Shown here: positions 1 to 64,000 of the stretch, in pieces
Layout: each line of letters begins with the position of its first letter
Position numbering within the stretch: the stretch's first letter is position 1
Source of the DNA: Akkermansia muciniphila
GTDB lineage: Bacteria > Verrucomicrobiota > Verrucomicrobiia > Verrucomicrobiales > Akkermansiaceae
NCBI RefSeq assembly: GCF_018709685.1
Contig: NZ_JABDHQ010000004.1
Location: forward strand, 1-64,000
Direction: 5' to 3'
Length of the DNA: 64,000 bases
The notes under the pieces: generated by a model
The model's input: the letters and a program-made list of their open reading frames with translations, nothing else
Told to the model about the DNA's origin: nothing
Database searches by the model: none
Program-made: the position numbers and the translations under genes

Positions 1-938
1 TCTTCATCCCGGTTGTCCTGAATTTCTCCTTAAAGAGTTGAATTTCTTAAGTTACTCAAAGAAAGTTACACGGAGGAAATACCGGGAGCATCCGGTCTAC
101 AGGAATGGAGAATTTCCCGGCATGAGACGGACGGGAGCGGCTGAGCCTCTTTGCACGTTTCCTCCTTTCATTTTTTATCACTATTCATTTATTTTATGCG
201 CATTTTATTAATTTTTTCAGATACTCTGCTTTAGTTGTACACCTGTTATCCACATTCTATTTACATCACCTTTCATCTTCGGGTGAGCGTCCATCCTGTT
301 TTTACACGGCCAAATCATGAATGCGGAAACCCAGGCAGAAAATAGAAATAGCCATGAAGCCCTTCAAGCTACACTCAAAACGGACAGGAGAAGAACAGAA
401 AACCAACTCTCCCAGCCGCCTTTTCCATTCTGGAAACAGGCTCCAGAAAAGAGCGGCAAGCCACTGGAATGATTCTCCAGACCGGGATCACCTCAAGAGT
501 TATACACATCTTATGAACATGTTATTATCAAACCTTCCATGATTTGCCCTGATTTTTTTCGTGATCGGCAAAGGTTCATGACAGGCAGGCATCAAGGAAA
601 ACACTGGAAACGGCTTTGACCGGGAGAAGACTGCTTCCCGTAGATTATCTTCCGGATGTTGAAGAGAAGATTTACCGCTACCGTTATCACATTCATATTA
701 TTGAGACAAAAACGCACCGTTCGCGTGCTTTTTCAAGCGCCAGAGGATAAGGCATCCGCAGATATTTCACGTACACATTTTTCCCGGAGTACGGATTTTC
801 CATCCATTTCCGCAGGACAGAATGAGAGTAAACGGAAGGATTTAAAAACGCACGGCCACGAATGCCTGTTTCCATGGCAAGCGTGACGCCAATTGTCCTT
901 GTCCCAAACACGGACGAACGGTAGATTTTCCGCGCCAT
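1..938. other. Long AT-rich intergenic region upstream of metH
   Basis: No credible coding sequence is visible; the short open frames here have no recognisable protein character. The part from about 165 to 510 is very AT-rich and holds DnaA-box-like 9-mers (listed separately). A GCCACTGG string at 460-467 resembles one box of cobalamin riboswitches, but I could not find the other conserved blocks. The metH promoter probably lies in the last 200 bases, but no clear -35/-10 pair stands out. Confidence 0.6.
165..508 (+). other. Origin-like or DnaA-binding region
   Basis: Three AT-rich 12-mers starting CATTT lie at 169-180, 186-197 and 201-212. They are followed by DnaA-box-like 9-mers, all on the plus strand: TTGTACACC (235-243), TTATCCACA (246-254, perfect consensus), TTTTACACG (300-308) and TTATACACA (500-508, perfect to TTWTNCACA). 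The first two are 11 bp apart, one helical turn. AT-rich tandem 13-mers next to co-oriented DnaA boxes is the arrangement of bacterial origins. No dnaA, dnaN or gidA is in view, so this may instead be a DnaA titration or regulatory site, or chance in AT-rich DNA. Confidence 0.4.
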
Positions 939-3900
939 ATGACCAGAGCATCCAGATTCGAACGCCTTGATTATCTGAAGGACCAATTGAGCAAAAGGAT
1001 TGTCATCCTGGATGGCGCCATGGGCACCAATATCCAGAAGTTCAGGCTGGGGGAGAAGGATTACCGCGGGGAACGTTTTGCGGATGCGGCGCGCTACCCC
1101 AACGACCTGAAGAATAATAACGACCTGCTGGTCCTGACCAGGCCGGAGGTGATCCTGGACATCCACCGCCGCTTTCTAAGCACAGGGCATGCGGATATTC
1201 TGGAAACCTGCACGTTCAGCGCTACCAGCATCGGCCAGCACGATTATTTCTGGCACCGTCCGGAGGAAGGGAGCCGCAAGGACCAGGATTATTTCCAGGA
1301 GGTAGTGGACGCCCCCGGGCTGAAGTCCCTGATCCGGGAAGTGAACCTGGCCGCCTGCGCCCTCGCCCGCCAGGCCTGTGACGAAGCGGAAGCGGCGGAC
1401 GGAAGGCCGCGCCTGGTGGCCGGGTCCATAGGCCCCCTGCCCGTTACCTGCTCCCTGTCTCCGGACGTGAATGACCCGGGGTTCCGGGCCGTGAATTTCC
1501 GCCAGCTGAGGCAGGCCTACCGCGACCAGGTTCTGGCCCTGCTGGAGGGCGGCGCGGACCTGCTGCTGCTGGAGACGATTTTCGACACGCTGAACGCCAA
1601 GGCGGCCCTGTTCGCCATTCAGGAGGTTTTTGAGGAACAGCCGGACGCCGCCGTTCCGGTCATGGTGTCCGTCACGCTGACGGACAAGGCGGGGCGCACG
1701 CTGTCCGGCCAGACGATTGAAGCGTTCTGGAATTCCATCCGCCACGTACGTCCTTTTTCCGTGGGCATTAATTGCGCCCTGGGGCCGGACCTGATGCGCT
1801 CCTTTGCGGAGGAGCTTTCCGGCCTGGCGGATTGCCATGTGTCCATTTACGCGAACGCCGGGCTTCCCAACCCGCTCAGCCCCACGGGGTACGACCTTCT
1901 TCCGGAGGACATGGCCCGGTTCATGAAGGAGTACGCGTCCCTGGGCCTGCTGAATATCGTGGGCGGCTGCTGCGGCACCACGCCGGAACATATCGGCGCC
2001 ATTGCGGCCGCCGTGGAAGGCCTGGCTCCCCGTGTTCCAACCGCGCAGGAGCCCGCGCTGCGCCTGTCCGGTTATGAGGCGTACAACCACACTCCGGAGA
2101 AGAATACCCTTTTTGTGGGGGAACGCTGCAACGTGGCGGGTTCTCCCAAATTCGCGCGCCTGATCCGTGAAGGAAAGTATGAGGAAGCCGTATCCATCGC
2201 CCGCCAGCAGGTGGAGAACGGCGCCGTGGTGCTGGATTTCTGTTTTGACGACGGCCTGATTGACGGGCCGGAGGCCATGGTCCGGTTCCTGAACCTCGTT
2301 TCCGCGGAGCCGGATATCGCCCGCGTTCCCTTCATGGTGGATTCCTCCAAGTGGGAAGTGCTGGAAGCCGGTCTGCAATGCATGCAGGGCAAGGGGATCG
2401 TGAATTCCATTTCCCTGAAGGAGGGCGAGGAGGAGTTCCTGAAGAAGGCCTCCCTGATTAGGAAGTACGGCGCGGCGGCCGTGGTGATGGGTTTTGACGA
2501 ACAGGGGCAGGCTTCCAATTACGAGGACCGCGTCCGCATCGCCCAGCGGGCTTATGACCTGCTGGTGAACCGCGTGCAGTTCCCGCCGGAGGATATTATT
2601 TTTGACCCGAACGTGCTGACCGTCGGCACCGGGATTGCGGAGCACGCCAATTACGCCCTGGATTTTTTCAAGGCCGCAGGCTGGATTTCCCAAAACCTGC
2701 CGCACACGCACATTTCCGGCGGCATTTCCAATGTTTCCTTTGCCTTCCGCGGCAATAACCCGGTGCGGGAGGCCATGCATTCCGCCTTCCTGTACCACGC
2801 CACCCGGCAGGGGCTGGACATGTGCATCGTGAACGCCGGGATGCTGGAGGTATACGACAATATTCCCAAGGACAGGCTGAAGCTGATTGAAGACGTGCTG
2901 CTGAACCGGGATCCGGACGCCACGGAGCGCCTGACGGATTACGCGGAAAAGCTGGCCGCGGAGAAGACGGAGGCCGGAGCGGAGAAGAAGCCCGTGCTGG
3001 AGTGGCGGGAGCAGGACGTGGCCAAGCGCCTGGAGTATTCCCTGATCAAGGGCATTACCGAGTTTGTGGATGCGGATACGGCGGAGGCGTTCCGGGAGCT
3101 GGGCTCCCCGCTGAAGGTGATTGAAGGCCCGCTGATGGAGGGCATGAAGGTGGTCGGGCAGTTGTTCGGGGACGGGAAGATGTTCCTGCCCCAGGTGGTG
3201 AAGAGCGCCCGCGTGATGAAGCAGGCCGTGGCCTGGCTCACCCCGTATATTGAGGCGGACAGCAAGGGCTCCTCCAAGACGGGCAAGGCCGTGATCGCCA
3301 CTGTAAAGGGGGACGTGCATGACATCGGCAAGAATATCGTGGGCGTGGTGCTGGGCTGCAACGGGTTTGAGATGATTGACCTGGGCGTGATGGTCCATTG
3401 CGATACCATCCTGGACCGGGCGGAGGCGGAACAGGCGGACCTGGTGATGCTTTCCGGCCTGATCACCCCTTCCCTGGAGGAAATGTCCCACGTGGCCGCA
3501 GAGATGGAGCGCCGGGGAATGACCATTCCCCTGATGGTGGGGGGAGCCACCACGTCCGCCCTGCATACGGCCCTGAAAATAGCCCCCCATTACCAGGGCG
3601 CCGTGGTGCATACGGTGGACGCGTCCCAGGTGGTGCCCGCTGCCGCCTCCCTGGTGAGCGGGAAGAAGGATTCCTACATCGCCGCCGTGAAGGCCCGGCA
3701 GGAGGAGTTGCGCAACAGGCATGAGAACAAGCCCGCCCGCGACCTCCTGTCCCTGGAGGAAGCCCGTGAACTGCGCTGGAAGGGGGCGGAGGGCGGTTAC
3801 CTTCCCCCCGTGCCCGCACGCCTGGGGCCGGTTTCCATCGGCAGCCTGCACAGCTCCGTCAGCTGCGGCTGCTGCAGTGACGATCCGCGCTATTACGTGA

Positions 3901-4700
3901 CCGTGGAGGAGCTGGTTGAGCGGATTGACTGGACTCCCTTTTTCCACGCCTGGGAGCTGCACGGCTCCTGGAACCGCGCGGCCCGGGAGTTCCGCACGAA
4001 GGACCCTTCCAAGGCGGAGGCTGCCGCCGCCCTGTACCAGGACGCCCGCGACCTGCTGGACCAGGCCGTCAGGGAGAACCGCTACCAGGCCCGCGGCGTA
4101 ATCGGCATTTTTCCGGCCAATTCCACGGCCAGCCATGACGATATTACCGTCTGGACGGATGAGTCCAGAAACGTTCCCCAGGCCACCCTGCTGACCCAGC
4201 GGCAGCAGTTGAACAAGCAGGGGAAGACCCGGATGGCGCTGGCGGATTTCATCGCTCCCGCGGGAGTGAAGGATTACGTGGGGGCCATGGCGGTCAGCAT
4301 CCACGGCTCCCGGCGCTGGGCGAAGGAGTGGGAGGACAGGAACGATTCCTACCGCGCCCTGCTGGTGAGTTCCCTGGCGGACCGCCTGGTGGAGGCCTTC
4401 GCTTCCATCGCCCATGACAGGCTGCGCCTCCTGTGGAATATTCCGGAAGAGTCCGGGGTGCGTCCCGCCTGCGGCTATCCCAGCCAGCCGGACCACCAGG
4501 AGAAGGAAACCGTGTTCAGGCTCCTTCATGCACAGGAGGAAGCGGGCATGAGCCTGACGGAGACCTGGATGATGCAGCCCGTTTCCGCCGTCTGCGCCCT
4601 CGTGTTCTCCCACCCGGAAAGCACCTACTTCACCGTGGGCGCCACCGGAGAAGACCAGCAGAAGGATTACGCCGCCAGAAGACAGGCCGCCCATTCCTGA
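939..4700 (+). CDS. metH: Cobalamin-dependent methionine synthase
   Basis: Transfers a methyl group from 5-methyltetrahydrofolate through cobalamin to homocysteine in the cytoplasm. The 1253 residues (E. coli 1227) contain all modules in order. The homocysteine domain has zinc ligands C279 (NCALGPD) and C344/C345 (GGCCGTTP). The pterin-binding domain spans about 365-640. The cap and B12 domain carries DVHDIGKN with axial H794, SGLITPSL and GGATTS. The C-terminal SAM-binding reactivation domain ends with an FSHPES motif. Three oddities: the usual D-x-N of the pterin domain reads D433-F-C435; the homocysteine domain has roughly 28 extra residues after the TFSATS motif; and a Cys cluster SCGCC (C976, C978, C979) sits between the B12 and reactivation domains. 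No Shine-Dalgarno is seen; the start is chosen by alignment with family N-termini. Confidence 0.97.
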
Positions 4701-4730
4701 TTTTCCTCTTTTTCATTCCGCCTTTCATCT

Positions 4731-5507
4731 ATGCAGCATACCGATCAAATACAGGCCCTTTCAGAGTTCCTGCTGGAGTACGCCACCACGCTCATGGGCG
4801 CAGGGGTGCATACCAACCGCGCCGTGCGCAACATTTCCCGCATCGCCGCCGCGTACGGGTACAGCGCGGATATGACCATCTTCCAGCGCAACATCACCAT
4901 GAGCCTGATCTGCAAGGATGACGAGACGCTGCGCCGCACCTCCGTCCGGAAGCTGAAGCCCCTGGCGTTCAACCTGAACCTGATCCAGCAGCTTAGTGAA
5001 TTAAGCTGGCTCCCGGTGGACAACAACGTCAGCATTGCGGAGATGGAGCAGGCGTTCAGTTCCATCGTGCGCACCAAAAGGTTTTCCCGCTGGACGGACC
5101 TGCTGCTGGTCAGCGTGGGGAACGCCGCCTTCTGCCGCCTGTTCAACGGGGACCTGTGGGCCATGCTGACTGTGTTTGTGGCCACCCTGCTGGGCTTCCT
5201 GGTCAAGCAGCAGCTCTCCCGGTTGAAGTACAATCCTCTCGGCGTAATCATTCTTTCCGCCTTCGCCGCCTCCATGGCGGCGGCGTGCGCCGTCATTTTC
5301 CAGATCGGCGCCACGCCGCAGATCGCCCTGGCCACCAGCGTCCTGTTCCTGGTGCCCGGCGTGCAAATGATCAATTCCATCATGGACCTGATGCACGGCC
5401 ACATCCTGATGGGGATTTCCCGGGGCGTCCATTCCATCATGATGATTACCTGCATCACCATCGGCCTTTCCGCAACCATGCTTATTGTGGGGGTAAACAG
5501 CTTATGA
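4731..5507 (+). CDS. Threonine/serine exporter, large N-terminal half (YjjP/ThrE type)
   Basis: This 258-residue membrane protein matches the ThrE N-terminal module (DUF1212, YjjP family). It has a soluble N-terminal part (1-120) with the LLEYATTLMGAGVHTNRAVRN segment typical of the family, then about five hydrophobic segments including the conserved VPGVQMINSIMDLMHGH motif. The partner half is encoded immediately downstream with an ATGA overlap, so the two are translationally coupled and probably form one exporter. In E. coli, YjjP/YjjB export succinate; in corynebacteria, the fused ThrE exports threonine and serine. Substrate is therefore unsettled. The neighbourhood (metH, hom, lysC) would suit amino-acid export; the mutase pathway elsewhere in the window would suit succinate. 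Confidence 0.85.
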   Translation: MQHTDQIQALSEFLLEYATTLMGAGVHTNRAVRNISRIAAAYGYSADMTIFQRNITMSLICKDDETLRRTSVRKLKPLAFNLNLIQQLSELSWLPVDNNVSIAEMEQAFSSIVRTKRFSRWTDLLLVSVGNAAFCRLFNGDLWAMLTVFVATLLGFLVKQQLSRLKYNPLGVIILSAFAASMAAACAVIFQIGATPQIALATSVLFLVPGVQMINSIMDLMHGHILMGISRGVHSIMMITCITIGLSATMLIVGVNSL

Positions 5508-6007
5508 GCCCGGATTTCCTCTCCTCCATCCTTCTGGACGGCCTGATGGCCGCCATTGCCGCCACGGGGTTTGCCGTCATCTCCAATCCGCCCAAGCGCG
5601 CCATTGCCGTTTCCGCCCTGCTGGCGGCCATCGGCCACGCCTTCCGGTTTTACATGCTGCATTCCTGGTCCATTGACATTTCCAGCGCCACCTTTATCGC
5701 CGCTTTCACCATAGGCATGCTGGGCGTCATGACGGCCAAGCTGGTGAAGTGCCCGGCGGAGATTTTCGCGTTCCCCTCCCTGCTGCCGATGATTCCGGGC
5801 GTGTACGCGTACAAGACCATCCTGGCCCTGATGCAGTTCATGCAGGAGAACCAGGATACGTCCACCATGAACCGGCTGATCGTGGACATCTGCAAAAACG
5901 GCATCACGGCGTTCTTCATCATCTTCTCCCTGGTGATCGGAGTAGCCATTCCCATGCTGATGTTCAAACGGTTGAGCTATACCCGCATCATCAAGCCGGG
6001 GCACTGA
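5504..6007 (+). CDS. Threonine/serine exporter, small C-terminal half (YjjB type)
   Basis: A 167-residue integral membrane protein of the ThrE C-terminal family (DUF3815, YjjB). It has about five hydrophobic segments and the family motif around FPSLLPMIPGVYAYKTIL. The start ATG overlaps the stop of the preceding gene (ATGA at 5504-5507), which fixes the start and indicates coupling. It acts with the upstream half as a two-part carrier in the inner membrane. A longer frame open upstream overlaps the partner gene and has no family similarity, so it was not used. Confidence 0.85.
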   Translation: MSPDFLSSILLDGLMAAIAATGFAVISNPPKRAIAVSALLAAIGHAFRFYMLHSWSIDISSATFIAAFTIGMLGVMTAKLVKCPAEIFAFPSLLPMIPGVYAYKTILALMQFMQENQDTSTMNRLIVDICKNGITAFFIIFSLVIGVAIPMLMFKRLSYTRIIKPGH

Positions 6008-6102
6008 CCCCCAAACGCCGGAAACGGGGCATTTTTCTCTTGCCAGACTACGCCCCGTGTGGTTTACTACGCCCCGCAACGGCAGGAATGCCAGTGCAAG
6101 AC

Positions 6103-6177
6103 AGCCCCATAGTGTAATTGGTAACACACCTGATTTTGGTTCAGTATTTCTAGGTTCGAGTCCTGGTGGGGCTGCCA
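6103..6177 (+). tRNA. tRNA-Gln (anticodon TTG)
   Basis: Cloverleaf folds by eye: acceptor AGCCCCA/TGGGGCT (7 bp), D stem GTGT/ACAC, anticodon loop TTTTGGT giving TTG, T arm CTAGG-TTCGAGT-CCTGG, discriminator G and an encoded CCA end (6175-6177). The first pair of the anticodon stem (C-T) is mismatched. It reads CAA and, by wobble, CAG. Confidence 0.95.
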
Positions 6178-6183
6178 ATCTTA

Positions 6184-6207
6184 CCCTCCTCTCTGGGAGG
6201 GTTTTTT
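6184..6207 (+). terminator. Rho-independent terminator of tRNA-Gln
   Basis: CCCTCC (6184-6189) pairs with GGAGGG (6196-6201) across a short loop, followed immediately by six T residues. It starts 7 bases after the tRNA CCA end. Confidence 0.85.
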
Positions 6208-6246
6208 ATTGCCCTTTTGTCCTTTCCATGCCTGCCTGCGGTTCAA

Positions 6247-6361
6247 AGCGCCGCAAGGTTCCGGCAGGAACCAGCGTCAGCGAATAAGAGGGGTTCCGGC
6301 CCTCATAAGTTTCCCGAGGGAAACCAGTTTACCCGGCAGGCACGAAGGCCGGAGGCCTTCG
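6247..6361. repeat. Cluster of three perfect palindromes
   Basis: Stem 1: GGTTCC (6257-6262) and GGAACC (6267-6272), loop GGCA. Stem 2: GTTTCCC (6309-6315) and GGGAAAC (6318-6324), loop GA. Stem 3: CGAAGGCC (6343-6350) and GGCCTTCG (6354-6361), loop GGA. None has a T-tract, so they do not look like terminators. The 11-mer AGCGCCGCAAG ahead of stem 1 recurs at 30822-30832 in front of another hairpin. Confidence 0.6.
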
Positions 6362-6422
6362 CTCCCGGCTGGCCGTTTTCCTCTCAAGCCGTGGTAATAT
6401 ATCCTTTCCCCCGTGTTTCCTG

Positions 6423-6540
6423 ATGCCACGCTGCTGGGAACAAGGGTTTGACTCATTCGCCTTTCAGACTCCTTCACCCTGCGGGCTCCATGCTCCGCAC
6501 TCCGTCCAATCGCAACGCGGTTTCCCGGCCCTTATAATAC
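6423..6540 (-). repeat. Dispersed intergenic repeat, copy A
   Basis: On the minus strand this copy begins with the 15-mer AAGGGCCGGGAAACC and ends near a CCCTTGTTCCC segment. The same core and the same order of sub-blocks recur on the plus strand at 58219-58339 and, more diverged, at 56962-57102. It has no coding potential and no transposase is linked to it. Confidence 0.7.
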
Positions 6541-6757
6541 TCCGTGCGGCATACAGAAAAATATTCCAAGTCTATTCCCCTTACCAAAAACGGTATTCGT
6601 CCTTTTCCGGGCTTTCTTTTCATACCTGCCGTTCTTTTATGTGCCCCTTTTCCATCCCACCTGTTTCCATGCCATCCGGACGGCGGCCTCACTGCCCTTC
6701 CGGAACGGTAAAAGCTCTTGCGTTACAGGGATTTTTTTGCATAATCGCCCCGCAGGA

Positions 6758-8086
6758 ATGACGGAAAAACCTATACAACTTGGGCTTGCTGGGCTGGGAA
6801 CGGTCGGTTCCGGCGTGTATGAAACGCTGTGCCGCAACCATGCCCTCCTGGAAGCCCGGAGCAAGATTCCTTTCAGGATCAAGCGCATCGCCGTGCGCAA
6901 TCTGGAAAAACCCAGGGAAACCGCCGTTCCACGGGAATTGCTGACGGACGACTGGAACGACCTGGTGAATGATCCGGAAATTGACATCGTCATTGAGCTG
7001 ATCGGCGGCACGCGCCAGGCTTACGACTTGGTGACGCTGGCCCTGCGCGCCGGAAAGCCTGTCGTCACGGGGAACAAGGCCCTTCTGGCGGAGTACGGAG
7101 CGGAAATTTTCAAGCTTTCCGCGGAGATGGGCACACCCATTTATTTTGAAGCTTCTGCCGGGGGCGGCATCCCGATTATCCAGAGCCTTCAGAATTCCCT
7201 GATCTGCAACCATATCAGTTCCATTGTGGGCATCATCAACGGGACGTCCAATTACATCCTTTCCGCCATGGGGGAACACGGGGCGGATTATGCGGACGCC
7301 CTGGTCCAGGCCCAGAAGCTGGGCTTTGCGGAGGAAGACCCCTCCCTGGACGTGAACGGCTGGGACGCCGCCCACAAGGCCCTCATCCTGGCGATGCTGG
7401 CGTACGGCACCACCATTTCCCCGGACAAGATTTACGTGAGCGGCATTGAGAACATCACCAGCCGCGATTTTGAGTTCGCCAAGAAGCTGGGCTATACGAT
7501 CAAGCTTCTCGTCGTCATCCGCTACCATGAAGGACAGGAAGACGCCCTGGAACTGCGCGTTCAGCCCTGCTTTGTCCATGACTGGCACATCCTGGCCTCC
7601 GTGAACGGCGTGTTCAACGCCATTTCCGTCACGGGAGACATTGTAGGGGAAACGCTGTTCTACGGACGCGGAGCGGGCAAGAACCCCACGGCCTCCGCCG
7701 TCATCAGCGACGTGATCACCGCCATGCGCGAAAGCCGCTATCCGGAGTACCATACGGGCTTCAATCCTTACGCCAAGTCCTGCGGAGTCATGCACATCAA
7801 CGACACGGTGACTCCGTATTACGTCCGCTTCCAGGTGGCGGACCAGCCCGGCGTCATTGCGGAAATAGCACGCATCCTGGCAACCTTCGGCATCGGCATT
7901 TCCGCCACCTCTTCCGCCCCCAGCCACATTGCTGAAAACGGGGAACCCTGGAATGACCTGGTCTTTATCCTGCACACGTGCCCGTGGGGCCAGCTCCAGA
8001 AGGCCCTGGCGGAAATTGCGCGCATTTCCTGCGTGGCGGCGGATCCCCGCGTGCTCCGCATTGAACATCTTCTTCCTCAATCCTAA
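6758..8086 (+). CDS. hom: Homoserine dehydrogenase
   Basis: NAD(P)H-dependent reduction of aspartate semialdehyde to homoserine, the branch towards threonine and methionine. The 442-residue product has an N-terminal Rossmann motif (GLAGLGTVGSGV, about residues 8-19), the catalytic domain with NGTSNYIL and EEDPSLDVNGWDAAHK, and a C-terminal ACT domain (from about 350, RFQVADQPGVIAEIA) expected to sense threonine. This start matches the family N-terminus; the frame stays open 39 codons upstream without similarity. It lies 21 bp before lysC, so the two probably form an operon feeding the same pathway, with MetH consuming homocysteine further down. Confidence 0.95.
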   Translation: MTEKPIQLGLAGLGTVGSGVYETLCRNHALLEARSKIPFRIKRIAVRNLEKPRETAVPRELLTDDWNDLVNDPEIDIVIELIGGTRQAYDLVTLALRAGKPVVTGNKALLAEYGAEIFKLSAEMGTPIYFEASAGGGIPIIQSLQNSLICNHISSIVGIINGTSNYILSAMGEHGADYADALVQAQKLGFAEEDPSLDVNGWDAAHKALILAMLAYGTTISPDKIYVSGIENITSRDFEFAKKLGYTIKLLVVIRYHEGQEDALELRVQPCFVHDWHILASVNGVFNAISVTGDIVGETLFYGRGAGKNPTASAVISDVITAMRESRYPEYHTGFNPYAKSCGVMHINDTVTPYYVRFQVADQPGVIAEIARILATFGIGISATSSAPSHIAENGEPWNDLVFILHTCPWGQLQKALAEIARISCVAADPRVLRIEHLLPQS

Positions 8087-8107
8087 CCCACATCATCATC
8101 CTGTTAC

Positions 8108-9325
8108 ATGGCTCTTATCGTTCAAAAATTCGGAGGCAGCTCCGTCGGCACCATTGACCGCATCCGCAATGTGGCGCACCGCATCCATGATACCGCCAGG
8201 GACGGCAACCAGGTGGTAGCCGTCGTTTCCGCCATGAGCGGCGTGACGGACAAGCTGATCAGCCTTGCCAGGGAACTGTCCGAATCCCCCTGTGAACGCG
8301 AACTGGACGTGCTAATGGCCACCGGCGAGCAGCAGTCCATCGCCCTGCTCTGCATGGCCCTTCACGAGCTGGGGGAAAAAGCCATGTCCTTCACGGGGGC
8401 GCAGGCGGGCATCACCACCTTCGGCAGCCATACGCGCGGACGCATCCACAGCATCAACCCCACGCTGATGAACAAGTACCTGCAGGAAGGCAACATCCTC
8501 ATCTGCGCCGGCTTCCAGGGGGCTACGGAGGAAGGAATGGTCCAGACGCTGGGCCGCGGGGGGTCTGACCTTTCCGCCATCGCCATCGCGGCCGCGCTGA
8601 AGGCGGACGTGTGCCAGATTTTTACAGATGTGGACGGCGTGTACACCTGCGACCCCCGCGTGGTGAAAGACGCCAAGAAAATACAAACCCTTTCATATGA
8701 CGAGATGCTGGAGATGGCCTCCAACGGTTCCAAGGTGATGCAGTCGCGCTCCGTGGAATTCGCCAAAAAATTCGGCGTCGTCTTTGAAGTTCGCAACTCC
8801 ATGAACAACAACCCCGGTACAATCGTGCAAGAAGAAACTCCCTCCATGGAAGCCGTCGTCATCCGCGGCATCTCCATTGACCGCAACCAGGCCCGCGTCA
8901 CCATCACCGGCATTCCGGACCAGATCGGCTATACGGCCCAGGTGCTGGGCGCCCTGGCTGAGGCGGAAATCAACCTGGACATGATTCTGGCCAATACCGC
9001 GCATGACGGCTACGTCCGCCAGTCCTTCACCATGCCGTCCAATGAACTGGGCCGCGCCCAGGCTGCCCTCAAGCCGGTCATGGCCGCCCTGGGCTCCACC
9101 GTGAAGGTGGAAACGGAAGCGGGCCTTGCCAAGCTTTCCCTGGTGGGCATCGGCATGCGTTCCCATTCCGGCGTGGGCGCCACCGCGTTCAAGGCCCTGG
9201 CGGACGCCAACATCAAGACCGGCATGATTTCCACCTCGGAGATCAAGATTGCCGTGATGGTGGACGAATCAGACATTGAGGAAGCGGCCCGGGTGGTGCA
9301 CAGGGCGTTCAATCTGGGCGTTTAA
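8108..9325 (+). CDS. lysC: Aspartate kinase
   Basis: Phosphorylates aspartate in the first step of the lysine, threonine and methionine pathway. The 405-residue monofunctional enzyme shows the KFGGSSVG nucleotide-binding motif (residues 7-14), the FTDVDGVYTCDPRVV segment in the kinase domain, and two C-terminal ACT domains including SLVGIGMRSHSGVGA. Length fits the alpha-subunit class. It is cotranscribed with hom and closed by a strong terminator at 9345-9376. Feedback control by lysine and/or threonine is expected from the ACT domains but cannot be read from sequence. Confidence 0.97.
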   Translation: MALIVQKFGGSSVGTIDRIRNVAHRIHDTARDGNQVVAVVSAMSGVTDKLISLARELSESPCERELDVLMATGEQQSIALLCMALHELGEKAMSFTGAQAGITTFGSHTRGRIHSINPTLMNKYLQEGNILICAGFQGATEEGMVQTLGRGGSDLSAIAIAAALKADVCQIFTDVDGVYTCDPRVVKDAKKIQTLSYDEMLEMASNGSKVMQSRSVEFAKKFGVVFEVRNSMNNNPGTIVQEETPSMEAVVIRGISIDRNQARVTITGIPDQIGYTAQVLGALAEAEINLDMILANTAHDGYVRQSFTMPSNELGRAQAALKPVMAALGSTVKVETEAGLAKLSLVGIGMRSHSGVGATAFKALADANIKTGMISTSEIKIAVMVDESDIEEAARVVHRAFNLGV

Positions 9326-9344
9326 CACTTCCCCCTTTTTCAGG

Positions 9345-9376
9345 ACCGGTTCACGGAAACGTGAACCGGTTTTTTC
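9345..9376 (+). terminator. Terminator of hom-lysC
   Basis: An 11-bp perfect stem, ACCGGTTCACG (9345-9355) with CGTGAACCGGT (9360-9370), capped by a GAAA tetraloop and followed by a T-tract to 9375. Confidence 0.9.
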
Positions 9377-9380
9377 ATGT

Positions 9381-9407
9381 ATTCCCCCTGTCCGGGACAG
9401 GGGGAAT
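9381..9407 (-). terminator. Perfect inverted repeat, possible minus-strand terminator
   Basis: ATTCCCCCTGTC (9381-9392) pairs with GACAGGGGGAAT (9396-9407), 12 bp with a 3-base loop. It lies downstream of the minus-strand gene ending at 9519, but no T-run directly follows on that strand. It could end that transcript or insulate it from lysC. Confidence 0.45.
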
Positions 9408-9518
9408 GCTGAAATACAAAAAGGCCTGCTTCCTGAAAGGAACGGGATGGGGGATGAAACATGCCCGGGCAACAAGGAAGGGCTTGCCGGAAAGAGGGAG
9501 AGAAAAAAGAGTAAGACG

Positions 9519-10118
9519 TTATTTGCCGGAAGAGGGCTGGAAACGGGCGGCCTCCGATTCTGCGGTGATCCTGGCGGGTTCGATATGAAGGAGCTTCCTT
9601 ATAGCCCGGCCCCGGTCGCTCTCCGTCACCGGGAAGTAAATGACGTCGTCTCCCAGATGATAGGAATCCAGGCCGGGGATATTGCCCGCGGGGGCAAAAG
9701 ATTCCGGCGTGTCCGGCAGTTTTTTTACCTCCTTGGAGGAGGCGAGGATATAATACATATAATTACCGGAATACAGTTCCGTTTTAGGAGGGCTGCCCGG
9801 TTCCGGTTTAGAGAAGCTGACCGCAGAGTGTTTATTGGCGGCCCAGCTCCACTGGATCAAAGCCTCCACGGGAATGTCTCCCCGGAGAGACTGGACGACG
9901 CGGGCGTAGTACGTTATCTCCTGGTCCGTTTCTACCGTTTTATAAATAATAACCGCCAGGAGAATGTCGCTTTTCCGCAGGTGCATGGCCGGGCTGTAAA
10001 GAGAAGCATCTCCGGCTACTTCAGCCTGCGTGGGAAAGGAGGGGGAAGATGGCGCCGCGCTGGCCGATACCGTTATCAGTCCGGAAAGCAAACAATAAAA
10101 GAGTGGGTTTTTAACCAT
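9519..10118 (-). CDS. Secreted protein of unknown function
   Basis: A 199-residue product with a clear N-terminal signal peptide (hydrophobic core FYCLLSGLITVSASA, cleavage near residue 22). The mature part has no recognised domain; it is moderately charged, with no cysteine after the signal peptide and a YSGNYMYYIL beta-like stretch near residue 120. It lies 92 bp downstream of the PA14-Tae4-like amidase on the same strand, but a strong terminator stands between them, so it needs its own promoter. Tae4 immunity proteins are also small and carry signal peptides, so an immunity role is possible; this is inference from position only. Confidence 0.65.
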   Translation of the reverse strand: MVKNPLFYCLLSGLITVSASAAPSSPSFPTQAEVAGDASLYSPAMHLRKSDILLAVIIYKTVETDQEITYYARVVQSLRGDIPVEALIQWSWAANKHSAVSFSKPEPGSPPKTELYSGNYMYYILASSKEVKKLPDTPESFAPAGNIPGLDSYHLGDDVIYFPVTESDRGRAIRKLLHIEPARITAESEAARFQPSSGK

Positions 10119-10154
10119 AGAAATGGGTAGATTACTTTCTTTCCCATTATGTTC

Positions 10155-10198
10155 AAAAACGGAGCGAATGCTTTAAAAGCATCCGCTCCGTAAAAAAA
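10155..10198 (-). terminator. Terminator of the PA14-Tae4-like gene
   Basis: ACGGAGCG (10159-10166) pairs with CGCTCCGT (10184-10191), and the inner AATGC/GCAT extends the stem. Read on the minus strand, the hairpin sits between a seven-T run and a TTTTTG tract, so it may work in both directions. Confidence 0.85.
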
Positions 10199-10210
10199 GA
10201 AGTTGATGAA

Positions 10211-11149
10211 TTATTCAGCGTCTTTCAATGTCGCCCGATTGATTAACCAAATGGGGCCAGTCAGGAAACTGCCAATGGAGATGTTGTCTCCCGGACACAT
10301 GCCTACGTGGCCCTTTCCGGCAAACACAATAATGTCGCCCGGCTGCGGGCTGCAATAGCCTGTATCCTGGCCGTCGGCATAGTCAGGGTCGCCCAGGAGC
10401 TTTTGCACATAAGCAGCCATGTCCCTTGCACGGGTGATAACGTGGGTTTTACCTCCCAGCGCATCGGCGTTCGCCTTGTCCCCGATGAGCTCCGCTCCTG
10501 CTTCGTTCTTCAAGTCCTTACCGAAGGAACTCAACGCGATACTCATCCGCAAGGCGCAGCTGTTATAATAGTTGCGCAATTGCTCAGGAACATTGTCCTC
10601 AATTTCCTTCAGGTGAGCCTGATAGAGCCACCCTCCGATATAGGACCAAACCTGTCCGGGATTGGGCATGGTGACATAATCCACCACATTGTAGCATTTC
10701 AGCAGTTTCTGGGCATCCTCCGTCTTCCAGAGATTGACGGGGGCATCAATTTCCCAGAGTTCCAGGTCACCCCCATCCATTTCAGGAACGAATTCTTCCG
10801 CATTGGGATAGGGTGCAATAGAATCCGGAACCTTCAGGTTTTCATGATGGAGCTTGACGTAATGGTAACCTTGCTTGAGTTCCTTCTTGCCCTCTGCCTT
10901 CTTGGATGAGTTGCCGTCCTTGAGTTCCACCACTCTCTGGTTGTCTATTTCCAGGTAACCGTTGTCGTCCATCTGAATGGTAAAGGCACATTCCTTGTCA
11001 AAGGGAACACGGATGTATCCTTCCCAGTCATGGACGCCGGTTTCTTCCGTCTTGTGCCAGACAATTTTGGGAGCGTCTTTTTTCTTCACCTTGTAACGAG
11101 GATTATTTTCAGCGTCGAGCGGGTGAAATGGTATAGTTGATATAGCCAT
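10211..11149 (-). CDS. PA14-like domain fused to a Tae4-like peptidoglycan amidase
   Basis: 312 residues in two parts. Residues about 35-135 look like a PA14 fold (MDDNGYLEIDNQRVV motif), a carbohydrate-binding module. Residues about 185-305 match the Tae4 type VI amidase family: NSCALRMSIAL with candidate nucleophile C198, PGDIIVFAGKGHVGM with H281, and D288. Tae4 enzymes cut the D-Glu-mDAP peptide bond of peptidoglycan. There is no signal peptide or membrane segment, and no type VI secretion gene is in the window, so the export route is unknown. Base composition is more AT-rich than nearby genes, hinting at transfer. The spacer upstream carries a small hairpin (GAACTGA/TCAGTTC, 11184-11201). 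Confidence 0.75.
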   Translation of the reverse strand: MAISTIPFHPLDAENNPRYKVKKKDAPKIVWHKTEETGVHDWEGYIRVPFDKECAFTIQMDDNGYLEIDNQRVVELKDGNSSKKAEGKKELKQGYHYVKLHHENLKVPDSIAPYPNAEEFVPEMDGGDLELWEIDAPVNLWKTEDAQKLLKCYNVVDYVTMPNPGQVWSYIGGWLYQAHLKEIEDNVPEQLRNYYNSCALRMSIALSSFGKDLKNEAGAELIGDKANADALGGKTHVITRARDMAAYVQKLLGDPDYADGQDTGYCSPQPGDIIVFAGKGHVGMCPGDNISIGSFLTGPIWLINRATLKDAE

Positions 11150-11542
11150 AGTGTTTATGTTTTCAATTCATTTATTGTTGAATGAACTGACCATTCAGTT
11201 CCTGGCCACCTTGAAAGATTTCCCGCTCCCCATCAACACGTTCAACGCGTATTCGGCAGGCAGGGAAAGGGCTGAAACGGCGCAGGAATCAGGTGAAAAT
11301 AAAGGGCATCAAAAATACAAGCATTGATGGTCAATAATTAAACATTCCACTCTCTCCGCCCGGGAAGAAGTAAATGCGCCTTCCGCCCGTACATCCCGGA
11401 ATTCCGTCAAACCGCTTCCAATACAAAATATAAGAAGCGCCTCCAGAAGGAATATTCCTCTCCGAACTATTGACGAGTGTCCATGGGCAGGGAATTGGTT
11501 ATTTTCCCCGTAACCATGCAGAGGCCCGCAAAGGCAATTCCT
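11150..11542. other. Intergenic region without a gene
   Basis: AT-rich next to the amidase start. It holds one 7-bp inverted repeat (GAACTGA 11184-11190, TCAGTTC 11195-11201) about 35 bp upstream of that start, which could be an operator or a leader hairpin. Nothing else is recognisable in the rest, including the stretch after the lipoprotein gene that ends at 11543. Confidence 0.5.
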
Positions 11543-12055
11543 TTACTGAACCCGTATCGTCTGCTCAATCAGTTCGTTCAGGCGCGGCGCGGAAAGGGCG
11601 CCCACCATTTCCTTCAGCTTCATTCCCTCCAGGTACAGGAGCGTCAGGGGGACGGCTTCCAGCCCGTACTTGCGGGCCACGTCCGGATAGGCATCCGCGT
11701 CAATCAGCACGGCAAACGCCTTGCCGTCCTGCGCCGCAGCGTAGGATTTGACCGCCTGGACGTAGTCCATGGCAGGGCGGCTCCACGGAGCGTAAAAGAC
11801 AATCAGCACCTTGCGGCCTGAAAGTTCCGTCAACTGCCGCATGTCCTCCCCCTTGTAATCCATCCACGCAGGCGCCTTTTTCACGGGCGTGGCGGGCGGA
11901 AGAACTTTTCTGGGAGGATCAAACGTTCTTTCCAGGGGACGCGGAGCAGGCTTCTTCTCCGCATAACGGGCGCGCCGTTCACTGGAATCGTCGCATCCGG
12001 TCAGACCGGCCATCATCAGCAAAGCGCTGACCCCTATGAACAAGCCCTGTTTCAT
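11543..12055 (-). CDS. Thioredoxin-fold lipoprotein lacking the CxxC motif
   Basis: 170 residues starting at MKQGLFIG. The signal peptide ends in a lipobox (LTGC, C21), so the protein is a membrane-anchored lipoprotein. A Pro-rich linker (35-62) leads to a thioredoxin-like fold (about 65-168): beta strand KVLIVFYAPW, the cis-proline segment GLEAVPLTLLY, and a C-terminal helix. The redox site is WSRPA (91-95) where thioredoxins have WCGPC, so both active cysteines are gone and disulfide chemistry is unlikely. It may act as a chaperone-like or scaffolding member of the TlpA/Trx superfamily. The frame stays open 28 codons upstream, but the lipobox geometry supports this start. Confidence 0.75.
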   Translation of the reverse strand: MKQGLFIGVSALLMMAGLTGCDDSSERRARYAEKKPAPRPLERTFDPPRKVLPPATPVKKAPAWMDYKGEDMRQLTELSGRKVLIVFYAPWSRPAMDYVQAVKSYAAAQDGKAFAVLIDADAYPDVARKYGLEAVPLTLLYLEGMKLKEMVGALSAPRLNELIEQTIRVQ

Positions 12056-12158
12056 TCCGCCGGCAAGTATGCCCGGGAAGGGCAAATTTGCAAGACTGAA
12101 ACCCGTCCCGCTTTTCACGTTGCCCCGGGCCCCCTCCATCTGTTATGGTAGCCGTTGA

Positions 12159-12875
12159 ATGAACGGCATCCCTCCACTGGAATTCGCAGGGGTTTCCCAC
12201 TGGGCGGCTCTGGCCGTTCTCCTGGCAGCGGGATTGTGCATCATGGAACTGGGCCAGTCCTACAAGAAAGCCATACGGAACCGCACTACGTTCTGGCTGG
12301 GTATCGCCTGCCTGTTCAGCCTGGTTCCGGACCTGGCCGCCATGCTGGCGGATGAACCGGAAAAGAGCTGGACATGGATGCTCCCCCTGCATTTCTGCTC
12401 CGTCATGCAGGTGCTATGCGCCCTGAGCCTGTGGATACCCTCCCGCCTGCTGCGTTCCATCGTGTATTACTGCGTGCTATGCGCCACTTTTCAGGGACTC
12501 GTCACTCCTTCCGTTGCCCATGATTTCCCGTCCTGGACGTATTTTGCCTTCTTCCTGTCCCACGGCGTGACGGTCATCACGGCCATTTACCTGCCGCTGG
12601 CCCTGGAATGGAAACCGGCGCGCTGGGACTTCCTGTGGGCTCTTTTGTTCGCCAACGTGTATCTGGCCGTTGTCCATCCGGCCAACATGCTCCTGGGGAC
12701 CAATTACGGCTTCACGGTCGCTACTCCGGCGGGCGGCTCCGTGCTGGACCTGCTTGGCCCGTGGCCCTGGTACCTGCTGTGGATGCAGGTTCCGGCGCTT
12801 GCGCTGATGTATCTGCTTACGCTACCCTTCCGCCATTATCCCAAGGGCCGGACGGGAAGTTCCCTGTTCCAATGA
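12159..12875 (+). CDS. TIGR02206 (YwaF-like) integral membrane protein
   Basis: A 238-residue protein with about seven hydrophobic segments. Family hallmarks are LPLHFCSV in the third segment, FFLSHG in the middle, and TNYGF with LLGPWPWY near the C-terminus. These occur in the TIGR02206/YwaF family of unknown function. It is transcribed divergently from the thioredoxin-fold lipoprotein (103 bp between starts) and converges on the secreted protein downstream. No function can be assigned. Confidence 0.8.
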   Translation: MNGIPPLEFAGVSHWAALAVLLAAGLCIMELGQSYKKAIRNRTTFWLGIACLFSLVPDLAAMLADEPEKSWTWMLPLHFCSVMQVLCALSLWIPSRLLRSIVYYCVLCATFQGLVTPSVAHDFPSWTYFAFFLSHGVTVITAIYLPLALEWKPARWDFLWALLFANVYLAVVHPANMLLGTNYGFTVATPAGGSVLDLLGPWPWYLLWMQVPALALMYLLTLPFRHYPKGRTGSSLFQ

Positions 12876-12909
12876 CAGAAGGAAGACAGGAAGGCCCGGG
12901 ACGCCCCTT

Positions 12910-14283
12910 TTATTTGACGATTGGCTTGAGGATGCCTATGTAGGTGTCAGATGTCCCGGTACCGGGATAGCTGGAGTCTATCCTGATTTTAATGGTGCGG
13001 ACAGGCTGCCTGTAATAGGGAGGAACCACAATCTGGGGCGTCCAGTCATCCCGCAGCGTGGCGTCAAAGGTGTAATCCCCGTTCAGCGTCACCTGGATGC
13101 CCTTGGGGCGACTGAACATGGAGTAGGCGATGTTGGGGTGCCGGCGCGCCTCCGAATCCCTGGCCGGATTGGTCACCGGGGAGATGCCGGTTTCCAGCAT
13201 GATGCCGAGCAAACGCCCCGGGTTCCTGAGCTTGAGCTCCAGCGTTTCCCCCTGGCCGTCTCCGGAAACGCCTTCCGCCCAGTATCCGGTGCCGTTCTTC
13301 AGGTTGTCCGGTGAGCACGGAGCGCCGTAGGGGTCCTTGTCCAGGGTGGAGCTGGCCGTCACCTCGTACTGGTCCGTAAGCTTCCCTTTTTCACCACGGA
13401 TGGTGACGTGCCCGTCCTTGTCCAGCACCCAGGAGGGTCCGGGCGCCAGCACCACGGAAGGAGCGTAGGGACGGCCGTCCGCGCCCAGCAGGGACCAGGT
13501 GAAAACGCCCTTGGGCGTGGTCACGATGGATTTGGTGTCCGCGGAGGGGTCCAGCTTGACGGACTGGTTGGTCATTTCAGAGCTGTACACATTCACCACC
13601 GCCTTGGGCGTGCCTCCGGTCCAGGTCATGACCGGGGAGGTGAGCAGCGTCAGGCGGGGTTCCCCCACCGTGACTTTCGGGTCCGGAGTAATGACGGTAT
13701 CCTGTATATAGGGTACGGAGAACTGGAAGGTGAGCACGTGGGTTCCCGCCTTGTTGGGAACCTGGGCCACCAGCCAGTGGGTAATTCCGGCTACGGGGGA
13801 CATGGTGGGGGCGTCCGCCTGGAGATGCTTCCCTTCCACCAGGGAGAAATCACATTTCAAGTCATCCACGGACGTCACGATGTCCTGCACCGCTTTGGTG
13901 AACGGAAGGATGCGCAGGGGTTCCGGCGTGGCGGCATTGGCCTGCTCATCCGGCGGGGCATACTGGAACGGCACGCCCACGGAGATGGTCTTCCCCTTCA
14001 CCCCCCTGGGAATGTCCAGCGCGCAGGTGTAAACCAGAAAAGCCTGATGCTGTTTCAGGGCTACGGTAACGTCCAGGGCGTTCAGGCGGATGCCGTCCGC
14101 CTGCGCCAGGTCCATGGGTACCGGGAGGCCCGGCACCGGGGCAACGCTTTGGATGGAGAGGTCACGCGGCTGGCGTTGCAGCGTTTTTCCCGCAGCGGGC
14201 TGTTCATGCCGCTCAGGCTCCGCGGCCATGCCAGGCATGCAACATGCGGCGCTGGCCAGCCAGATGAGGGTAGCTAATCTCAT
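12910..14283 (-). CDS. Secreted protein with C-terminal NADase-type glycan-binding-like domain
   Basis: About 457 residues from MRLATLIW, with a signal peptide ending near MPGMAA. The middle (about 60-320) is beta-rich and unrecognised; a DUF4424-like envelope fold is possible but unproven. The C-terminal 130 residues resemble the NADase-type glycan-binding or discoidin-like module: ASSTL, a DNLKNGTGYWAEG segment, then GDGQGETLELKL. Such modules bind sugars or surfaces. In-frame alternative starts are at 14307 and 14316, giving slightly longer signal regions. The gene converges with the YwaF-like gene (35 bp). A role at the cell surface is likely; the ligand is unknown. Confidence 0.65.
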   Translation of the reverse strand: MRLATLIWLASAACCMPGMAAEPERHEQPAAGKTLQRQPRDLSIQSVAPVPGLPVPMDLAQADGIRLNALDVTVALKQHQAFLVYTCALDIPRGVKGKTISVGVPFQYAPPDEQANAATPEPLRILPFTKAVQDIVTSVDDLKCDFSLVEGKHLQADAPTMSPVAGITHWLVAQVPNKAGTHVLTFQFSVPYIQDTVITPDPKVTVGEPRLTLLTSPVMTWTGGTPKAVVNVYSSEMTNQSVKLDPSADTKSIVTTPKGVFTWSLLGADGRPYAPSVVLAPGPSWVLDKDGHVTIRGEKGKLTDQYEVTASSTLDKDPYGAPCSPDNLKNGTGYWAEGVSGDGQGETLELKLRNPGRLLGIMLETGISPVTNPARDSEARRHPNIAYSMFSRPKGIQVTLNGDYTFDATLRDDWTPQIVVPPYYRQPVRTIKIRIDSSYPGTGTSDTYIGILKPIVK

Positions 14284-14949
14284 GACCTTTAAAATAACGT
14301 TTCCCATTCCGTTCATCAAGGCTGATTTAAGGAACATGAAAAAGGCCCCTGGCTTTGCCAGGACAAAGACGGAGGACGGAAAAACCGTTCCGGACTCCGG
14401 AAAGGCGGAGTTCCCGACTTCTGCCAAGGTTCCGGTAAGATGCCCCGGTTTCCGGAAAACATGAAAAGCTCCGGCACGCCACATCAGGGAATCCGGTTTC
14501 ACCCACACGGAAAACCATCAGGAGCAATCCAGGGAAGTCTCATGTTAGTAAACATCATAATTCATTCATTGATAAAACACAACAAATATTCCCCATGAGC
14601 CGCGGCATGCCTTGAAATACCCGCTGATTCCACCTTTTCAAGGGCTGTTAACACCTTCTTATTGCCGGGAGTTCCCATGAAAGAAGCACCGCAGGAAGGG
14701 ATGCAGAACGTTCCGAAGGAAGGGGTGCGTCAAGCGAAAAAAAAAGCAGTGTCAGGCGAACAAAAAAAATTTACGCAAGAGAGGAGCGTAATTTCTCATA
14801 AAGGGAGAGAAAACACAAGATGTGGCACACATGAAAAAAGACTGTACAATATTTCCTTTTCATCGCGATTATTTTTCAGTAGATAATGCACACGCTACGC
14901 GCCGCCCCAACCCCGCGACGGAGCGCTGCTCCCGGGAGGCTCCTCCCAA
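14284..14949. other. Intergenic region upstream of nrdJ
   Basis: No gene is recognised. It has an 8-bp inverted repeat, CCTTGAAA (14610-14617) with TTTCAAGG (14636-14643), and A-rich runs around 14740-14770. ACACAAGATGTGG near 14815 is a loose match to NrdR boxes, but a convincing pair is absent. The nrdJ promoter must lie here. Confidence 0.5.
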
Positions 14950-17900
14950 ATGCTTTCCATTTCGCAAGCCATGACTACAGACAACTCGCAAACTACGCTT
15001 AAACTCCGCACAGGACAGGAAATCATCCTCCCCCAGAGGAAGGACCTGCTGGGCGGTTTGAAATTCACCAGAAGATTTTCCCACAATGAAGTCCACCCTT
15101 ATGATGAAGTGGACTGGACGCGCCGCGACGTGCGCATCATGGACTGGAAGACCGGAAAGACCATTTACGAGCGCCTGGGACTGGAAGCCCCCGCCCACTG
15201 GGATGACAACGCCGTGAAGATCACGGCGGACAAGTACCTCTTCGGCAGTGAACCGGGGTCTCTGGAATATGAAGACAGCTTCCGCAACATTTACGACCGC
15301 ATTTCCAATACCTACACCGTGTGGGGCTGGGAGGAAGGCTACTTCGCCACGCTGGAGGACGCGGAGATTTTCAATGAGGAAATCAAGGCCATGCTGGTGC
15401 AGCAGATCTGGGCCCCCAACTCCCCCGTCTGGTTCAACATCGGCCACTGGGAACAGTGGCGCTGGGGCCGCCCGGACCTGCGGGAAAACTATACCGGCCA
15501 CGGCAACAAGGCCTACCATACCAAGGGCACCAAGAACAACCTGAAAACCTTCACGGTCCAGTCCACGTATGAATATCCCCAGTGCTCCGCCTGCTTCCTG
15601 ACGGAAGTGGGGGACAGCATGGAGGACATTCTGGACCACCTGACCACGGAAGGCCGCATCTTCGCCTCCGGTTCCGGCGTGGGCATCAACCTTTCCACCC
15701 TCCGCTCCTCCAAGGAGCCCATCAGCGGGAAGGGCCGCTCTTCCGGCCCCATCTCCTTTGACCGCGGCTGGGACCGCATGGCCGGAGCCATCAAGTCCGG
15801 CGGCAAGACGCGCCGCGCCGCGCGCATGGTGCTGATGTTCAGCGACCACCCGGACATCTTCGAATTCATCAACACGAAAAACCGCCAGGAAGACATTGCC
15901 AAGGTGATCCTGCGCGAGCACAACGTGCATGTGGAGCTGAAGCAGATTGCAGAGACCAAGCTGGTGGCCGGCACCCCGGCGGAAAAAGCCGCCGCGCGCC
16001 TCATCCTTTCCCTGCCCCTGGCTACGCGGAACAGCTTTGACCCGCACATGGACGCCCTGCTGTACGGGGAAACGCTTTCCCACCAGAACGCGAACCACTC
16101 CGTCTCCCTGAAAGGGGACTTCTGGCAGGCGCTTGCCAACAACGGCAATACCTACACGCGCTGGGTCACGAACCCGGCCCACATTGAGCAGACCTTCCGC
16201 GCCCAGGAGCTGCTGGAAGCCATGGCCAAGTCCATCTGGGAAAACGGGGAGCCCGGCGTGCACAACAATGACGTGATCAACCTGTGGAACCCCGTCAAGT
16301 CCATCGGCTCCATCACCACGTCCAACCCCTGCTCCGAATACGTCTTCCTGAACAACACGAGCTGCAACCTTTCCTCCTTCAATGCCTACCGCTTCCTGAC
16401 GAAGGGAGAGGACGGCAAGCCCGTCTTTGATGCGGACGCCCTGACCCATGCCGCGCGCCTGGCGATGGTCTGCGCGGACCTGAACGTGGAACGCGGCGGC
16501 TTCCCGATTGAAGAGATCGCGGAAGGAACCTACAAGTACCGCACCACGGGCATCGGCTTCGCCAACGTGGGCGGCTCCCTGATGGCCCTGGGCGTTCCGT
16601 ATGATTCCGATGAAGGCCGCTGGATCTCCTCCCAGCTTTGCAGCGCCCTGACGGCGGCCTGCTGGACGGCCTCCGCGGAGATGGGCGCGGAACTGGGCTC
16701 CTATGTGGAATACCCCGCCAGCAAGAAGGACCTGCTGGCCGTGCTGCGCCTGCATAACGCGGCCCAGAAGCTGGCTACCGCCCTGCCCGCCCAGAAGGAT
16801 TCCAAGGCTCTGGACGACCTGATTGAAAACATCATCGCCAACGCCGGGGGAACGCTGCCGGAAGCGCAGGGGCTGACCGCCTCCTATGCCCTGCACGCAT
16901 ACCTCAAGAGCTTCAAGGCGCCCACCATGATGAACAAGGAGCGCATCGCCCCCGCCGCCAAGCTGGCGGAAGCGGCCTCCAGCATGTGGGCGAAGGCCGC
17001 CAAGGCCACGGCGCATCGCAACGCCTTTGTTTCCGTCATGGCCCCCACGGGCACCATCTCCGCCCCGCTGGGCTGTTATGATGAAGGCACCACTTCCATT
17101 GAACCGGACTACACGCTGGTGAAGTGGAAGCAGCTTGCTGGCGGCGGCTCCCTGAAAATGTTCAACCGCCTGGCTCTGGAAGGCCTCCGTTCCCTGGGGT
17201 ATCCGGAAGACTTCGTCAATGAAGCCGCCCTGGAAGTAGCGGGCCTGGACGGCCTGATCTCCGCCTTCCAGGGGAATATGGACGCCGTGGTGAACCAGAT
17301 CATCGTGGACCCCTGCAACGACCAGGCCGGCCCCGTGCGCCTCGCGTGGCGCCGCCTGCTCTCCGGCACGGAATCCCGCAGTGAAATTCAGGAAAAGGTG
17401 GCCTACATCAGCAACCCGGCCAACATGTCCGTGCTGACGGCGGACGAACTGACCGTGGTCAACGGCTCGGCCCACATTGAATCCATTCCGTGGCTGGACA
17501 AGAAGGACCTTCCGGTCTTTGACTGCGCCGCCACCAACGGCAACGGCGTCCGGGCCATCTCTCCCGCCGGGCACGTGCTGATGCTGGGCGCCCTCCAGCC
17601 CTTCATTTCCGGCGCGTGCTCCAAGACGGTGAACATGCCCGTCTCCGCCACCGTGCAGGAAGTCTACGATTCCCTCATCATGTCCCATGACCTGGGCGTG
17701 AAGTGCATCGCCATTTTCCGCGCCGGGTCCAAGGCGAACGCCGTTTACGTGGTGGATACGCCGGAAACCCGCATGTTCAAGGCCAACCACGTCTGGGAGC
17801 AGCTCGTGAACGCCGGAACGGAAGCCATTGACGAGATCATCGCGGAAGCCTCCAAACCACGCCAGCGCAAGCTGCCCGGCCGCCGCCTGGGCCAGACCGT

Positions 17901-18513
17901 GAAATTCTCCGTGGGCGGACAGCTCACGGGCTACCTGACGGTGGGCGTTTATGCGGACGGCACCTGCGGGGAAGTCTTCGGGCGCCTGGGCCAGGTGGGC
18001 TCCTTCGCCTCCGGCATGTTTGAAGCTTATTGCAAGCTCCTCTCCACGGCCCTCCAGTTCGGCGTGCCGCTCAAGGAAGTGGTCAAGGGTTTCCGCAATT
18101 ACTCCTTTGAGCCCTCCGGCTTCTGCCGCGTGGGGGACGATACGGAGGCGGACACCTGCACGGAAATCCGCTCCTGCGCCTCCGTGGTGGACCTGATCGC
18201 CAAGATTCTGGCGTGGCTCTTCCCGGAAAGCAACGGCTACCGCCTGCGGGACGTGTTCTCCATCCCGAGCGTCAGCCTTCCCGGCCAGTCTCCGGACACC
18301 ACGGTGAGCGTGCTGCCCCCCCGCATCATCACCACCCCGGTTCATACCCAGCCCCCGGCTCTTCCGGAAGTTCCCGCAGGCAAGGCGCCGGAAGGGACGA
18401 TGCTCAACGGAGCCTCCCTGTGCCCGCAGTGCCATTCCCTGGCCTACGTCCAGGACGGCAAGTGCAAGTCCTGCCGCTCCTGCGGCTACAAGGACGGCGG
18501 CTGCGGGGAATAA
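14950..18513 (+). CDS. nrdJ: Adenosylcobalamin-dependent class II ribonucleotide reductase
   Basis: Reduces ribonucleotides to deoxyribonucleotides using adenosylcobalamin to create the thiyl radical; it works with or without oxygen. The 1187 residues show the reducing cysteine region QCSACFL (C212, C215), the catalytic NPCSE (459-463) with radical C461 and E463, the partner Cys in NTSCNLSS (C472), and PTGTISA in the barrel. The C-terminal tail (about 1150-1187) is a CPQC...CKSCRSCG...GCG cysteine cluster, likely a zinc site or dithiol shuttle. A second in-frame ATG at 14971 is a possible alternative start. No other reductase appears in the window. It is monocistronic by its spacers. Confidence 0.96.
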   Translation: MLSISQAMTTDNSQTTLKLRTGQEIILPQRKDLLGGLKFTRRFSHNEVHPYDEVDWTRRDVRIMDWKTGKTIYERLGLEAPAHWDDNAVKITADKYLFGSEPGSLEYEDSFRNIYDRISNTYTVWGWEEGYFATLEDAEIFNEEIKAMLVQQIWAPNSPVWFNIGHWEQWRWGRPDLRENYTGHGNKAYHTKGTKNNLKTFTVQSTYEYPQCSACFLTEVGDSMEDILDHLTTEGRIFASGSGVGINLSTLRSSKEPISGKGRSSGPISFDRGWDRMAGAIKSGGKTRRAARMVLMFSDHPDIFEFINTKNRQEDIAKVILREHNVHVELKQIAETKLVAGTPAEKAAARLILSLPLATRNSFDPHMDALLYGETLSHQNANHSVSLKGDFWQALANNGNTYTRWVTNPAHIEQTFRAQELLEAMAKSIWENGEPGVHNNDVINLWNPVKSIGSITTSNPCSEYVFLNNTSCNLSSFNAYRFLTKGEDGKPVFDADALTHAARLAMVCADLNVERGGFPIEEIAEGTYKYRTTGIGFANVGGSLMALGVPYDSDEGRWISSQLCSALTAACWTASAEMGAELGSYVEYPASKKDLLAVLRLHNAAQKLATALPAQKDSKALDDLIENIIANAGGTLPEAQGLTASYALHAYLKSFKAPTMMNKERIAPAAKLAEAASSMWAKAAKATAHRNAFVSVMAPTGTISAPLGCYDEGTTSIEPDYTLVKWKQLAGGGSLKMFNRLALEGLRSLGYPEDFVNEAALEVAGLDGLISAFQGNMDAVVNQIIVDPCNDQAGPVRLAWRRLLSGTESRSEIQEKVAYISNPANMSVLTADELTVVNGSAHIESIPWLDKKDLPVFDCAATNGNGVRAISPAGHVLMLGALQPFISGACSKTVNMPVSATVQEVYDSLIMSHDLGVKCIAIFRAGSKANAVYVVDTPETRMFKANHVWEQLVNAGTEAIDEIIAEASKPRQRKLPGRRLGQTVKFSVGGQLTGYLTVGVYADGTCGEVFGRLGQVGSFASGMFEAYCKLLSTALQFGVPLKEVVKGFRNYSFEPSGFCRVGDDTEADTCTEIRSCASVVDLIAKILAWLFPESNGYRLRDVFSIPSVSLPGQSPDTTVSVLPPRIITTPVHTQPPALPEVPAGKAPEGTMLNGASLCPQCHSLAYVQDGKCKSCRSCGYKDGGCGE

Positions 18514-18539
18514 ACATATTCCCGCATCCATTCTTTCCA

Positions 18540-18574
18540 GGCGGAACCCGGCCAGCTTCCGGGTTCCGCCTTGT
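18540..18574 (+). terminator. Terminator of nrdJ
   Basis: A 12-bp perfect stem, GGCGGAACCCGG (18540-18551) with CCGGGTTCCGCC (18559-18570). The tail TTGTTG is poor in T, so efficiency is uncertain. Confidence 0.65.
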
Positions 18575-18613
18575 TGATGCCTTTCCCAACACCAATTCAC
18601 CAGAAGCAGGCAA

Positions 18614-19321
18614 ATGGCAATGTGGAACCCATGGCGCGGATGCCACCGGTACAGCGCCGGGTGCAAGTTCTGTTATATTCATCAAGCCGACAGGCGGCGG
18701 GGGATGGATACGGACGAGATCGTGAAAACGGACAAGTTCCACGCCCCCGTGCTGAAGAATAAAAGGGGGGATTACAGAATGAAGCCCGGCCAGACCGTCT
18801 ATCTGGGCTTCTCCACGGATTTTCTCATCCGGGAGGCTGACCCGTGGCGCGGCGAATGCTGGGACATGATCCGGGAACGCCGGGACCTGAACTTTATTTT
18901 CCTGACTAAAAGAATCGAACGGTTCATGGAGTGCATCCCCGGCGACTGGGGGGACGGTTATGACAACGTGACCGTAGGCTGCACGGTGGAAAACCAGGAC
19001 AGGGCGGATTTCAGGCTTCCCATTTTCAGCAGGCTGCCCATCAAGCATAAAAACATCATCTGCCAGCCGCTTCTTGAACAAGTGGACCTGGCCCCGTATT
19101 TGCGGCAGATTGAACTGGTCGTCGCAGGCGGGGAATCCAACAGTTGCGCCAGGCCCCTGAACTACGAATGGGTCTTGTCCATCCGGGAGCAATGCCTCCG
19201 TAGCAAGGTCCGCTTTGAATTCCGGCAATGCGGGACAAACTTCATCAAGGACGGGAAAATGTACCGTCTTCACGCCAGGCAGCTGTGCAGCCAGGCGAAG
19301 AAAGCCGGCATCAACTGCTGA
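18614..19321 (+). CDS. DUF5131 (phage Gp37/Gp68-like) family protein
   Basis: A 235-residue protein whose N-terminus MWNPWRGCHRYSAGCKFCY matches the Gp37/Gp68 family signature (WNP...GC...SxGCxxCY). The cysteines are spaced C-x7-C-x2-C, like a variant radical-SAM cluster; the rest includes LGFSTDFL, FIFLTKR and VVAGGES, which fit a TIM-barrel-like core. Members occur in phages and many bacteria without an assigned reaction. It follows nrdJ by 100 bp, after a terminator, and precedes the aroE operon. A role in nucleic-acid or nucleotide modification is only a guess. Confidence 0.75.
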   Translation: MAMWNPWRGCHRYSAGCKFCYIHQADRRRGMDTDEIVKTDKFHAPVLKNKRGDYRMKPGQTVYLGFSTDFLIREADPWRGECWDMIRERRDLNFIFLTKRIERFMECIPGDWGDGYDNVTVGCTVENQDRADFRLPIFSRLPIKHKNIICQPLLEQVDLAPYLRQIELVVAGGESNSCARPLNYEWVLSIREQCLRSKVRFEFRQCGTNFIKDGKMYRLHARQLCSQAKKAGINC

Positions 19322-19471
19322 CCTCCCGTCCGGCGTGCGGCGGAAACACGCCTTCCGGACCATGGGCAAAAAAAAGCCGGGAAGAAGGAATGATAGGCGT
19401 TTGCCTTGAAATCCGGCGGAATTTCATTCATAGTACAGCGTGAACGCCTGAGGCTGTTCCTCTATCTTTCC

Positions 19472-20404
19472 ATGAAACCCTACTACACCCTGGCCGATCT
19501 TCTGGATGAAGAACATCCGTTTGATGCCGGGGAATCCGTTCCCGCCAGACTGGCCGTGATCGGCTTCCCCATCTCCCATTCCAAATCTCCCGCCATGCAG
19601 CAGGCCGCGCTGGATGCAGCAGGCATCCGTGCGCGTTACATCCGCATCCAGGCTTCTCCGGAAGAGTTTGCGGACGTGGTGCGCCTGATCCGGGAGAAGG
19701 GATTCATGGGCGCCAACGTGACGGTGCCCCACAAGCAGGCGGCGTTCTCCCTGTGCGACGATACGGACGCCCTTTCCCGCGCTACCGGCTCCGTCAATAC
19801 GCTCGTCTTTCAGAAAGACGGTTCCGTTTCCGGCTTCAATACGGACGGCCCGGGCTTTGCGCGCGCCATCCGGGAGGAATTTTTTGTGGACCTGCGCGAT
19901 CTGAAGGTAGTGCTGCTGGGCGCCTGCGGCGGCGCCGGACTGGCCCTGGCGTACACCTGCGCCATGCAGCACTGCGAACGGCTGGCACTGGCCGGAAGAT
20001 CGGAAGAAAAGCTCCAGTCGCTAAAGGACAGGCTAAGCTCCTTCTTTATTGACGAGCACAGGCTGGAGGGCGCTTCCGACCGCCTGGCGGCCCACCTGAA
20101 CAACACGCCGCGCTTCAATGCCGCCGTGGAGGAAGCGGACCTGATTGTGAACGCCACTTCCCTGGGCCTGAAGCCCACGGACCCGTCCCCCGTGCCGTCA
20201 GCCCTGCTCTCCGCCCACCACCTGGTGTATGATTTACAGACGCATGACGACACGTTCCAGATGGAAGCCCGCTTCCAGGGAGCCAGGGTCGCCAACGGCC
20301 TCTCCATGCTGGTTCACCAGGGGGCCCTGTCCTTTGAACGCTGGTTCGGCATCAAGCCGGATATTTCCGCCATGCGCCAAGCCCTGGAACAAAAGCATGC
20401 CTGA
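19472..20404 (+). CDS. aroE: Shikimate dehydrogenase
   Basis: NADPH-dependent reduction of 3-dehydroshikimate to shikimate in aromatic amino-acid synthesis. The 310-residue protein has substrate motif SHSKSPAMQ near residue 33, catalytic Lys in NVTVPHK, NTD in FNTDGPG, and the glycine-rich LGACGGAGLA for NADP. It is about 35 residues longer than typical AroE, mainly an N-terminal extension. The chosen start MKPYYTL matches the family better than an upstream in-frame ATG at 19406. Its stop overlaps the start of mutY by 8 bases, and aat follows with an ATGA overlap, making a three-gene operon. Confidence 0.93.
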   Translation: MKPYYTLADLLDEEHPFDAGESVPARLAVIGFPISHSKSPAMQQAALDAAGIRARYIRIQASPEEFADVVRLIREKGFMGANVTVPHKQAAFSLCDDTDALSRATGSVNTLVFQKDGSVSGFNTDGPGFARAIREEFFVDLRDLKVVLLGACGGAGLALAYTCAMQHCERLALAGRSEEKLQSLKDRLSSFFIDEHRLEGASDRLAAHLNNTPRFNAAVEEADLIVNATSLGLKPTDPSPVPSALLSAHHLVYDLQTHDDTFQMEARFQGARVANGLSMLVHQGALSFERWFGIKPDISAMRQALEQKHA

Positions 20405-21422
20405 CTCCGCACCAGACTTTGACCTTCACGCGTTCCGGAAAGCGCTGGTGGAGTGGTTCCGGAGGGAGGGGAAGGATTACCCGTGGCGCCGGACCACGGA
20501 CCCGTGGCACATCCTGGTTTCCGAGCTGATGCTCCAGCAGACCACCATCCCCACCGTTCTGGGAAGGTATGAGTGGTGGATGCGCCAGTTCCCCACTCCG
20601 GGGCATCTGGCCGCCGTGGACGAACAGACGGCCTTGCGCTCCTGGGAGGGGCTGGGGTATTACCGCCGCGTGCGTTCCCTCCAGGCCATCGCCAGGGAGA
20701 TTGTCAACGAATTCGGCGGACGGTTCCCGGACAACCCGGAAGGGCTGAAACGCCTGCCGGGCATAGGCCCCTATACGTCCGGGGCACTTCTTTCCTTCGC
20801 CTTCAACAAGGCCGCCCCCATCGTGGACGCCAACGTGGCGCGCGTGCTGGCACGCATTGATAATTATTCCGTGCCCGTGGATTCCACGGAAGGACTGAAA
20901 TACCTGTGGACCCGGGCGGAAAGCCTGGTGGACCCGGAACATGCCCGCGAGTTCAATTCCGCCATCATGGAGCTGGGACAGACCTATTGCAGGATCAGCG
21001 CGCCGGACTGCCTGCTGTGCCCCGTGCGCCCCTTCTGCTCCGCGGAACAGCCGGAAACGCTTCCCGTCAAGAATCCCAAGCCGGAAATCACGCGGGTGGA
21101 GCACCACGACATTCTGTACCTCCGCAGCAAGTCCATCCTGCTGGCAAGATGCCCGGAGGGGAAACGCCACGCCGGAATGTACCGCTTCCCCCAGCGGGAG
21201 GATGACCACACCCTTTCCCTGCCCCATGTGCTGAAACAGACCTACAGCGTCACCCGCTACAAGGTGACCCGCTACATCCACCATGTGACGGAGTCCCCGG
21301 CCTTTCTGGAAGGGGAGGAACTGGTCCCTCTGGACAAGGTGCACGAGCTGCCCATGGCCTCCCCGGACCGCAAGGCCCTGAATTCCCCCATTCTAGGCAA
21401 ACTGCTGGACCAAATCAGATGA
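20397..21422 (+). CDS. mutY: A/G-specific adenine glycosylase
   Basis: Removes adenine mispaired with 8-oxoguanine. The 341 residues contain the catalytic Glu in SELMLQQT, the helix-hairpin-helix LPGIGPYTSG, the catalytic Asp in VDANVARV, and a four-cysteine iron-sulfur loop C-x6-C-x2-C-x5-C (CRISAPDCLLCPVRPFC). The C-terminal 110 residues form the NUDIX-like 8-oxoG recognition domain (LARCPEGKRHAGMYRFPQRE). The start ATG lies inside the end of aroE, and the stop overlaps the aat start, so translation is coupled across the operon. A longer in-frame extension into aroE was rejected because it lacks family similarity. Confidence 0.95.
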   Translation: MPDSAPDFDLHAFRKALVEWFRREGKDYPWRRTTDPWHILVSELMLQQTTIPTVLGRYEWWMRQFPTPGHLAAVDEQTALRSWEGLGYYRRVRSLQAIAREIVNEFGGRFPDNPEGLKRLPGIGPYTSGALLSFAFNKAAPIVDANVARVLARIDNYSVPVDSTEGLKYLWTRAESLVDPEHAREFNSAIMELGQTYCRISAPDCLLCPVRPFCSAEQPETLPVKNPKPEITRVEHHDILYLRSKSILLARCPEGKRHAGMYRFPQREDDHTLSLPHVLKQTYSVTRYKVTRYIHHVTESPAFLEGEELVPLDKVHELPMASPDRKALNSPILGKLLDQIR

Positions 21423-21997
21423 ATCCCCGACTGACACCGGAGCTGGTTCTTTCCGCCTACTGCCAGGGGTGTTTTCCCATGGCGGACCCGGAAACGGGGG
21501 AAATCTCCTTCTATGAACCGGACCCCCGCGCCCTGATTCCGCTGGATGACCGCTTCCACATCCCGCATGGACTCAGGCGGGTTCTGAAGAAGAAACCTTT
21601 TGAAATACGGATGGATGCCGCCTTTCCGGAGGTGGTCCATGCCTGCGCCCGGACGGAAGAGCCGGAGGAACAGTGGATAGACGGGCAGATTGAAGAAGTG
21701 TACGGCAAGCTTCACGAGATGGGGTTCGCCCACAGCGTGGAATGCTGGGATGGGGAAGGATTGCAGGGCGGACTGTACGGGGTCTCCCTGGGGAAGGCGT
21801 TTTTCGGGGAAAGCATGTTCCACCGGAAGACGGATGCCAGCAAGATTGCGCTGGTGGCCCTGGTGCAGTACCTGCGGGCGCACCAGTTCCTTTTTCTGGA
21901 TACGCAGTGGACTACGCCGCATTTGCTGAAATTCGGCACGTACGAGGTGCCGGCGGGGGAATACCGGAAGCTGCTTAAGAGGGCGCTGGAGGGGTAA
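21419..21997 (+). CDS. aat: Leucyl/phenylalanyl-tRNA-protein transferase
   Basis: Adds Leu or Phe to N-terminal Arg or Lys of proteins, marking them for ClpS/ClpAP in the N-degron pathway. The 192 residues carry the family motifs YCQGCFPMAD, FYEPDPRALIPL, EVYGKLHEMGFAHSVECW and GVSLGKAFFGESMFHR. The protein is a little shorter than E. coli Aat (234), lacking N-terminal residues. The ATGA overlap with mutY fixes the start. It ends the aroE-mutY-aat operon; a 13-bp imperfect inverted repeat follows at 22010-22042. Confidence 0.94.
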   Translation: MNPRLTPELVLSAYCQGCFPMADPETGEISFYEPDPRALIPLDDRFHIPHGLRRVLKKKPFEIRMDAAFPEVVHACARTEEPEEQWIDGQIEEVYGKLHEMGFAHSVECWDGEGLQGGLYGVSLGKAFFGESMFHRKTDASKIALVALVQYLRAHQFLFLDTQWTTPHLLKFGTYEVPAGEYRKLLKRALEG

Positions 21998-22009
21998 AGA
22001 AATTTGTTA

Positions 22010-22042
22010 TTTATCTCATTTTAATGGACAAAATGGGATAAA
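22010..22042. repeat. Imperfect inverted repeat after aat
   Basis: TTTATCTCATTTT (22010-22022) pairs with AAAATGGGATAAA (22030-22042) with one mismatch and a 7-base loop. It ends 8 bases before the next start codon and overlaps the first units of the 9-nt repeat array, so it could be an operator or the element boundary. No T-tract follows. Confidence 0.5.
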
Positions 22043-22077
22043 TAAACAGAATGGACGTCATGGACGAAACGGACCAT
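22024..22077 (+). repeat. 9-nt tandem repeat array, left (ATGGACNNN)
   Basis: Six consecutive 9-base units start at 22024, 22033, 22042, 22051, 22060 and 22069: ATGGACAAA, ATGGGATAA, ATAAACAGA, ATGGACGTC, ATGGACGAA, ACGGACCAT. The fourth unit supplies the start codon of the following gene, so the N-terminus reads MDVMDETDH. The reverse complement of this unit is repeated after the gene at 22652-22696. Confidence 0.8.
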
Positions 22078-22632
22078 GGATTTATTCCCAAGCATGGAGG
22101 ATACAGGAATCTGGTGGCTTACCGGATTGCGGAGATCATTTATGATTTCACGTTCCGGTTCTGCAATAAATACGTGAAAAATCAAGGTCGGACTCATGAC
22201 CAGATGGTCCAGGCAGCCCGTTCCGGCATGCAGAATATCGCGGAAGGGAGCGTGGATTCAGGCGTCAGCAAGGCGTCTGAATTGAAACTGACGGGAATAT
22301 CCAAGGGAAGCCTGCAGGAGCTTAAGGAAGATTACTGTTCCTATTTGCGCCAGCGAGGATTGGAACAGTGGGAAAATAACAGTTTTTATGCGCAGGAATT
22401 GATCAGGGCCAGGTTTCCTTCCGCCCAGGAAGTTATCCGGTGGGTAGGAAGGCACAAGGATTTTCAGCCGGACCATTTTGGCGCCAATGCGGCGATTATC
22501 CTCATTAACGTGGCTCTTGGACTTCTTACGAGGCTGATCCAAGCTCAAGAACGGGATTTCATGAAAAACGGCGGCATCCGTGAACGCATGACCCGCGCCC
22601 GCGTGGAGCACCGCAAACACCGGGGCAAATAA
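22051..22632 (+). CDS. Four-helix-bundle protein with suffix domain
   Basis: A 193-residue, largely helical protein. The first 120 residues match the four-helix-bundle family that also includes 23S rRNA intervening-sequence proteins (MQNIAEGSVDSG motif, LQELKEDYCSYLRQRGL). The C-terminal part fits the suffix domain found on a subset of members (ANAAIILINVALGLLTRLI). Function is unknown; the family is often seen as solitary, mobile-looking genes. It is flanked by inverted arrays of a 9-nt repeat whose units run into the first codons. Base composition is more AT-rich than aat upstream. It ends with a basic tail (RARVEHRKHRGK), suggesting nucleic-acid contact. Confidence 0.8.
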   Translation: MDVMDETDHGFIPKHGGYRNLVAYRIAEIIYDFTFRFCNKYVKNQGRTHDQMVQAARSGMQNIAEGSVDSGVSKASELKLTGISKGSLQELKEDYCSYLRQRGLEQWENNSFYAQELIRARFPSAQEVIRWVGRHKDFQPDHFGANAAIILINVALGLLTRLIQAQERDFMKNGGIRERMTRARVEHRKHRGK

Positions 22633-22651
22633 TCTTCTTGTTTGATATTTG

Positions 22652-22696
22652 GTCCACGCCGTCCATTTAGTCCATTAAGTCAATTCTGTCCACAAA
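22652..22696 (-). repeat. 9-nt tandem repeat array, right (GTCCATNNN)
   Basis: Five units in strict 9-base register start at 22652, 22661, 22670, 22679 and 22688: GTCCACGCC, GTCCATTTA, GTCCATTAA, GTCAATTCT, GTCCACAAA. This is the reverse complement of the ATGGACNNN unit upstream of the gene, so the two arrays form a degenerate terminal inverted repeat about 630 bp apart. Confidence 0.8.
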
Positions 22697-22726
22697 AAAG
22701 CCCGTGGTTCCGGAGAACCACGGGCT
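22693..22726 (-). terminator. Terminator of ppdK
   Basis: On the minus strand a 12-bp perfect stem, AGCCCGTGGTTC with GAACCACGGGCT (22699-22726), is capped by a UCCG (UNCG-class) tetraloop and followed by a six-T run. Confidence 0.92.
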
Positions 22727-22751
22727 GTGTATTAACCCTTAACAAAAAGGC

Positions 22752-25496
22752 TTACGCCTGTTCCAGAGCTGCCTGGGCGGCGGCCAGACGGGCGGTCGGG
22801 ACGCGGTAGGGGGAGCAGCTCACGTAGGTCAGGCCCAGCGTGTTGCAGAACTTGACGGAGGCGGGGTCGCCGCCGTGTTCGCCGCAGATGCCCAGCTTGA
22901 TGTCCGGACGGGTGGAGCGGCCGAGTTCCACGGCAATCTTCATCAGTTTGCCGACGCCGGCCTGGTCGATGGAGGCGAAGACGTTTTTCTTGATGATTTC
23001 CAGTTCCTGGTACTGCGGCAGGAAGGAGCCGGAGTCGTCGCGGCTCATGCCCAGGCCCGTCTGGGTCAGGTCATTGGTGCCGAAGGAGAAGAACTGGGCG
23101 GTTTCCGCGATTTCGTCAGCCGTGACGGCGGCGCGCGGGATTTCAATCATGGTGCCGACGAGGTAGTCCACCTTGGCGCCCTTTTCTTCAAATACCTGCT
23201 GGGCCACCTTGTCGATGATGGCTTTCTGGATGTCCAGTTCCTTCTTGAAGGCCACCAGGGGAACCATGATTTCAGGCACCACGGAGAAGCCTTCTTCCTG
23301 GGAGACTTCCACAGCGGCTTCAAAGATGGCGCGGGCCTGCATTTCCGTGATTTCCGGGTAGGCGATGCCGAGGCGGCAGCCGCGGTGGCCGAGCATCGGG
23401 TTGAACTCATGGAGTTCAGCCACGCGGCGCATGATGACTTCCACGGGCATGCCGATCTTCTGGGCCAGGTCAAGCTGCTGTTCCTTCGTCTGGGGAAGGA
23501 ATTCGTGCAGGGGCGGGTCCAGCAGGCGGATGGTGCCCGGCAGGCCCTTGAGCGCCTTGAAGATGCCCTTGAAGTCGCTCTTCTGGTAGGGAAGAAGCTT
23601 GGAGACGGCGGCCACGCGGTCGCTCTTCTTGGTGGAAAGGATCATTTCACGAACGAAGTCGATGCGGTCCCCTTCAAAGAACATGTGCTCCGTGCGGCAG
23701 AGACCGATACCGGTGGCGCCGAAGGCGATGGCGGTTTCCGTCTGCTTGGGAGAGTCAGCGTTGGTGCGTACTTTCATCTTCGTGCAGTCGTCGCACCACT
23801 GCATGAGCCTGGCGAAGTTCTGGTACGTCCGGCTGTCTTCCGGCTTCATGGTCTTGGAGATCAGCACCTGGATGATTTCAGAGGGGGAGGTTTCCACCTT
23901 GCCGGCGTATACCAGGCCGCTCGTTCCGTCAATGGACATGTAGTCGCCTTCATTGAAGGTCATGCCGCCAACGGTGACGGTGCGGTTGTTATAGTCCACG
24001 ATGACTTCATCAGCGCCGCAGACGCAGACCTTGCCCATCTGGCGGGCGACGAGGGCCGCGTGGGAGGAAACGCCGCCGCGGGCGGTCAGGATGCCTTCAG
24101 CGGCAATCATGCCGCGCAGGTCTTCCGGAGAGGTTTCCAGACGGACCAGAAGCACTTTTTCACCGTTGTCCGCGGCTTCCACGCAGCGTTCCGCGTTCAG
24201 GTAGATGCGGCCGGTGGCGGCGCCGGGGCCGGCGGGAAGGCCGCGGGTCAGCACCTTGGAGGATTTGAGGGCTTCACGGTCAAAGATGGGGGTCAGGAGC
24301 TGGTCCACCTGGTCCGCGGGAATGCGGCGCACGGCGGTCTTCCAGTCAATGAGGCCCTGCTCCACCATTTCACAGGCAATGCGGAAGGCGGCCACGCCGG
24401 TGCGCTTGCCGTTGCGGGTCTGGAGCATGTACACGGTGCGGTCCTGAATGGTGAATTCAAAGTCCTGCATGTCGTGGAAGTGGTTTTCCAGCACTTCGCG
24501 GATGCGCATCAGTTCATTGAAGGCGGCGGGCATCACGTCGTGAAGGGCTGCCACGGGAGCGGGCGTACGCACGCCGGCCACCACGTCTTCACCCTGGGCG
24601 TTCATCAGGAATTCACCGTAGAATTCGTTTTCCCCGGAGGCGGGGTTGCGGGTGAACGCCACGCCGGAACCGGATTCTTCACCCGTGTTGCCGAAGACCA
24701 TGGCCTGCACGTTGACGGCGGTGCCCCATTCGGACGGGATGCCGTATTTCTGGCGGTAAACGATGGCGCGGTCATTGTTCCAGGAACCGAATACGGCGCC
24801 GATGGCGCCCTGGAGCTGTTCCCACGGGCATTCCGGGAATTCATGGCCGGTGCGTTCCAGCACCAGGGCCTTGAAGCGGGAGACAAGTTCCTTCAGGTCG
24901 TCAGCGGAAAGCTTGGTGTCTTCCACATCCGGGCTGCCGTAGCGTTCTTCCTTGATGGCGGCGATGGCGGCTTCAAAGGGTTCGTGGTCTTCATCCGGGT
25001 TCTTCTGCACACCCAGCACCACGTCGCCGTACATCTGGACGAAGCGGCGGTAGCAGTCCCATGCAAAGCGGGGGTTGCCGGTGGCCTTTACCATGGCTTC
25101 CACGGATTTTTCATTCAGGCCGAGGTTCAGAATCGTGTCCATCATGCCGGGCATGGATTCGCGGGCGCCGGAACGCACGGCCACCAGCATGGGCATGGCT
25201 TCCGTATCGCCGAACTTGCGGCCCAGGATCTGTTCCATCTTGGCGATGCCTTCCTTGATCTGCGCGTCAAGCTGGGCGGGATAAGTGCAGCCGTGATCGT
25301 AGTAATAGGTGCAGACCTCCGTGGTAATGGTGAATCCGGGAGGGACAGGAAGACCGATGCGGGCCATTTCCGCAAGGTTGGCTCCCTTGCCGCCCAGAAG
25401 ATTTTTCATGCTGCCATTGCCGTCGGCGGACCCTCCGCCGAAGGAATAGACGAATTTGTCAGTAGATGCGCTGCATGCGCAGGAATTGGTGGACAT
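22752..25496 (-). CDS. ppdK: Pyruvate, phosphate dikinase
   Basis: Interconverts pyruvate, ATP and phosphate with phosphoenolpyruvate, AMP and pyrophosphate; in anaerobes it often runs in glycolysis or links PEP and pyruvate. The 914 residues show the N-terminal ATP-grasp domain ([26 protein letters not shown]), the swivelling phosphohistidine domain ([20 protein letters not shown], His in SSHAA) and the C-terminal PEP/pyruvate barrel ([28 protein letters not shown] with the acid-base Cys). The start MSTNSCAC is chosen by family length; 12 further upstream codons are open. It is transcribed alone, with a clear terminator. Confidence 0.96.
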
Positions 25497-25711
25497 ATCG
25501 ATTATTTTAGTCGAATTAATGATTCTGCCCAAACATCAACCACAGGAGCCAACAAAAGACCCGATAGCGAGTTAGGGTCGAGTAAGGATGCCCGCCGCCT
25601 CCGGCTTTGTCAACTCGAAATTGTACGGAAAACGAAAATGTTTTTTATGATTTTTAGGGAAAAATATCTTCCTTATTTTCTCCGCAGCTCCATTCCGGCG
25701 GCTCCATTTTT

Positions 25712-26170
25712 TCAGAGCATTTCCCGAAAGGAGGAATCCGGCTCATAGTAAAGGATATCTACCGGACATTCCACATAAATGGTGCCTCCCGTCCACCGGA
25801 ATAATGGAAGAATGATTCCCGGTATTCTATAGTTCCGGGTGCGGGCTATCATCATTTTGCCTTTCATCCGCACATTGGGAGGTTCCGTATCATCCCAGAT
25901 ATCCTTTTGGTTCCTTGCCACCCGGTCAACGTCCATGTTCCACGAGCCCGTAAAACGGTAGGATACATCCGTGGAAAAAACCAGAATATTGGAACTGAAG
26001 TTACTGTACCCGGCCTTGCGGCATGCTTCCTCCCCCGCCCTCTGCAATTGTTGCGAGGCCGTGGAAGACAAAACGTTGGGAACGCCTTTTATGTTCACAG
26101 GGCCTTCCTGGGTAATGGAGCAGGAGGAAAGAAGCAGCAGGCAGCTTCCCGCCAGAAGAACAGGTTTCAT
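25712..26170 (-). CDS. Small lipoprotein of unknown function
   Basis: 152 residues with a signal peptide and lipobox (LLLSSCS, Cys about 17), so probably anchored to a membrane. The rest has no recognised domain; it contains one further Cys in EEACRKAGYS, a strand-like segment ILVFSTDVSYRFTGSW and a hydrophobic GIILPLFRWTGGTIYVECP stretch. An upstream in-frame extension of 42 codons lacks signal features and was dropped. It lies between ppdK and pgi on the same strand, separated from pgi by a divergent-looking spacer, so it is probably transcribed alone. Confidence 0.65.
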   Translation of the reverse strand: MKPVLLAGSCLLLLSSCSITQEGPVNIKGVPNVLSSTASQQLQRAGEEACRKAGYSNFSSNILVFSTDVSYRFTGSWNMDVDRVARNQKDIWDDTEPPNVRMKGKMMIARTRNYRIPGIILPLFRWTGGTIYVECPVDILYYEPDSSFREML

Positions 26171-26316
26171 GATTTTGAGAGAGAATATTGAATTAACCCG
26201 GAGTTTCCGGAACGGATAAGCCGTCCGCCTGAAGACGGGGTTCTCCAGGATAGCTTCAAGATTCACGAAGACGTCGGCAACGGAGGCAGGTTTCACAGGG
26301 GCGTTTCCTTGTAAAG

Positions 26317-26352
26317 GAAAAGCGGACGCTTATCAACCAGATAAGCGTCCGC
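26317..26352 (-). terminator. Terminator of pgi
   Basis: GCGGACGCTTAT (26322-26333) pairs with ATAAGCGTCCGC (26341-26352), 12 bp with a 7-base loop. On the minus strand the stem is followed by TTTTCC. Confidence 0.88.
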
Positions 26353-26375
26353 CGGAAGGAATATGTTTTTTATTT

Positions 26376-27914
26376 TTACGCCTTGCAGAAGGTGTCTTCA
26401 TCCGCGCAGGCGGCCTGGACCCACTTGACGGAGGAGTCACTGGAGGCGATGTGCACCAGGCAGTGGTACACGGCTTCCTGGTCCGCATCCAGCCGGGCCG
26501 CCAACTGGGCGGCGGTTTCCGGGGTGGAGCCAAGGGCCGCCCTCACCTTGCCCAGCAGAGCCAGGAAGGTGCCCGCGGCCTTCTTGCCTGCTTCCACGCC
26601 GGGCTGGTGGTAGGCGTTGATGTTCACCAGGGAGGCATAGAAGGAGACGGCACGCTCAAACAGGGCGACCAGCATGCCGAGCGTTCTGGCGTTCACTTCC
26701 GGGATGGAGATGGTGATGGAGGAACGGCCGGATTCCGCCAGAGCCTGGCGGGTGCCGCGCAGGAAGCCCTGGAGGAAGTCTCCGCAGGTGGCGCCCGCTT
26801 CCACTTCCACCGCATCCGCGGAACATTCCCGCACTTCAATGAAGGTAGCGAAGAAGTTGTTCACGCCGTCGCGGAGCTGCTGCACATAGGCGTGCTGGTC
26901 CGTGGAGCCCTTGTTGCCGTATACGGAGATTCCCTGGCAGACTTCATTGCCGTCCAGGTCCAGCCTTTTGCCGAGGGATTCCATAATGAGCTGCTGAAGG
27001 TATTTGGAGAAGAGCACCAGGGCGTCCTTGTAGGGAAGAACCACCATGTCCTTTTCCCCCTTGCCGTTGGTGGCCTTGTACCAGGCCAGCGCCAGCTTCA
27101 TGGCGGCGTTGCACTTCACGCAGTCCCGGCGGGTCTTTTCATCCATCAGGCGCGCTCCTTCCAGCAGTTCATCCACGTCCACGCCCTGAAGCACGGCGGG
27201 AACCAGGCCCACCACGGACATGACGGAGGTGCGGCCGCCCACCCAGTCTTCCATCGGGAAGCGCTTGAGCCAGCCTTCCGCTTCAGCCGTCTTGTCCAGT
27301 TTGGAGCCCACGCCCGTGACGGCAACCGCCTGGGGCGCGAATTCCACGCCGTTCTTTTTGAAGAAGTCCTGGGCCACCAGCATGCCGTTGCGGGTTTCCG
27401 GCGTGCCGCCGGACTTGGAGATGACCACGACGAGCGTTTCTTCCAGCGGCAGGGTTTCCAGCACCTTGTACATGCCGTCCGGGTCCGTGTTGTCCAGGAA
27501 GAACATGTCCAGCCCCGCGGCAGGGATGGCGTCCGCCACCAGTTCCGGACCAAGGGCGGAACCGCCGATGCCGATGACGAGGGCGGCGGAGTACTGTTCC
27601 GCGCGGGGCGGCGTGATTTTGCCTTCCAGAATGTCCTGGCCGAAGGCCTTGACGTCCGCCAGGGGAGCGTCAATGGCGGCTTTCAGTTCCGGCGTGGGAG
27701 CCAGTGCGGAGTTGCGCAGCCAGTAGTGGCCCACCATGCGGCCTTCATCCGGATTGGCGATGGCGCCGGATTCCAGCGCCTTCATATCGGCGAACGCCCT
27801 GTCTATGCGCCCCTGCATGGAGGACAGGAAGGCGTCGTCCAGCGGGAGTTTGGAGAAGTCAAGGGAGATGCCCAGTTCAGGGTAGCGAACGAGTTGTTGT
27901 GCGTATAAGCTCAT
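26376..27914 (-). CDS. pgi: Glucose-6-phosphate isomerase
   Basis: Interconverts glucose-6-phosphate and fructose-6-phosphate. The 512 residues contain the SIS-type sugar-phosphate motifs [12 protein letters not shown] and [10 protein letters not shown], the catalytic region [18 protein letters not shown], and the conserved Lys near the C-terminus ([12 protein letters not shown]). Length is a little below the classic 550. The start MSLYAQQL is the only sensible one. The Sel1 protein gene lies 24 bp upstream on the same strand, so the two are probably cotranscribed. Confidence 0.95.
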
Positions 27915-27938
27915 GATAGTAATGGATTGGGAAAAGAG

Positions 27939-29027
27939 TTACTGGAGTTTTTTCAGGATGCTTTTGGCCTGCACGTCATCCTGGTCCGCCGCCTTCTGGA
28001 ACCATTCACGGGCCTTGGCAGGGTCCTTGGGCACGCCAAACCCGGTGTGGTACATGATGCCCATGTTGTATTGTTCCGAGGCATAGCCTTCCGCGGCCGC
28101 CCGCTGGCGCATACGGAGCTGTTCCCTGGCCGCGGCGGCGGAGAGGCCCAGGGCCCGCGCGGCATCCGGCCATGTGGCGCCGAATTTGGAGGCGGAGGCT
28201 GCATAGCCCGCGGCGGCGGCCTTGCGGTTCATTTCATCCGCCTTTTTCTTGTCCCGCTTCACGCCGTATTTGCCCAGCTCAGACAGGAACGCCATGCCCC
28301 AGTAGCCGCGGGGGCTTCCCAGTTCCGCCGCCTGCTGGAAGCATTCAAAGGCGTCTTCATATTTTTTGGTGCCCATGGCGCGCACGGCATCGGAGATGTG
28401 GAGCTCCGCCTCTTTCAATCCGGGGAATTCCGGGATGGCGGCCCATTCCCTTTTCAGTTCCTCCCGGTCCCTTTTGGAGGCGGGAGGCATGCCGGACGGT
28501 CCGGAAAAGCGGAAAAGGGGGAAGTACCCTTCCATGGCTCCCATGTTGCCCAGGCCGGACATCAGGAAGACGCCGGGAGATACCCTCCACATGTGCATGT
28601 ACTGGATGCGGCCTTCCTGAAGGGATTCCTTGGCCACCCATTCCGGCATGTTGGCGGGCTCTCCGAATTTTTCCGTCAGGCCCACCAGAAGCGCCTTGTA
28701 GGCGGATTTCAATTTGGTTTCATACTCGGAACCGCGGCATTTGCTGCGGGAATAGAAGACAACGGCCCTCAAGCCGCCGGAGGGGTCATAGTCAAAGTTC
28801 AGGGAAAAGGTCTGACCGCCTATGGACTGTTTGGTTTTAAACACGCCGTTAAGGCCGGTACGTGAGAGAAGAGCATCCGTGGGCGGCCCTTCAAGCTGCT
28901 TGCTCTGCCTCAGGGCTTTCAGCACCTGGTCCTTGTCCATTCCCACTTCCAGGTTTTCATAGAGGGCGGCAAGCAGAGGAACGCACGTAAGCGCGAAGAG
29001 GCCCGCAACATAGGCTAGTTTTTTCAT
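27939..29027 (-). CDS. Secreted Sel1/TPR-repeat protein
   Basis: 362 residues with a signal peptide (cleavage near ALYEN). The N-terminal half (22-190) is an unrecognised domain with paired beta-strand features. The C-terminal half has tetratricopeptide-like and Sel1 repeats (YEDAFECFQQAAELGSPRGY and YNMGIMYHTGFGVPKDPAKA). Sel1 proteins mediate protein-protein contacts in the periplasm. It lies 24 bp upstream of pgi, probably in one transcript. The partner is unknown. Confidence 0.78.
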   Translation of the reverse strand: MKKLAYVAGLFALTCVPLLAALYENLEVGMDKDQVLKALRQSKQLEGPPTDALLSRTGLNGVFKTKQSIGGQTFSLNFDYDPSGGLRAVVFYSRSKCRGSEYETKLKSAYKALLVGLTEKFGEPANMPEWVAKESLQEGRIQYMHMWRVSPGVFLMSGLGNMGAMEGYFPLFRFSGPSGMPPASKRDREELKREWAAIPEFPGLKEAELHISDAVRAMGTKKYEDAFECFQQAAELGSPRGYWGMAFLSELGKYGVKRDKKKADEMNRKAAAAGYAASASKFGATWPDAARALGLSAAAAREQLRMRQRAAAEGYASEQYNMGIMYHTGFGVPKDPAKAREWFQKAADQDDVQAKSILKKLQ

Positions 29028-29122
29028 AGAAAAAGTAATTGGGCGGTTTCCTACCAGACCGGGACGGTTTTCAAAAGGATAAAATGCGTCAGCGGAAGTG
29101 AGGAAAATTTTTCATAAAATAT

Positions 29123-30016
29123 TTATTTCCAATCTATCCACAATCTTTTCAGATAATCCTCCCCGGTGAAGTCAGGGGGCATGGAATCATGGGTCAGCCG
29201 GAAGCCCGGAACGGCCTCCGCCACCATTCTGCGGAAGTCCGCGTGGCTCAGCTTGCGGCAGTTGCTGGTGCACAGCATCCAGCCGCCGGGTTCCAAGCAT
29301 TCGCGCGCCTGGGCCACCAGTTCCCCGTAGTGGGATTCCACCCGGAATACCTTTCCCCGGTCGTCACGGGAAAACGTGGGCGGGTCCAGAATAATGCCGT
29401 GGAAAGTACGGCCCTGCCGGGCAAACCGTTCCAGCCAGCGGCGCACGTCCCCCTTGCAGAAGTACTGGGCGGCGGGGTCAATGCCGTTCAGGCTGAAGTT
29501 TTCCCTGGCCCAGTCCAGGCACGGCTGCGCCAGGTCCAGCGTGGTCGTCTGCGCCCCTCCCAAAGCGGCATATATGGAAAAGGCCCCGGTATAGGCAAAG
29601 GTGTTCAGCACCCTCATGCCGGGTCTGCTCCGCTCCCTGACCTGGCGGCGGTGGTCGCGCTGGTCCAGAAAGATGCCCTGGGAATAACCGGTGGACATGT
29701 CTATCTTGAAACGCACGCCCTGCTCCGTCACCGTGAATTGCAGGGGGAGTTCCGGCCCGTCAATCTGCACGGGAGCCTCCTTCTGATTCTGTTCCAGCCT
29801 TTTGTGGAACACGGGAATATTCAGTTCCCGGAGTTCGCGTTCCAAATCCGCAGGGATGGGGCAGTCCCGCGTGGAGACCAGAACGCGGTCTCCCATCTGG
29901 TCGGCAAATACGTCCGGGCGCCCGTCCCCCACCCCGTCAATCACGCGAAAAATATCGGTATCGGCAGGAATCAATCCCTTTTTATAATCCAGGCAATGAC
30001 GGTAGGAGCGGCTCAC
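29123..30016 (-). CDS. Class I SAM-dependent rRNA methyltransferase (RlmI/RlmK-like)
   Basis: 297 residues with the SAM-binding Rossmann core. Motifs are VLNTFAYTGAFSIYAA (motif I), LDLAQPCLDWARENFSLNG (motif II), GDVRRWL, and IILDPPTFSR (catalytic DPPxFS of RlmI and related m5C-like or m2G methyltransferases). It lacks the N-terminal PUA domain of E. coli RlmI. Product is most likely a 23S rRNA cytosine or guanine methylase; the target base is not deducible. A convergent or divergent partner is absent; a plus-strand secreted gene starts 261 bp away. Confidence 0.85.
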   Translation of the reverse strand: MSRSYRHCLDYKKGLIPADTDIFRVIDGVGDGRPDVFADQMGDRVLVSTRDCPIPADLERELRELNIPVFHKRLEQNQKEAPVQIDGPELPLQFTVTEQGVRFKIDMSTGYSQGIFLDQRDHRRQVRERSRPGMRVLNTFAYTGAFSIYAALGGAQTTTLDLAQPCLDWARENFSLNGIDPAAQYFCKGDVRRWLERFARQGRTFHGIILDPPTFSRDDRGKVFRVESHYGELVAQARECLEPGGWMLCTSNCRKLSHADFRRMVAEAVPGFRLTHDSMPPDFTGEDYLKRLWIDWK

Positions 30017-30277
30017 GGCTGGACGAGACTACGGAATTTGACCGCAAGGGGCAATGCAAAAGCAATAAAAGGAGAGCATCCTTCCGGGACGCAGGGGCAC
30101 TCCCTTACCGCAGGAACGGAATTCATGGACAGGATGGACAAAGTAAAAATCCGAGTTCACTCCGGCCGCCAGCCCCAGCCCATTGCCATTCCGGAAAAAG
30201 CTCCTGGGAAAAGACGTTTTCCCTTGCAACGTAAATGGTTTCATGAGATGCAGAGAGTCAACCCATCCTATCCTGAT

Positions 30278-30790
30278 ATGAAAACATTATTATTTGCAGC
30301 AGTATTACTGGCGCCCTTCCCTTTCCATCCTTCCATGGCCGCAGAGGGGGATTTTACCGAACAGGGCTTGACCGTTTCAAAGAACAAGGACACAGCAGCA
30401 TGGAGCGTGTCAGACGGCACCCATTCATTTGAATTCCAGTCCCCGGTCAAGGGAACGGTCTGCACGGCGGTGGATGTTCCGGAATGGAACACCATCTTCA
30501 TTGGCGTGCAGACAAGCCCTTCCCGCTTTGATATTCTGGCCGTTTCCAAAAAGAACGGAAAAGTTTCCCTGGTAGAATTGGACCGCCATTATTATTCGGA
30601 CGGCCACGCTTTCCCGCTTGCCCCGGGAGATACCATTACCCTGAAGTCCCTGAAGATGAAAACGACGCCCAACGGCAGGTCCCTTTTTGCCTACCCGGTC
30701 ATCAGGTATGAAGGGAAGCATGATTCTCAAACCGGACTGAGCATTCATCCGCTGGAAGACGGAACCTTCGAGGGCTGGGTCAACCGGTAA
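30278..30790 (+). CDS. Small secreted protein of unknown function
   Basis: 170 residues starting MKTLLFAA, with a signal peptide cleaved near SMAA. The mature protein is beta-rich with TNxG-like turns (HSFEFQSPVKG, SRFDILAVSKKNG) and a YYSDGHAFPLAPGDTITL segment. One Cys pair is absent. No domain is recognised; an exported structural or binding role is likely. A longer in-frame extension upstream overlaps the methyltransferase gene on the other strand and has no signal peptide, so it was rejected. No Shine-Dalgarno is visible. Confidence 0.65.
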   Translation: MKTLLFAAVLLAPFPFHPSMAAEGDFTEQGLTVSKNKDTAAWSVSDGTHSFEFQSPVKGTVCTAVDVPEWNTIFIGVQTSPSRFDILAVSKKNGKVSLVELDRHYYSDGHAFPLAPGDTITLKSLKMKTTPNGRSLFAYPVIRYEGKHDSQTGLSIHPLEDGTFEGWVNR

Positions 30791-30821
30791 GATGCCATGG
30801 CTTCCGGGATGATCCGTCCGG

Positions 30822-30852
30822 AGCGCCGCAAGTCCCTGCGGCAGCCAGGGAC
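30822..30852. repeat. AGCGCCGCAAG hairpin element, second copy
   Basis: AGCGCCGCAAG (30822-30832) is identical to 6247-6257. In both places it runs straight into a hairpin with GGCA in the loop, here GTCCCTG (30832-30838) with CAGGGAC (30846-30852). The stem sequences differ but both pair perfectly. Confidence 0.5.
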
Positions 30853-30992
30853 AACGTGAGAGCGGCGGCAAACACGCTTAACATTTAAAAGGATGCCCTG
30901 GGACATCTCAGGATTCAACTGCCGCAGATGTCCGGCGCTCCCGGATGAATACGGGAGCCGAGCCGGGATTCCAGACTGAAGCGAAACTTATC

Positions 30993-31024
30993 AAAAGGGA
31001 GCCGGATCCCATGATCCGGCTCCC
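30993..31024 (-). terminator. Terminator of the methylmalonyl-CoA mutase operon
   Basis: GGGAGCCGGATC (30997-31008) pairs with GATCCGGCTCCC (31013-31024), 12 bp with a 4-base loop. On the minus strand the stem is followed by TTTTGA. It begins 35 bp after the mutB stop. Confidence 0.88.
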
Positions 31025-31059
31025 TCTGTGGATTGAGGCTGTTTTCCGGACAGCGGGCC

Positions 31060-33204
31060 TTAGTCGGCGTACTGTTCGTTGAGGGCCTCCATGATTTCCT
31101 TGGAGGCTTCCGGGATGTTGGTGCCGGGGCCGAAGATGGCCACCGCGCCGTGTTCCCTCAGGAAGTCATAGTCCTGGGCGGGAATAACGCCGCCGCAGAA
31201 GACCAGGATGTCCGGGCGCCCCTGCTTGGCAAGTTCTTCCACCAGGGCCGGGAGCAGCACCTTGTGGCCGGCGGCCAGGGAGCTCATGCCAATCATGTGC
31301 ACGTCGTTTTCAATCGCCATCTTGGCGGTTTCCTCCGGCGTCTGGAAGAGCGGGCCCACGTCCACGTCAAAGCCGAGGTCGGCATAGGCGGAGGAGACCA
31401 CCTTGGCGCCGCGGTCGTGGCCGTCCTGGCCCATCTTGGCGACGAGGATGCGGGGACGGCGCCCCGTGCGTTCGGCGAAGTCGTCCGTCATTTTGCGGAC
31501 TTCCTCCACCAGCGGATCTTGACCATAGGTTTGAGCGTACACGCCGGTAATGAGTTTGATTGGTGCTTTGTGGCGCCCGAAGTGTTTTTCCAGGGCGGAG
31601 GAGATTTCACCCAGGGAGGCGCGGGCCTTGGCCGCCTTGATGGCAAGGTCAAGGAGGTTGCCTTCACCCGTGCGGGCGCATTCGGACAGGGCTTCCAGCG
31701 CGGCTTCGCACGCGGCGGAGTCACGTTCCGCGCGCAGCTTCTGCAGGCGGGCGATCTGGGCGTCCCGGACGGTGGTGTTGTCCACTTCCAGAATGTCCAT
31801 CTTGGCTTCCTGTTCCAGACGGTATTTGTTGACGCCGATGATGGGCTCCTTGCCGGAGTCAATGGCGGCCTGGCGGCGCGCCGCGGCTTCTTCAATGCGC
31901 ATCTTGGGCAGCCCGGTTTCAATGGCCTTGGCCATGCCGCCGAGTTTTTCCACTTCCTGAAGGTGGGCCCAGCCCTTGCGGATGAGCTCATTGGTCAGGT
32001 ATTCCACATAGTAGGAGCCGCCCCAGGGGTCGATGACCTTGCAGATGGTGGTTTCATCCTGAAGATGGAGCTGGGTGTTGCGGGCGATGCGGGCGGAGAA
32101 GTCCGTCGGCAGGGCGATCGCTTCGTCCAGGGAGTTCGTGTGCAGGGATTGCGTGTGGCCGCAGGCCGCGGCCAGGGCTTCAATGCAGGTGCGGGTCACG
32201 TTGTTGAACGGGTCCTGCTCCGTGAGGGACCAGCCGGAAGTCTGGGAGTGCGTGCGCAGGGCCAGGGACTTCGGGTTTTTGGGGTTGAACTGCTTGATAA
32301 GCTTGGCCCACAGCACGCGCGCGGCGCGCATTTTGGCCACTTCCATGAAGTAGTTCTTGCCCTGGGCCCAGAAGAAGGAGAGGCGCGGGGCAAAGGCGTC
32401 AATGTCAATGCCGGCCTTGATCCCGGTGCGCACGTATTCCAGGCCGTCCGCAAGCGTGTAGGCCATTTCCAGGTCCGCCGTGGCGCCGGCTTCCTGCATG
32501 TGGTAGCCGGAGATGGAAATGGAGTTGAACTTAGGCATGTACTTGGAGGTGAACTCAAAGATGTCCGCAATGATCTTCATGGAGGGATCAGGCGGATAGA
32601 TGTAGGTGTTGCGCACCATGTATTCCTTGAGAATGTCGTTCTGGATCGTGCCGGAGAGCTGGTCCAGCGTGCAGCCCTGTTCCTGGGCGGCCACGATGTA
32701 GAAGGCCAGCACGGGCAGCACGGCACCGTTCATGGTCATGGAGACGGACATCTTGTCCAGCGGAATGCCCTTGAAGAGGATTTCCATGTCCAGGATGGAG
32801 TCCACGGCCACGCCGGCCTTGCCCACGTCACCCACCACGCGGGGGTGGTCGGAGTCATAGCCGCGGTGCGTCGCCAGGTCAAAGGCGATGGAGAGGCCCT
32901 TCTGCCCGGCCGCCAGGTTGCGGCGGTAGAAGGCGTTGGATTCCTCCGCCGTGGAGAAGCCGGCGTACTGGCGCACGGTCCAGGGACGGGCCACGTACAT
33001 GGTTGCGTACGGTCCGCGGAGGTTGGGGGCCACACCGGCCGTGAAGTCCAGGTGCAGGCAGTCGTCATACACGCTCTCCGAGTAGGTGGGCGGCACGGGA
33101 ATCTGTTCATTGGTCATCCACGTTTCCGTTTCGGAAGCCGTGGCCGGGGCACCAGCCTTGATTTCAGGATAGGAGGCGGATGCAAAATCAGGAATATTGC
33201 TCAT
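31060..33204 (-). CDS. mutB: Methylmalonyl-CoA mutase, large (B12-binding) subunit
   Basis: Catalyses succinyl-CoA / methylmalonyl-CoA interconversion with adenosylcobalamin. The 714 residues have the TIM-barrel domain ([46 protein letters not shown]) and the C-terminal B12 domain with [13 protein letters not shown] (axial His) and MSSLAAGH. It lies 23 bp downstream of mutA, in one operon. In propionate-producing gut bacteria the enzyme runs from succinate towards propionate. The epimerase, decarboxylase and MeaB chaperone are not in the window. Possible alternative symbol scpA. Confidence 0.96.
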
Positions 33205-33227
33205 TGAATGAAATAGGTTGGTGGTTT

Positions 33228-35282
33228 TTAGAGGCCGATCTTGTTCTGGATGGCTTCAACGGTGTCGTAGCAGTTGGCCTTGACATGGATGAAGATATCC
33301 ACGCCGGCTTCCTTGAACGCTTCCACATGGTCCGCCGGGTACCCGGCGAGGGCCACCATCATGTCCGGCTTGATTTCCTTGAGCGCCTTGCAGAAGGCGG
33401 GAACGATTTCCGGATAGGTGTCGTCCGTGGAGCAGATCACGCACACGGCGCAGCCGCTTTCCGCAGCCGCCCTGGCCGCGTCTTCCGGGGTCTGGAAACC
33501 GGACGGGTAAACCACGTCCAGGCCGCCGGCCCGCAGGAAGTCGCGGGAGAAGTCCGCACGGGCCTTGTGCTGGCGCAGCGGCCCCATGTTGGCGAAGAAC
33601 ACCATCGGGCGGGAGCCCTTTTCCTCCACCCAGGCGTCAGCCTTGGCAAGCAGGGATTCAAAGCGTTCCGCCAGGCGGCGCTTCGGCAGGGCTTCCATTT
33701 CCAGCGGTTCGCCGCACTTGCAGTCCGCGCCGGCCGCCAGGGCCTTGTTGATGAGGCAGGTGGAGAAGCCTTCGCTGGCTGCCTTGCAGGCGGAGTCCAC
33801 GCTCATTTCCACGTCCGGAAGCTGCACGTCCGCATTCTTGCAGCAGCCGTGGCCCTTGGGGGCGGAACAACCGGAGCCTTCCGGCGTTTCCAGCTTCTTC
33901 TCAGCCAGGTTGACGTACTGGTTGACGCCCACGATGGACTGGCGGCGCTGGTCGGCCAGCTGGTAGCGCTTGGCGGCGGTGGCGTTCACGCTCTTCTGGA
34001 TGGAACCGGCCTTGAGGGCCTTGATGATGCCGCCTTCCTTTTCAATTCCCTGGAAGACGTCCCAGATTTTCCGGGAGACTTCGTCCGTCAGGTTTTCCAG
34101 GTACCAGGAACCGCCGGCGGGGTCCACCACCTTGTCCAGATTGCATTCGCCCAGCAGGATCAGCGGGCAGTTGCGGGCAATGCGGCGGGAGAATTCGTCC
34201 GGCATGCGCACGGCGGCGTCAAAGGGGAGCACGTCAATGCTGTCCACGCCGCCCATGATGGCGGAGAAGGCCTGCGCGGAGCCGCGCAGCAGGTTGACCC
34301 AGGGGTCCACCTTGGAGAGGGTCCAGAAGGAGGTGCGGGCATGAAGCCTGATCTTGGCGGCTTCTTCACTGCCGCCGCATTCCTTCACGATGATGGCCCA
34401 GAGTTCGCGCAGGGCGCGGATCTTGGCGATTTCCAGGAACAGGTTGGCGCCGATGGAAACCGTAAAGCGCATGTGCGCGGCGGCTTCATCCACGGAAATG
34501 CCGCGTTCCTCCATGGCGCGCAGGTAGGCCACGGCGGTCGCCAGCATGGCGCCCACTTCTTCAAAGGCGGAAGCGCCGGAGTCAGCATAAGGCAGTCCGC
34601 TGACGCCGATGGTCTGGAAGGCGGGAGCGTTGGCAACGGCCCATTTGGTCATTACGGCCATCTGGTCATAGTAGGCGCAGATGCCCTTCCCCCCGCAGAG
34701 GGAGCCCTTCATCACGGCCTTGCCCACCGGATCGTACAGAACGCCGCCCTTCAGGTCCGCCGTATTGAAGCCGGCGGCCTTGTACGTGTTCAGGAACATG
34801 GAGAGCGTGCCCAGGCCGCAGGAGCCGGGGGTGATGTAGACGGGCTGCTTGTCAAGCCGGACGCCCTTGAGGGCGGTATCCCAGTCGGCCTGCTTGCGCA
34901 GCTTCAGGCCGCACTTGCAGTTAAGCTGGACGTTCACGGCAGTCAGGCCGCGGGCCAGGTCATGGAGCAGCTTGCTGTTGAAATCTTCCGGGGTGGAGGC
35001 GGGAATGCTCTGGGCAATCTCGCAGGGCTTTTCCATGTAGCCCAGCGCACGCGTGCCGCGGCGGTACGGGAACTGCCCGGCAGGCATCACCGGAGCGTGT
35101 TCATCCCACTTGTTATAGATGGGGTGCAGGGTAATTCCCTCCACAAGCTTGGTGAAAAGCTTTTTATCAAAGTCAGCCCCTTTCAAGGCAGCGACGGCTG
35201 CCTCACGCCATTCGGCGTATGTGGCTGGTGCGAATTCTCCGAAGTCAACCTCCGGAGCCGTTGTTTCGTTTCCCTGTTGCAT
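33228..35282 (-). CDS. mutA: Methylmalonyl-CoA mutase, small subunit, Cys-rich
   Basis: Non-catalytic partner of the large subunit. The 684 residues keep the barrel ([46 protein letters not shown]) and a degenerate B12-like domain without the D-x-H-x-x-G motif, as normal for this subunit. Odd: unusual cysteines, C122/C124 (NCKCG), C472, C480, C481, C499, C509 and C521/C523 (DCKCG), mostly in the linker before the B12-like domain. They could bind a metal or form disulfides; I know of no such cluster in characterised MutA. The start MQQGNETT has no Shine-Dalgarno. A loose TTGCGC-17-TATTAG promoter lies near 35290-35330 on the minus strand. Confidence 0.93.
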
Positions 35283-35486
35283 GGCGAAGTCAATGGGTAA
35301 GGCCTAATATGTTGGTTTTTAGTCATGCGCAAACCAGGCCAGATTTAAAGCGCAGCGTTATTTTAGGAAATCAAACTATAAAGTCCAGCGAGAAAAACAC
35401 TTCAAGCCCCATGAATGCGAATTTGCTCCATCACGCGCGGCGAGCTTGCAAAAACGATGTAATTAGCGTAAATACCGGGATTAAGC

Positions 35487-38108
35487 ATGCCCTCCTCAAC
35501 TACCGTCAAACTCCCTGACCAGCTGGTCAGGCAGCTTCACTCCTTCCGGCGCCGCCTCAGAACGGTTAAGATGCTGGAAGCCGTATGCCTTGCAGGCATT
35601 GCCGTGATTCTCTCCTATATTTTCCTGTACCTCTCCGACAGGTTGTGGGAAACGCCCTCCGCCGTGGGCTGGATTCTTTTTTTCACCGCCGTGGCCGGCC
35701 TGGCGGTTTTCATCCCGCTGTGGAGTTTCCGGTGGGTGTGGCAGCGACGCAAGGAGGCCCAGCTGGCGCGCCTGATTTCCCGGACGGATCCGGCCCTTGG
35801 GGACCGGCTCCTGGGAGTCATTGAACTGGATTCCGAAAAGTACGGCCGCCAGTACAGTTCTGAAAAGCTGAAGGCGGCCGCCATGGAACAGGTGGCCCGT
35901 GAAGTTTCTGCGCGGGACCTGACGGTGAACATCCCCAGGCCCAGCCATAAAAAGCTGTTTATCCTGCTGGCCGTTCTGGCTTTATGCACGGCAGGCGTAT
36001 GCCTGGTTACTCCGGAAGCGGCGGGAAACGCCCTGGAACGCTGGCTGCGCCCGTTCAATCCTCCGGAGCGCTACACGTTCACCCAGCTGGACCCCACGCC
36101 GGATTCCCTGGTCATCCCCCTGGGGGAGAGCAGCCTGTATGAACTCCGGCTGGCGGAAACCACCAAATCCCGCCCGCAGACGGGAGAATATTTCTTCCAT
36201 AACAGGGTGCGCCAGCAGGCCCCCCTGGCGGATGGCGCTTATAAAATCCATATTCCGCCCATGCAGCAGCCGGACAGGCTGGAGTTTTTCGCGGGGGACA
36301 TCGCCCGCCGCCTGAAAATCATCCCGAAGGCGCGCCCCTCCCTGCTGGGCGCCACGGCCACGGTGGCCTACCCCGCCTATATGGCGCGCCCCGACGGGCA
36401 CGAGGCCATGCGCGCCGGGGTCATTTCCGCCCCGGCAGGCTCCACGCTGACGCTGGAGGTAACCGCCTCCCAGGACCTGCTGTCCGCGGCCACCGCGCAG
36501 GGAAAACCGCTCCGCGTGAAGGGGAGCAGCGTCATCATCCCGGATATCCGCCTGGAGAAGGATCCGCAGGAAATAGAGCTGACCTGGACGGACCGCGACG
36601 GCCTGGCGGCGTCACAGCCCGTCCGGATACGCCTGGAACCCATTGAGGACAAGCAGCCGTCCATTTACCTGAGGGGCGGTGAGAACGACCGTTATGTGCT
36701 GGAAGACACCAGCATTGAACTGGAAGTGGAAGCGGCGGACGACTTCGGCCTCCGGGAAATGGGTGTGGAATGGCAGGGGGAGAAGTCCTTTTACGATGAC
36801 GAGGAGGAAAACGGTTCCGCAGCTCCGGACCCGGCGAAGGCGGGCAAGCCCGTCCCCGGCCTGCGCGGGGAAAAGGTGCTGGCGGACGGCCATCCCACAC
36901 AGACCAGCCTGAAAGGCACGTACCTGTTCCAGGCCCGGGCGCTGAAACTGTCCCCCCAGCGCGTCGTCGTGCGCGGCTTTACGCAGGACTACAAGCCGGG
37001 AGGCAACCGCGTTTATTCGGAGCCCATGATCATCTTCGTCCTTTCCAAGTCGGAGCACGCCCAGATGATCCGCAATGAACTGGAGCGCATCACCAGCGAG
37101 CTTGAAGGCATGATCCGGCGCATGGACGCCATGACGGACGAGGCCAGGCGCATGAAGGGAATGGAGGGCAGTGAATTGAAGAATTCGGAGACCCAGGAGC
37201 GCCTGCACGCCCTGGCTGACGAGGAACAGGCCAACAGGCGCGAATTGGGCGACCTGCTCAACCGCTCGGAAGACCTGTTCAAGGAGGCCTCCCGCAATTC
37301 CCAGATAGACCCCTCCGGCATGAAGGAGTTCATGAAGGGCATCTCCATGCTGAAACCCATCCCCAACGGCCCCATGAAGAAGGCCCAGAACCAGTTCCGG
37401 TCCTCCGCGTCCGAGAACCGCTCCGCGCAGGACAGCCGGAAGGACCTGGACGACGGGGAGAGCTCCCATTCCGACGCTACCCAGGCCCTGAAAGACGCCA
37501 TGAACCAGCTTTCCAAGTCCGCGCAGGACATGGAGGCCAGCACCTTTGTGGCGCGGCTCAAGCAGGCCGCGGCCAAGGAGGATTCCATCGCGAACGCCCT
37601 GGTTGGCCAGATCAACATCATTGTGGGCATGACCATGGATGAGCTGGACCCCTCCACCAAGCGGGAGATGGAAACCATCGCCACCCTTCAAAACGCCTCC
37701 ACCCAGGACATAAGCTGGATTCTGGAAGACCTCAGTTATTATAAGTCCCGCACGGAGGAACGCATTTACAGTGACCTGTACAACCAGATGAACGCCTTCT
37801 CCCTCCGGGAAAAGCTGGACCTGGTGCACAGCAACATCCTGAACGCGATCACGGCGCGCTCCATTGACGAGTCCCGCCTGTACGCCTCCACCCTGCGCCA
37901 CTGGGCCAAGCTGATAGACGACTATAAGAAGAACCGCGGCGGCGGTGGCGGCGGTGGCGGAGGAGGAGACCAGAATTCCATTTCCGACGCCGAGTTTGAG
38001 TTCATGCTGAAGGTCATCCGCATGATTCAGCAGGAACAGGACATCCGCATGCGCACCCGCGCCGCCGAACAGGAACACCGCAAAGCCTCCACCCCTCCCA
38101 CCGCATGA
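35487..38108 (+). CDS. DUF4175-like membrane protein with coiled-coil region
   Basis: 873 residues. Two hydrophobic segments (about 30-52 and 60-80) and a third near 155-175 anchor it in the inner membrane. A large beta-rich periplasmic part (about 180-520) follows, with DDFGLREMGVEW as in DUF4175 proteins. Then comes a long helical, Q/E/K-rich coiled coil (about 530-800) and a run of ten glycines just before the C-terminal helix. Related proteins occur in Planctomycetes-Verrucomicrobia clusters beside MoxR ATPases and von Willebrand-type proteins. It heads a tightly packed set of five genes; the next gene overlaps by ATGA. Function is unknown; a large envelope assembly is a reasonable guess. 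Confidence 0.75.
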   Translation: MPSSTTVKLPDQLVRQLHSFRRRLRTVKMLEAVCLAGIAVILSYIFLYLSDRLWETPSAVGWILFFTAVAGLAVFIPLWSFRWVWQRRKEAQLARLISRTDPALGDRLLGVIELDSEKYGRQYSSEKLKAAAMEQVAREVSARDLTVNIPRPSHKKLFILLAVLALCTAGVCLVTPEAAGNALERWLRPFNPPERYTFTQLDPTPDSLVIPLGESSLYELRLAETTKSRPQTGEYFFHNRVRQQAPLADGAYKIHIPPMQQPDRLEFFAGDIARRLKIIPKARPSLLGATATVAYPAYMARPDGHEAMRAGVISAPAGSTLTLEVTASQDLLSAATAQGKPLRVKGSSVIIPDIRLEKDPQEIELTWTDRDGLAASQPVRIRLEPIEDKQPSIYLRGGENDRYVLEDTSIELEVEAADDFGLREMGVEWQGEKSFYDDEEENGSAAPDPAKAGKPVPGLRGEKVLADGHPTQTSLKGTYLFQARALKLSPQRVVVRGFTQDYKPGGNRVYSEPMIIFVLSKSEHAQMIRNELERITSELEGMIRRMDAMTDEARRMKGMEGSELKNSETQERLHALADEEQANRRELGDLLNRSEDLFKEASRNSQIDPSGMKEFMKGISMLKPIPNGPMKKAQNQFRSSASENRSAQDSRKDLDDGESSHSDATQALKDAMNQLSKSAQDMEASTFVARLKQAAAKEDSIANALVGQINIIVGMTMDELDPSTKREMETIATLQNASTQDISWILEDLSYYKSRTEERIYSDLYNQMNAFSLREKLDLVHSNILNAITARSIDESRLYASTLRHWAKLIDDYKKNRGGGGGGGGGGDQNSISDAEFEFMLKVIRMIQQEQDIRMRTRAAEQEHRKASTPPTA

Positions 38109-38767
38109 ATACCGTCAACCTTCCAGCCATGATTCTGGCGCTTTCCCTGCCCTGCGCCGCCGCGGATTCCACTCCGGAATATTCCGCCAAGCACAAGGAA
38201 ACGGCCTCCAAGCTGGCCGGACAACAGGATGAGCTCCAGGCGGACACGTCCGACCTTATCATGGGAGAAACCAACGAGGAAGTGGTGGAGCTGCTGAAAA
38301 AGTGCCGCCACGCCATGAATGACGCCGTGGACCTGCTGGAGGTTTACCATACCGGGGGCCAGACGCTGGCTGCCCAGTCGGAAGTGATTGAGCTGATTTA
38401 CCAGGCCGCCAAGGCCAAGATGACCAACGCCGGGGGCGAACCCAAGCCGGGCGGCGAGGCGCTGATGGACATGCTGCGCCAGCTTCTGGGCATGGACAGC
38501 GATTCCCAGTCCATGGCACAGCAGGAGGGCGAGGGGGAAGGACAGGGTGAAGGAGAGGGCGGCTCCCAGAAGGGCAAGGGAACCACCCCCGGACATGGCG
38601 CGGACGGGAAATCCAACATGCCCTCCGCCCAGGAAAAAGGCGTCTCCAACCCGGACATGGCTGCGGAATCGCGCTCCGTCCCCAAATCCACCGGCATGTC
38701 CGCAGAGGATATGCCCGCCGAATTCCGCAAGGCGCTGGACGCCTACAACAAGACCCTTCAGAAATAG
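38105..38767 (+). CDS. Exported E/G-rich helical protein
   Basis: 220 residues with a probable signal peptide (cleavage near CAAADS). The first half (25-110) is helical (EVVELLKKCRHAMNDAVDLLEVY). A low-complexity QEGEGEGQGEGEGG linker (about 140-155) follows, then a short helical tail (AEDMPAEFRKALDAYNKTLQ). The start overlaps the stop of the DUF4175-like gene (ATGA at 38105-38108), so translation is coupled. Its helices may pair with the coiled coil of the upstream protein. No known domain. Confidence 0.7.
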   Translation: MNTVNLPAMILALSLPCAAADSTPEYSAKHKETASKLAGQQDELQADTSDLIMGETNEEVVELLKKCRHAMNDAVDLLEVYHTGGQTLAAQSEVIELIYQAAKAKMTNAGGEPKPGGEALMDMLRQLLGMDSDSQSMAQQEGEGEGQGEGEGGSQKGKGTTPGHGADGKSNMPSAQEKGVSNPDMAAESRSVPKSTGMSAEDMPAEFRKALDAYNKTLQK

Positions 38768-38834
38768 CCGCCGTGAACATGGCGCGCCCCTGCCGGGCGC
38801 TCCGCCCATGAAAAACCATTAATCCATTTCCCCG

Positions 38835-39836
38835 ATGAAAAAAGCCTCCATCCTCCTGATCCCCCTCCTCGCCTGCTGCATGGCGGCTGTCCCGCAGAAC
38901 GCCGCCGCCCAATCCCCCGTGAGGATGTCCTCCCCCGTGCCGCCCCAGGTGGAGCTGATGTACGTGAAAGGGCTCCGGTACCTCCAGAACGCCCAGAAAA
39001 CGGACGGAACCTATGAAGGCACCTACGGCCAGGAGCCCGGCATCATCGGCTTCTGCCTCATGTCCGTGCTGGCCCACGGGGATGACCCGAACACAGGCCC
39101 GTACGCCACCATGGTGCGCCGCTGCGTGAATTACATCCTGTCCAAGCAGAACAAGGGGTCCGGCTACATCGGGGATTCCATGTACAACCACGGCTTCGCC
39201 ACCCTGGCGCTGTCCGAAGCTTACGGCATGGTGCGGGACGACCGCATCGGCCCCGCCCTGCGGAAAGCCGTGGCCCTGACACTGACCGCCCAGAAGAAGA
39301 ACAAGACGGGCGGCTGGCGTTATTCCCCGGAATCCACGGATGCGGACAGCACGGTGACCGGCTGCCAGATCGTCTCCCTGTTTGCCGCGCGCAACGCGGG
39401 CATTCCCGTTCCTGACGAGGCCTTTGAACGCGGCCTCAAGTACATGGCCTCCTGCCGTGACAAGAAGGGAGCTTACGGGTACACCAGCCCGGCGGGCCCC
39501 CGCGTCACCCTCACGGCCATCGGCTCCCTGACGCTCTCCCTGGCGCGCCGCAAGGCGGACCCCTCCTTCAAGGATTCCCTGGCCTACCTGAAAAAGAACC
39601 TGAATTACCGGGATTCTTCCTACCCGTTCTACTTTGAATATTACATGTCCCAGGCCCTGTTCCATGCGGACCAGGAGGCATGGAAGGAATGGAATTACAA
39701 AAACATGCGCTACCTGGGAGCCTCCCAGACCCCTAACGGTTCCTGGCTTTCCGACCATTCCGCGGCCTATTCAACCTCCGCGGCCCTGCTCTCCCTGGCG
39801 CTCAATTACAGATTTCTACCCATTTATGAACAATAG
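38835..39836 (+). CDS. Secreted alpha-toroid (prenyltransferase/squalene-cyclase-like repeat) protein
   Basis: 333 residues with a signal peptide (cleavage near AAAQS). Repeats of the alpha/alpha-toroid type are visible: GLRYLQNAQKTDGTYEG, VNYILSKQNKGSGYIGD, ALTLTAQKKNKTGGWRYSP, and YLGASQTPNGSWLSD. These are QxxxGxW-like motifs seen in prenyltransferases and squalene cyclases, but catalytic aspartate clusters are absent, so it is likely a binding protein. In related genomes such proteins sit beside DUF4175 genes. Its end overlaps the next start by 11 bases, so it belongs to the five-gene operon. Confidence 0.75.
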   Translation: MKKASILLIPLLACCMAAVPQNAAAQSPVRMSSPVPPQVELMYVKGLRYLQNAQKTDGTYEGTYGQEPGIIGFCLMSVLAHGDDPNTGPYATMVRRCVNYILSKQNKGSGYIGDSMYNHGFATLALSEAYGMVRDDRIGPALRKAVALTLTAQKKNKTGGWRYSPESTDADSTVTGCQIVSLFAARNAGIPVPDEAFERGLKYMASCRDKKGAYGYTSPAGPRVTLTAIGSLTLSLARRKADPSFKDSLAYLKKNLNYRDSSYPFYFEYYMSQALFHADQEAWKEWNYKNMRYLGASQTPNGSWLSDHSAAYSTSAALLSLALNYRFLPIYEQ

Positions 39837-41271
39837 CATCCGCCTTTCCCTCCTACTGGCTCCGGCGTTCCTGCTGACCGCCTGGGGTAATTCCGTCGTG
39901 GATGTGGTCACGGAGAGCAACTACCGCCTCCGCGGGGAGATTGTCTCCTACGGCAAACAGGGCATCGTCATCAGGCACCCGGCCATGCGCCAGAACGCGG
40001 TCATCCTCCCGTCGGAAATCCGGGCGCTTTATTTCACCGGAACCTCCTCTCCGGACCTCCGTTCCAGAGACAAGATTTTCATGGCTACCGGGCACCGGGA
40101 CATCATCCCCTGCAATATCATCTCCATCACGCCGGACAAGGTGCAGTACCGGGACATGCTGGGCACGGAACGCTCCATCCCCCGCAGCCAGGTGGCCGGA
40201 TTCCGGCTGGACACCATCCAGGAAAAAGGCTTCTGGCAGGAACCCCTGATTTTTGACAACAGCTGGGTTTATTCCAGCAGCAGGGGGGATGATGATTACC
40301 GCACCCAGGCCGGAAGAAAACTGATGAATGCCCTGAAACCGAAAATCCAGGGTGACAAGTACCAGTACCGGCTGGGCAACAGCGACTACCCCACCTGGAC
40401 GCCCCTGTACAAGAACATCGGCCTGGACCCCTCTTCCTTCACTTTCCGCACCACCATGACGATGGACGGCAACAATGACCGCGCCGGCATTGTCTTCTGC
40501 TTCGGGGGGAATGAGAACATCGCCTTCCGGTCCAATTCCGGCAGCAGCCTGAACAGGCTCATGCTGAACATCGCCCCCGGCAAATGCACCCTGCTCCGGG
40601 AACAGAAATCCGGCATTATTGTCCTGGGGGAAGTGGACATCCCCACGCCCACCCTGACGGAAGGCGTGGACATCAGGCTGACGGCCTCCCGGCAGGGAGA
40701 CCATGAACAGGTTTACGAGCTGCTGGTGGGAGACCTGCCCCCCAAGTTGATGACGGACCCCAGCCCTCCGGAACAGCCGCTGCAAGGGGGCGCCTTCGGC
40801 CTTCAGATGGAGGGGCACGTCTCCCTGACCATCAGCAGGCTGGCCCTTTCCTCCATCACCCTGAGCGCCAAGTCCGTCACCAAGAACGGGAACATGGATA
40901 CGGACCTTGTCCTGACCAGGGAGGAGGACGCCATTCCCGGCTCCGTCAGCAGCTACAACAGCAGGAACAAGGTACTGACGCTTTCCACGGACAAGGAGTA
41001 TCCGGACATCCCCCGGGAGCTCTCCATCCCGGCCAGGTATCTGGATACGGTCTTTTTTGCGGAACCCAAAAAGAAGGATGACTCCCGCACTCCCGCGGGC
41101 CACAGCATCCTGATGAAGGACGGCTCCCGCCTGCATGGCGACATCCTGAGCATGGACTCCGGAAAAATCATCCTGAGGCATTCCCAGCTCGGCCAGATTT
41201 CACTGCCTCTGAAAAATATCACCCGCGTGGAATTCCTGAATTCCGCACAACCCACCCGTTCCACCCCCTGA
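39826..41271 (+). CDS. Secreted protein: paired NGD-type beta repeats around a LamG-like domain (paralogue 1)
   Basis: 481 residues with a signal peptide. Two roughly 43-residue beta repeats at about 27-70 and 84-128 end in IPSEIRALYF-like and IPRSQVAGFRL-like strands. A LamG/concanavalin-like middle region (about 140-355, FTFRTTMTMDGNNDRAGIVF) follows. Then come two more repeats at about 361-412 and 427-469 (MKDGSRLHGDILSMDSGKII). The 2 + LamG-like + 2 layout is the same as in the next gene, so the two are diverged paralogues. The start overlaps the preceding gene by 11 bases. Likely a surface or periplasmic binding protein; its ligand is unknown. Confidence 0.7.
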   Translation: MNNSIRLSLLLAPAFLLTAWGNSVVDVVTESNYRLRGEIVSYGKQGIVIRHPAMRQNAVILPSEIRALYFTGTSSPDLRSRDKIFMATGHRDIIPCNIISITPDKVQYRDMLGTERSIPRSQVAGFRLDTIQEKGFWQEPLIFDNSWVYSSSRGDDDYRTQAGRKLMNALKPKIQGDKYQYRLGNSDYPTWTPLYKNIGLDPSSFTFRTTMTMDGNNDRAGIVFCFGGNENIAFRSNSGSSLNRLMLNIAPGKCTLLREQKSGIIVLGEVDIPTPTLTEGVDIRLTASRQGDHEQVYELLVGDLPPKLMTDPSPPEQPLQGGAFGLQMEGHVSLTISRLALSSITLSAKSVTKNGNMDTDLVLTREEDAIPGSVSSYNSRNKVLTLSTDKEYPDIPRELSIPARYLDTVFFAEPKKKDDSRTPAGHSILMKDGSRLHGDILSMDSGKIILRHSQLGQISLPLKNITRVEFLNSAQPTRSTP

Positions 41272-41284
41272 TGCCCTCCACCAT

Positions 41285-42709
41285 ATGAAACAAGCAACAA
41301 CGCTTTTCCTGGGCGCATGCGCCCTGCTGGCTGCCGCCCACCTGCCCGGCGTACGGGCGGAAGGGGTCATTACGCTTAAATCCGGGGAAAAACTGCCGGG
41401 CAGCCTGGACACGCTGGACAGTCCGTACCTGAAAGTCCGGTCCAGCATCCTTTCCAAACCCGTGGACGTAAAGGTGGAGGAACTGGACGAGCTGGTTTCT
41501 TCCCGCCCGCTGGACATTCCGGCGCAGTTTTCCGTCATCCGCCTTGCCAACGGGGATGAATTTTACGGCACCCTGAAGGCGCTGGATACGGAAAGCCTTC
41601 AACTGCAAACCGCGTGGGGAGGCCTGATTCCCGTCAACAGGAAGTACGTGCAGCACATCGGATTCGATTCCCAGAAAGCCTACATCCGCAACGCCACGGA
41701 ATCCCTTCAGGGCTGGAAGTCCTCCTCCAACAACATGCTGCCGGAATGCCGCAACGGCTACTGGATCATGCGGGGCTCCAACAATACGGACCTGCAAACC
41801 ACCTTCCCCACGCCGTCCCGGCTTCATGTGCAGTTTTCCCTTTACCATACCAATACGTTCCGAATCGCTCTCTCCCTCTGGCAGGACACTGATTCCGGAA
41901 GCAGCATTGACCTGGCCCTCTCCTTGGAAAAGGCGGAACTTGCCAAGAACAGCTCCGGCCAGTACCGGACGCTCGGCAGGGTCAAGCGGGATACGGCGCG
42001 GAACTGGTATGCGGACAAGACCATCAAACGTTCCGACGTTCATTTTTACGCGGATCCGGAAAAGGGAAATTACTACCTGTACATCAACGGCGAGCAGGTG
42101 GCCCGGTGGGAAGAGGTCAAGGAGATGGACAATATCTTTGAGAATGAAAACGGGGACGAGGAAGAAGAGAAGGAGGCCTCCAAAAAACATGAATTCAAAC
42201 CGGGCAACACGTTTGTGGTGAGCGGGTATGACGGCTTGAACATGGCCATGTTCAACCTGAACGTGTTTGACTGGAACGGCGCCCTCCCCCACCTGGCGGA
42301 CGAACAGGACATCATTTCCAAATATGACGGGGACGCCCCCAGGGACAAGGCCCTGCTGGTGAACGGGGACGTGCTCAGAGGCGCCATCTCCCTCCAGGAA
42401 AACGGCACCATCCGCATTAAGTCGGACCACTATGACGTTACCCTACCCACCGTCAAGGTGCGTGCCCTGGACCAGAAAAACCAGGAGGAGAAGAAGCTGC
42501 CGGAAGAGGCATCGGATACCCGCGTTTTCCTGACGGACCAGAGCATCCTTTCCCTGAATCTGGAGACCCTCAAGGACGGCTTTATGGAGGGGCATGCCGC
42601 CGCAATCGGAAAGGTGAGGATACCTCTGCAATCCATCAGAAAGGTCCAGTTCAACCTGCAAAACCCGGAACTCCGGAAGCAGAGGGAAACGCCGTTCCGG
42701 AGCAAATAG
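41285..42709 (+). CDS. Secreted protein: paired NGD-type beta repeats around a LamG-like domain (paralogue 2)
   Basis: 474 residues with a signal peptide (cleavage near VRAEG). Beta repeats lie at about 28-70 and 84-127 (ANGDEFYGTLKALDTESLQL), then a LamG-like middle (about 135-340, LHVQFSLYHTNTFRIALS) interrupted by an acidic ENENGDEEEEKEASKK loop, then repeats at about 356-395 (VNGDVLRGAISLQENGTIRI) and 414-456. It starts 13 bp after paralogue 1 and closes the five-gene operon. The repeat consensus NGD-x-GxL...IPxxxVxxI resembles small SH3-like barrels. Function is unknown. Confidence 0.7.
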   Translation: MKQATTLFLGACALLAAAHLPGVRAEGVITLKSGEKLPGSLDTLDSPYLKVRSSILSKPVDVKVEELDELVSSRPLDIPAQFSVIRLANGDEFYGTLKALDTESLQLQTAWGGLIPVNRKYVQHIGFDSQKAYIRNATESLQGWKSSSNNMLPECRNGYWIMRGSNNTDLQTTFPTPSRLHVQFSLYHTNTFRIALSLWQDTDSGSSIDLALSLEKAELAKNSSGQYRTLGRVKRDTARNWYADKTIKRSDVHFYADPEKGNYYLYINGEQVARWEEVKEMDNIFENENGDEEEEKEASKKHEFKPGNTFVVSGYDGLNMAMFNLNVFDWNGALPHLADEQDIISKYDGDAPRDKALLVNGDVLRGAISLQENGTIRIKSDHYDVTLPTVKVRALDQKNQEEKKLPEEASDTRVFLTDQSILSLNLETLKDGFMEGHAAAIGKVRIPLQSIRKVQFNLQNPELRKQRETPFRSK

Positions 42710-42714
42710 AGGCA

Positions 42715-42741
42715 GGTTTTCCCTTCCTTCCAGGGAAAACC
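42715..42741. terminator. Probable bidirectional terminator hairpin
   Basis: GGTTTTCCCT (42715-42724) pairs with AGGGAAAACC (42732-42741). It lies between the convergent paralogue 2 and proC. T-runs are inside the stem rather than after it, so termination is plausible, not sure. Confidence 0.5.
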
Positions 42742-42756
42742 GCCCACAGGGGCACG

Positions 42757-43563
42757 TCAGTGCTCCTCCATCTCCTCCGCCCGACGCACGGCGCTTTTCA
42801 CAGCCTGTATCCAGGCATTGCGGAAGCCGCATTCATCCAGCGCGTTCAGGGCGGCGATGGTGGTGCCTCCGGGTGAGGTGACCTCATCCCGCAGCGCCAT
42901 GGGATGCTTCCCCGTCTGCTCCAGCATGCGGGCGGAACCCAGCATGGTTCCCACGGCCAGTTCCAGGGCGGTTTTCCGGGGCAGCCCCATGGCTACGCCC
43001 GCGTCTGAAAGGGCATCCAGCGCCGTGAACATGTAGGCGGGGCCGCAGCCGGAAATGGCGGAAACGGCGTTCATCTGGGATTCCTGCACCTTGTAAACGG
43101 AGCCGCAGCCGGAAAGCAGCCGCCGGGCGGCTTCCTCATCTTCATCCGTCACGCCGGCTCCCGTACTGTAGGCAATGACGCCGGCCAGCACCATGCACGG
43201 GGTATTGGGCATGGCGCGTACAATGCGCGTTCCATCGCTGGCGCAGGCTTCCATGTCATCCAGGGAAACGGCGGCGGCTATGGAGATCAGGAGCGGCAGC
43301 TCTGCGCCGCGCTCGGAGAGGGAGGAGACAAGAGGCAGAATTCCATGCGGTTTCACGGCCAGAACAAGAACTTCCACCGCATCCGCCGCGGCTGCCTCCG
43401 TGGGCGCTTCATGCACGCCGGGGTATTCTTCCTGAAGGGCCTGTACGTTTTCATGGTGGTGGTCGTACACCCAGACTTCCTCCGGAACCACCGCTCCGGC
43501 TTTCAGCATGCCCCTCAGCAGGGCTCCGCCCATTTTTCCCAGTCCAATGATACCTGTTTTCAT
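42757..43563 (-). CDS. proC: Pyrroline-5-carboxylate reductase
   Basis: Reduces pyrroline-5-carboxylate to proline with NAD(P)H. 268 residues, normal length. The N-terminal Rossmann motif IIGLGKMGGALLRGM, the VLAVKPHGI segment, RAMPNTPC, and the C-terminal signature ALRDEVTSPGGTTIAAL are all present. It is transcribed alone on the minus strand, facing the five-gene operon. No Shine-Dalgarno is seen. Confidence 0.96.
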   Translation of the reverse strand: MKTGIIGLGKMGGALLRGMLKAGAVVPEEVWVYDHHHENVQALQEEYPGVHEAPTEAAAADAVEVLVLAVKPHGILPLVSSLSERGAELPLLISIAAAVSLDDMEACASDGTRIVRAMPNTPCMVLAGVIAYSTGAGVTDEDEEAARRLLSGCGSVYKVQESQMNAVSAISGCGPAYMFTALDALSDAGVAMGLPRKTALELAVGTMLGSARMLEQTGKHPMALRDEVTSPGGTTIAALNALDECGFRNAWIQAVKSAVRRAEEMEEH

Positions 43564-43652
43564 AATTGAAGATTTTTTGAGGTCAAAAACACAAGAGATT
43601 TATAGAAAATAAAAATACTAGTTACGATCGTGAAAATGAAAGGTAGTGATGA

Positions 43653-44225
43653 TTAATTCTCTCTGCAAAAACAGCCTTCCATATGGTCATTCACAAAGCC
43701 CGCCGCCTGGAAAAAAGCGTAGCACATCGTTGAACCGAAGAATTTGAAACCCCGTTTTTTCATGTCCCTGCTCATGGCATCCGACTCGGGAGATGTGGCG
43801 GGGATTTGGCCCAGGGTCTTGAAATTGTTAACAACAGGCTTCCGGCCGGGGAAGAATGACAAGGCATACTCGTAGAAACTGCCGAACTCTTTCTGGATAG
43901 CCATAAACAGTTTGGCATTATTAATGGTGCTATTGATTTTCAGCCGGTTTCTGACGATTCCGTCAAATTGCATCAACCGGTCGACGTCTTCTGGCGTCAT
44001 CTGCGCTACTTTCTCCACATCAAAGCCGTGAAAGGCTTCGCGGTATCCTTCGCGTTTCCGGAGGATGGTAATCCAGGCTAACCCCGCCTGGGCGCTTTCA
44101 AGTACCAGAAACTCAAACAGGGTCTTGTCATCCGTAACAGGTTTCCCCCATTCTTCATCATGGTATTTTATATATAGCGGGTCTGTTCCGGCCCAGCCGC
44201 AACGTGCATTGATGATGTCTTCCAT
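43653..44225 (-). CDS. tag: DNA-3-methyladenine glycosylase I
   Basis: Removes 3-methyladenine from DNA. The 190 residues keep the zinc-binding residues: RCGWAG (Cys9), YHDEEWG (His21), and NDHMEGCFC at the C-terminus. The helix-hairpin-helix region and the catalytic Glu in FEFLVLESAQAGLAW are present. The start lies 1 bp after the ABC permease stop on the same strand, and AAGGA 8 bases upstream could serve as a Shine-Dalgarno, which is rare in this window. Base composition is more AT-rich than neighbours, suggesting later acquisition. Confidence 0.93.
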   Translation of the reverse strand: MEDIINARCGWAGTDPLYIKYHDEEWGKPVTDDKTLFEFLVLESAQAGLAWITILRKREGYREAFHGFDVEKVAQMTPEDVDRLMQFDGIVRNRLKINSTINNAKLFMAIQKEFGSFYEYALSFFPGRKPVVNNFKTLGQIPATSPESDAMSRDMKKRGFKFFGSTMCYAFFQAAGFVNDHMEGCFCREN

Positions 44226-44226
44226 A

Positions 44227-45153
44227 CTAAAATTCCTTTTTCCTGAACAGCCACGCGGCCAGCGTCATGTGAAAGACAAAATACCCCAGCGTCATCAGCG
44301 CCAGCGTGCCGAACAGGGAAAGGGGGATCATCTGCCCGTTCAGGGCGGAATCCGTTACGGAATAAATCTGGAAGTTCGGGAAAACCAGGGAGAAGAGCCG
44401 GCTGCCCGCCAGCTCCCACCAGGAGAAGCCCCCGGTTCCGGAGCCCACCCACAGGGAAAGCGCCTGCGTCTGGAACAGCCCGGCCAGATAAACCATGAAC
44501 GTCAGCAGCGCGCTGATGATGGTTCCGTTGGTAATGCAGGACATCAGCAAGGTCAGGGAGGAAAGCACCACGAACTCGCACATCATCACCCCCAGCCCCG
44601 TCTGCACGTTCCAGGTAGCTCCCTGGAGGCGTATCCGGTCCAGGTACGGCTGCATTTCCTCCACGGTATAACGCCCTTTCAGGGAGGCGATCTGCTCCGC
44701 CACCACCGTATCCGTCCGCAGCCAGAGCACCAGCGTCATCACGGCGTCCATCAGCAGCACGGCGATCAGGGTGAGGGCCAGCACTCCCAGCACCTTCCCC
44801 ATCAGGTAGTCGATACGCGGCACGGGCTTGCACAGGATGGTGTACAGGATGCGGTCCTCCGCATCCTTCGGGATAATCAGGGCCGTGGCCGCCACGCAGA
44901 AAAACAGGCCGAACACCCGCATGGCGCCGTAAGCGGAGTTCTTCAGCAGCACCAGTTCATTGATGCCCCCGGTCTCCGGCCCCAGCACCGCGCTCAGGCG
45001 GAAGGAACTCAGGGCCAGCAGCGCCACGGCAAAGAGGCCCAGAAAAAGAAACACCTTCATGCGCACCAGCTGCGTGAAGGTGGTACCGGCGATTACGGCC
45101 ATGCGCCTGGGCGAAGGTATATAACCGGAGGTAATCCATGCCATGCGGACCAT
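44227..45153 (-). CDS. ABC-2 type transporter permease
   Basis: 308 residues with about six membrane segments. The first (after a basic N-terminus) is followed by a periplasmic loop, then the conserved IIPKDAEDRILYTILCKPVPRIDYLMGKVLG stretch typical of ABC-2 permeases (NosY/YhaP-like), and three to four further helices. The ATPase is not in the window on this strand, so a partner elsewhere is needed. Substrate is unknown. It precedes tag by 1 bp, so the two are cotranscribed although they seem unrelated. MAWITSGY, three residues in, is an alternative start. Confidence 0.8.
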   Translation of the reverse strand: MVRMAWITSGYIPSPRRMAVIAGTTFTQLVRMKVFLFLGLFAVALLALSSFRLSAVLGPETGGINELVLLKNSAYGAMRVFGLFFCVAATALIIPKDAEDRILYTILCKPVPRIDYLMGKVLGVLALTLIAVLLMDAVMTLVLWLRTDTVVAEQIASLKGRYTVEEMQPYLDRIRLQGATWNVQTGLGVMMCEFVVLSSLTLLMSCITNGTIISALLTFMVYLAGLFQTQALSLWVGSGTGGFSWWELAGSRLFSLVFPNFQIYSVTDSALNGQMIPLSLFGTLALMTLGYFVFHMTLAAWLFRKKEF

Positions 45154-45252
45154 CTTGCCGTATTCCGGAACAAATAAAAGAGCTTTTTATTTCATGTGCT
45201 GAACTCCTTCCGCCTTGAAGAAGCCCCCCTCCCGTGTTCTCATGTGGCGCGT

Positions 45253-46200
45253 ATGAGTTTAAGATCCCAACTGGAAGAATTGCTCCCGGAACTTTTGCCT
45301 TCCGATCCGGCCCAGGCCATCAAGGGAACCAAACTCATCCGCCTGGTGCGCCTGAGGCTGGGGGAGGAATATTCAGACGCCTCCCTGCGCTACCATTTCT
45401 CCTTCATGGCGTCCGAGCCGGACTCTGAAATCGCCAAGGTGGAGCGCGGCCAGGGTTATTACAAGCGCGTGCGGGACCGGGAGGGCAAGCCGGCGGCCAG
45501 GGGGCTGCTGCCGCTGTTCCTGGGGGAAAACGAACCGGACGCCCTGAACTGCCGCGCCAAGGCGCTGGCCCTGGCGGTACGCCAGTATGACACCACGGGC
45601 CGCGGCGTCTTCGTATTCAGCACCAGTGAAACGGGAGCCTCCTGGGTAAAGCCGGACCTGGCCGTGGTGGAATGGCCGGAAGGGGAATGGGAGGGAAACG
45701 CGCTGGTGTTTGACCAAAGCGCGCTGCAGCGCCGCCGCATGATCGGCGCGCCCATGATGGGCATCCGCGGCGTCTGCGTGGCCCGCATGCCGGGCGGTGA
45801 AGACGGCAGGCGGGAATTTTTCCGGACCCTGGCCACGTCCCGCTGGGCGCAGTGCGGGGAGCTCGTCATCGTGGGGGAACTCCCGGATGATTCCGAATGC
45901 GCCGCCCTGCGCGGCCTGGCCGCGGAATTCGGCGTAGGAGTCCTCTGCCTGGAAATTGCGGATGAACGGCTGTGCGAACTGCCGGGAGCGGAGGAGATTT
46001 TCAAGGCCGGGGACGAGGAATGCGCCGCCCTGCTGGCGGAGCTCACGCCCGTGCGCCTGGCTTCCGGCCGGGTGAAGGCGCTGGAAGCGGATACCGGGGA
46101 AACCCTGGGCGGGGAATTCGGCGCCCTGTTTGACTGGCTGGCCGCCTGCCTGGAGCGCGGCAGCGTGGAGGAATACGAATTCCGGGTTTCCTGTTATTGA
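45253..46200 (+). CDS. Protein of unknown function with N-terminal winged-helix-like region
   Basis: 315 residues, no signal peptide. The N-terminal 65 residues (LPELLPSDPAQAIKGTKLIRLVRLRL, then YSDASLRYHFSFMA) have the look of a small DNA-binding fold. The middle and C-terminal parts are mixed alpha/beta with VFVFSTSETGASWVKPDLAVVEWP, resembling the DUF-type nuclease or restriction-subunit core in Verrucomicrobia, but I see no catalytic motif. It faces away from the ABC permease (99 bp between starts). An upstream in-frame start at 45196 is possible. Function is not assigned. Confidence 0.55.
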   Translation: MSLRSQLEELLPELLPSDPAQAIKGTKLIRLVRLRLGEEYSDASLRYHFSFMASEPDSEIAKVERGQGYYKRVRDREGKPAARGLLPLFLGENEPDALNCRAKALALAVRQYDTTGRGVFVFSTSETGASWVKPDLAVVEWPEGEWEGNALVFDQSALQRRRMIGAPMMGIRGVCVARMPGGEDGRREFFRTLATSRWAQCGELVIVGELPDDSECAALRGLAAEFGVGVLCLEIADERLCELPGAEEIFKAGDEECAALLAELTPVRLASGRVKALEADTGETLGGEFGALFDWLAACLERGSVEEYEFRVSCY

Positions 46201-46280
46201 CCGCCAATGGACAGATTCTTGACAGAACCTGCGTATTGAATTAAAGATTCCCCCGGCCCCAACCTGCCCCCAACCCTGAC

Positions 46281-47330
46281 ATGGAACAAGAAACCCTGGT
46301 TTACCCGCTTGCGAACAATACCGTTCTGCAAGACAAGTATACAATATTAAACGTCCTGAACGCCGGAGGCTTCGGCATCACTTACCTGGCTCTGGACAAT
46401 CCCAATTCCCGGTACGTCGTCATCAAGGAATGCATGCCTGACGCCTATGCCTACCGGGACATGGAAACCGGGTTCGTCCACCCGCGGGACGAGCAGACCG
46501 CCGTCAACTTCGCCCAGAGCATTTCCAACTCCCGGCAGGAGGCATCCGTGCTGGCCCAGCTCAGCCACCCCGGCGTGGTGCAGGTGTTTGACATGTTTGA
46601 CGCCAACGGCACCTGCTACTACGTCATGGAAAACATCCAGGGGCAGACCCTGTTTGACCTGATGACCACCATGCACGCCACCGGGCAGAGCATGGAGCCG
46701 GCCCGGGCCACGGACCTGCTGTTCCGCCTGCTGGACATCCTGCATTACCTTCATGCCATGGGGGTGTACCATTGCGACATCAAGCCGGGCAACATCTTCA
46801 TCCAGCCGGACGGCACGCCCAAGCTGATCGACTTCGGCGCCGTGCGCACCAAGACCCTCCAGCACCAGGGCCTTGTCCAGATCACTCCCGGCTACACTCC
46901 GCCGGAATTCTATCCGGGCCGCCGCAGTGAAATCGGCTCCTGGTGCGACATGTATGAGCTGGGAGCCACGTTCTACGAACTGCTCACCGGCCAGGTTCCC
47001 CAGCCCGCGGACCAGCGTTCCGTGGTGGACCGCAACCCGAAGGTGACCAGTTACGCCGCCCTCCGGCAGACGTATCCCATGAACTTCCTTTCCGGAATTG
47101 ACAAGGCCCTGTCTCCGGATGAACGCAACCGCTTCCATTCCGCCAAAGCCTGGAACGACTACATCAACGCCATGGCGGCCGCGGGCACCCTGCAGGCCGG
47201 GGGAGTAGCGCGGAAGGCGCTGCCCAAGGCCAGGAAAAAGTCCTCCGCCGGAACCGCCTTCTTCATCATCCTTCTCATTGCGGCGGCAGCCGCGTGGATA
47301 TGCTGGAAGCAGGGCCTGATCAACTTCTGA
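46281..47330 (+). CDS. Membrane-anchored serine/threonine protein kinase
   Basis: 349 residues. The kinase domain (about 20-300) has the glycine loop NAGGFGITYLA, the ATP-binding Lys in VVIKE (K49), a catalytic loop HCDIKPGN (164-171), and DFG (184-186). The usual HRD Arg is Cys165, so activation-loop phosphorylation is probably not needed. A linker and a single C-terminal membrane helix (about 326-344, AFFIILLIAAAAAWICW) follow, with a very short tail outside, so the kinase faces the cytoplasm without a sensor domain. A uracil-DNA-glycosylase-like gene follows after 15 bp. Confidence 0.88.
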   Translation: MEQETLVYPLANNTVLQDKYTILNVLNAGGFGITYLALDNPNSRYVVIKECMPDAYAYRDMETGFVHPRDEQTAVNFAQSISNSRQEASVLAQLSHPGVVQVFDMFDANGTCYYVMENIQGQTLFDLMTTMHATGQSMEPARATDLLFRLLDILHYLHAMGVYHCDIKPGNIFIQPDGTPKLIDFGAVRTKTLQHQGLVQITPGYTPPEFYPGRRSEIGSWCDMYELGATFYELLTGQVPQPADQRSVVDRNPKVTSYAALRQTYPMNFLSGIDKALSPDERNRFHSAKAWNDYINAMAAAGTLQAGGVARKALPKARKKSSAGTAFFIILLIAAAAAWICWKQGLINF

Positions 47331-47345
47331 TCCCGGCTCCCGCCC

Positions 47346-47978
47346 ATGATTGACCTGACGGAAGAACTGAAGGCCATGGCCGCGCCGGGGATGCAGTTGC
47401 CGCCCCTGCGCGTGGACCCGGCGGCCATCCGGACCGTGATGATCAATGAGGTGGTTCCGGAATGCCCGGAGAATGACTTTTACGGGAGCGCGCCCGCGCC
47501 GCTGTACCTGTCCACCGCCCTGCCCCTGTTCCGCCAGGCCGGGTTTCCGGCCTCTTCCATCCATGACGTGACGGATGCCGGCATTTACATCACCAACGCC
47601 GTCAAGACGCCCAAAAGGGAAACCACGGTTCCGCAGGCCATGATAGAAGAGAGCCTCCCGGTGCTGGAACGGGAATTGTCCCTTTTCCCGAATCTCCGCG
47701 CCGTCATGCTGATGGGTGACGTCGCCAAAAAGGCATTCAACATGATCGCCCGCGGAAGGACCGGGAAAAACGCCATTCCCTCCGGCTCCACCTATAAGCT
47801 CCGCAGGACTCCCTTCCATGCCATGGGACTCCGCATCTTTCCCTCCTACATCATGACGGGCCGCAATATCCTGATTGAAAAGTCAAAGATGACCATGGCC
47901 GCGGAGGACATCCGCGCCATGCTTGAGTTCATCCGCGGCCAGGAGCAGCCCGCTGCTTCCTCCGGCAAAGGGCAGTAG
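47346..47978 (+). CDS. Uracil-DNA-glycosylase-superfamily protein
   Basis: 210 residues. The segment MINEVVPECPENDF stands where UDG motif A (GEAPG-like) is found; GIYITNAVKTPKRE and VMLMGDVAKKAF match the central strands, and FPSYIMTGRN stands near motif B. It belongs to a divergent branch of the UDG fold; excision activity is unproven. It follows the kinase gene by 15 bp and is likely cotranscribed. The name rests on motif order only. Confidence 0.65.
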   Translation: MIDLTEELKAMAAPGMQLPPLRVDPAAIRTVMINEVVPECPENDFYGSAPAPLYLSTALPLFRQAGFPASSIHDVTDAGIYITNAVKTPKRETTVPQAMIEESLPVLERELSLFPNLRAVMLMGDVAKKAFNMIARGRTGKNAIPSGSTYKLRRTPFHAMGLRIFPSYIMTGRNILIEKSKMTMAAEDIRAMLEFIRGQEQPAASSGKGQ

Positions 47979-48050
47979 TAAAACAGGATGAGCCTTTGAC
48001 ATTTCAGCAGGCCCCTGCTCCAATGATTCATGCCGCAGGCGGGAGAGAAC

Positions 48051-48509
48051 ATGAACATCATTAAGATTGAAGACAGAACCCCCATACTGGTGGAACAGCT
48101 GGTGAAGGTCTGGAAAAGCTCCGTGACGGAAACCCATACGTTCCTGTCAGATGAGGAGATAAGCCATATTCAGGAATATGTTCCCCGGGCATTGACGGAT
48201 ATTCCCCATTTGATTATCGCAGAGAATGGGAACGGCATTCCGCAGGCCTTCATGGGCATTGATGAACAAAAACTTGAAATGCTGTTCATCGCGCCTGAAG
48301 AGCGCGGACGCGGCCTGGGAAAAAAGTTAATTGAATACGGCATGAAGGAATATTCCATTAACGAATTGGTGGTAAATGAACAGAATCCCCAGGCAAAAGG
48401 GTTTTACGAGCACATGGGCTTTCAGGTTTACAAAAGAACGGAGACTGATGAACAAGGCAGGCCATACCCTGTGCTGTACATGAGATTATCGCCATCCGTC
48501 CCATCCTAG
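48051..48509 (+). CDS. GNAT-family N-acetyltransferase
   Basis: 152 residues with the acetyl-CoA motif APEERGRGLGKKLIEY (motif A, about 83-98) and the C-terminal NPQAKGFYEHMGFQVYKR. The substrate is unknown; similar proteins are annotated as YjaB- or PhnO-like. A GGGAG 5 bases before the start is a real Shine-Dalgarno, unlike nearly all neighbours, and base composition is more AT-rich. Both hint at horizontal acquisition. A longer frame begins 7 codons upstream; the Shine-Dalgarno supports this start. Confidence 0.88.
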   Translation: MNIIKIEDRTPILVEQLVKVWKSSVTETHTFLSDEEISHIQEYVPRALTDIPHLIIAENGNGIPQAFMGIDEQKLEMLFIAPEERGRGLGKKLIEYGMKEYSINELVVNEQNPQAKGFYEHMGFQVYKRTETDEQGRPYPVLYMRLSPSVPS

Positions 48510-48533
48510 CCGGGATTAAAAGGAGCGCCTCAC

Positions 48534-48609
48534 CCTTGCGGTTAACGGCCCGCAGAGTCCCGCAAGGCGCCAGCGCAACAAGGGCTGAACCGGAACGGCC
48601 CAGCCCTTG
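48534..48609. repeat. Nested hairpins between GNAT gene and tryptophanase-like gene
   Basis: CCTTGCG (48534-48540) pairs with CGCAAGG (48561-48567). CAAGGGCTG (48579-48587) pairs with CAGCCCTTG (48601-48609). The second may end the minus-strand tryptophanase-like transcript, though its T-tract is poor. Confidence 0.45.
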
Positions 48610-48639
48610 AACATGCGGTTGTGCACGGGAATCCGCGCT

Positions 48640-50103
48640 TTACAGGCTTTCCCCGAAGTCCTGGCGGTACTTGGCTGCCAGTTTTTCAGGCCAGTCGCTC
48701 TTGGCGCGGAGCTTGCCCATGAAGAAGCGCAGGACGGGCGGTTCCTCCACGAATTCCAGGCCGCCGATCAAGTCGCGGTTGTCGTAGAGCCACTTCATGC
48801 GGTCCGCCACGTATTTGACCTGGGAGAGCGTGAAGACGCGGCGCGGGAAGGCCAGGCGGAGCAATTCCACATCCGCCAGAATGTCGTTGCCGTTTTCATC
48901 CCGGACGCTGGAGAGCGTGCCGCGTTCCATGCCGCGCACGCCGGAGGCGATGAAGAAGGCCGCCGCCAGGGCCCCGGCGGGATAGTCCTCCTGCGGAATG
49001 TGGGGCAGGAAGCGCCCGGCGTCAATGTGGGCGCCCAGGCCGCCGGCGGGCGTCACGCAGGGAATGCCCATGTCCACCATCTGGCCGATGAAGTATTCAA
49101 TGAAGGAGGGGCTTTGGGAAATGACGGTCAGGTCCGTGGTTTCATACAGGCCCACGGCCATGGCTTCAATTTCGCGCACGGAAATGCCGCCATAGGTCAG
49201 GAAGCCTTCAAACAGGGGCACGAGGTGCTCCATCTTCTTGGCGATGGCCCGGTCATTCGTGCAGATGCCGCCGCCGCGGGAGGAGGAGACCTTGCGGGCG
49301 GAGAAGTACACCAGGTCCGCCAGGCCGCACATGGTTTTCAGGATGTCCGCGCAGGTGGAGTCCTTGAACTCGTCTTCACGCATCTTGATGAAGTACGCGT
49401 TTTCGCCGATCAGGGAGGCGTCCAGAACCAGCATGATGCCGAATTCGTCGCAAATGCCGCGGATTTCCCGCATGTTGGCAATGGAGAAGGGCTGGCCGCC
49501 GATGAGGTTGGTGGAGGCCTCCATGCGGACGAAGGGGATCTTGTCCGCGCCGTGCCGCGCGATGCAGTCCCGCAGTTTGGCCGGGTCCAGGTTGCCCTTG
49601 AACGGGTTGGTGCTGACCGGGTTGATGGCTTCATCCGCCACCAGTTCCTCAATCTTGCCGCCATTCAGGTCAATGTGGGCGTGCGTGGTGGTGAAATGGT
49701 AGTTCATGGGCACCACGTCCCCGGGCTTCACAAAAGTGCGGGCGATGATGTTTTCACAGGCGCGGCCCTGGTGGGCGGGAAGCAGGTATTCCTTGCCGAA
49801 GACGTCCTGCACGGCCTGCTTCAAACGGTCAAAGCTCTGGGAACCGGCATAGGCGTCATCCGCCCGGAACATGGCGGCAATCTGGTTGTCGCTCATGGCG
49901 TTGACGCCGGAATCCGTCAGCATGTCCAGATAAACGTCATTCGTGCTCAACTGGAAGGTGTTGAACCCGGCTTCCTGCGCGGCTTCCAGACGGCGTTCCA
50001 CGGGAACGAGGTGCAGTTTCTGCACCACGCGGACTTTGTGCAGTTCCAGGGGAATCTGCTCCCCATTGTAAAATTTGACAACGTTGGATGGTTCTGAATT
50101 CAT
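48640..50103 (-). CDS. Tryptophanase / tyrosine phenol-lyase family beta-eliminating lyase
   Basis: A PLP enzyme of 487 residues. Family motifs are LLTDSG-type (MLTDSGVNAMS), AHQGRACENI, the NLIGGQPFS turn, pyridine-binding D228, ENAYFIK and the PLP Lys271 in FSARK. Some segments follow tyrosine phenol-lyase (NAMSDNQ, FTTT, MERG) more than tryptophanase. The arginine near the cofactor in both enzymes (DATR or DSAR) is Leu231 here, and the TTTR Arg is His141, so substrate or rate may differ. It would release indole or phenol plus pyruvate and ammonia. A TTGCGG-16-TACACT promoter-like pair lies just upstream (about 50122-50150, minus). Confidence 0.8.
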   Translation of the reverse strand: MNSEPSNVVKFYNGEQIPLELHKVRVVQKLHLVPVERRLEAAQEAGFNTFQLSTNDVYLDMLTDSGVNAMSDNQIAAMFRADDAYAGSQSFDRLKQAVQDVFGKEYLLPAHQGRACENIIARTFVKPGDVVPMNYHFTTTHAHIDLNGGKIEELVADEAINPVSTNPFKGNLDPAKLRDCIARHGADKIPFVRMEASTNLIGGQPFSIANMREIRGICDEFGIMLVLDASLIGENAYFIKMREDEFKDSTCADILKTMCGLADLVYFSARKVSSSRGGGICTNDRAIAKKMEHLVPLFEGFLTYGGISVREIEAMAVGLYETTDLTVISQSPSFIEYFIGQMVDMGIPCVTPAGGLGAHIDAGRFLPHIPQEDYPAGALAAAFFIASGVRGMERGTLSSVRDENGNDILADVELLRLAFPRRVFTLSQVKYVADRMKWLYDNRDLIGGLEFVEEPPVLRFFMGKLRAKSDWPEKLAAKYRQDFGESL

Positions 50104-50255
50104 AAAATAAAAGATGAGTGAAAGTGTAGCAGAATGAGCCCTTTCCGCAACATAAAAGGAATGCCCGCGTCTTTTTGCGCCCTCCGGAAAGGCAGGTATG
50201 CCACTGGAAGGAAAAATGTGGAACTTCCCGGCGGAAGCCCCTAGCGTGAAACCCT

Positions 50256-50849
50256 ATGAAAGAACACTGGAAACTGATTCAGCAGCATCTGGGGCTGGAT
50301 GCGGACGGCATCCCCGGACCCCGGACAGCCCGGGCACTGATGGAAAAACTGGAGATCCGCCAGCCGGAGCATTCCTGGCCCAGCCAGGAGGAAGTGCGTT
50401 CCGGGAAATCCATCTTCGGACGGGCGGGAGATGAAAGCAACCTGACCAGCGTCAGGCTGCCCTACATCATGAGACTGGCGTGGGATACGGACACCACCGT
50501 TTCCACCATGCGCTGCCACAAGCTGGTGGCGGAACCGCTCACCCGCATTTTCCAGGCCACCCTGGACCATTACGGCATGGAGAAGATCAGGGAACTGGGC
50601 CTGGACCTGTACGGAGGCTGCTTCAACAACCGCTCCATCATCGGCGGAAAGGCCACGTCCATGCATGCCTGGGGCATCGCCGTGGACATGGACCCGGACA
50701 GGAACGGCCTGAACATCCCGGCACCAAAGGCGGTGCTGTCCGGACCGGAGTATGCGGCCTTCTGGCAGTTCGTGGAGGCGGAGGGGGCCGTGTCCCTGGG
50801 ACGCACACGGGATTACGACTGGATGCACTTCCAGTTCGCTACTCTTTAA
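50256..50849 (+). CDS. M15-family D-Ala-D-Ala carboxypeptidase-like protein
   Basis: 197 residues with an N-terminal peptidoglycan-binding-like segment (LGLDADGIPGPRTARALMEKL) and a C-terminal VanY/M15 zinc domain: TSMHAWGIAVDMDP (His and Asp ligands) and the DWMHFQF end motif (third ligand His). No signal peptide is seen, as in phage endolysins, so export or lysis context is unclear. It overlaps the tail of the DUF4105 gene on the opposite strand by 11 bases. No phage genes are nearby. Confidence 0.82.
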   Translation: MKEHWKLIQQHLGLDADGIPGPRTARALMEKLEIRQPEHSWPSQEEVRSGKSIFGRAGDESNLTSVRLPYIMRLAWDTDTTVSTMRCHKLVAEPLTRIFQATLDHYGMEKIRELGLDLYGGCFNNRSIIGGKATSMHAWGIAVDMDPDRNGLNIPAPKAVLSGPEYAAFWQFVEAEGAVSLGRTRDYDWMHFQFATL

Positions 50850-51861
50850 CCGGGGCGGACGCGTCCGTGCGCCAGCCCTCCTCCCACCGGCGGCGGAGGG
50901 CTGCCCAGTCCGTCCCGTTCCCGCCATGTCCCAGGAAAGAGCGCTTTTTCAATTCCCGGAAATTTTCTCCGGGCAGATGAAGCAGCTCGCCCCGGTCATA
51001 GGCGTCCTGGTCACACATGCCGTTAAAGAGGGGCGTCCACTGCCAGCGGCGCACGCCCAGATAATCCTTGAAGGTATCCACCAGCTCCGTCGTGCAGTTG
51101 GCAGTAACGGTGTTGTAATAGCGCGGGCGTTCGTGGAGGCTGTTGATTTTCTCCGCAAAACCCAGGAAGGCTTTTTTCAGGTTCTCCCTGCCGATGTTGA
51201 TGCGGTACAGGTACATGTCCTCCTTCCGGTAGGTGGTGCGCAGGCCGAAGAGGTCTTCCTCGTCCGCCAGGATGTAAATCACATTGAATTGCTTGTAGAG
51301 GCCCGGAATGGTCCCCTGCTCCACCCCTTCCGGCAGGCGCGTTTCCACGGAGAGCGCCAGATGCTTTCCATCCTCAAAGCCAAAGGAAAGCATGGTATGG
51401 GCCACAGATTCCATCCCGTCCCAGTGGCTTACGGCAAAGTCCAGCGTGGCCAGCCTGTCCAGGTCAAAACGGCGCGTGACGTAGCGGACGTCAAAGTCCC
51501 GCTCCGTCCGGTAAACAAAGCTGCGCACGTCCTTCACCACGATTTCATTCCCGTCAATTTCCACGACGGGCAAGCGGCTCCAGGAAGGCTGCCATTCCTT
51601 GCCGTTCGTCGCGGGAATGCACAGGTAATAAACCAGAAGCAGGGCGAGCACGCCCCAGGAGGCGCGCCAGAATACGGGCCGCTTCCCGCGGAAAACGAAG
51701 GCGCAGGCCATGGCTGCCGCGTAAAGCCACACCAGCACGGCGCCGCCCCATACATTGTAAAACACCACCCCGGCCGCCCAGAGGGAGAGGCCGAACCATG
51801 CCGCAAACATCAGGACCCGGGCGGTTATCAGGCCCGCATGGCGCAGGGAAGGCAGGTGCAT
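50839..51861 (-). CDS. DUF4105-family membrane protein
   Basis: 340 residues with an N-terminal hydrophobic part (about 15-95, three membrane segments, FGLSLWAAGVVFYNVW) and a soluble DUF4105 domain (about 105-330). The domain keeps YYNTVTANCTTELVD, where Cys and nearby residues are conserved in the family, and GMESVAHTMLSFGFEDG. Family function is unknown; a papain-like fold has been suggested. Transcribed towards the M15 peptidase gene, with 3' ends overlapping. It may be cotranscribed with nothing else; pheT starts after a terminator. Confidence 0.8.
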   Translation of the reverse strand: MHLPSLRHAGLITARVLMFAAWFGLSLWAAGVVFYNVWGGAVLVWLYAAAMACAFVFRGKRPVFWRASWGVLALLLVYYLCIPATNGKEWQPSWSRLPVVEIDGNEIVVKDVRSFVYRTERDFDVRYVTRRFDLDRLATLDFAVSHWDGMESVAHTMLSFGFEDGKHLALSVETRLPEGVEQGTIPGLYKQFNVIYILADEEDLFGLRTTYRKEDMYLYRINIGRENLKKAFLGFAEKINSLHERPRYYNTVTANCTTELVDTFKDYLGVRRWQWTPLFNGMCDQDAYDRGELLHLPGENFRELKKRSFLGHGGNGTDWAALRRRWEEGWRTDASAPVKE

Positions 51862-51870
51862 GGGAGATTA

Positions 51871-51910
51871 AAAAGAGGCCGCGCGCTCCGGTTTGGTGAA
51901 ACGCGCGGCC
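51871..51910 (-). terminator. Terminator of pheST
   Basis: GGCCGCGCG (51877-51885) pairs with CGCGCGGCC (51902-51910), 9 GC-rich pairs and a 16-base loop. On the minus strand TCTTTTTAA follows. Confidence 0.82.
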
Positions 51911-51923
51911 CGTTGACGGGGAA

Positions 51924-54443
51924 TTATCTGAAGGAAAGGCCCTTTACCTTGTCCGTCAGGGCTTTCAGCACGCGCTGGTGCGCGGCGTCCACCTCCACGG
52001 CCGTGAGGGTCTTGGCCGGGTCCCTGTACAGGAAGGTGTAGGCGATGGATTTGCGGTCCGCCGGGAGCTTTTCACCGGAGGGGTCCGTAAACACGTCAAA
52101 GCAGGAGTAGCTGGCGAGCAGTTTTTCCCGGGCGGCTTCAATGGCCTTCACGATGTCCGCATTGGGCGTGGAAAGGGGCAGTTCCATGGCCGCGTCACGG
52201 GAGGAGCCGGGGAACTGGGGCAGTTCCGCAGCCTTCACGGGAGCGGTGAGGACTTCCTGCATTTTGCGCAGGTCCAGTTCCGCCACGTAAACGGGCTGGT
52301 CCAGGCCCAGCTCCCGGCAGCGCGCCAGGGACAGGCGGCCGAAGTAGCCGCAGGCCTTCCCGTCCAGCTGCACGTCCGCCCCCAGGGCGGCCTGTTCACG
52401 CGGTTTGGCGGGCGTCAGCGTAAAGCGGTGGCCCGGAGCCAGCGCTTCCATCACGGCCAGCAGGTCTTCAAAGGATGCCTGTTCCGGCCTGGGGTCCGCC
52501 CAGGAGCGCGCCGTGCGGTCCCCGGAAAGCAGGATGCCCAGCGTATCCGTTTCAATGTCCCTGCCCTTGCCGCCGCCCGTATTGCGGAAGACACGGCCAA
52601 GTTCAAAGAAGCGCAGGCCGGAGACTCCCTGGTTGCTGTTGCGCACGGCGGCGGCAATCAGGCCGGGAGTGTGCGCGGGACGCAGCACGGAGTGGTCCTC
52701 GCTGAGCGGCAGGGACACGCGGATGAGGTCGCCTTCCTGAAGGGGGCGCAGGGGCAGCGCGTCCTTCACCTGGGCGATGGCGGCGTCTGCGGACTCGGAG
52801 GCGATGAGCTTGATGGTCTGGGTTTCATAGAATCCCAGGGCCGCCAGCTTGCGGCGCAGTTCCATCTGGAAGTTATAGGCCACGTCCACCGGGGATTCCG
52901 TGACGAATGGGCCGGAAAAGCGGGACGGAATGCCGTCCAGGCCGAAGACGCGGACGATTTCCTCCAGCAGGTCGCAAGGGCGCGTGAGGTCCAGGCGGTG
53001 GGGGGGGATCAGCCAGCATTCCGGGGAATCCGGAACCTGCACCAGGCCCAGCGCCGTCAGGATGCGCGCGCCTTCCTCATGGGAAATGGAACCGCCGGAC
53101 ATCTGGTCCAGGGCCTTCCAGGGGAGGTTCACGAAGCCCAGTTCATTGACCACCGCGGCGCCCTTCCCCTGCTTCAGGGAAGCGAACGCGGAAACGGGGC
53201 CGTCCGGCTCCCCGCAGGAAGGCATGCAGGCATGCGCCGGATTGGGCACGGGAGCCCCAGCCACATACGTTTTGGAGGCCGTGCCGCCCGCCAGCTGGAG
53301 GATCAGCTCCACGGCGCGCACGGAACCACGCAGAACATTCCAGGCGGATGTGCCGCGTTCAAAGCGGTAGGAAGAGTCGGAAGACAGGGCCAGCCTGCGG
53401 GACGTGGCGCGCACGGAGGAGGGCTTGAACCAGGCGGATTCCAGAATAATGTCCGTAGTGGCGTCCGTCACGCCGCTTTCCTCCCCGCCCATCACGCCGC
53501 CGATGGCGAGCTCCTTGCCGGACTGGTCCGCGACGACCAGGTCCGTGCAGTTGAGCGTGTATTCCTGGCCGTCCAGGGCCTTGAAGGCTTCCCCCTCATA
53601 GGCGGTGCGGGTGACGATGCCGCCCTGCACCTTTGCCGCGTCAAACGCGTGGAGGGGCGTGCCCAGTTCATGCAGGACGAAGTTGGTGACGTCCACAATG
53701 TTGTTAATGGGGCGCAGGCCAATGGCTACCAGTCGTTCCTTCAGCCATTCCGGGCTTTCCTGCACCTTCACGCCGCTGATTTTCACGGCGGTGTAGTACG
53801 GGTTCAGGTCCGGCTGGTCCAGGCGCACGAAGTCTCCGGCAGGTTCCAGCTCCACCCCGGCGTCATCAATGGAAACGGGCCTGTACTCCCGTCCGGAGAT
53901 GGCGGCCAGTTCATACGCCATGCCGTTGTGGGAGAGCAGGTCCGGACGGTTGGGCGTCACTTCCACTTCCACCATGGTATCCGCCTTCACGACCTGGGAG
54001 ATGGGCGTGCCGATTTCCAGTTCCTGCGGAAGAATCCAGAGACCGTGCTCCTTGTCGGGCAGCCCCAGCTCGGAGGCGGAACAGAGCATGCCGCGGGACT
54101 CCACGCCGCGCAGCTTGCCCACCTTGATTTCAAAGTTGCCGGGCAGCACCGCTCCCGGCAGGGCGCAGGGCACCTTGTCCCCCACCTTGTAGTTCTGCGC
54201 GCCGCATACGATCTGGTGCAGCGCACCGTCTCCCACGTCCACCTGGCAGACCTTCAGGCGGTCCGCCTGGGGGTGCTGTTCCGCGGAGGCCACGCGGGCC
54301 ACCACCACGTACGGGGAGTCCACGCCCTGCTGGCGGATGTCTTCCACTTCAATGCCGGCAAAGGTCAGCATGTCCGACATTTCATCCACGCTCAGGCCGG
54401 CCAGGTCAATATACTGGGAAAGCCAGTTAAGGGAAATTTTCAT
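51924..54443 (-). CDS. pheT: Phenylalanine-tRNA ligase beta subunit
   Basis: Charges tRNA-Phe as an alpha2-beta2 enzyme. The 839 residues show the tRNA-binding domain (VVVARVASAEQHPQADRLKVC), the B3/B4 editing region (VTPNRPDLLSHNGMAYELAA), B5 (LVQV...IPPHRLDLTRPCDLLEEIVRVFG), the B8 ligase-like fold, and the C-terminal anticodon-binding domain (KSIAYTFLYRDPAKTLT). It follows pheS by 18 bp, the usual order. Slightly longer than the usual 790-800. Confidence 0.96.
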   Translation of the reverse strand: MKISLNWLSQYIDLAGLSVDEMSDMLTFAGIEVEDIRQQGVDSPYVVVARVASAEQHPQADRLKVCQVDVGDGALHQIVCGAQNYKVGDKVPCALPGAVLPGNFEIKVGKLRGVESRGMLCSASELGLPDKEHGLWILPQELEIGTPISQVVKADTMVEVEVTPNRPDLLSHNGMAYELAAISGREYRPVSIDDAGVELEPAGDFVRLDQPDLNPYYTAVKISGVKVQESPEWLKERLVAIGLRPINNIVDVTNFVLHELGTPLHAFDAAKVQGGIVTRTAYEGEAFKALDGQEYTLNCTDLVVADQSGKELAIGGVMGGEESGVTDATTDIILESAWFKPSSVRATSRRLALSSDSSYRFERGTSAWNVLRGSVRAVELILQLAGGTASKTYVAGAPVPNPAHACMPSCGEPDGPVSAFASLKQGKGAAVVNELGFVNLPWKALDQMSGGSISHEEGARILTALGLVQVPDSPECWLIPPHRLDLTRPCDLLEEIVRVFGLDGIPSRFSGPFVTESPVDVAYNFQMELRRKLAALGFYETQTIKLIASESADAAIAQVKDALPLRPLQEGDLIRVSLPLSEDHSVLRPAHTPGLIAAAVRNSNQGVSGLRFFELGRVFRNTGGGKGRDIETDTLGILLSGDRTARSWADPRPEQASFEDLLAVMEALAPGHRFTLTPAKPREQAALGADVQLDGKACGYFGRLSLARCRELGLDQPVYVAELDLRKMQEVLTAPVKAAELPQFPGSSRDAAMELPLSTPNADIVKAIEAAREKLLASYSCFDVFTDPSGEKLPADRKSIAYTFLYRDPAKTLTAVEVDAAHQRVLKALTDKVKGLSFR

Positions 54444-54461
54444 ATCTGGGTAAAGTAAGAA

Positions 54462-55487
54462 TTATTGGAATTGGGCAAGGAAGCGCACGTCGTTCTCAAT
54501 CAGGGCCCGGATGTCCCGGATGCCCCAGCGGATCATGGCCAGGCGGTCCAGGCCGATGCCGAAGGCAAAGCCGGTCAGCCCCGTGTAGCGGGCCTGCACG
54601 CCGGGTTCCAGCCCCAGCTCGCGGTCCACGGCTTCAAAGACATTCGGGTCCACCATGCCGCATCCGGCAATCTCCACCCAGCGCGGTTCCTGACCGTCCA
54701 CCTTCAGCTTCACGTCAATTTCAAAGCTGGGTTCCGTGAACGGGAAGAAATGGGGGCGGAAGCGCACCTCCGTGTCAGAGCCGAAGAGGGCGCGCAGGAA
54801 GTACTCCAGCGTCCCTTTCAGGTCGCCCACGGAAACGTCCGTATCCACATACAGGCCTTCCAGCTGGTTGAAGGCGGAAAGGTGCGTGGCGTCAATCTCG
54901 TCCCGGCGGTAGGCGGAACCGGGGGAAATCACGCGGACGGGGGGCGTCTGCTTCTCCATGGAGCGGATCTGCACGGTGGAGGTGTGCGTGCGCAGCAGCT
55001 TGCCGGAATCAAAGTAAAACGTATCCTTCTCATTGCGGGCCGGATGGTCCTCCGGCGTATTCAGCGCGTCAAAGCAGTGGAACTCGTCCTCAATCTCCGG
55101 GCCGTCCGCCAGGGCAAACCCCATGTGGCGCAGAATGCGGATGGCTTCATCCCGCACGATCGTGAGGGGATGCAGGCCGCCCTGCGGCAGGGAGCGGGCC
55201 GGAAGCGTCAGGTCAACGCCGGCCACGGCGGCCTTGTCCGCCTGGGCCTGCACTTCCTCCAGCTTGGCGTCCAGGGCCTCGGTGATGGCCTTGCGGGCCT
55301 CGTTGAGCAACTGGCCGACGGCGGGCTTTTCCTCCCTGGGAACATCCTTCATGCCCGTCTGGGCCATGGTCAGTTCCCCTTTTTTGCCAAGGATGGCTAC
55401 GCGCGCGTCTTCCACGCCGCGCCTGTCAGACACCTGGGCAATGCGCGCCAGAGCGTCCCGTTGAATGCGTACAATCTCTTCCTTCAT
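54462..55487 (-). CDS. pheS: Phenylalanine-tRNA ligase alpha subunit
   Basis: Catalytic subunit, 341 residues. An N-terminal coiled coil (1-90) leads to the class II core with motif 1, motif 2 (TSTVQIRSME and VISPGSAYRRDEIDATH) and motif 3 (GFAFGIGLDRLAMIRWGI). FPFTEPSFEID and WVEIAGCGMV form the Phe pocket. It is the first gene of pheST. I looked for a T-box or pheM-type leader upstream and found none in the 78 bp to the next hairpin. Confidence 0.97.
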   Translation of the reverse strand: MKEEIVRIQRDALARIAQVSDRRGVEDARVAILGKKGELTMAQTGMKDVPREEKPAVGQLLNEARKAITEALDAKLEEVQAQADKAAVAGVDLTLPARSLPQGGLHPLTIVRDEAIRILRHMGFALADGPEIEDEFHCFDALNTPEDHPARNEKDTFYFDSGKLLRTHTSTVQIRSMEKQTPPVRVISPGSAYRRDEIDATHLSAFNQLEGLYVDTDVSVGDLKGTLEYFLRALFGSDTEVRFRPHFFPFTEPSFEIDVKLKVDGQEPRWVEIAGCGMVDPNVFEAVDRELGLEPGVQARYTGLTGFAFGIGLDRLAMIRWGIRDIRALIENDVRFLAQFQ

Positions 55488-55565
55488 AAAATTTGACGGG
55501 CAAGAGCTTACCCGTCCCCCCCGCCAGCGTCAAGCCCTTCGGGCGATGCGGACTTTCTGTAAAAG

Positions 55566-55607
55566 CAAATAAAACAGGCGGAAAAGTTTCTTAAACAGAA
55601 ACCGCCT
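55566..55607 (-). terminator. Terminator of the MFS gene
   Basis: AGGCG (55576-55580) pairs with CGCCT (55603-55607), and GTTTCT (55586-55591) with AGAAAC (55597-55602), separated by a small bulge. On the minus strand TGTTTTATTTG follows. Confidence 0.65.
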
Positions 55608-55653
55608 CTACAATTAACCGCTAAACCTTAATCATTATCATCTTCCCCCCAGG

Positions 55654-56838
55654 TCACACATATCCCGGCTGGGCGGACATGCGGCCGGAAATCATGCCGA
55701 GCACGCAGAAAAAGGTGTATACCAGACCGAAGGTCAGGAAAGAGCCGCCCGGGTGCAGGAAGGAGGTGAACAGCAGGCTCAGAGCGGCGCCCATGGTAAA
55801 GCCAATGCCCTGGGCCATGCCGGAAAGCCTGATGGATTCCGAAGGGGTCCGGGCGCGTTCCACCATCAGCGCCATCCCGCGGCTGAACACGGTTCCCGTC
55901 GCCAGGCCGAACAAAATGGCCATCCAGAGGGCCCAGTCCAGCGGAAGGTACAGGATGCCCCAGCAGGAAAGGGCCGCCAGCGCCATGGCCATCACGATGA
56001 GAAGGCCCCTGCCCCCCGTGGCTTTTTCCAGGGCATGCGCGGCGAGCGTGGCGGGAAGCTGGGCGAACATGGCTACGGACAGGATGAAGCCGGCGTCCAC
56101 GTAGCTCATGCCGCGTTGCCTCAGGAAGATGGGAATCCAGGTATAAAAGAAGTAGGCGGCTCCCACGCGGCTTAAATAAAAGATGGTGACCTGCCATGCC
56201 TTGCTGCTGTGCAGCAGATTGTTTCCGGAAGCCGACGGATCGCGCTGAAGCACGCCGACGGGATGCTTGAGAAAGTAGGCGCCCCATACCAGCATGCCCA
56301 GCAGGATGGGAATAATCCAAATCCCCAGGCCAAAGCGCCAGCCGCCCAGCATGTTGGAGATGGGAACGGACAGACCGGAGGCCACCGCGCTGCCTACCCC
56401 GATCATGGCGCTGTAAACGCCCATCATGGCGGAGGCGTGGTCCGGGAACTGGTGCTTGATCAGTCCGGGAATGGCCGCTCCGGCAATCCCCATGCCCAGC
56501 CCCATCAGAATCATGCCGCCGTACAAGCCGGCCACGCCGTCCCAGCTGCGCCAGAAAATGCCGGCCACGGCCAGAAGCTGGAACCAGAAAATGATCTTCC
56601 ACGGCGTCATCCAGCGCGCCACGCGCGGGGAAATGGGAGCCGCCACGCCCAGCACAAACACGGGCAGCAGGGCAAACAGCCCTGAATTTTCCAGGGAAAG
56701 GCCCATGTCCTTTTCAATCGTCCCCAACAGCGGATCTGGAGAATCAAACCCGGTGCGCAGGTTGAAACAAACGATTAAAAAAGCCACAAACAGCAGCATC
56801 TTTCCCTTCATGCTTCCGGAAATTCCTGCCTTATCCAT
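55654..56838 (-). CDS. MFS transporter (CynX/NimT-like)
   Basis: 394 residues with about twelve hydrophobic segments. CFNLRTGFDSPDPLLGTIEKDMGLS near the N-terminus matches the NLRP...SxxP signature of the CynX/NimT (2-nitroimidazole and cyanate) subfamily, and GMILMGLGMGIAGAAIPGLIK the fourth helix. Substrate is unknown. A start 9 codons downstream (MKGKMLLF) is an equally possible choice. It is a single gene with its own terminator, upstream of pheS on the same strand. Confidence 0.85.
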   Translation of the reverse strand: MDKAGISGSMKGKMLLFVAFLIVCFNLRTGFDSPDPLLGTIEKDMGLSLENSGLFALLPVFVLGVAAPISPRVARWMTPWKIIFWFQLLAVAGIFWRSWDGVAGLYGGMILMGLGMGIAGAAIPGLIKHQFPDHASAMMGVYSAMIGVGSAVASGLSVPISNMLGGWRFGLGIWIIPILLGMLVWGAYFLKHPVGVLQRDPSASGNNLLHSSKAWQVTIFYLSRVGAAYFFYTWIPIFLRQRGMSYVDAGFILSVAMFAQLPATLAAHALEKATGGRGLLIVMAMALAALSCWGILYLPLDWALWMAILFGLATGTVFSRGMALMVERARTPSESIRLSGMAQGIGFTMGAALSLLFTSFLHPGGSFLTFGLVYTFFCVLGMISGRMSAQPGYV

Positions 56839-57291
56839 CCCATGTTATACAGTCCCGTGCCCGCGCCCGTTCAAAAGTAAACCACTTTTCCGGGAAACAG
56901 CTTGTCACGTTGAAGGGAGAGCGGACATAAAACCGCCAGGCAGGGAACGCCCCTGATTTTCTTACAAGGGCCGGGAAACCGCGTTGCGGTTGGACGGAAT
57001 GCGGACATGAACCGCGCATGGAGAAGGAGCCCGCAAGCTTTCTTCCAGTCTCCGCAAAGACTTTCCGCATCCCTTCCTGTTCAGGACAAGGGCCGGTCAT
57101 GAAAGTAAAAACGGGAGACGCCAGTCCATTTTTCTCCCTTCTTTCCCATTTTCCCTCATTCATAGCGAAAAAACACCATCAGTCTAAAAAAGAATATCTT
57201 ACGCTTTTTTTGCTTTTTATATCCCTATAGGAATAAAAGGAATTAAACTAAATTCCCTTGACGGTGAATCCTTTCAGTATTACAAGCGGAT
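56839..57291. other. Intergenic region with repeat copy C and an RclC-gene promoter
   Basis: No gene is recognised. It holds a dispersed repeat copy (56962-57102), an AT-rich stretch from about 57170 to 57255, and TTGACG (57258-57263) followed after 17 bases by TACAAG (57281-57286), a fair sigma-70-type pair placed right at the next start codon. Confidence 0.5.
56962..57102 (+). repeat. Dispersed intergenic repeat, copy C
   Basis: Starts with TTACAAGGGCCGGGAAACC and shares CGCGTTGCG and TTGGACGGA(A/G)TGCGGA with copy A. The remainder is more diverged and ends near GGTCATGA, as copy B ends near GGCCATGA. Confidence 0.65.
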
Positions 57292-57915
57292 ATGTTTACC
57301 ACATGCCCGTCCCCTGAAAAATGCCTTCAGTATGCCGATAAACTCCAACGCTTCGGCATCAATTTCCTGAGGGTAGCCGTCTTCATCGTCTTCGCCTGGA
57401 TTGGCGGCCTCAAGGCCTTCCAGTATGAAGCGGACGGCATCGTTCCCTTTGTGGCCAACAGCCCGATGATGAGTTTCTTCTACAACAAGGAGGCTCCAGA
57501 ATACAAGCAGCACATGAACAAGGAGGGGGCTGTGGTTCCGGCCAACATTGCCTGGCATAAGGAAAACAACACCTACGGTTTCTCCTACGGCCTGGGAACC
57601 CTGATCGTCACCATCGGAACGCTTGTACTGCTGGGCATCTTTTTCCCGAAGGTGGGCGTCATCGGCGATTGCCTGCTCATCATCATGACCGCAGGCACCC
57701 TGTCCTTCCTGATTACCACGCCGGAGACGTGGGTGCCTGACCTGGGAGGCCCCAACCACGGCTTCCCCTACCTGTCCGGAGCGGGCCGCCTGGTCATCAA
57801 GGACATTGCCACGATGGCCGGAGGCGTCATCCTGCTGGGCACGGACTTCAAGCGCATCCTGAAAGCGCGCCTTGGCCGGGCCAGGACCGGGGAATCCTGC
57901 TGCTGCAACAAATAA
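57292..57915 (+). CDS. rclC: DUF417 family membrane protein, RclC-like
   Basis: 207 residues matching YkgB/RclC along nearly the whole length: FIVFAWIGGLKAFQYEADGI, FVANSPMMSFFY, NNTYGFSYGLG, TLSFLITTPETWVPDLGG, HGFPYLSGAGRLVIKD. It has about four membrane segments. In E. coli RclC is part of the RclABC response to reactive chlorine; here rclA, rclB and rclR are not seen nearby. The C-terminus ends in a CCCNK cysteine run. A TTGACG-17-TACAAG pair puts the predicted transcription start at or next to the start codon, so the mRNA may be leaderless. Confidence 0.87.
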   Translation: MFTTCPSPEKCLQYADKLQRFGINFLRVAVFIVFAWIGGLKAFQYEADGIVPFVANSPMMSFFYNKEAPEYKQHMNKEGAVVPANIAWHKENNTYGFSYGLGTLIVTIGTLVLLGIFFPKVGVIGDCLLIIMTAGTLSFLITTPETWVPDLGGPNHGFPYLSGAGRLVIKDIATMAGGVILLGTDFKRILKARLGRARTGESCCCNK

Positions 57916-57946
57916 CAGTTCTTTCCGCCCATAATCTCGTCCCTCA

Positions 57947-57977
57947 CCGCCCCTGCCGAAAGCAGGGGCGGTTTTTT
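57947..57977 (+). terminator. Terminator of the RclC-like gene
   Basis: A 10-bp stem, CCGCCCCTGC (57947-57956) with GCAGGGGCGG (57962-57971), loop CGAAA, followed by six T residues. Confidence 0.95.
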
Positions 57978-58218
57978 ACGCAGTAAAGATTCCCTCCGGC
58001 AATGATAAGCCGGGCCGATTCTTCCGGAAAGAGGCACATGCTGAAAAGATCATCCTTCAAGCCGCCGTGCACAATTTTACGGTGAACCGGGAATACACGG
58101 TGTCTTGACCACGTACCGTCCCGGCCGGGAGCGGAAGGTTGATTCGCGCCTCTCTGCGGTTAACCCACCCTGGGGGCTTCATTGCTGAATCCAACCCAGG
58201 GAAGCGGAGGGACTATTC

Positions 58219-58339
58219 TTTACAAGGGCCGGGAAACCACCTGGCGGGGGAGGACGGAAAGCGCAACTTGAAACCCGGTGGTGAAGAAGCCTGAAAGACG
58301 GATGAATCAACCCCTTGTTCCCAAGCAGCGCGGCCATGA
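58219..58339 (+). repeat. Dispersed intergenic repeat, copy B
   Basis: Contains AAGGGCCGGGAAACC followed by GGTGAAGAAGCCTGAAAG, then CCCTTGTTCCC and AGCAGCG. Copy A on the opposite strand at 6423-6540 has GGTGAAGGAGTCTGAAAG, CCCTTGTTCCC and AGCAGCG in the same order and spacing. Confidence 0.7.
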
Positions 58340-58386
58340 AAAATACACCGGAGCGGAGCATGCCGCGCGGCCTGAGAAGCCTCCCA

Positions 58387-58421
58387 TGAAAAAGCGCCGC
58401 CGTTCCGGAGAACGGCGGCGC
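58387..58421 (-). terminator. Terminator of the M60 peptidase gene
   Basis: On the minus strand GCGCCGCCGTTC and GAACGGCGGCGC (58394-58421) form a 12-bp stem with a UCCG tetraloop, followed by TTTTT. Confidence 0.92.
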
Positions 58422-58446
58422 CCGAACACGCTAACCTCTTAAGTTG

Positions 58447-60318
58447 TTATTTGGCGGGACGCTTGCCGTATGCCAGCGTACGCTTGCCATCCCAGGAAAC
58501 GGCTTCAATCCGCGTGGAGCCCTCCGGATAGGGAACCGTGGTGGAGGAATTATCCTTGGAATCCGTTCCCACCATGGTGATGCGGACCATTTCCTTGTCC
58601 TTGTAGGTTTCAAAGACGGCGGCGTTTTTCCACACGTCATGGGAGATGATGCGCCGGTCGCCCTTTTCCGTGATGCCCTGGTTGTAAGCGCCCCGGACGG
58701 GAAGGCGGTTTTTATATGCTTCCACGCTGTTGACGGAAATGTAGTAAATGACGGGGCTTTCCGGCTTCTTGTATTTCCTGGCGTAGGCAACCAGGTTCTT
58801 GCAGTCGGATTCCGTGATGGTCATGCGGGCGCAGGTATAGTCGTCCAGCTCCTGGTCAATGGGCTTGAGCATACCGGTTTTCTGGAAGAAGTCCGTCAGG
58901 TCCTGCCTGGAGACGTCACAGGCGTTCTTCATGAAAGCGAGCTGAAGCTCTCCATCCTTCTTGCCCTTGGTATCCATCTTGATGGCCTTGTAGAAAATGT
59001 CCGGATAAAAGTCCGGGTTGCCCTTCCCGGCTACCTTGAAATACAGCTCAAGCTGCCACAGCGGAGCCAGCTTGACAAAGTGGTCATGCACCATGGGGCG
59101 GTTGTCCCCGCCGGAACGCTTGTCCGGGCCGGCCTGGATGAGCCAGTTCTCCCCCTTCAGGACGCCGTTGTTCAGGTAGGCGTTGAAGCGGCCGCCGATC
59201 ATGTTTCCATCCCCGCCGTTGATGCGTTCATGCTCCAGGCGCATGCTGCCGGGGTTCAGCATGTAATTCACGTAGGCGGAGTAAATGTTGTTGGTCACTT
59301 CCCCGGTGGACACCCATTTCATGGCGGGGCGCACCTGGTTCACATGGCCGAATTCATGGGCAATGCCCCAGGCGCTGCCGGGAATCTTGTCCGGGTTGCC
59401 CACTTCCCCCATGGTGCCGTTGTGGAAGGCGGCGCCCGTGCCGTCCGCGTGCATGAAGCCGTTCCAGATCACGCGGCCGAACATCCGGTTTTTGGGCAGC
59501 ATCTTGTACTTGTACAGCCCCATGATCTGCTGTTCCATGCCGATAATCTTGTCGTACAGGGCGATGAGTTCCTCTCCCTTGTCCGGGCAGAATTTTTTGA
59601 GTTCCTCCACCGGGTACACCAGATGGACGCGGCTGCCCACGATGTCCACGACTTCCGTGGGGGAATTTTCCAGCATCTTCTTCCAGTCGCTGTTCTTGCT
59701 CACGCTGCCCACGAACACGCCGTTCACCTTGCCGGACGGAATGGACAGGTGCACCTTGGGTGCCTTTTTGTAGTTGGGCGTGAAGTATTCAATGTAGCCC
59801 AGTCCCTTGTTCTTCGCCTTGATGATATTGATTCCCTCCTTCAGGGGATAGGAGCTGCGCCCCCCGTCGCGCCCGAAGTTATGGATGACCAGGTTCAGCT
59901 TTTCGCCCTTGGGGTCTCCCATTATCAGCAGTACGTCCTCCCCTTCCTCAAAAAAGATGCCGGTGGGGTTTTCAAACTTGCTGTACTGGCTGGTGCGCAG
60001 GCGGTCCGCCAGGTCCTTCACCGGTTCATACGGTTCCGCCGTGATGGCGCGTGCCTTGCGGTCATATTTTTTATCCGCCATCTGCTGCGCGAGCCCGCGC
60101 ACGAAGGGATCCTTGATTTTGGCAATGCGGTCACGCGTGACATTGGGCTTCAGCGCCAGCATGAAGTCATTGGTGAAGACGTTGGAATCCAGCGCCTTCA
60201 GGCCCGCTTCCGTAATCGGAACGGGCCCGGTTTCCTGGGCGGAAAGCACGCCGCCGCCCAGCATGCCGCAGAGGGCCAGTAAAAGGGCCCCCTTTTTCAA
60301 AAAGGGTGAAAGGATCAT
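58447..60318 (-). CDS. Secreted M60-family metallopeptidase (mucinase type)
   Basis: 623 residues with a signal peptide (cleavage near VLSAQ). The M60 domain (about 120-480) has the zinc motif HEFGH (321-325) and the third ligand candidate E340 in STGEVTNN, matching HExxH(8,24)E of M60/enhancin enzymes. A C-terminal region (about 540-623) is beta-rich and may bind substrate. M60-like proteases of Akkermansia and Bacteroides cut heavily O-glycosylated mucins, so mucin attack is the likely role. The frame stays open far upstream, opposite htpG, but the signal peptide fixes this start. It is divergent to htpG (174 bp spacer). Confidence 0.92.
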   Translation of the reverse strand: MILSPFLKKGALLLALCGMLGGGVLSAQETGPVPITEAGLKALDSNVFTNDFMLALKPNVTRDRIAKIKDPFVRGLAQQMADKKYDRKARAITAEPYEPVKDLADRLRTSQYSKFENPTGIFFEEGEDVLLIMGDPKGEKLNLVIHNFGRDGGRSSYPLKEGINIIKAKNKGLGYIEYFTPNYKKAPKVHLSIPSGKVNGVFVGSVSKNSDWKKMLENSPTEVVDIVGSRVHLVYPVEELKKFCPDKGEELIALYDKIIGMEQQIMGLYKYKMLPKNRMFGRVIWNGFMHADGTGAAFHNGTMGEVGNPDKIPGSAWGIAHEFGHVNQVRPAMKWVSTGEVTNNIYSAYVNYMLNPGSMRLEHERINGGDGNMIGGRFNAYLNNGVLKGENWLIQAGPDKRSGGDNRPMVHDHFVKLAPLWQLELYFKVAGKGNPDFYPDIFYKAIKMDTKGKKDGELQLAFMKNACDVSRQDLTDFFQKTGMLKPIDQELDDYTCARMTITESDCKNLVAYARKYKKPESPVIYYISVNSVEAYKNRLPVRGAYNQGITEKGDRRIISHDVWKNAAVFETYKDKEMVRITMVGTDSKDNSSTTVPYPEGSTRIEAVSWDGKRTLAYGKRPAK

Positions 60319-60492
60319 GTTTATAAAACTATACTGATTAGTTTCCAGAATTGTTTCAAGGAAAAATCCTCCGGCGTGAACATGGCCGGAAAAAGACCGT
60401 TTTTGTGACATGGGGTATTCCTGCCACCGCTTAAAAACTGTCCATCCCCTTGACGAGGTCCCTATAATGGCACCCGCAACACATTTTTCCAC

Positions 60493-62334
60493 ATGAATAC
60501 AGAAACACATCCATTTCAGGCGGAAGTCCGGCAGTTGCTGGACATTGTCATCAACGCCCTTTACAGCGACCGTGAAATCTTCGTCCGGGAACTCGTTTCC
60601 AACGCTTCCGACGCCTTGGAGAAGCTGCGCTTGAAACAACTGACGGATTCCAACATCTACCAGCCGGACAAGCCCCTGGAAATCACCATCGCCACGGACA
60701 AGGAGAACAAGACCATCACCATCGCGGATACCGGGATCGGCATGACGGAGGCGGACCTGGTGGAAAACCTGGGGACCATCGCCCATTCCGGCACCAAGAA
60801 ATTCATGGAGGCCCTCAAGCAGAAGCAGGAAGGCGGCGCGGACCTGATCGGCCAGTTCGGCGTGGGGTTCTACAGCTCCTTCATGGTGGCGGACCAGGTG
60901 GAGGTTTTCACCCATTCCCATGAACCAGAGGCGCCCTCCCTGCGCTGGACCTCCAACGGGAGGGAAGGCTACAGCATTGAAACGCTGGACGAACCGCTGG
61001 ACCGCGGCACCCGCATCGTCATCCACCTGAAGGATGAATATGAGGAGTTCTCCCAGGAATACCGCGTGAAGGAACTTCTGCGCCGTTATTCCAACTTCGT
61101 GGGCTTTCCGATCAATTTCAACGGGGAGCACATCAACACCGTCCAGGCCATCTGGTCCAAGTCCAAGTCCGATGTAAAGCCGGAGGAATATGACGAGTTC
61201 TACCAGTTCATTTCCCACACGGATGAAAAGCCCATGTCCTACATGCATTTCAGCGCGGACGCCCCCATTGTGCTGAATGCCCTGCTCTTCATCCCCAGAA
61301 GGAATCCGGAGATGTTCGGCTTCGGCCGCGTGGACGCCAACGTTTCCCTGTACTGCAAGCGCGTGCTGATTGACGCCAAGCCGGAAGGCCTGCTGCCGGA
61401 ATGGCTGCGCTTCCTGAACGGCGTGGTGGACAGCGAGGACCTTCCCCTGAACATTTCCCGTGAAATGCTCCAGGACAATTCCCTGGTGCGCAAGATCAGC
61501 GATATCATCACCAAGCGCTTCATCAAACACCTGGACAAACTTGCCAAAGACGAGAAGGAGACGTACAAGGAATTCTACGGCCAGTTTTCCCGCTACCTGA
61601 AGGAAGGGGTGGTCACCTCCTGGCCGAACAAGGAATCCCTGGGCAAGCTGCTCCGGTTTGAGTCCACCGCTACGGATGCGGGGGAAACGACCTCCTTTGA
61701 GGAATACATCACCCGCATGAAGGAAGGGCAGACCGCCATTTACGCGCTCACCGGACCCTCCCGCTCCCATCTGGAGAACAGCCCGTATCTGGAAGCCTTC
61801 AAGGCCCGCGGATATGAGGTGGCCTTTTTCACGGACCACGGGGACGAGTTCGTGCTGGATTCCCTGTCCAGCGTGGACGGCAAGCCCGTCACGATGATTG
61901 ACCGCGCGGACGTGGAACTTCCGGAACTGGAGGAAGAACGGAAGGACGCCCTTCCCCAGGAAGAGGCCACCGCCCTGGAAGAATGGATGAAGGAACTATA
62001 TCCGGAAAAATTCTCCAAGGTGACGCTGGGCAAGCGCCTGGTCAGCGGTCCCGCCGTGGCCCTCCAGACCGGCAATGACATGGGCCCGGAAATGAGGGCG
62101 TACATGAAAGCCATGGGGCAGGAAATTCCTGAAAGCCATCCCCAGCTGGAACTGAACCCCTCCAACCCGCTGGTGAAAAAACTCTCCGCCCTGAGGACGG
62201 AAAATCCGGAACTGGCCCAGATGGTGGCGGACCAGATCGCGAACACCGCCCTGCTCCGCGCCGGCATGCTGGATGATCCCGCCGTGCTGGCCCAGTCCTC
62301 CCAGGCCCTGATGGAGCAGCTTCTGCTGAAGTAG
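60493..62334 (+). CDS. htpG: Hsp90 chaperone HtpG
   Basis: ATP-dependent chaperone, 613 residues. The N-terminal ATPase (GHKL) domain has ELVSNASDALEKLR, the Asp in IADTGIGMT and the lid-region GQFGVGFYSSFMVAD. The middle domain has LFIPRR and LNISREMLQ motifs; the C-terminal dimerisation domain completes it. There is no clear sigma-32 promoter; TTGACG (60450) and TATAAT (60463) are too close to work together, so another upstream element must serve. It ends at a terminator at 62362-62397. Confidence 0.97.
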   Translation: MNTETHPFQAEVRQLLDIVINALYSDREIFVRELVSNASDALEKLRLKQLTDSNIYQPDKPLEITIATDKENKTITIADTGIGMTEADLVENLGTIAHSGTKKFMEALKQKQEGGADLIGQFGVGFYSSFMVADQVEVFTHSHEPEAPSLRWTSNGREGYSIETLDEPLDRGTRIVIHLKDEYEEFSQEYRVKELLRRYSNFVGFPINFNGEHINTVQAIWSKSKSDVKPEEYDEFYQFISHTDEKPMSYMHFSADAPIVLNALLFIPRRNPEMFGFGRVDANVSLYCKRVLIDAKPEGLLPEWLRFLNGVVDSEDLPLNISREMLQDNSLVRKISDIITKRFIKHLDKLAKDEKETYKEFYGQFSRYLKEGVVTSWPNKESLGKLLRFESTATDAGETTSFEEYITRMKEGQTAIYALTGPSRSHLENSPYLEAFKARGYEVAFFTDHGDEFVLDSLSSVDGKPVTMIDRADVELPELEEERKDALPQEEATALEEWMKELYPEKFSKVTLGKRLVSGPAVALQTGNDMGPEMRAYMKAMGQEIPESHPQLELNPSNPLVKKLSALRTENPELAQMVADQIANTALLRAGMLDDPAVLAQSSQALMEQLLLK

Positions 62335-62361
62335 GCTCCGGCAGAAAAACGGCCTCCTTTT

Positions 62362-62397
62362 AAAAGCCGCTCCCTGCCGGGGGCGGCTTTTCCTTTT
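62362..62397 (+). terminator. Terminator of htpG
   Basis: AAAAGCCGC (62362-62370) pairs with GCGGCTTTT (62383-62391); the CCC/GGG bases in the loop extend the hairpin. A CCTTTT tail follows. Confidence 0.82.
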
Positions 62398-62409
62398 ACC
62401 TCCCCCGTC

Positions 62410-63252
62410 ATGAACGCATTCCACCGCACGCCCCGGCATTTCCTCTTCCTGAAACTGGCCTACCAGTCCGGCATGTGCCTGCTGGCCCTGGTGGCCGTAA
62501 CGCTGGCCGCCATTGACCTGACTTCCGAGGCCGCCGAATGGGAAGTCACGGCGGACCGGGTGATTTACTGGATTTTCGTTCTGGACTACGCCGTCCGTTT
62601 CTCCTTCAGCCCGCACAAATGGACCTTCATGAAGGAGCACGTGTGGGACCTGCTGGCCATCATCCCCTTTGACGTCCTGTTCCGGCTGTTCCGGTTCGCC
62701 TCGCTTGGGGAAATCCTGCGGCTCGCCAGGTATCTGGACCTGTTCTCCTACGCCATGAGGTTCACCACGCGCATCAGGCGTTTTTTCAACACGAACGGGT
62801 TCAAGTATATCTGCATCGCCGCCCTGGTCATCATCCTGCTGGGCGCCGTGGGCATCCACCTGGCGGAGGGAATGAGCCTGCCCAACGGCATCTGGTGGTC
62901 CTTCGTCACGGCCACCACCGTGGGCTACGGGGACACCTACCCGGTCACCACCCCCGGAAAGTTCCTGGCCGTGTTCCTGATGCTCACGGGCATCGGCTTT
63001 GTGGGGACGCTCACCAGCACCATCACCTCCTTCTTCCTGCATCCCCATGCAGGAGAACCGCTGCCGTACAGGGAGGAGGAGATTGAAGCCATCAAGAAGA
63101 AGCTGGACGGCCTGTCCTCCATGACGGACGAGGACATAGACACCATGGCGGCCCTGCTGAAAACCCTGCGGGACGCCCCGCACGCATCTTCCCCTCCAGG
63201 GCAGGAGCCTTCCGCTGCCAGTCCCGGCGCCGTAGCGCAAAAACCGGAATGA
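62410..63252 (+). CDS. Voltage-gated-type potassium channel
   Basis: 280 residues. Hydrophobic segments S1-S4 (about 15-110) include an S4-like stretch with Arg spaced through FRFASLGEILRLARYLDL, then S5, a pore helix and selectivity filter TATTVGYGDTYPV (about 175-187), and S6. A cytoplasmic C-terminal tail (about 215-280) is charged and proline-rich at its end. It probably sets membrane potential or potassium balance. It is placed 13 bp after the htpG terminator and 166 bp before alr. Confidence 0.9.
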   Translation: MNAFHRTPRHFLFLKLAYQSGMCLLALVAVTLAAIDLTSEAAEWEVTADRVIYWIFVLDYAVRFSFSPHKWTFMKEHVWDLLAIIPFDVLFRLFRFASLGEILRLARYLDLFSYAMRFTTRIRRFFNTNGFKYICIAALVIILLGAVGIHLAEGMSLPNGIWWSFVTATTVGYGDTYPVTTPGKFLAVFLMLTGIGFVGTLTSTITSFFLHPHAGEPLPYREEEIEAIKKKLDGLSSMTDEDIDTMAALLKTLRDAPHASSPPGQEPSAASPGAVAQKPE

Positions 63253-63418
63253 CCCGGATGCCGGACGATGTCCGCACGCCTTCCGCGGCCATCCCCTCTT
63301 TTTGCCGCAAGACTGACAAAAATCCGTCTGGCATTGCACGGGCAAAGGCGGACAATCCCTCCGTACCGGGACCGCATGCCGTCCCTCTCCTTTTCCAACC
63401 TCTCCGCCTTTCTCCACC

Positions 63419-64000
63419 ATGCCAGTTACCAGCCCCCCCCGCGCCTGGGCCGAAATCGACCTCGGGGCCATCCGCCATAACCTGAACGTCGTCAAGCAGG
63501 CGGCCAAAGGCGAGTTTTACATGCCCGTAGTAAAGGCCGGGGCCTACGGCCACGGGCTGGAACAGGTCTGCCGCGCGCTGGATTCGGAAGGCATCACCTT
63601 CTTTGGAGTGGCCAATGTGGGGGAGGCGCGGCGCATCAGCCAGGCGGGGTGCCGTACCAGGCCCTACATCCTGGGCCCCTCCTTTCCGGAGGAACGGGAG
63701 GAAATCGTGCTGAACGGCTGGCGCTCCTTCATCTCTACCATGGAGGAGGCCGTGCATTACAATTCCCTGGCAAGGCTGTACGGAAAGACGCTCCCCATCC
63801 ATATTTCCGTGGATACGGGCATGGGCCGCGGCGGCTTCCTGCCGGACCAGCTTGAGGAACTGCTCTCCCGCCTGGGGGAGCTGGACAGCCTGTACATGGA
63901 AGGGCTGGGCGCGCACCTGCCCTGCGCGGATGAGGACCGGGCGCTGACGCTGAAGCAGATCGCCCGCTTTGAACGGATGGCCGCCCGCATCCGGGAAAAA
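63419..64000 (+). CDS. alr: Alanine racemase, 5' part (runs off the window)
   Basis: The first 194 codons are open to the end of the window without a stop. The N-terminus AWAEIDLGAIRHNLNVVK and the PLP-lysine motif VVKAGAYGHG (Lys in VVK, with Gly where most enzymes have Asn) identify it; the THLP-like SVDTGMGRGGF and GLGAHLPCADE segments are present. It makes D-alanine for peptidoglycan. The C-terminal domain with the catalytic Tyr lies beyond the window. Confidence 0.95.
   Translation, partial: MPVTSPPRAWAEIDLGAIRHNLNVVKQAAKGEFYMPVVKAGAYGHGLEQVCRALDSEGITFFGVANVGEARRISQAGCRTRPYILGPSFPEEREEIVLNGWRSFISTMEEAVHYNSLARLYGKTLPIHISVDTGMGRGGFLPDQLEELLSRLGELDSLYMEGLGAHLPCADEDRALTLKQIARFERMAARIREK

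What the first reader, a model, noticed from the sequence alone, without database searches (positions are those of the whole stretch)
10211..11149. PA14-like carbohydrate module fused to a Tae4-like amidase without a type VI system
The C-terminal half has Tae4 motifs (C198, H281, D288 candidates), while the N-terminal half looks like PA14. Tae4 enzymes are normally short, delivered by type VI secretion and paired with a Tai4 immunity protein. Here there is no signal peptide and no secretion gene in view. A small signal-peptide protein lies downstream (9519-10118), behind a terminator; it could be an immunity protein with its own promoter.
Basis: partly seen in the sequence, partly recalled or inferred. 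Interest (0 to 1): 0.7.

Follow-up and report, generated by a model that had tools for sequence, protein, structure and literature searches.

The report
Lectin-fused Akkermansia cell-wall toxin and immunity
A gut Akkermansia carries a small toxin gene that joins a sugar-binding domain to a cell-wall-cutting enzyme, with a separate antidote gene beside it, and it belongs to a set of sister toxins that share a DNA switch in bacteria lacking the injection machine such enzymes normally use.

Summary
ORF 10211-11149 (-) is an intact 312-aa protein: Pfam Tae4 29.2 bits (cut-off 27), PA14 23.0 (cut-off 24). The model is PA14 (Z 12.4) joined to Tae4 (Z 10.6). C198 and H281 are invariant; D288 is not.

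The immunity guess is strengthened. Relatives of 9519-10118 lie within 153 bp of the toxin at 21 of 23 PA14-Tae4 loci. Its model is beta-rich, NTR/TIMP-like, unlike helical Tai4. Of 13 toxin-immunity gaps folded, 11 hold a significant hairpin.

The T6SS sheath protein is absent from all 12 carrier genomes, although 13 of 76 Akkermansia genomes have it.

New: a 17-bp near-palindrome occurs 21 times in 76 genomes. Twenty sites precede PA14-domain genes (12 Tae4 type, 8 of a second type) and one a remnant; the reversed control gave 0. Similar PA14 domains head RHS-repeat proteins.

Best reading: a T6SS-independent, bacteriocin-like branch of polymorphic toxins, partly prophage-borne; export and entry routes unknown.

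The parts
10211..11149 (-). PA14-Tae4 toxin gene, 312 aa, no signal peptide (by eye)
10736..11149 (-). N-terminal PA14-like domain, residues 1-138; D61-D62 (codons 10964-10969) aligned with the D-cis-D calcium pair of MhPA14
   Evidence: (6qe7 Z 12.4; 6xac Z 10.6), alignment to 6m8m, (D61, D62 invariant in 10 rows)
10238..10732 (-). C-terminal Tae4-like NlpC/P60 domain, residues 140-304; C198 (codon 10556-10558) and H281 (codon 10307-10309)
10159..10191 (-). 15-pair hairpin followed by U's between toxin and immunity gene (intrinsic terminator)
   Evidence: MFE -31.8 kcal/mol for the gap, z -6.63; not listed by the consensus scanner
9519..10118 (-). immunity gene candidate, 199 aa, signal peptide (by eye), NTR/TIMP-like model
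11234..11250 (-). 17-bp near-palindromic element; its first base lies 101 bp before the first base of the start codon
11184..11201 (-). second inverted repeat upstream of the toxin (7-bp arms, 4-bp spacer)
   Evidence: related palindromes upstream of other PA14-Tae4 genes

Best explanation
The pair is an effector-immunity module of a T6SS-independent, bacteriocin-like branch of polymorphic toxins in Akkermansia. The toxin is made in the cytoplasm without a signal peptide, under a dedicated upstream operator shared with a second PA14 toxin type. It is released by a route not yet known; lysis, including prophage lysis, is my leading candidate. Its PA14 domain, with the calcium D-D pair kept, holds it on target-cell or matrix glycans, and the Tae4 domain (C198/H281) cleaves peptidoglycan stem peptides once in the periplasm. 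The immunity protein, exported by its signal peptide and transcribed separately behind a terminator, blocks the enzyme in the periplasm of producer and kin. Shown by sequence or model: the domains, Cys and His, D-D pair, pairing, hairpins, shared element, lack of T6SS genes. Inferred: enzyme activity, inhibition, glycan binding, release and entry.
For: Tae4 and PA14 folds, C198/H281 invariant. Immunity relatives 85-153 bp from the toxin at 21 of 23 loci, 19 downstream on the same strand and 2 convergent; all 12 loci not used to build the profile are among them. Immunity duplications (L011 three copies, L012 two, L077 two in one frame) and immunity matches away from any PA14-Tae4 match in G004, G067 and G083. 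Hairpins between the genes in 11 of 13 gaps folded. Shared element before 20 PA14-domain genes of two types. A similar PA14 domain at the N-terminus of 16 of 16 large or fragmentary ORFs examined; six scanned against Pfam all match RHS repeats, one of them below cut-off. No VipB in any of 12 carriers. dN/dS 0.07-0.15 for toxin and 0.21-0.27 for immunity in the pairs that could be computed.
Against: No experiment, and no export or entry machinery identified. The element is absent from 7 of 19 PA14-Tae4 genome loci (G013 x3, G097, G072 x2, G061) and from several second-type genes, including the own-genome copy on C10. The immunity model is modest (pLDDT 73; Z 8.4, near the level the tool calls non-specific) with no sequence support in PDB. 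Two loci (L062, L063) have a different convergent partner. One carrier (G013) has a contractile-tail spike and sheath match. No promoter was found for the immunity gene. Most loci in this window's lineage are not in prophages, so lysis release is weakly based.
Confidence: 0.62

Rival explanations
1. A classic T6SS cargo effector that still depends on a T6SS, overlooked or in trans.
For: Tae4 is known as a T6SS effector family, and 13 of 76 Akkermansia genomes have VipB.
Against: VipB in 0 of 12 carriers; own genome lacks TssK, sheath and spike. PA14-Tae4 in 0 of the 13 VipB genomes. The expected overlap by chance is only about 2, so the exclusion itself is not significant (p about 0.09 by hand, relatedness ignored).
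Confidence: 0.05
2. A prophage lysis or virion module: a signal-less endolysin-like amidase with a periplasmic lysis inhibitor, kept by some chromosomes as relics.
For: Several copies sit beside phage genes: tape measure (L073, L077), terminase large (L062), terminase small about 4 kb away (L017), phage recombination or replication genes (L029, L030).
Against: The window, C3 and several other copies have no phage gene in view and are under purifying selection. Immunity arrays and orphans, and PA14 N-domains shared with RHS proteins and a second type with its own signal-peptide neighbours, do not fit a lysis cassette.
Confidence: 0.15
3. A housekeeping or colonisation enzyme: PA14 binds mucin glycans and the NlpC/P60 domain remodels the cell's own wall, the partner being a regulator.
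For: Akkermansia is a mucin degrader (recalled); PA14 lectins bind fucose and glucose-type sugars (PMC8092209, passages).
Against: Patchy distribution, 12 of 76 species; immunity-type duplications and orphans; no signal peptide; degraded copies (L078, L063, L065).
Confidence: 0.08
4. Delivery by a contractile tail other than T6SS (eCIS or tailocin), with PA14 as a docking domain.
For: G013 has a spike (E 2.1e-23) and sheath match on one contig; a weak PA14-like match to a phage head family (phrog_773).
Against: Sheath PF04984 in 1 of 12 carriers; spike in 1 of the 9 carriers covered; none in the own genome.
Confidence: 0.07

Closest known systems
Tae4-Tai4 effector-immunity pairs (e.g. Serratia Ssp1, Salmonella Tae4)
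   Same: Tae4 fold (4bi4 Z 10.6), Cys-His pair, adjacent signal-peptide partner.
   Different: Fused PA14 domain; no T6SS in carriers; beta-rich NTR-like partner instead of purely helical Tai4 (PMC3695027 passages); terminator between the genes; no Asp at either known third position (H+2 or H+11; here G283 and I292).
Bacterial PA14 lectin domains (MhPA14, MpPA14 of RTX adhesins)
   Same: Fold (6xac Z 10.6) and the D-D pair aligned with Asp136-Asp137 of MhPA14.
   Different: At the N-terminus of a signal-less toxin, not in a type-1-secreted adhesin.
Polymorphic toxins (RHS, RIX/MIX/FIX-type T6SS effectors)
   Same: One N-terminal domain shared by different C-terminal parts with different neighbouring signal-peptide genes.
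   Different: The shared domain is PA14; no T6SS; a common upstream element in two of the types. PA14 has 0 occurrences in the held text of the polymorphic-toxin survey PMC3482391.
Colicin-type bacteriocins (recalled)
   Same: No signal peptide, toxin and immunity transcribed separately, possible lysis release.
   Different: Domains unrelated; no lysis gene or SOS control shown here.

Membership tests
Tae4 (PF14113) | Profile score over the curated cut-off | tested here: met
   29.2 bits against 27, profile 1-54 of 125
Tae4 (PF14113) | NlpC/P60 Tae4 fold | tested here: met
   4bi4 Z 10.6, rmsd 3.8, 143 aligned
Tae4 (PF14113) | Catalytic Cys-His pair | tested here: met
   C198, H281 invariant in 10 rows
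Tae4 (PF14113) | Third catalytic Asp at His+11 or His+2 | tested here: inconclusive
   Residues there are I292 and G283; D288 (His+7) not conserved (positions from PMC6277958 passages). Geometry not measured
Tae4 as T6SS effector | T6SS in the genome | tested here: not met
   TssK, VipB, sheath, spike: 0 in own genome; VipB 0 of 12 carriers
Tae4 as T6SS effector | Peptidoglycan amidase activity | not testable with these tools
   needs assay
Tai4 immunity | Purely helical fold / Tai4 profile | tested here: not met
   P0002: no Pfam family at E<=1; model beta-rich (pLDDT 73)
NTR/TIMP-like proteins | NTR (OB-type) fold | tested here: inconclusive
   C345C domains E 1.3e-4, Z 8.4; TIMP-1 E 1.6e-2, prob 0.99; no sequence support. 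That C345C belongs to the NTR fold is recalled
PA14 (PF07691) | Profile score over the curated cut-off | tested here: inconclusive
   23.0 against 24 here; relatives L126 (27.7) and L068 (29.2) are over
PA14 (PF07691) | PA14 fold with D-cis-D calcium pair | tested here: met
   6qe7 Z 12.4; D61-D62 aligned with MhPA14 pair; cis bond not measured
PA14 (PF07691) | Sugar binding | not testable with these tools
   needs binding assay
Polymorphic toxins | Shared N-domain with varied C-terminal toxins and adjacent immunity genes | tested here: met
   Tae4 type, 545-aa type and RHS type share the domain; toxicity of the latter two not shown

The most novel reading that the evidence does not exclude
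Signal-less PA14 domains are the trafficking module of a whole Akkermansia toxin-delivery system (Tae4, HExxH-like and RHS toxins) that works without a T6SS or other known contractile machine, under a dedicated regulator that reads the 17-bp element, with NTR/TIMP-like proteins as amidase immunity.
Probability: 0.4. Interest if true: 0.8.

Novelty: new variant of a known kind. Interest (0 to 1): 0.62.

Why it matters
Akkermansia is a leading gut mucosal symbiont, and I found no account of signal-less toxin-immunity pairs in it in the papers searched (listings only, plus passages of five papers). If right, it shows a Tae4 enzyme working outside T6SS, a lectin domain as a shared toxin N-terminus, a new immunity fold for this enzyme family, and a ready genetic handle: a short element that in 76 genomes marks PA14 toxin genes almost exclusively.

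Tried and rejected
D288 as third catalytic residue: not conserved. NCBIfam and PADLOC on toxin and immunity: no families. PHROGs on the two window proteins: none. Phage records by tblastn: no match for the whole toxin or its N-domain. First genome-contig scan with the single protein: no relatives; the profile scan gave 10 loci, of which L023, L024 and L026 are short Tae4-like matches in other phyla and L025 is a 2085-aa Prevotella ORF; none of these four was used further. L021 repeats L020 (the same place in another assembly) and was not counted. IMG/VR loci L027-L030 were not de-duplicated against the genome loci. sigma-70 promoter scan: 0 found against 2.1 expected. PDB sequence search with the immunity profile: no credible relative. 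Tai4 structures did not appear among the listed fold matches for the immunity model; that absence alone proves nothing.

The phylum search covered 387 genomes with only the best candidates scored in many of them; Tae4-covering matches there were confined to the genus, other matches being mostly PA14-domain-only.

Mutual exclusion of T6SS and PA14-Tae4 as a signal: rejected, p about 0.09.

Full report
Identity of the window. The window lies on contig C34 of a 2.86-Mb genome. Genomes of the same genus include one whose contig lengths (24529, 303909, 122976) equal those of Akkermansia glycaniphila Pyt records, and one (50309) equal to an uncultured Akkermansia record; the window is therefore Akkermansia. 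The toxin sits between aspartate kinase (8108-9325) and a thioredoxin-like gene (11543-12139; Pfam) on the opposite and same strand respectively; the kinase name is my reading of the ORF.

The protein. Pfam gives Tae4 over its cut-off and PA14 one bit under. The AlphaFold model (pLDDT 84.8; weak only at about 150-200) was compared by Foldseek and VIA-align: PA14 chains up to Z 12.4 over residues 22-136, and Tae4 chains at Z 9.5-10.6 over residues 139-304 (Foldseek's own top list shows only the PA14-type half). C198 and H281 are invariant in 10 relatives. Published Tae4 enzymes place the third Asp at His+11 or His+2 (PMC6277958 passages; mutants in PMC3695027 passages); here these are I292 and G283, so the third residue is open. 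D61-D62 are invariant in the 10 rows and align with residues 136-137 of the 6m8m chain, the D-cis-D calcium pair of MhPA14 (PMC6650083 passages).

The family. Profile A1 hits 19 of 76 Akkermansia genomes; 12 of them have matches that cover the Tae4 part, at 19 loci, and G071 has a remnant. IMG/VR adds 4 loci. In a 387-genome sample of the phylum, matches covering the Tae4 part were confined to the genus.

The partner. Signal-peptide genes related to 9519-10118 lie downstream of the relatives. Counted with profile A4, 21 of 23 loci have one 85-153 bp away: 19 on the same strand downstream, 2 convergent (L012, L064; L064 weak, E 3e-7). Nine of the 23 loci gave rows to the profile; all 12 positive loci outside it count as independent. 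L062 and L063 have other convergent signal-peptide genes (by eye). Genus-wide, immunity matches occur in 14 of 76 genomes (32 rows); rows in G004, G067 and G083, one in G013 (C2) and one in G097 (C30) are not beside a PA14-Tae4 match. Copies are duplicated in L011, L012, L077 and L027. The model (pLDDT 73.2) is beta-rich and matches C345C/NTR domains.

Selection. Nei-Gojobori dN/dS for five toxin pairs is 0.07-0.15; for four of five immunity pairs 0.21-0.27, the fifth being saturated. The L074-L027 comparison is odd: toxins 66% but immunity proteins 90% identical, which suggests reassortment.

Gene gap. Thirteen toxin-immunity gaps were folded: 11 have z of -2.66 or lower (window -6.63), L008 (-0.75) and L029 (-1.17) do not; a U-run follows the hairpin in 12 of 13 by eye (not L011). 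Stem sequences differ between loci. The consensus scanner did not list the window's hairpin.

Upstream element. A block of about 100 bp before the toxin is shared by chromosomal and prophage copies (blastn in 76 genomes). Its outer part also lies before other PA14-domain genes. The pattern ACRYRTTRARCRTGTTG, drawn from these hits, matches 21 times in 11 of 76 genomes, with 0 matches of the reversed control. Twenty of 21 precede a PA14-domain gene: 12 PA14-Tae4 and 8 of the second type; the remaining one (G004) precedes a remnant followed by an immunity match. In 17 of the 20 the start codon begins 95-101 bp after the first base of the site; it is 90 in a frameshifted copy (G081) and no in-frame ATG is there in two (G082 C82, G083). 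The pattern was built from some of these sites, so the exclusivity, not the count, is the test. The element is not universal: 7 of 19 PA14-Tae4 genome loci lack it, as do several second-type genes, and the own genome has only two sites within 3 mismatches.

Other PA14-headed proteins. Sixteen RHS-type loci examined all have the domain in the first ~140 residues (A3 profile, E 2.5e-17 to 3.8e-9). Six were scanned against Pfam and match RHS repeats, L066 below cut-off; two also match the RHS core model. The second type (L126, two tandem 545-aa proteins; L124, 406 aa in the own genome) has PA14 near the N-terminus and signal-peptide genes downstream; an HENHH motif in it is seen by eye.

Secretion. 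VipB: 13 of 76 genomes, none of the 12 carriers. Phage-type sheath: 2 of 76, one a carrier, G013. Spike: 6 of 59, again G013 among the 9 carriers covered. TssK: tested in the own genome only.

Mobile context. Phage genes adjoin several copies: tape measure (L073, L077), terminase large subunit (L062), terminase small subunit (L017), exonuclease (L029), replication initiation (L030), methyltransferase/ParB-like (L064); in L027 the tail match is just below cut-off (23.5 of 23.7). The window's own copy shows no phage gene nearby (by reading).

Reading. The data fit an effector-immunity module of a T6SS-independent polymorphic toxin family. Killing, inhibition, glycan binding and the export route are inferred. 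Papers: PMC3482391, PMC3695027, PMC6277958, PMC6650083 and PMC8092209 were seen as passages; all others as listings. In the held part of PMC3482391 PA14, Akkermansia, TIMP and netrin do not occur.

Noticed in passing
G029, G011, G062, G063, G094, G074, G070, G020, G008, G026, G025, G014, G096: Thirteen of 76 Akkermansia genomes carry a strong VipB/TssC match, so a T6SS exists in part of the genus.
   Followed up: partly
L126:2716-4350, 5169-6803; L124:2597-3814 (own genome C10): Second PA14 toxin-like family, 406-545 aa, with an HENHH motif in the copy read and signal-peptide genes downstream; no Pfam domain for the C-terminal part.
   Followed up: partly
L066-L068, L070, L071, L127-L137: Large RHS-repeat proteins headed by a PA14-like domain without signal peptide, many copies in G004 and G083.
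   Followed up: partly
L138:3016-5270 (G004): Remnant of a PA14 toxin locus followed by signal-peptide genes and a double NTR-type immunity gene: looks like an immunity island.
   Followed up: partly
L133:1855-3261 (G083): Two NTR-type immunity genes divergent from a PA14-RHS gene, without a PA14-Tae4 gene.
   Followed up: no
L065:6604-7164 (G071): Toxin and immunity remnants at the same aspartate kinase-thioredoxin site as in the window.
   Followed up: partly
L018, L027 against phrog_773: Weak match of the PA14-like domain to a phage major head protein family.
   Followed up: no
L074 against L027: Immunity proteins 90% but toxins only 66% identical, a sign of reassortment between toxin and immunity genes.
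   Followed up: no
window 6103-6177: tRNA-Gln (ttg) on the + strand.
   Followed up: no
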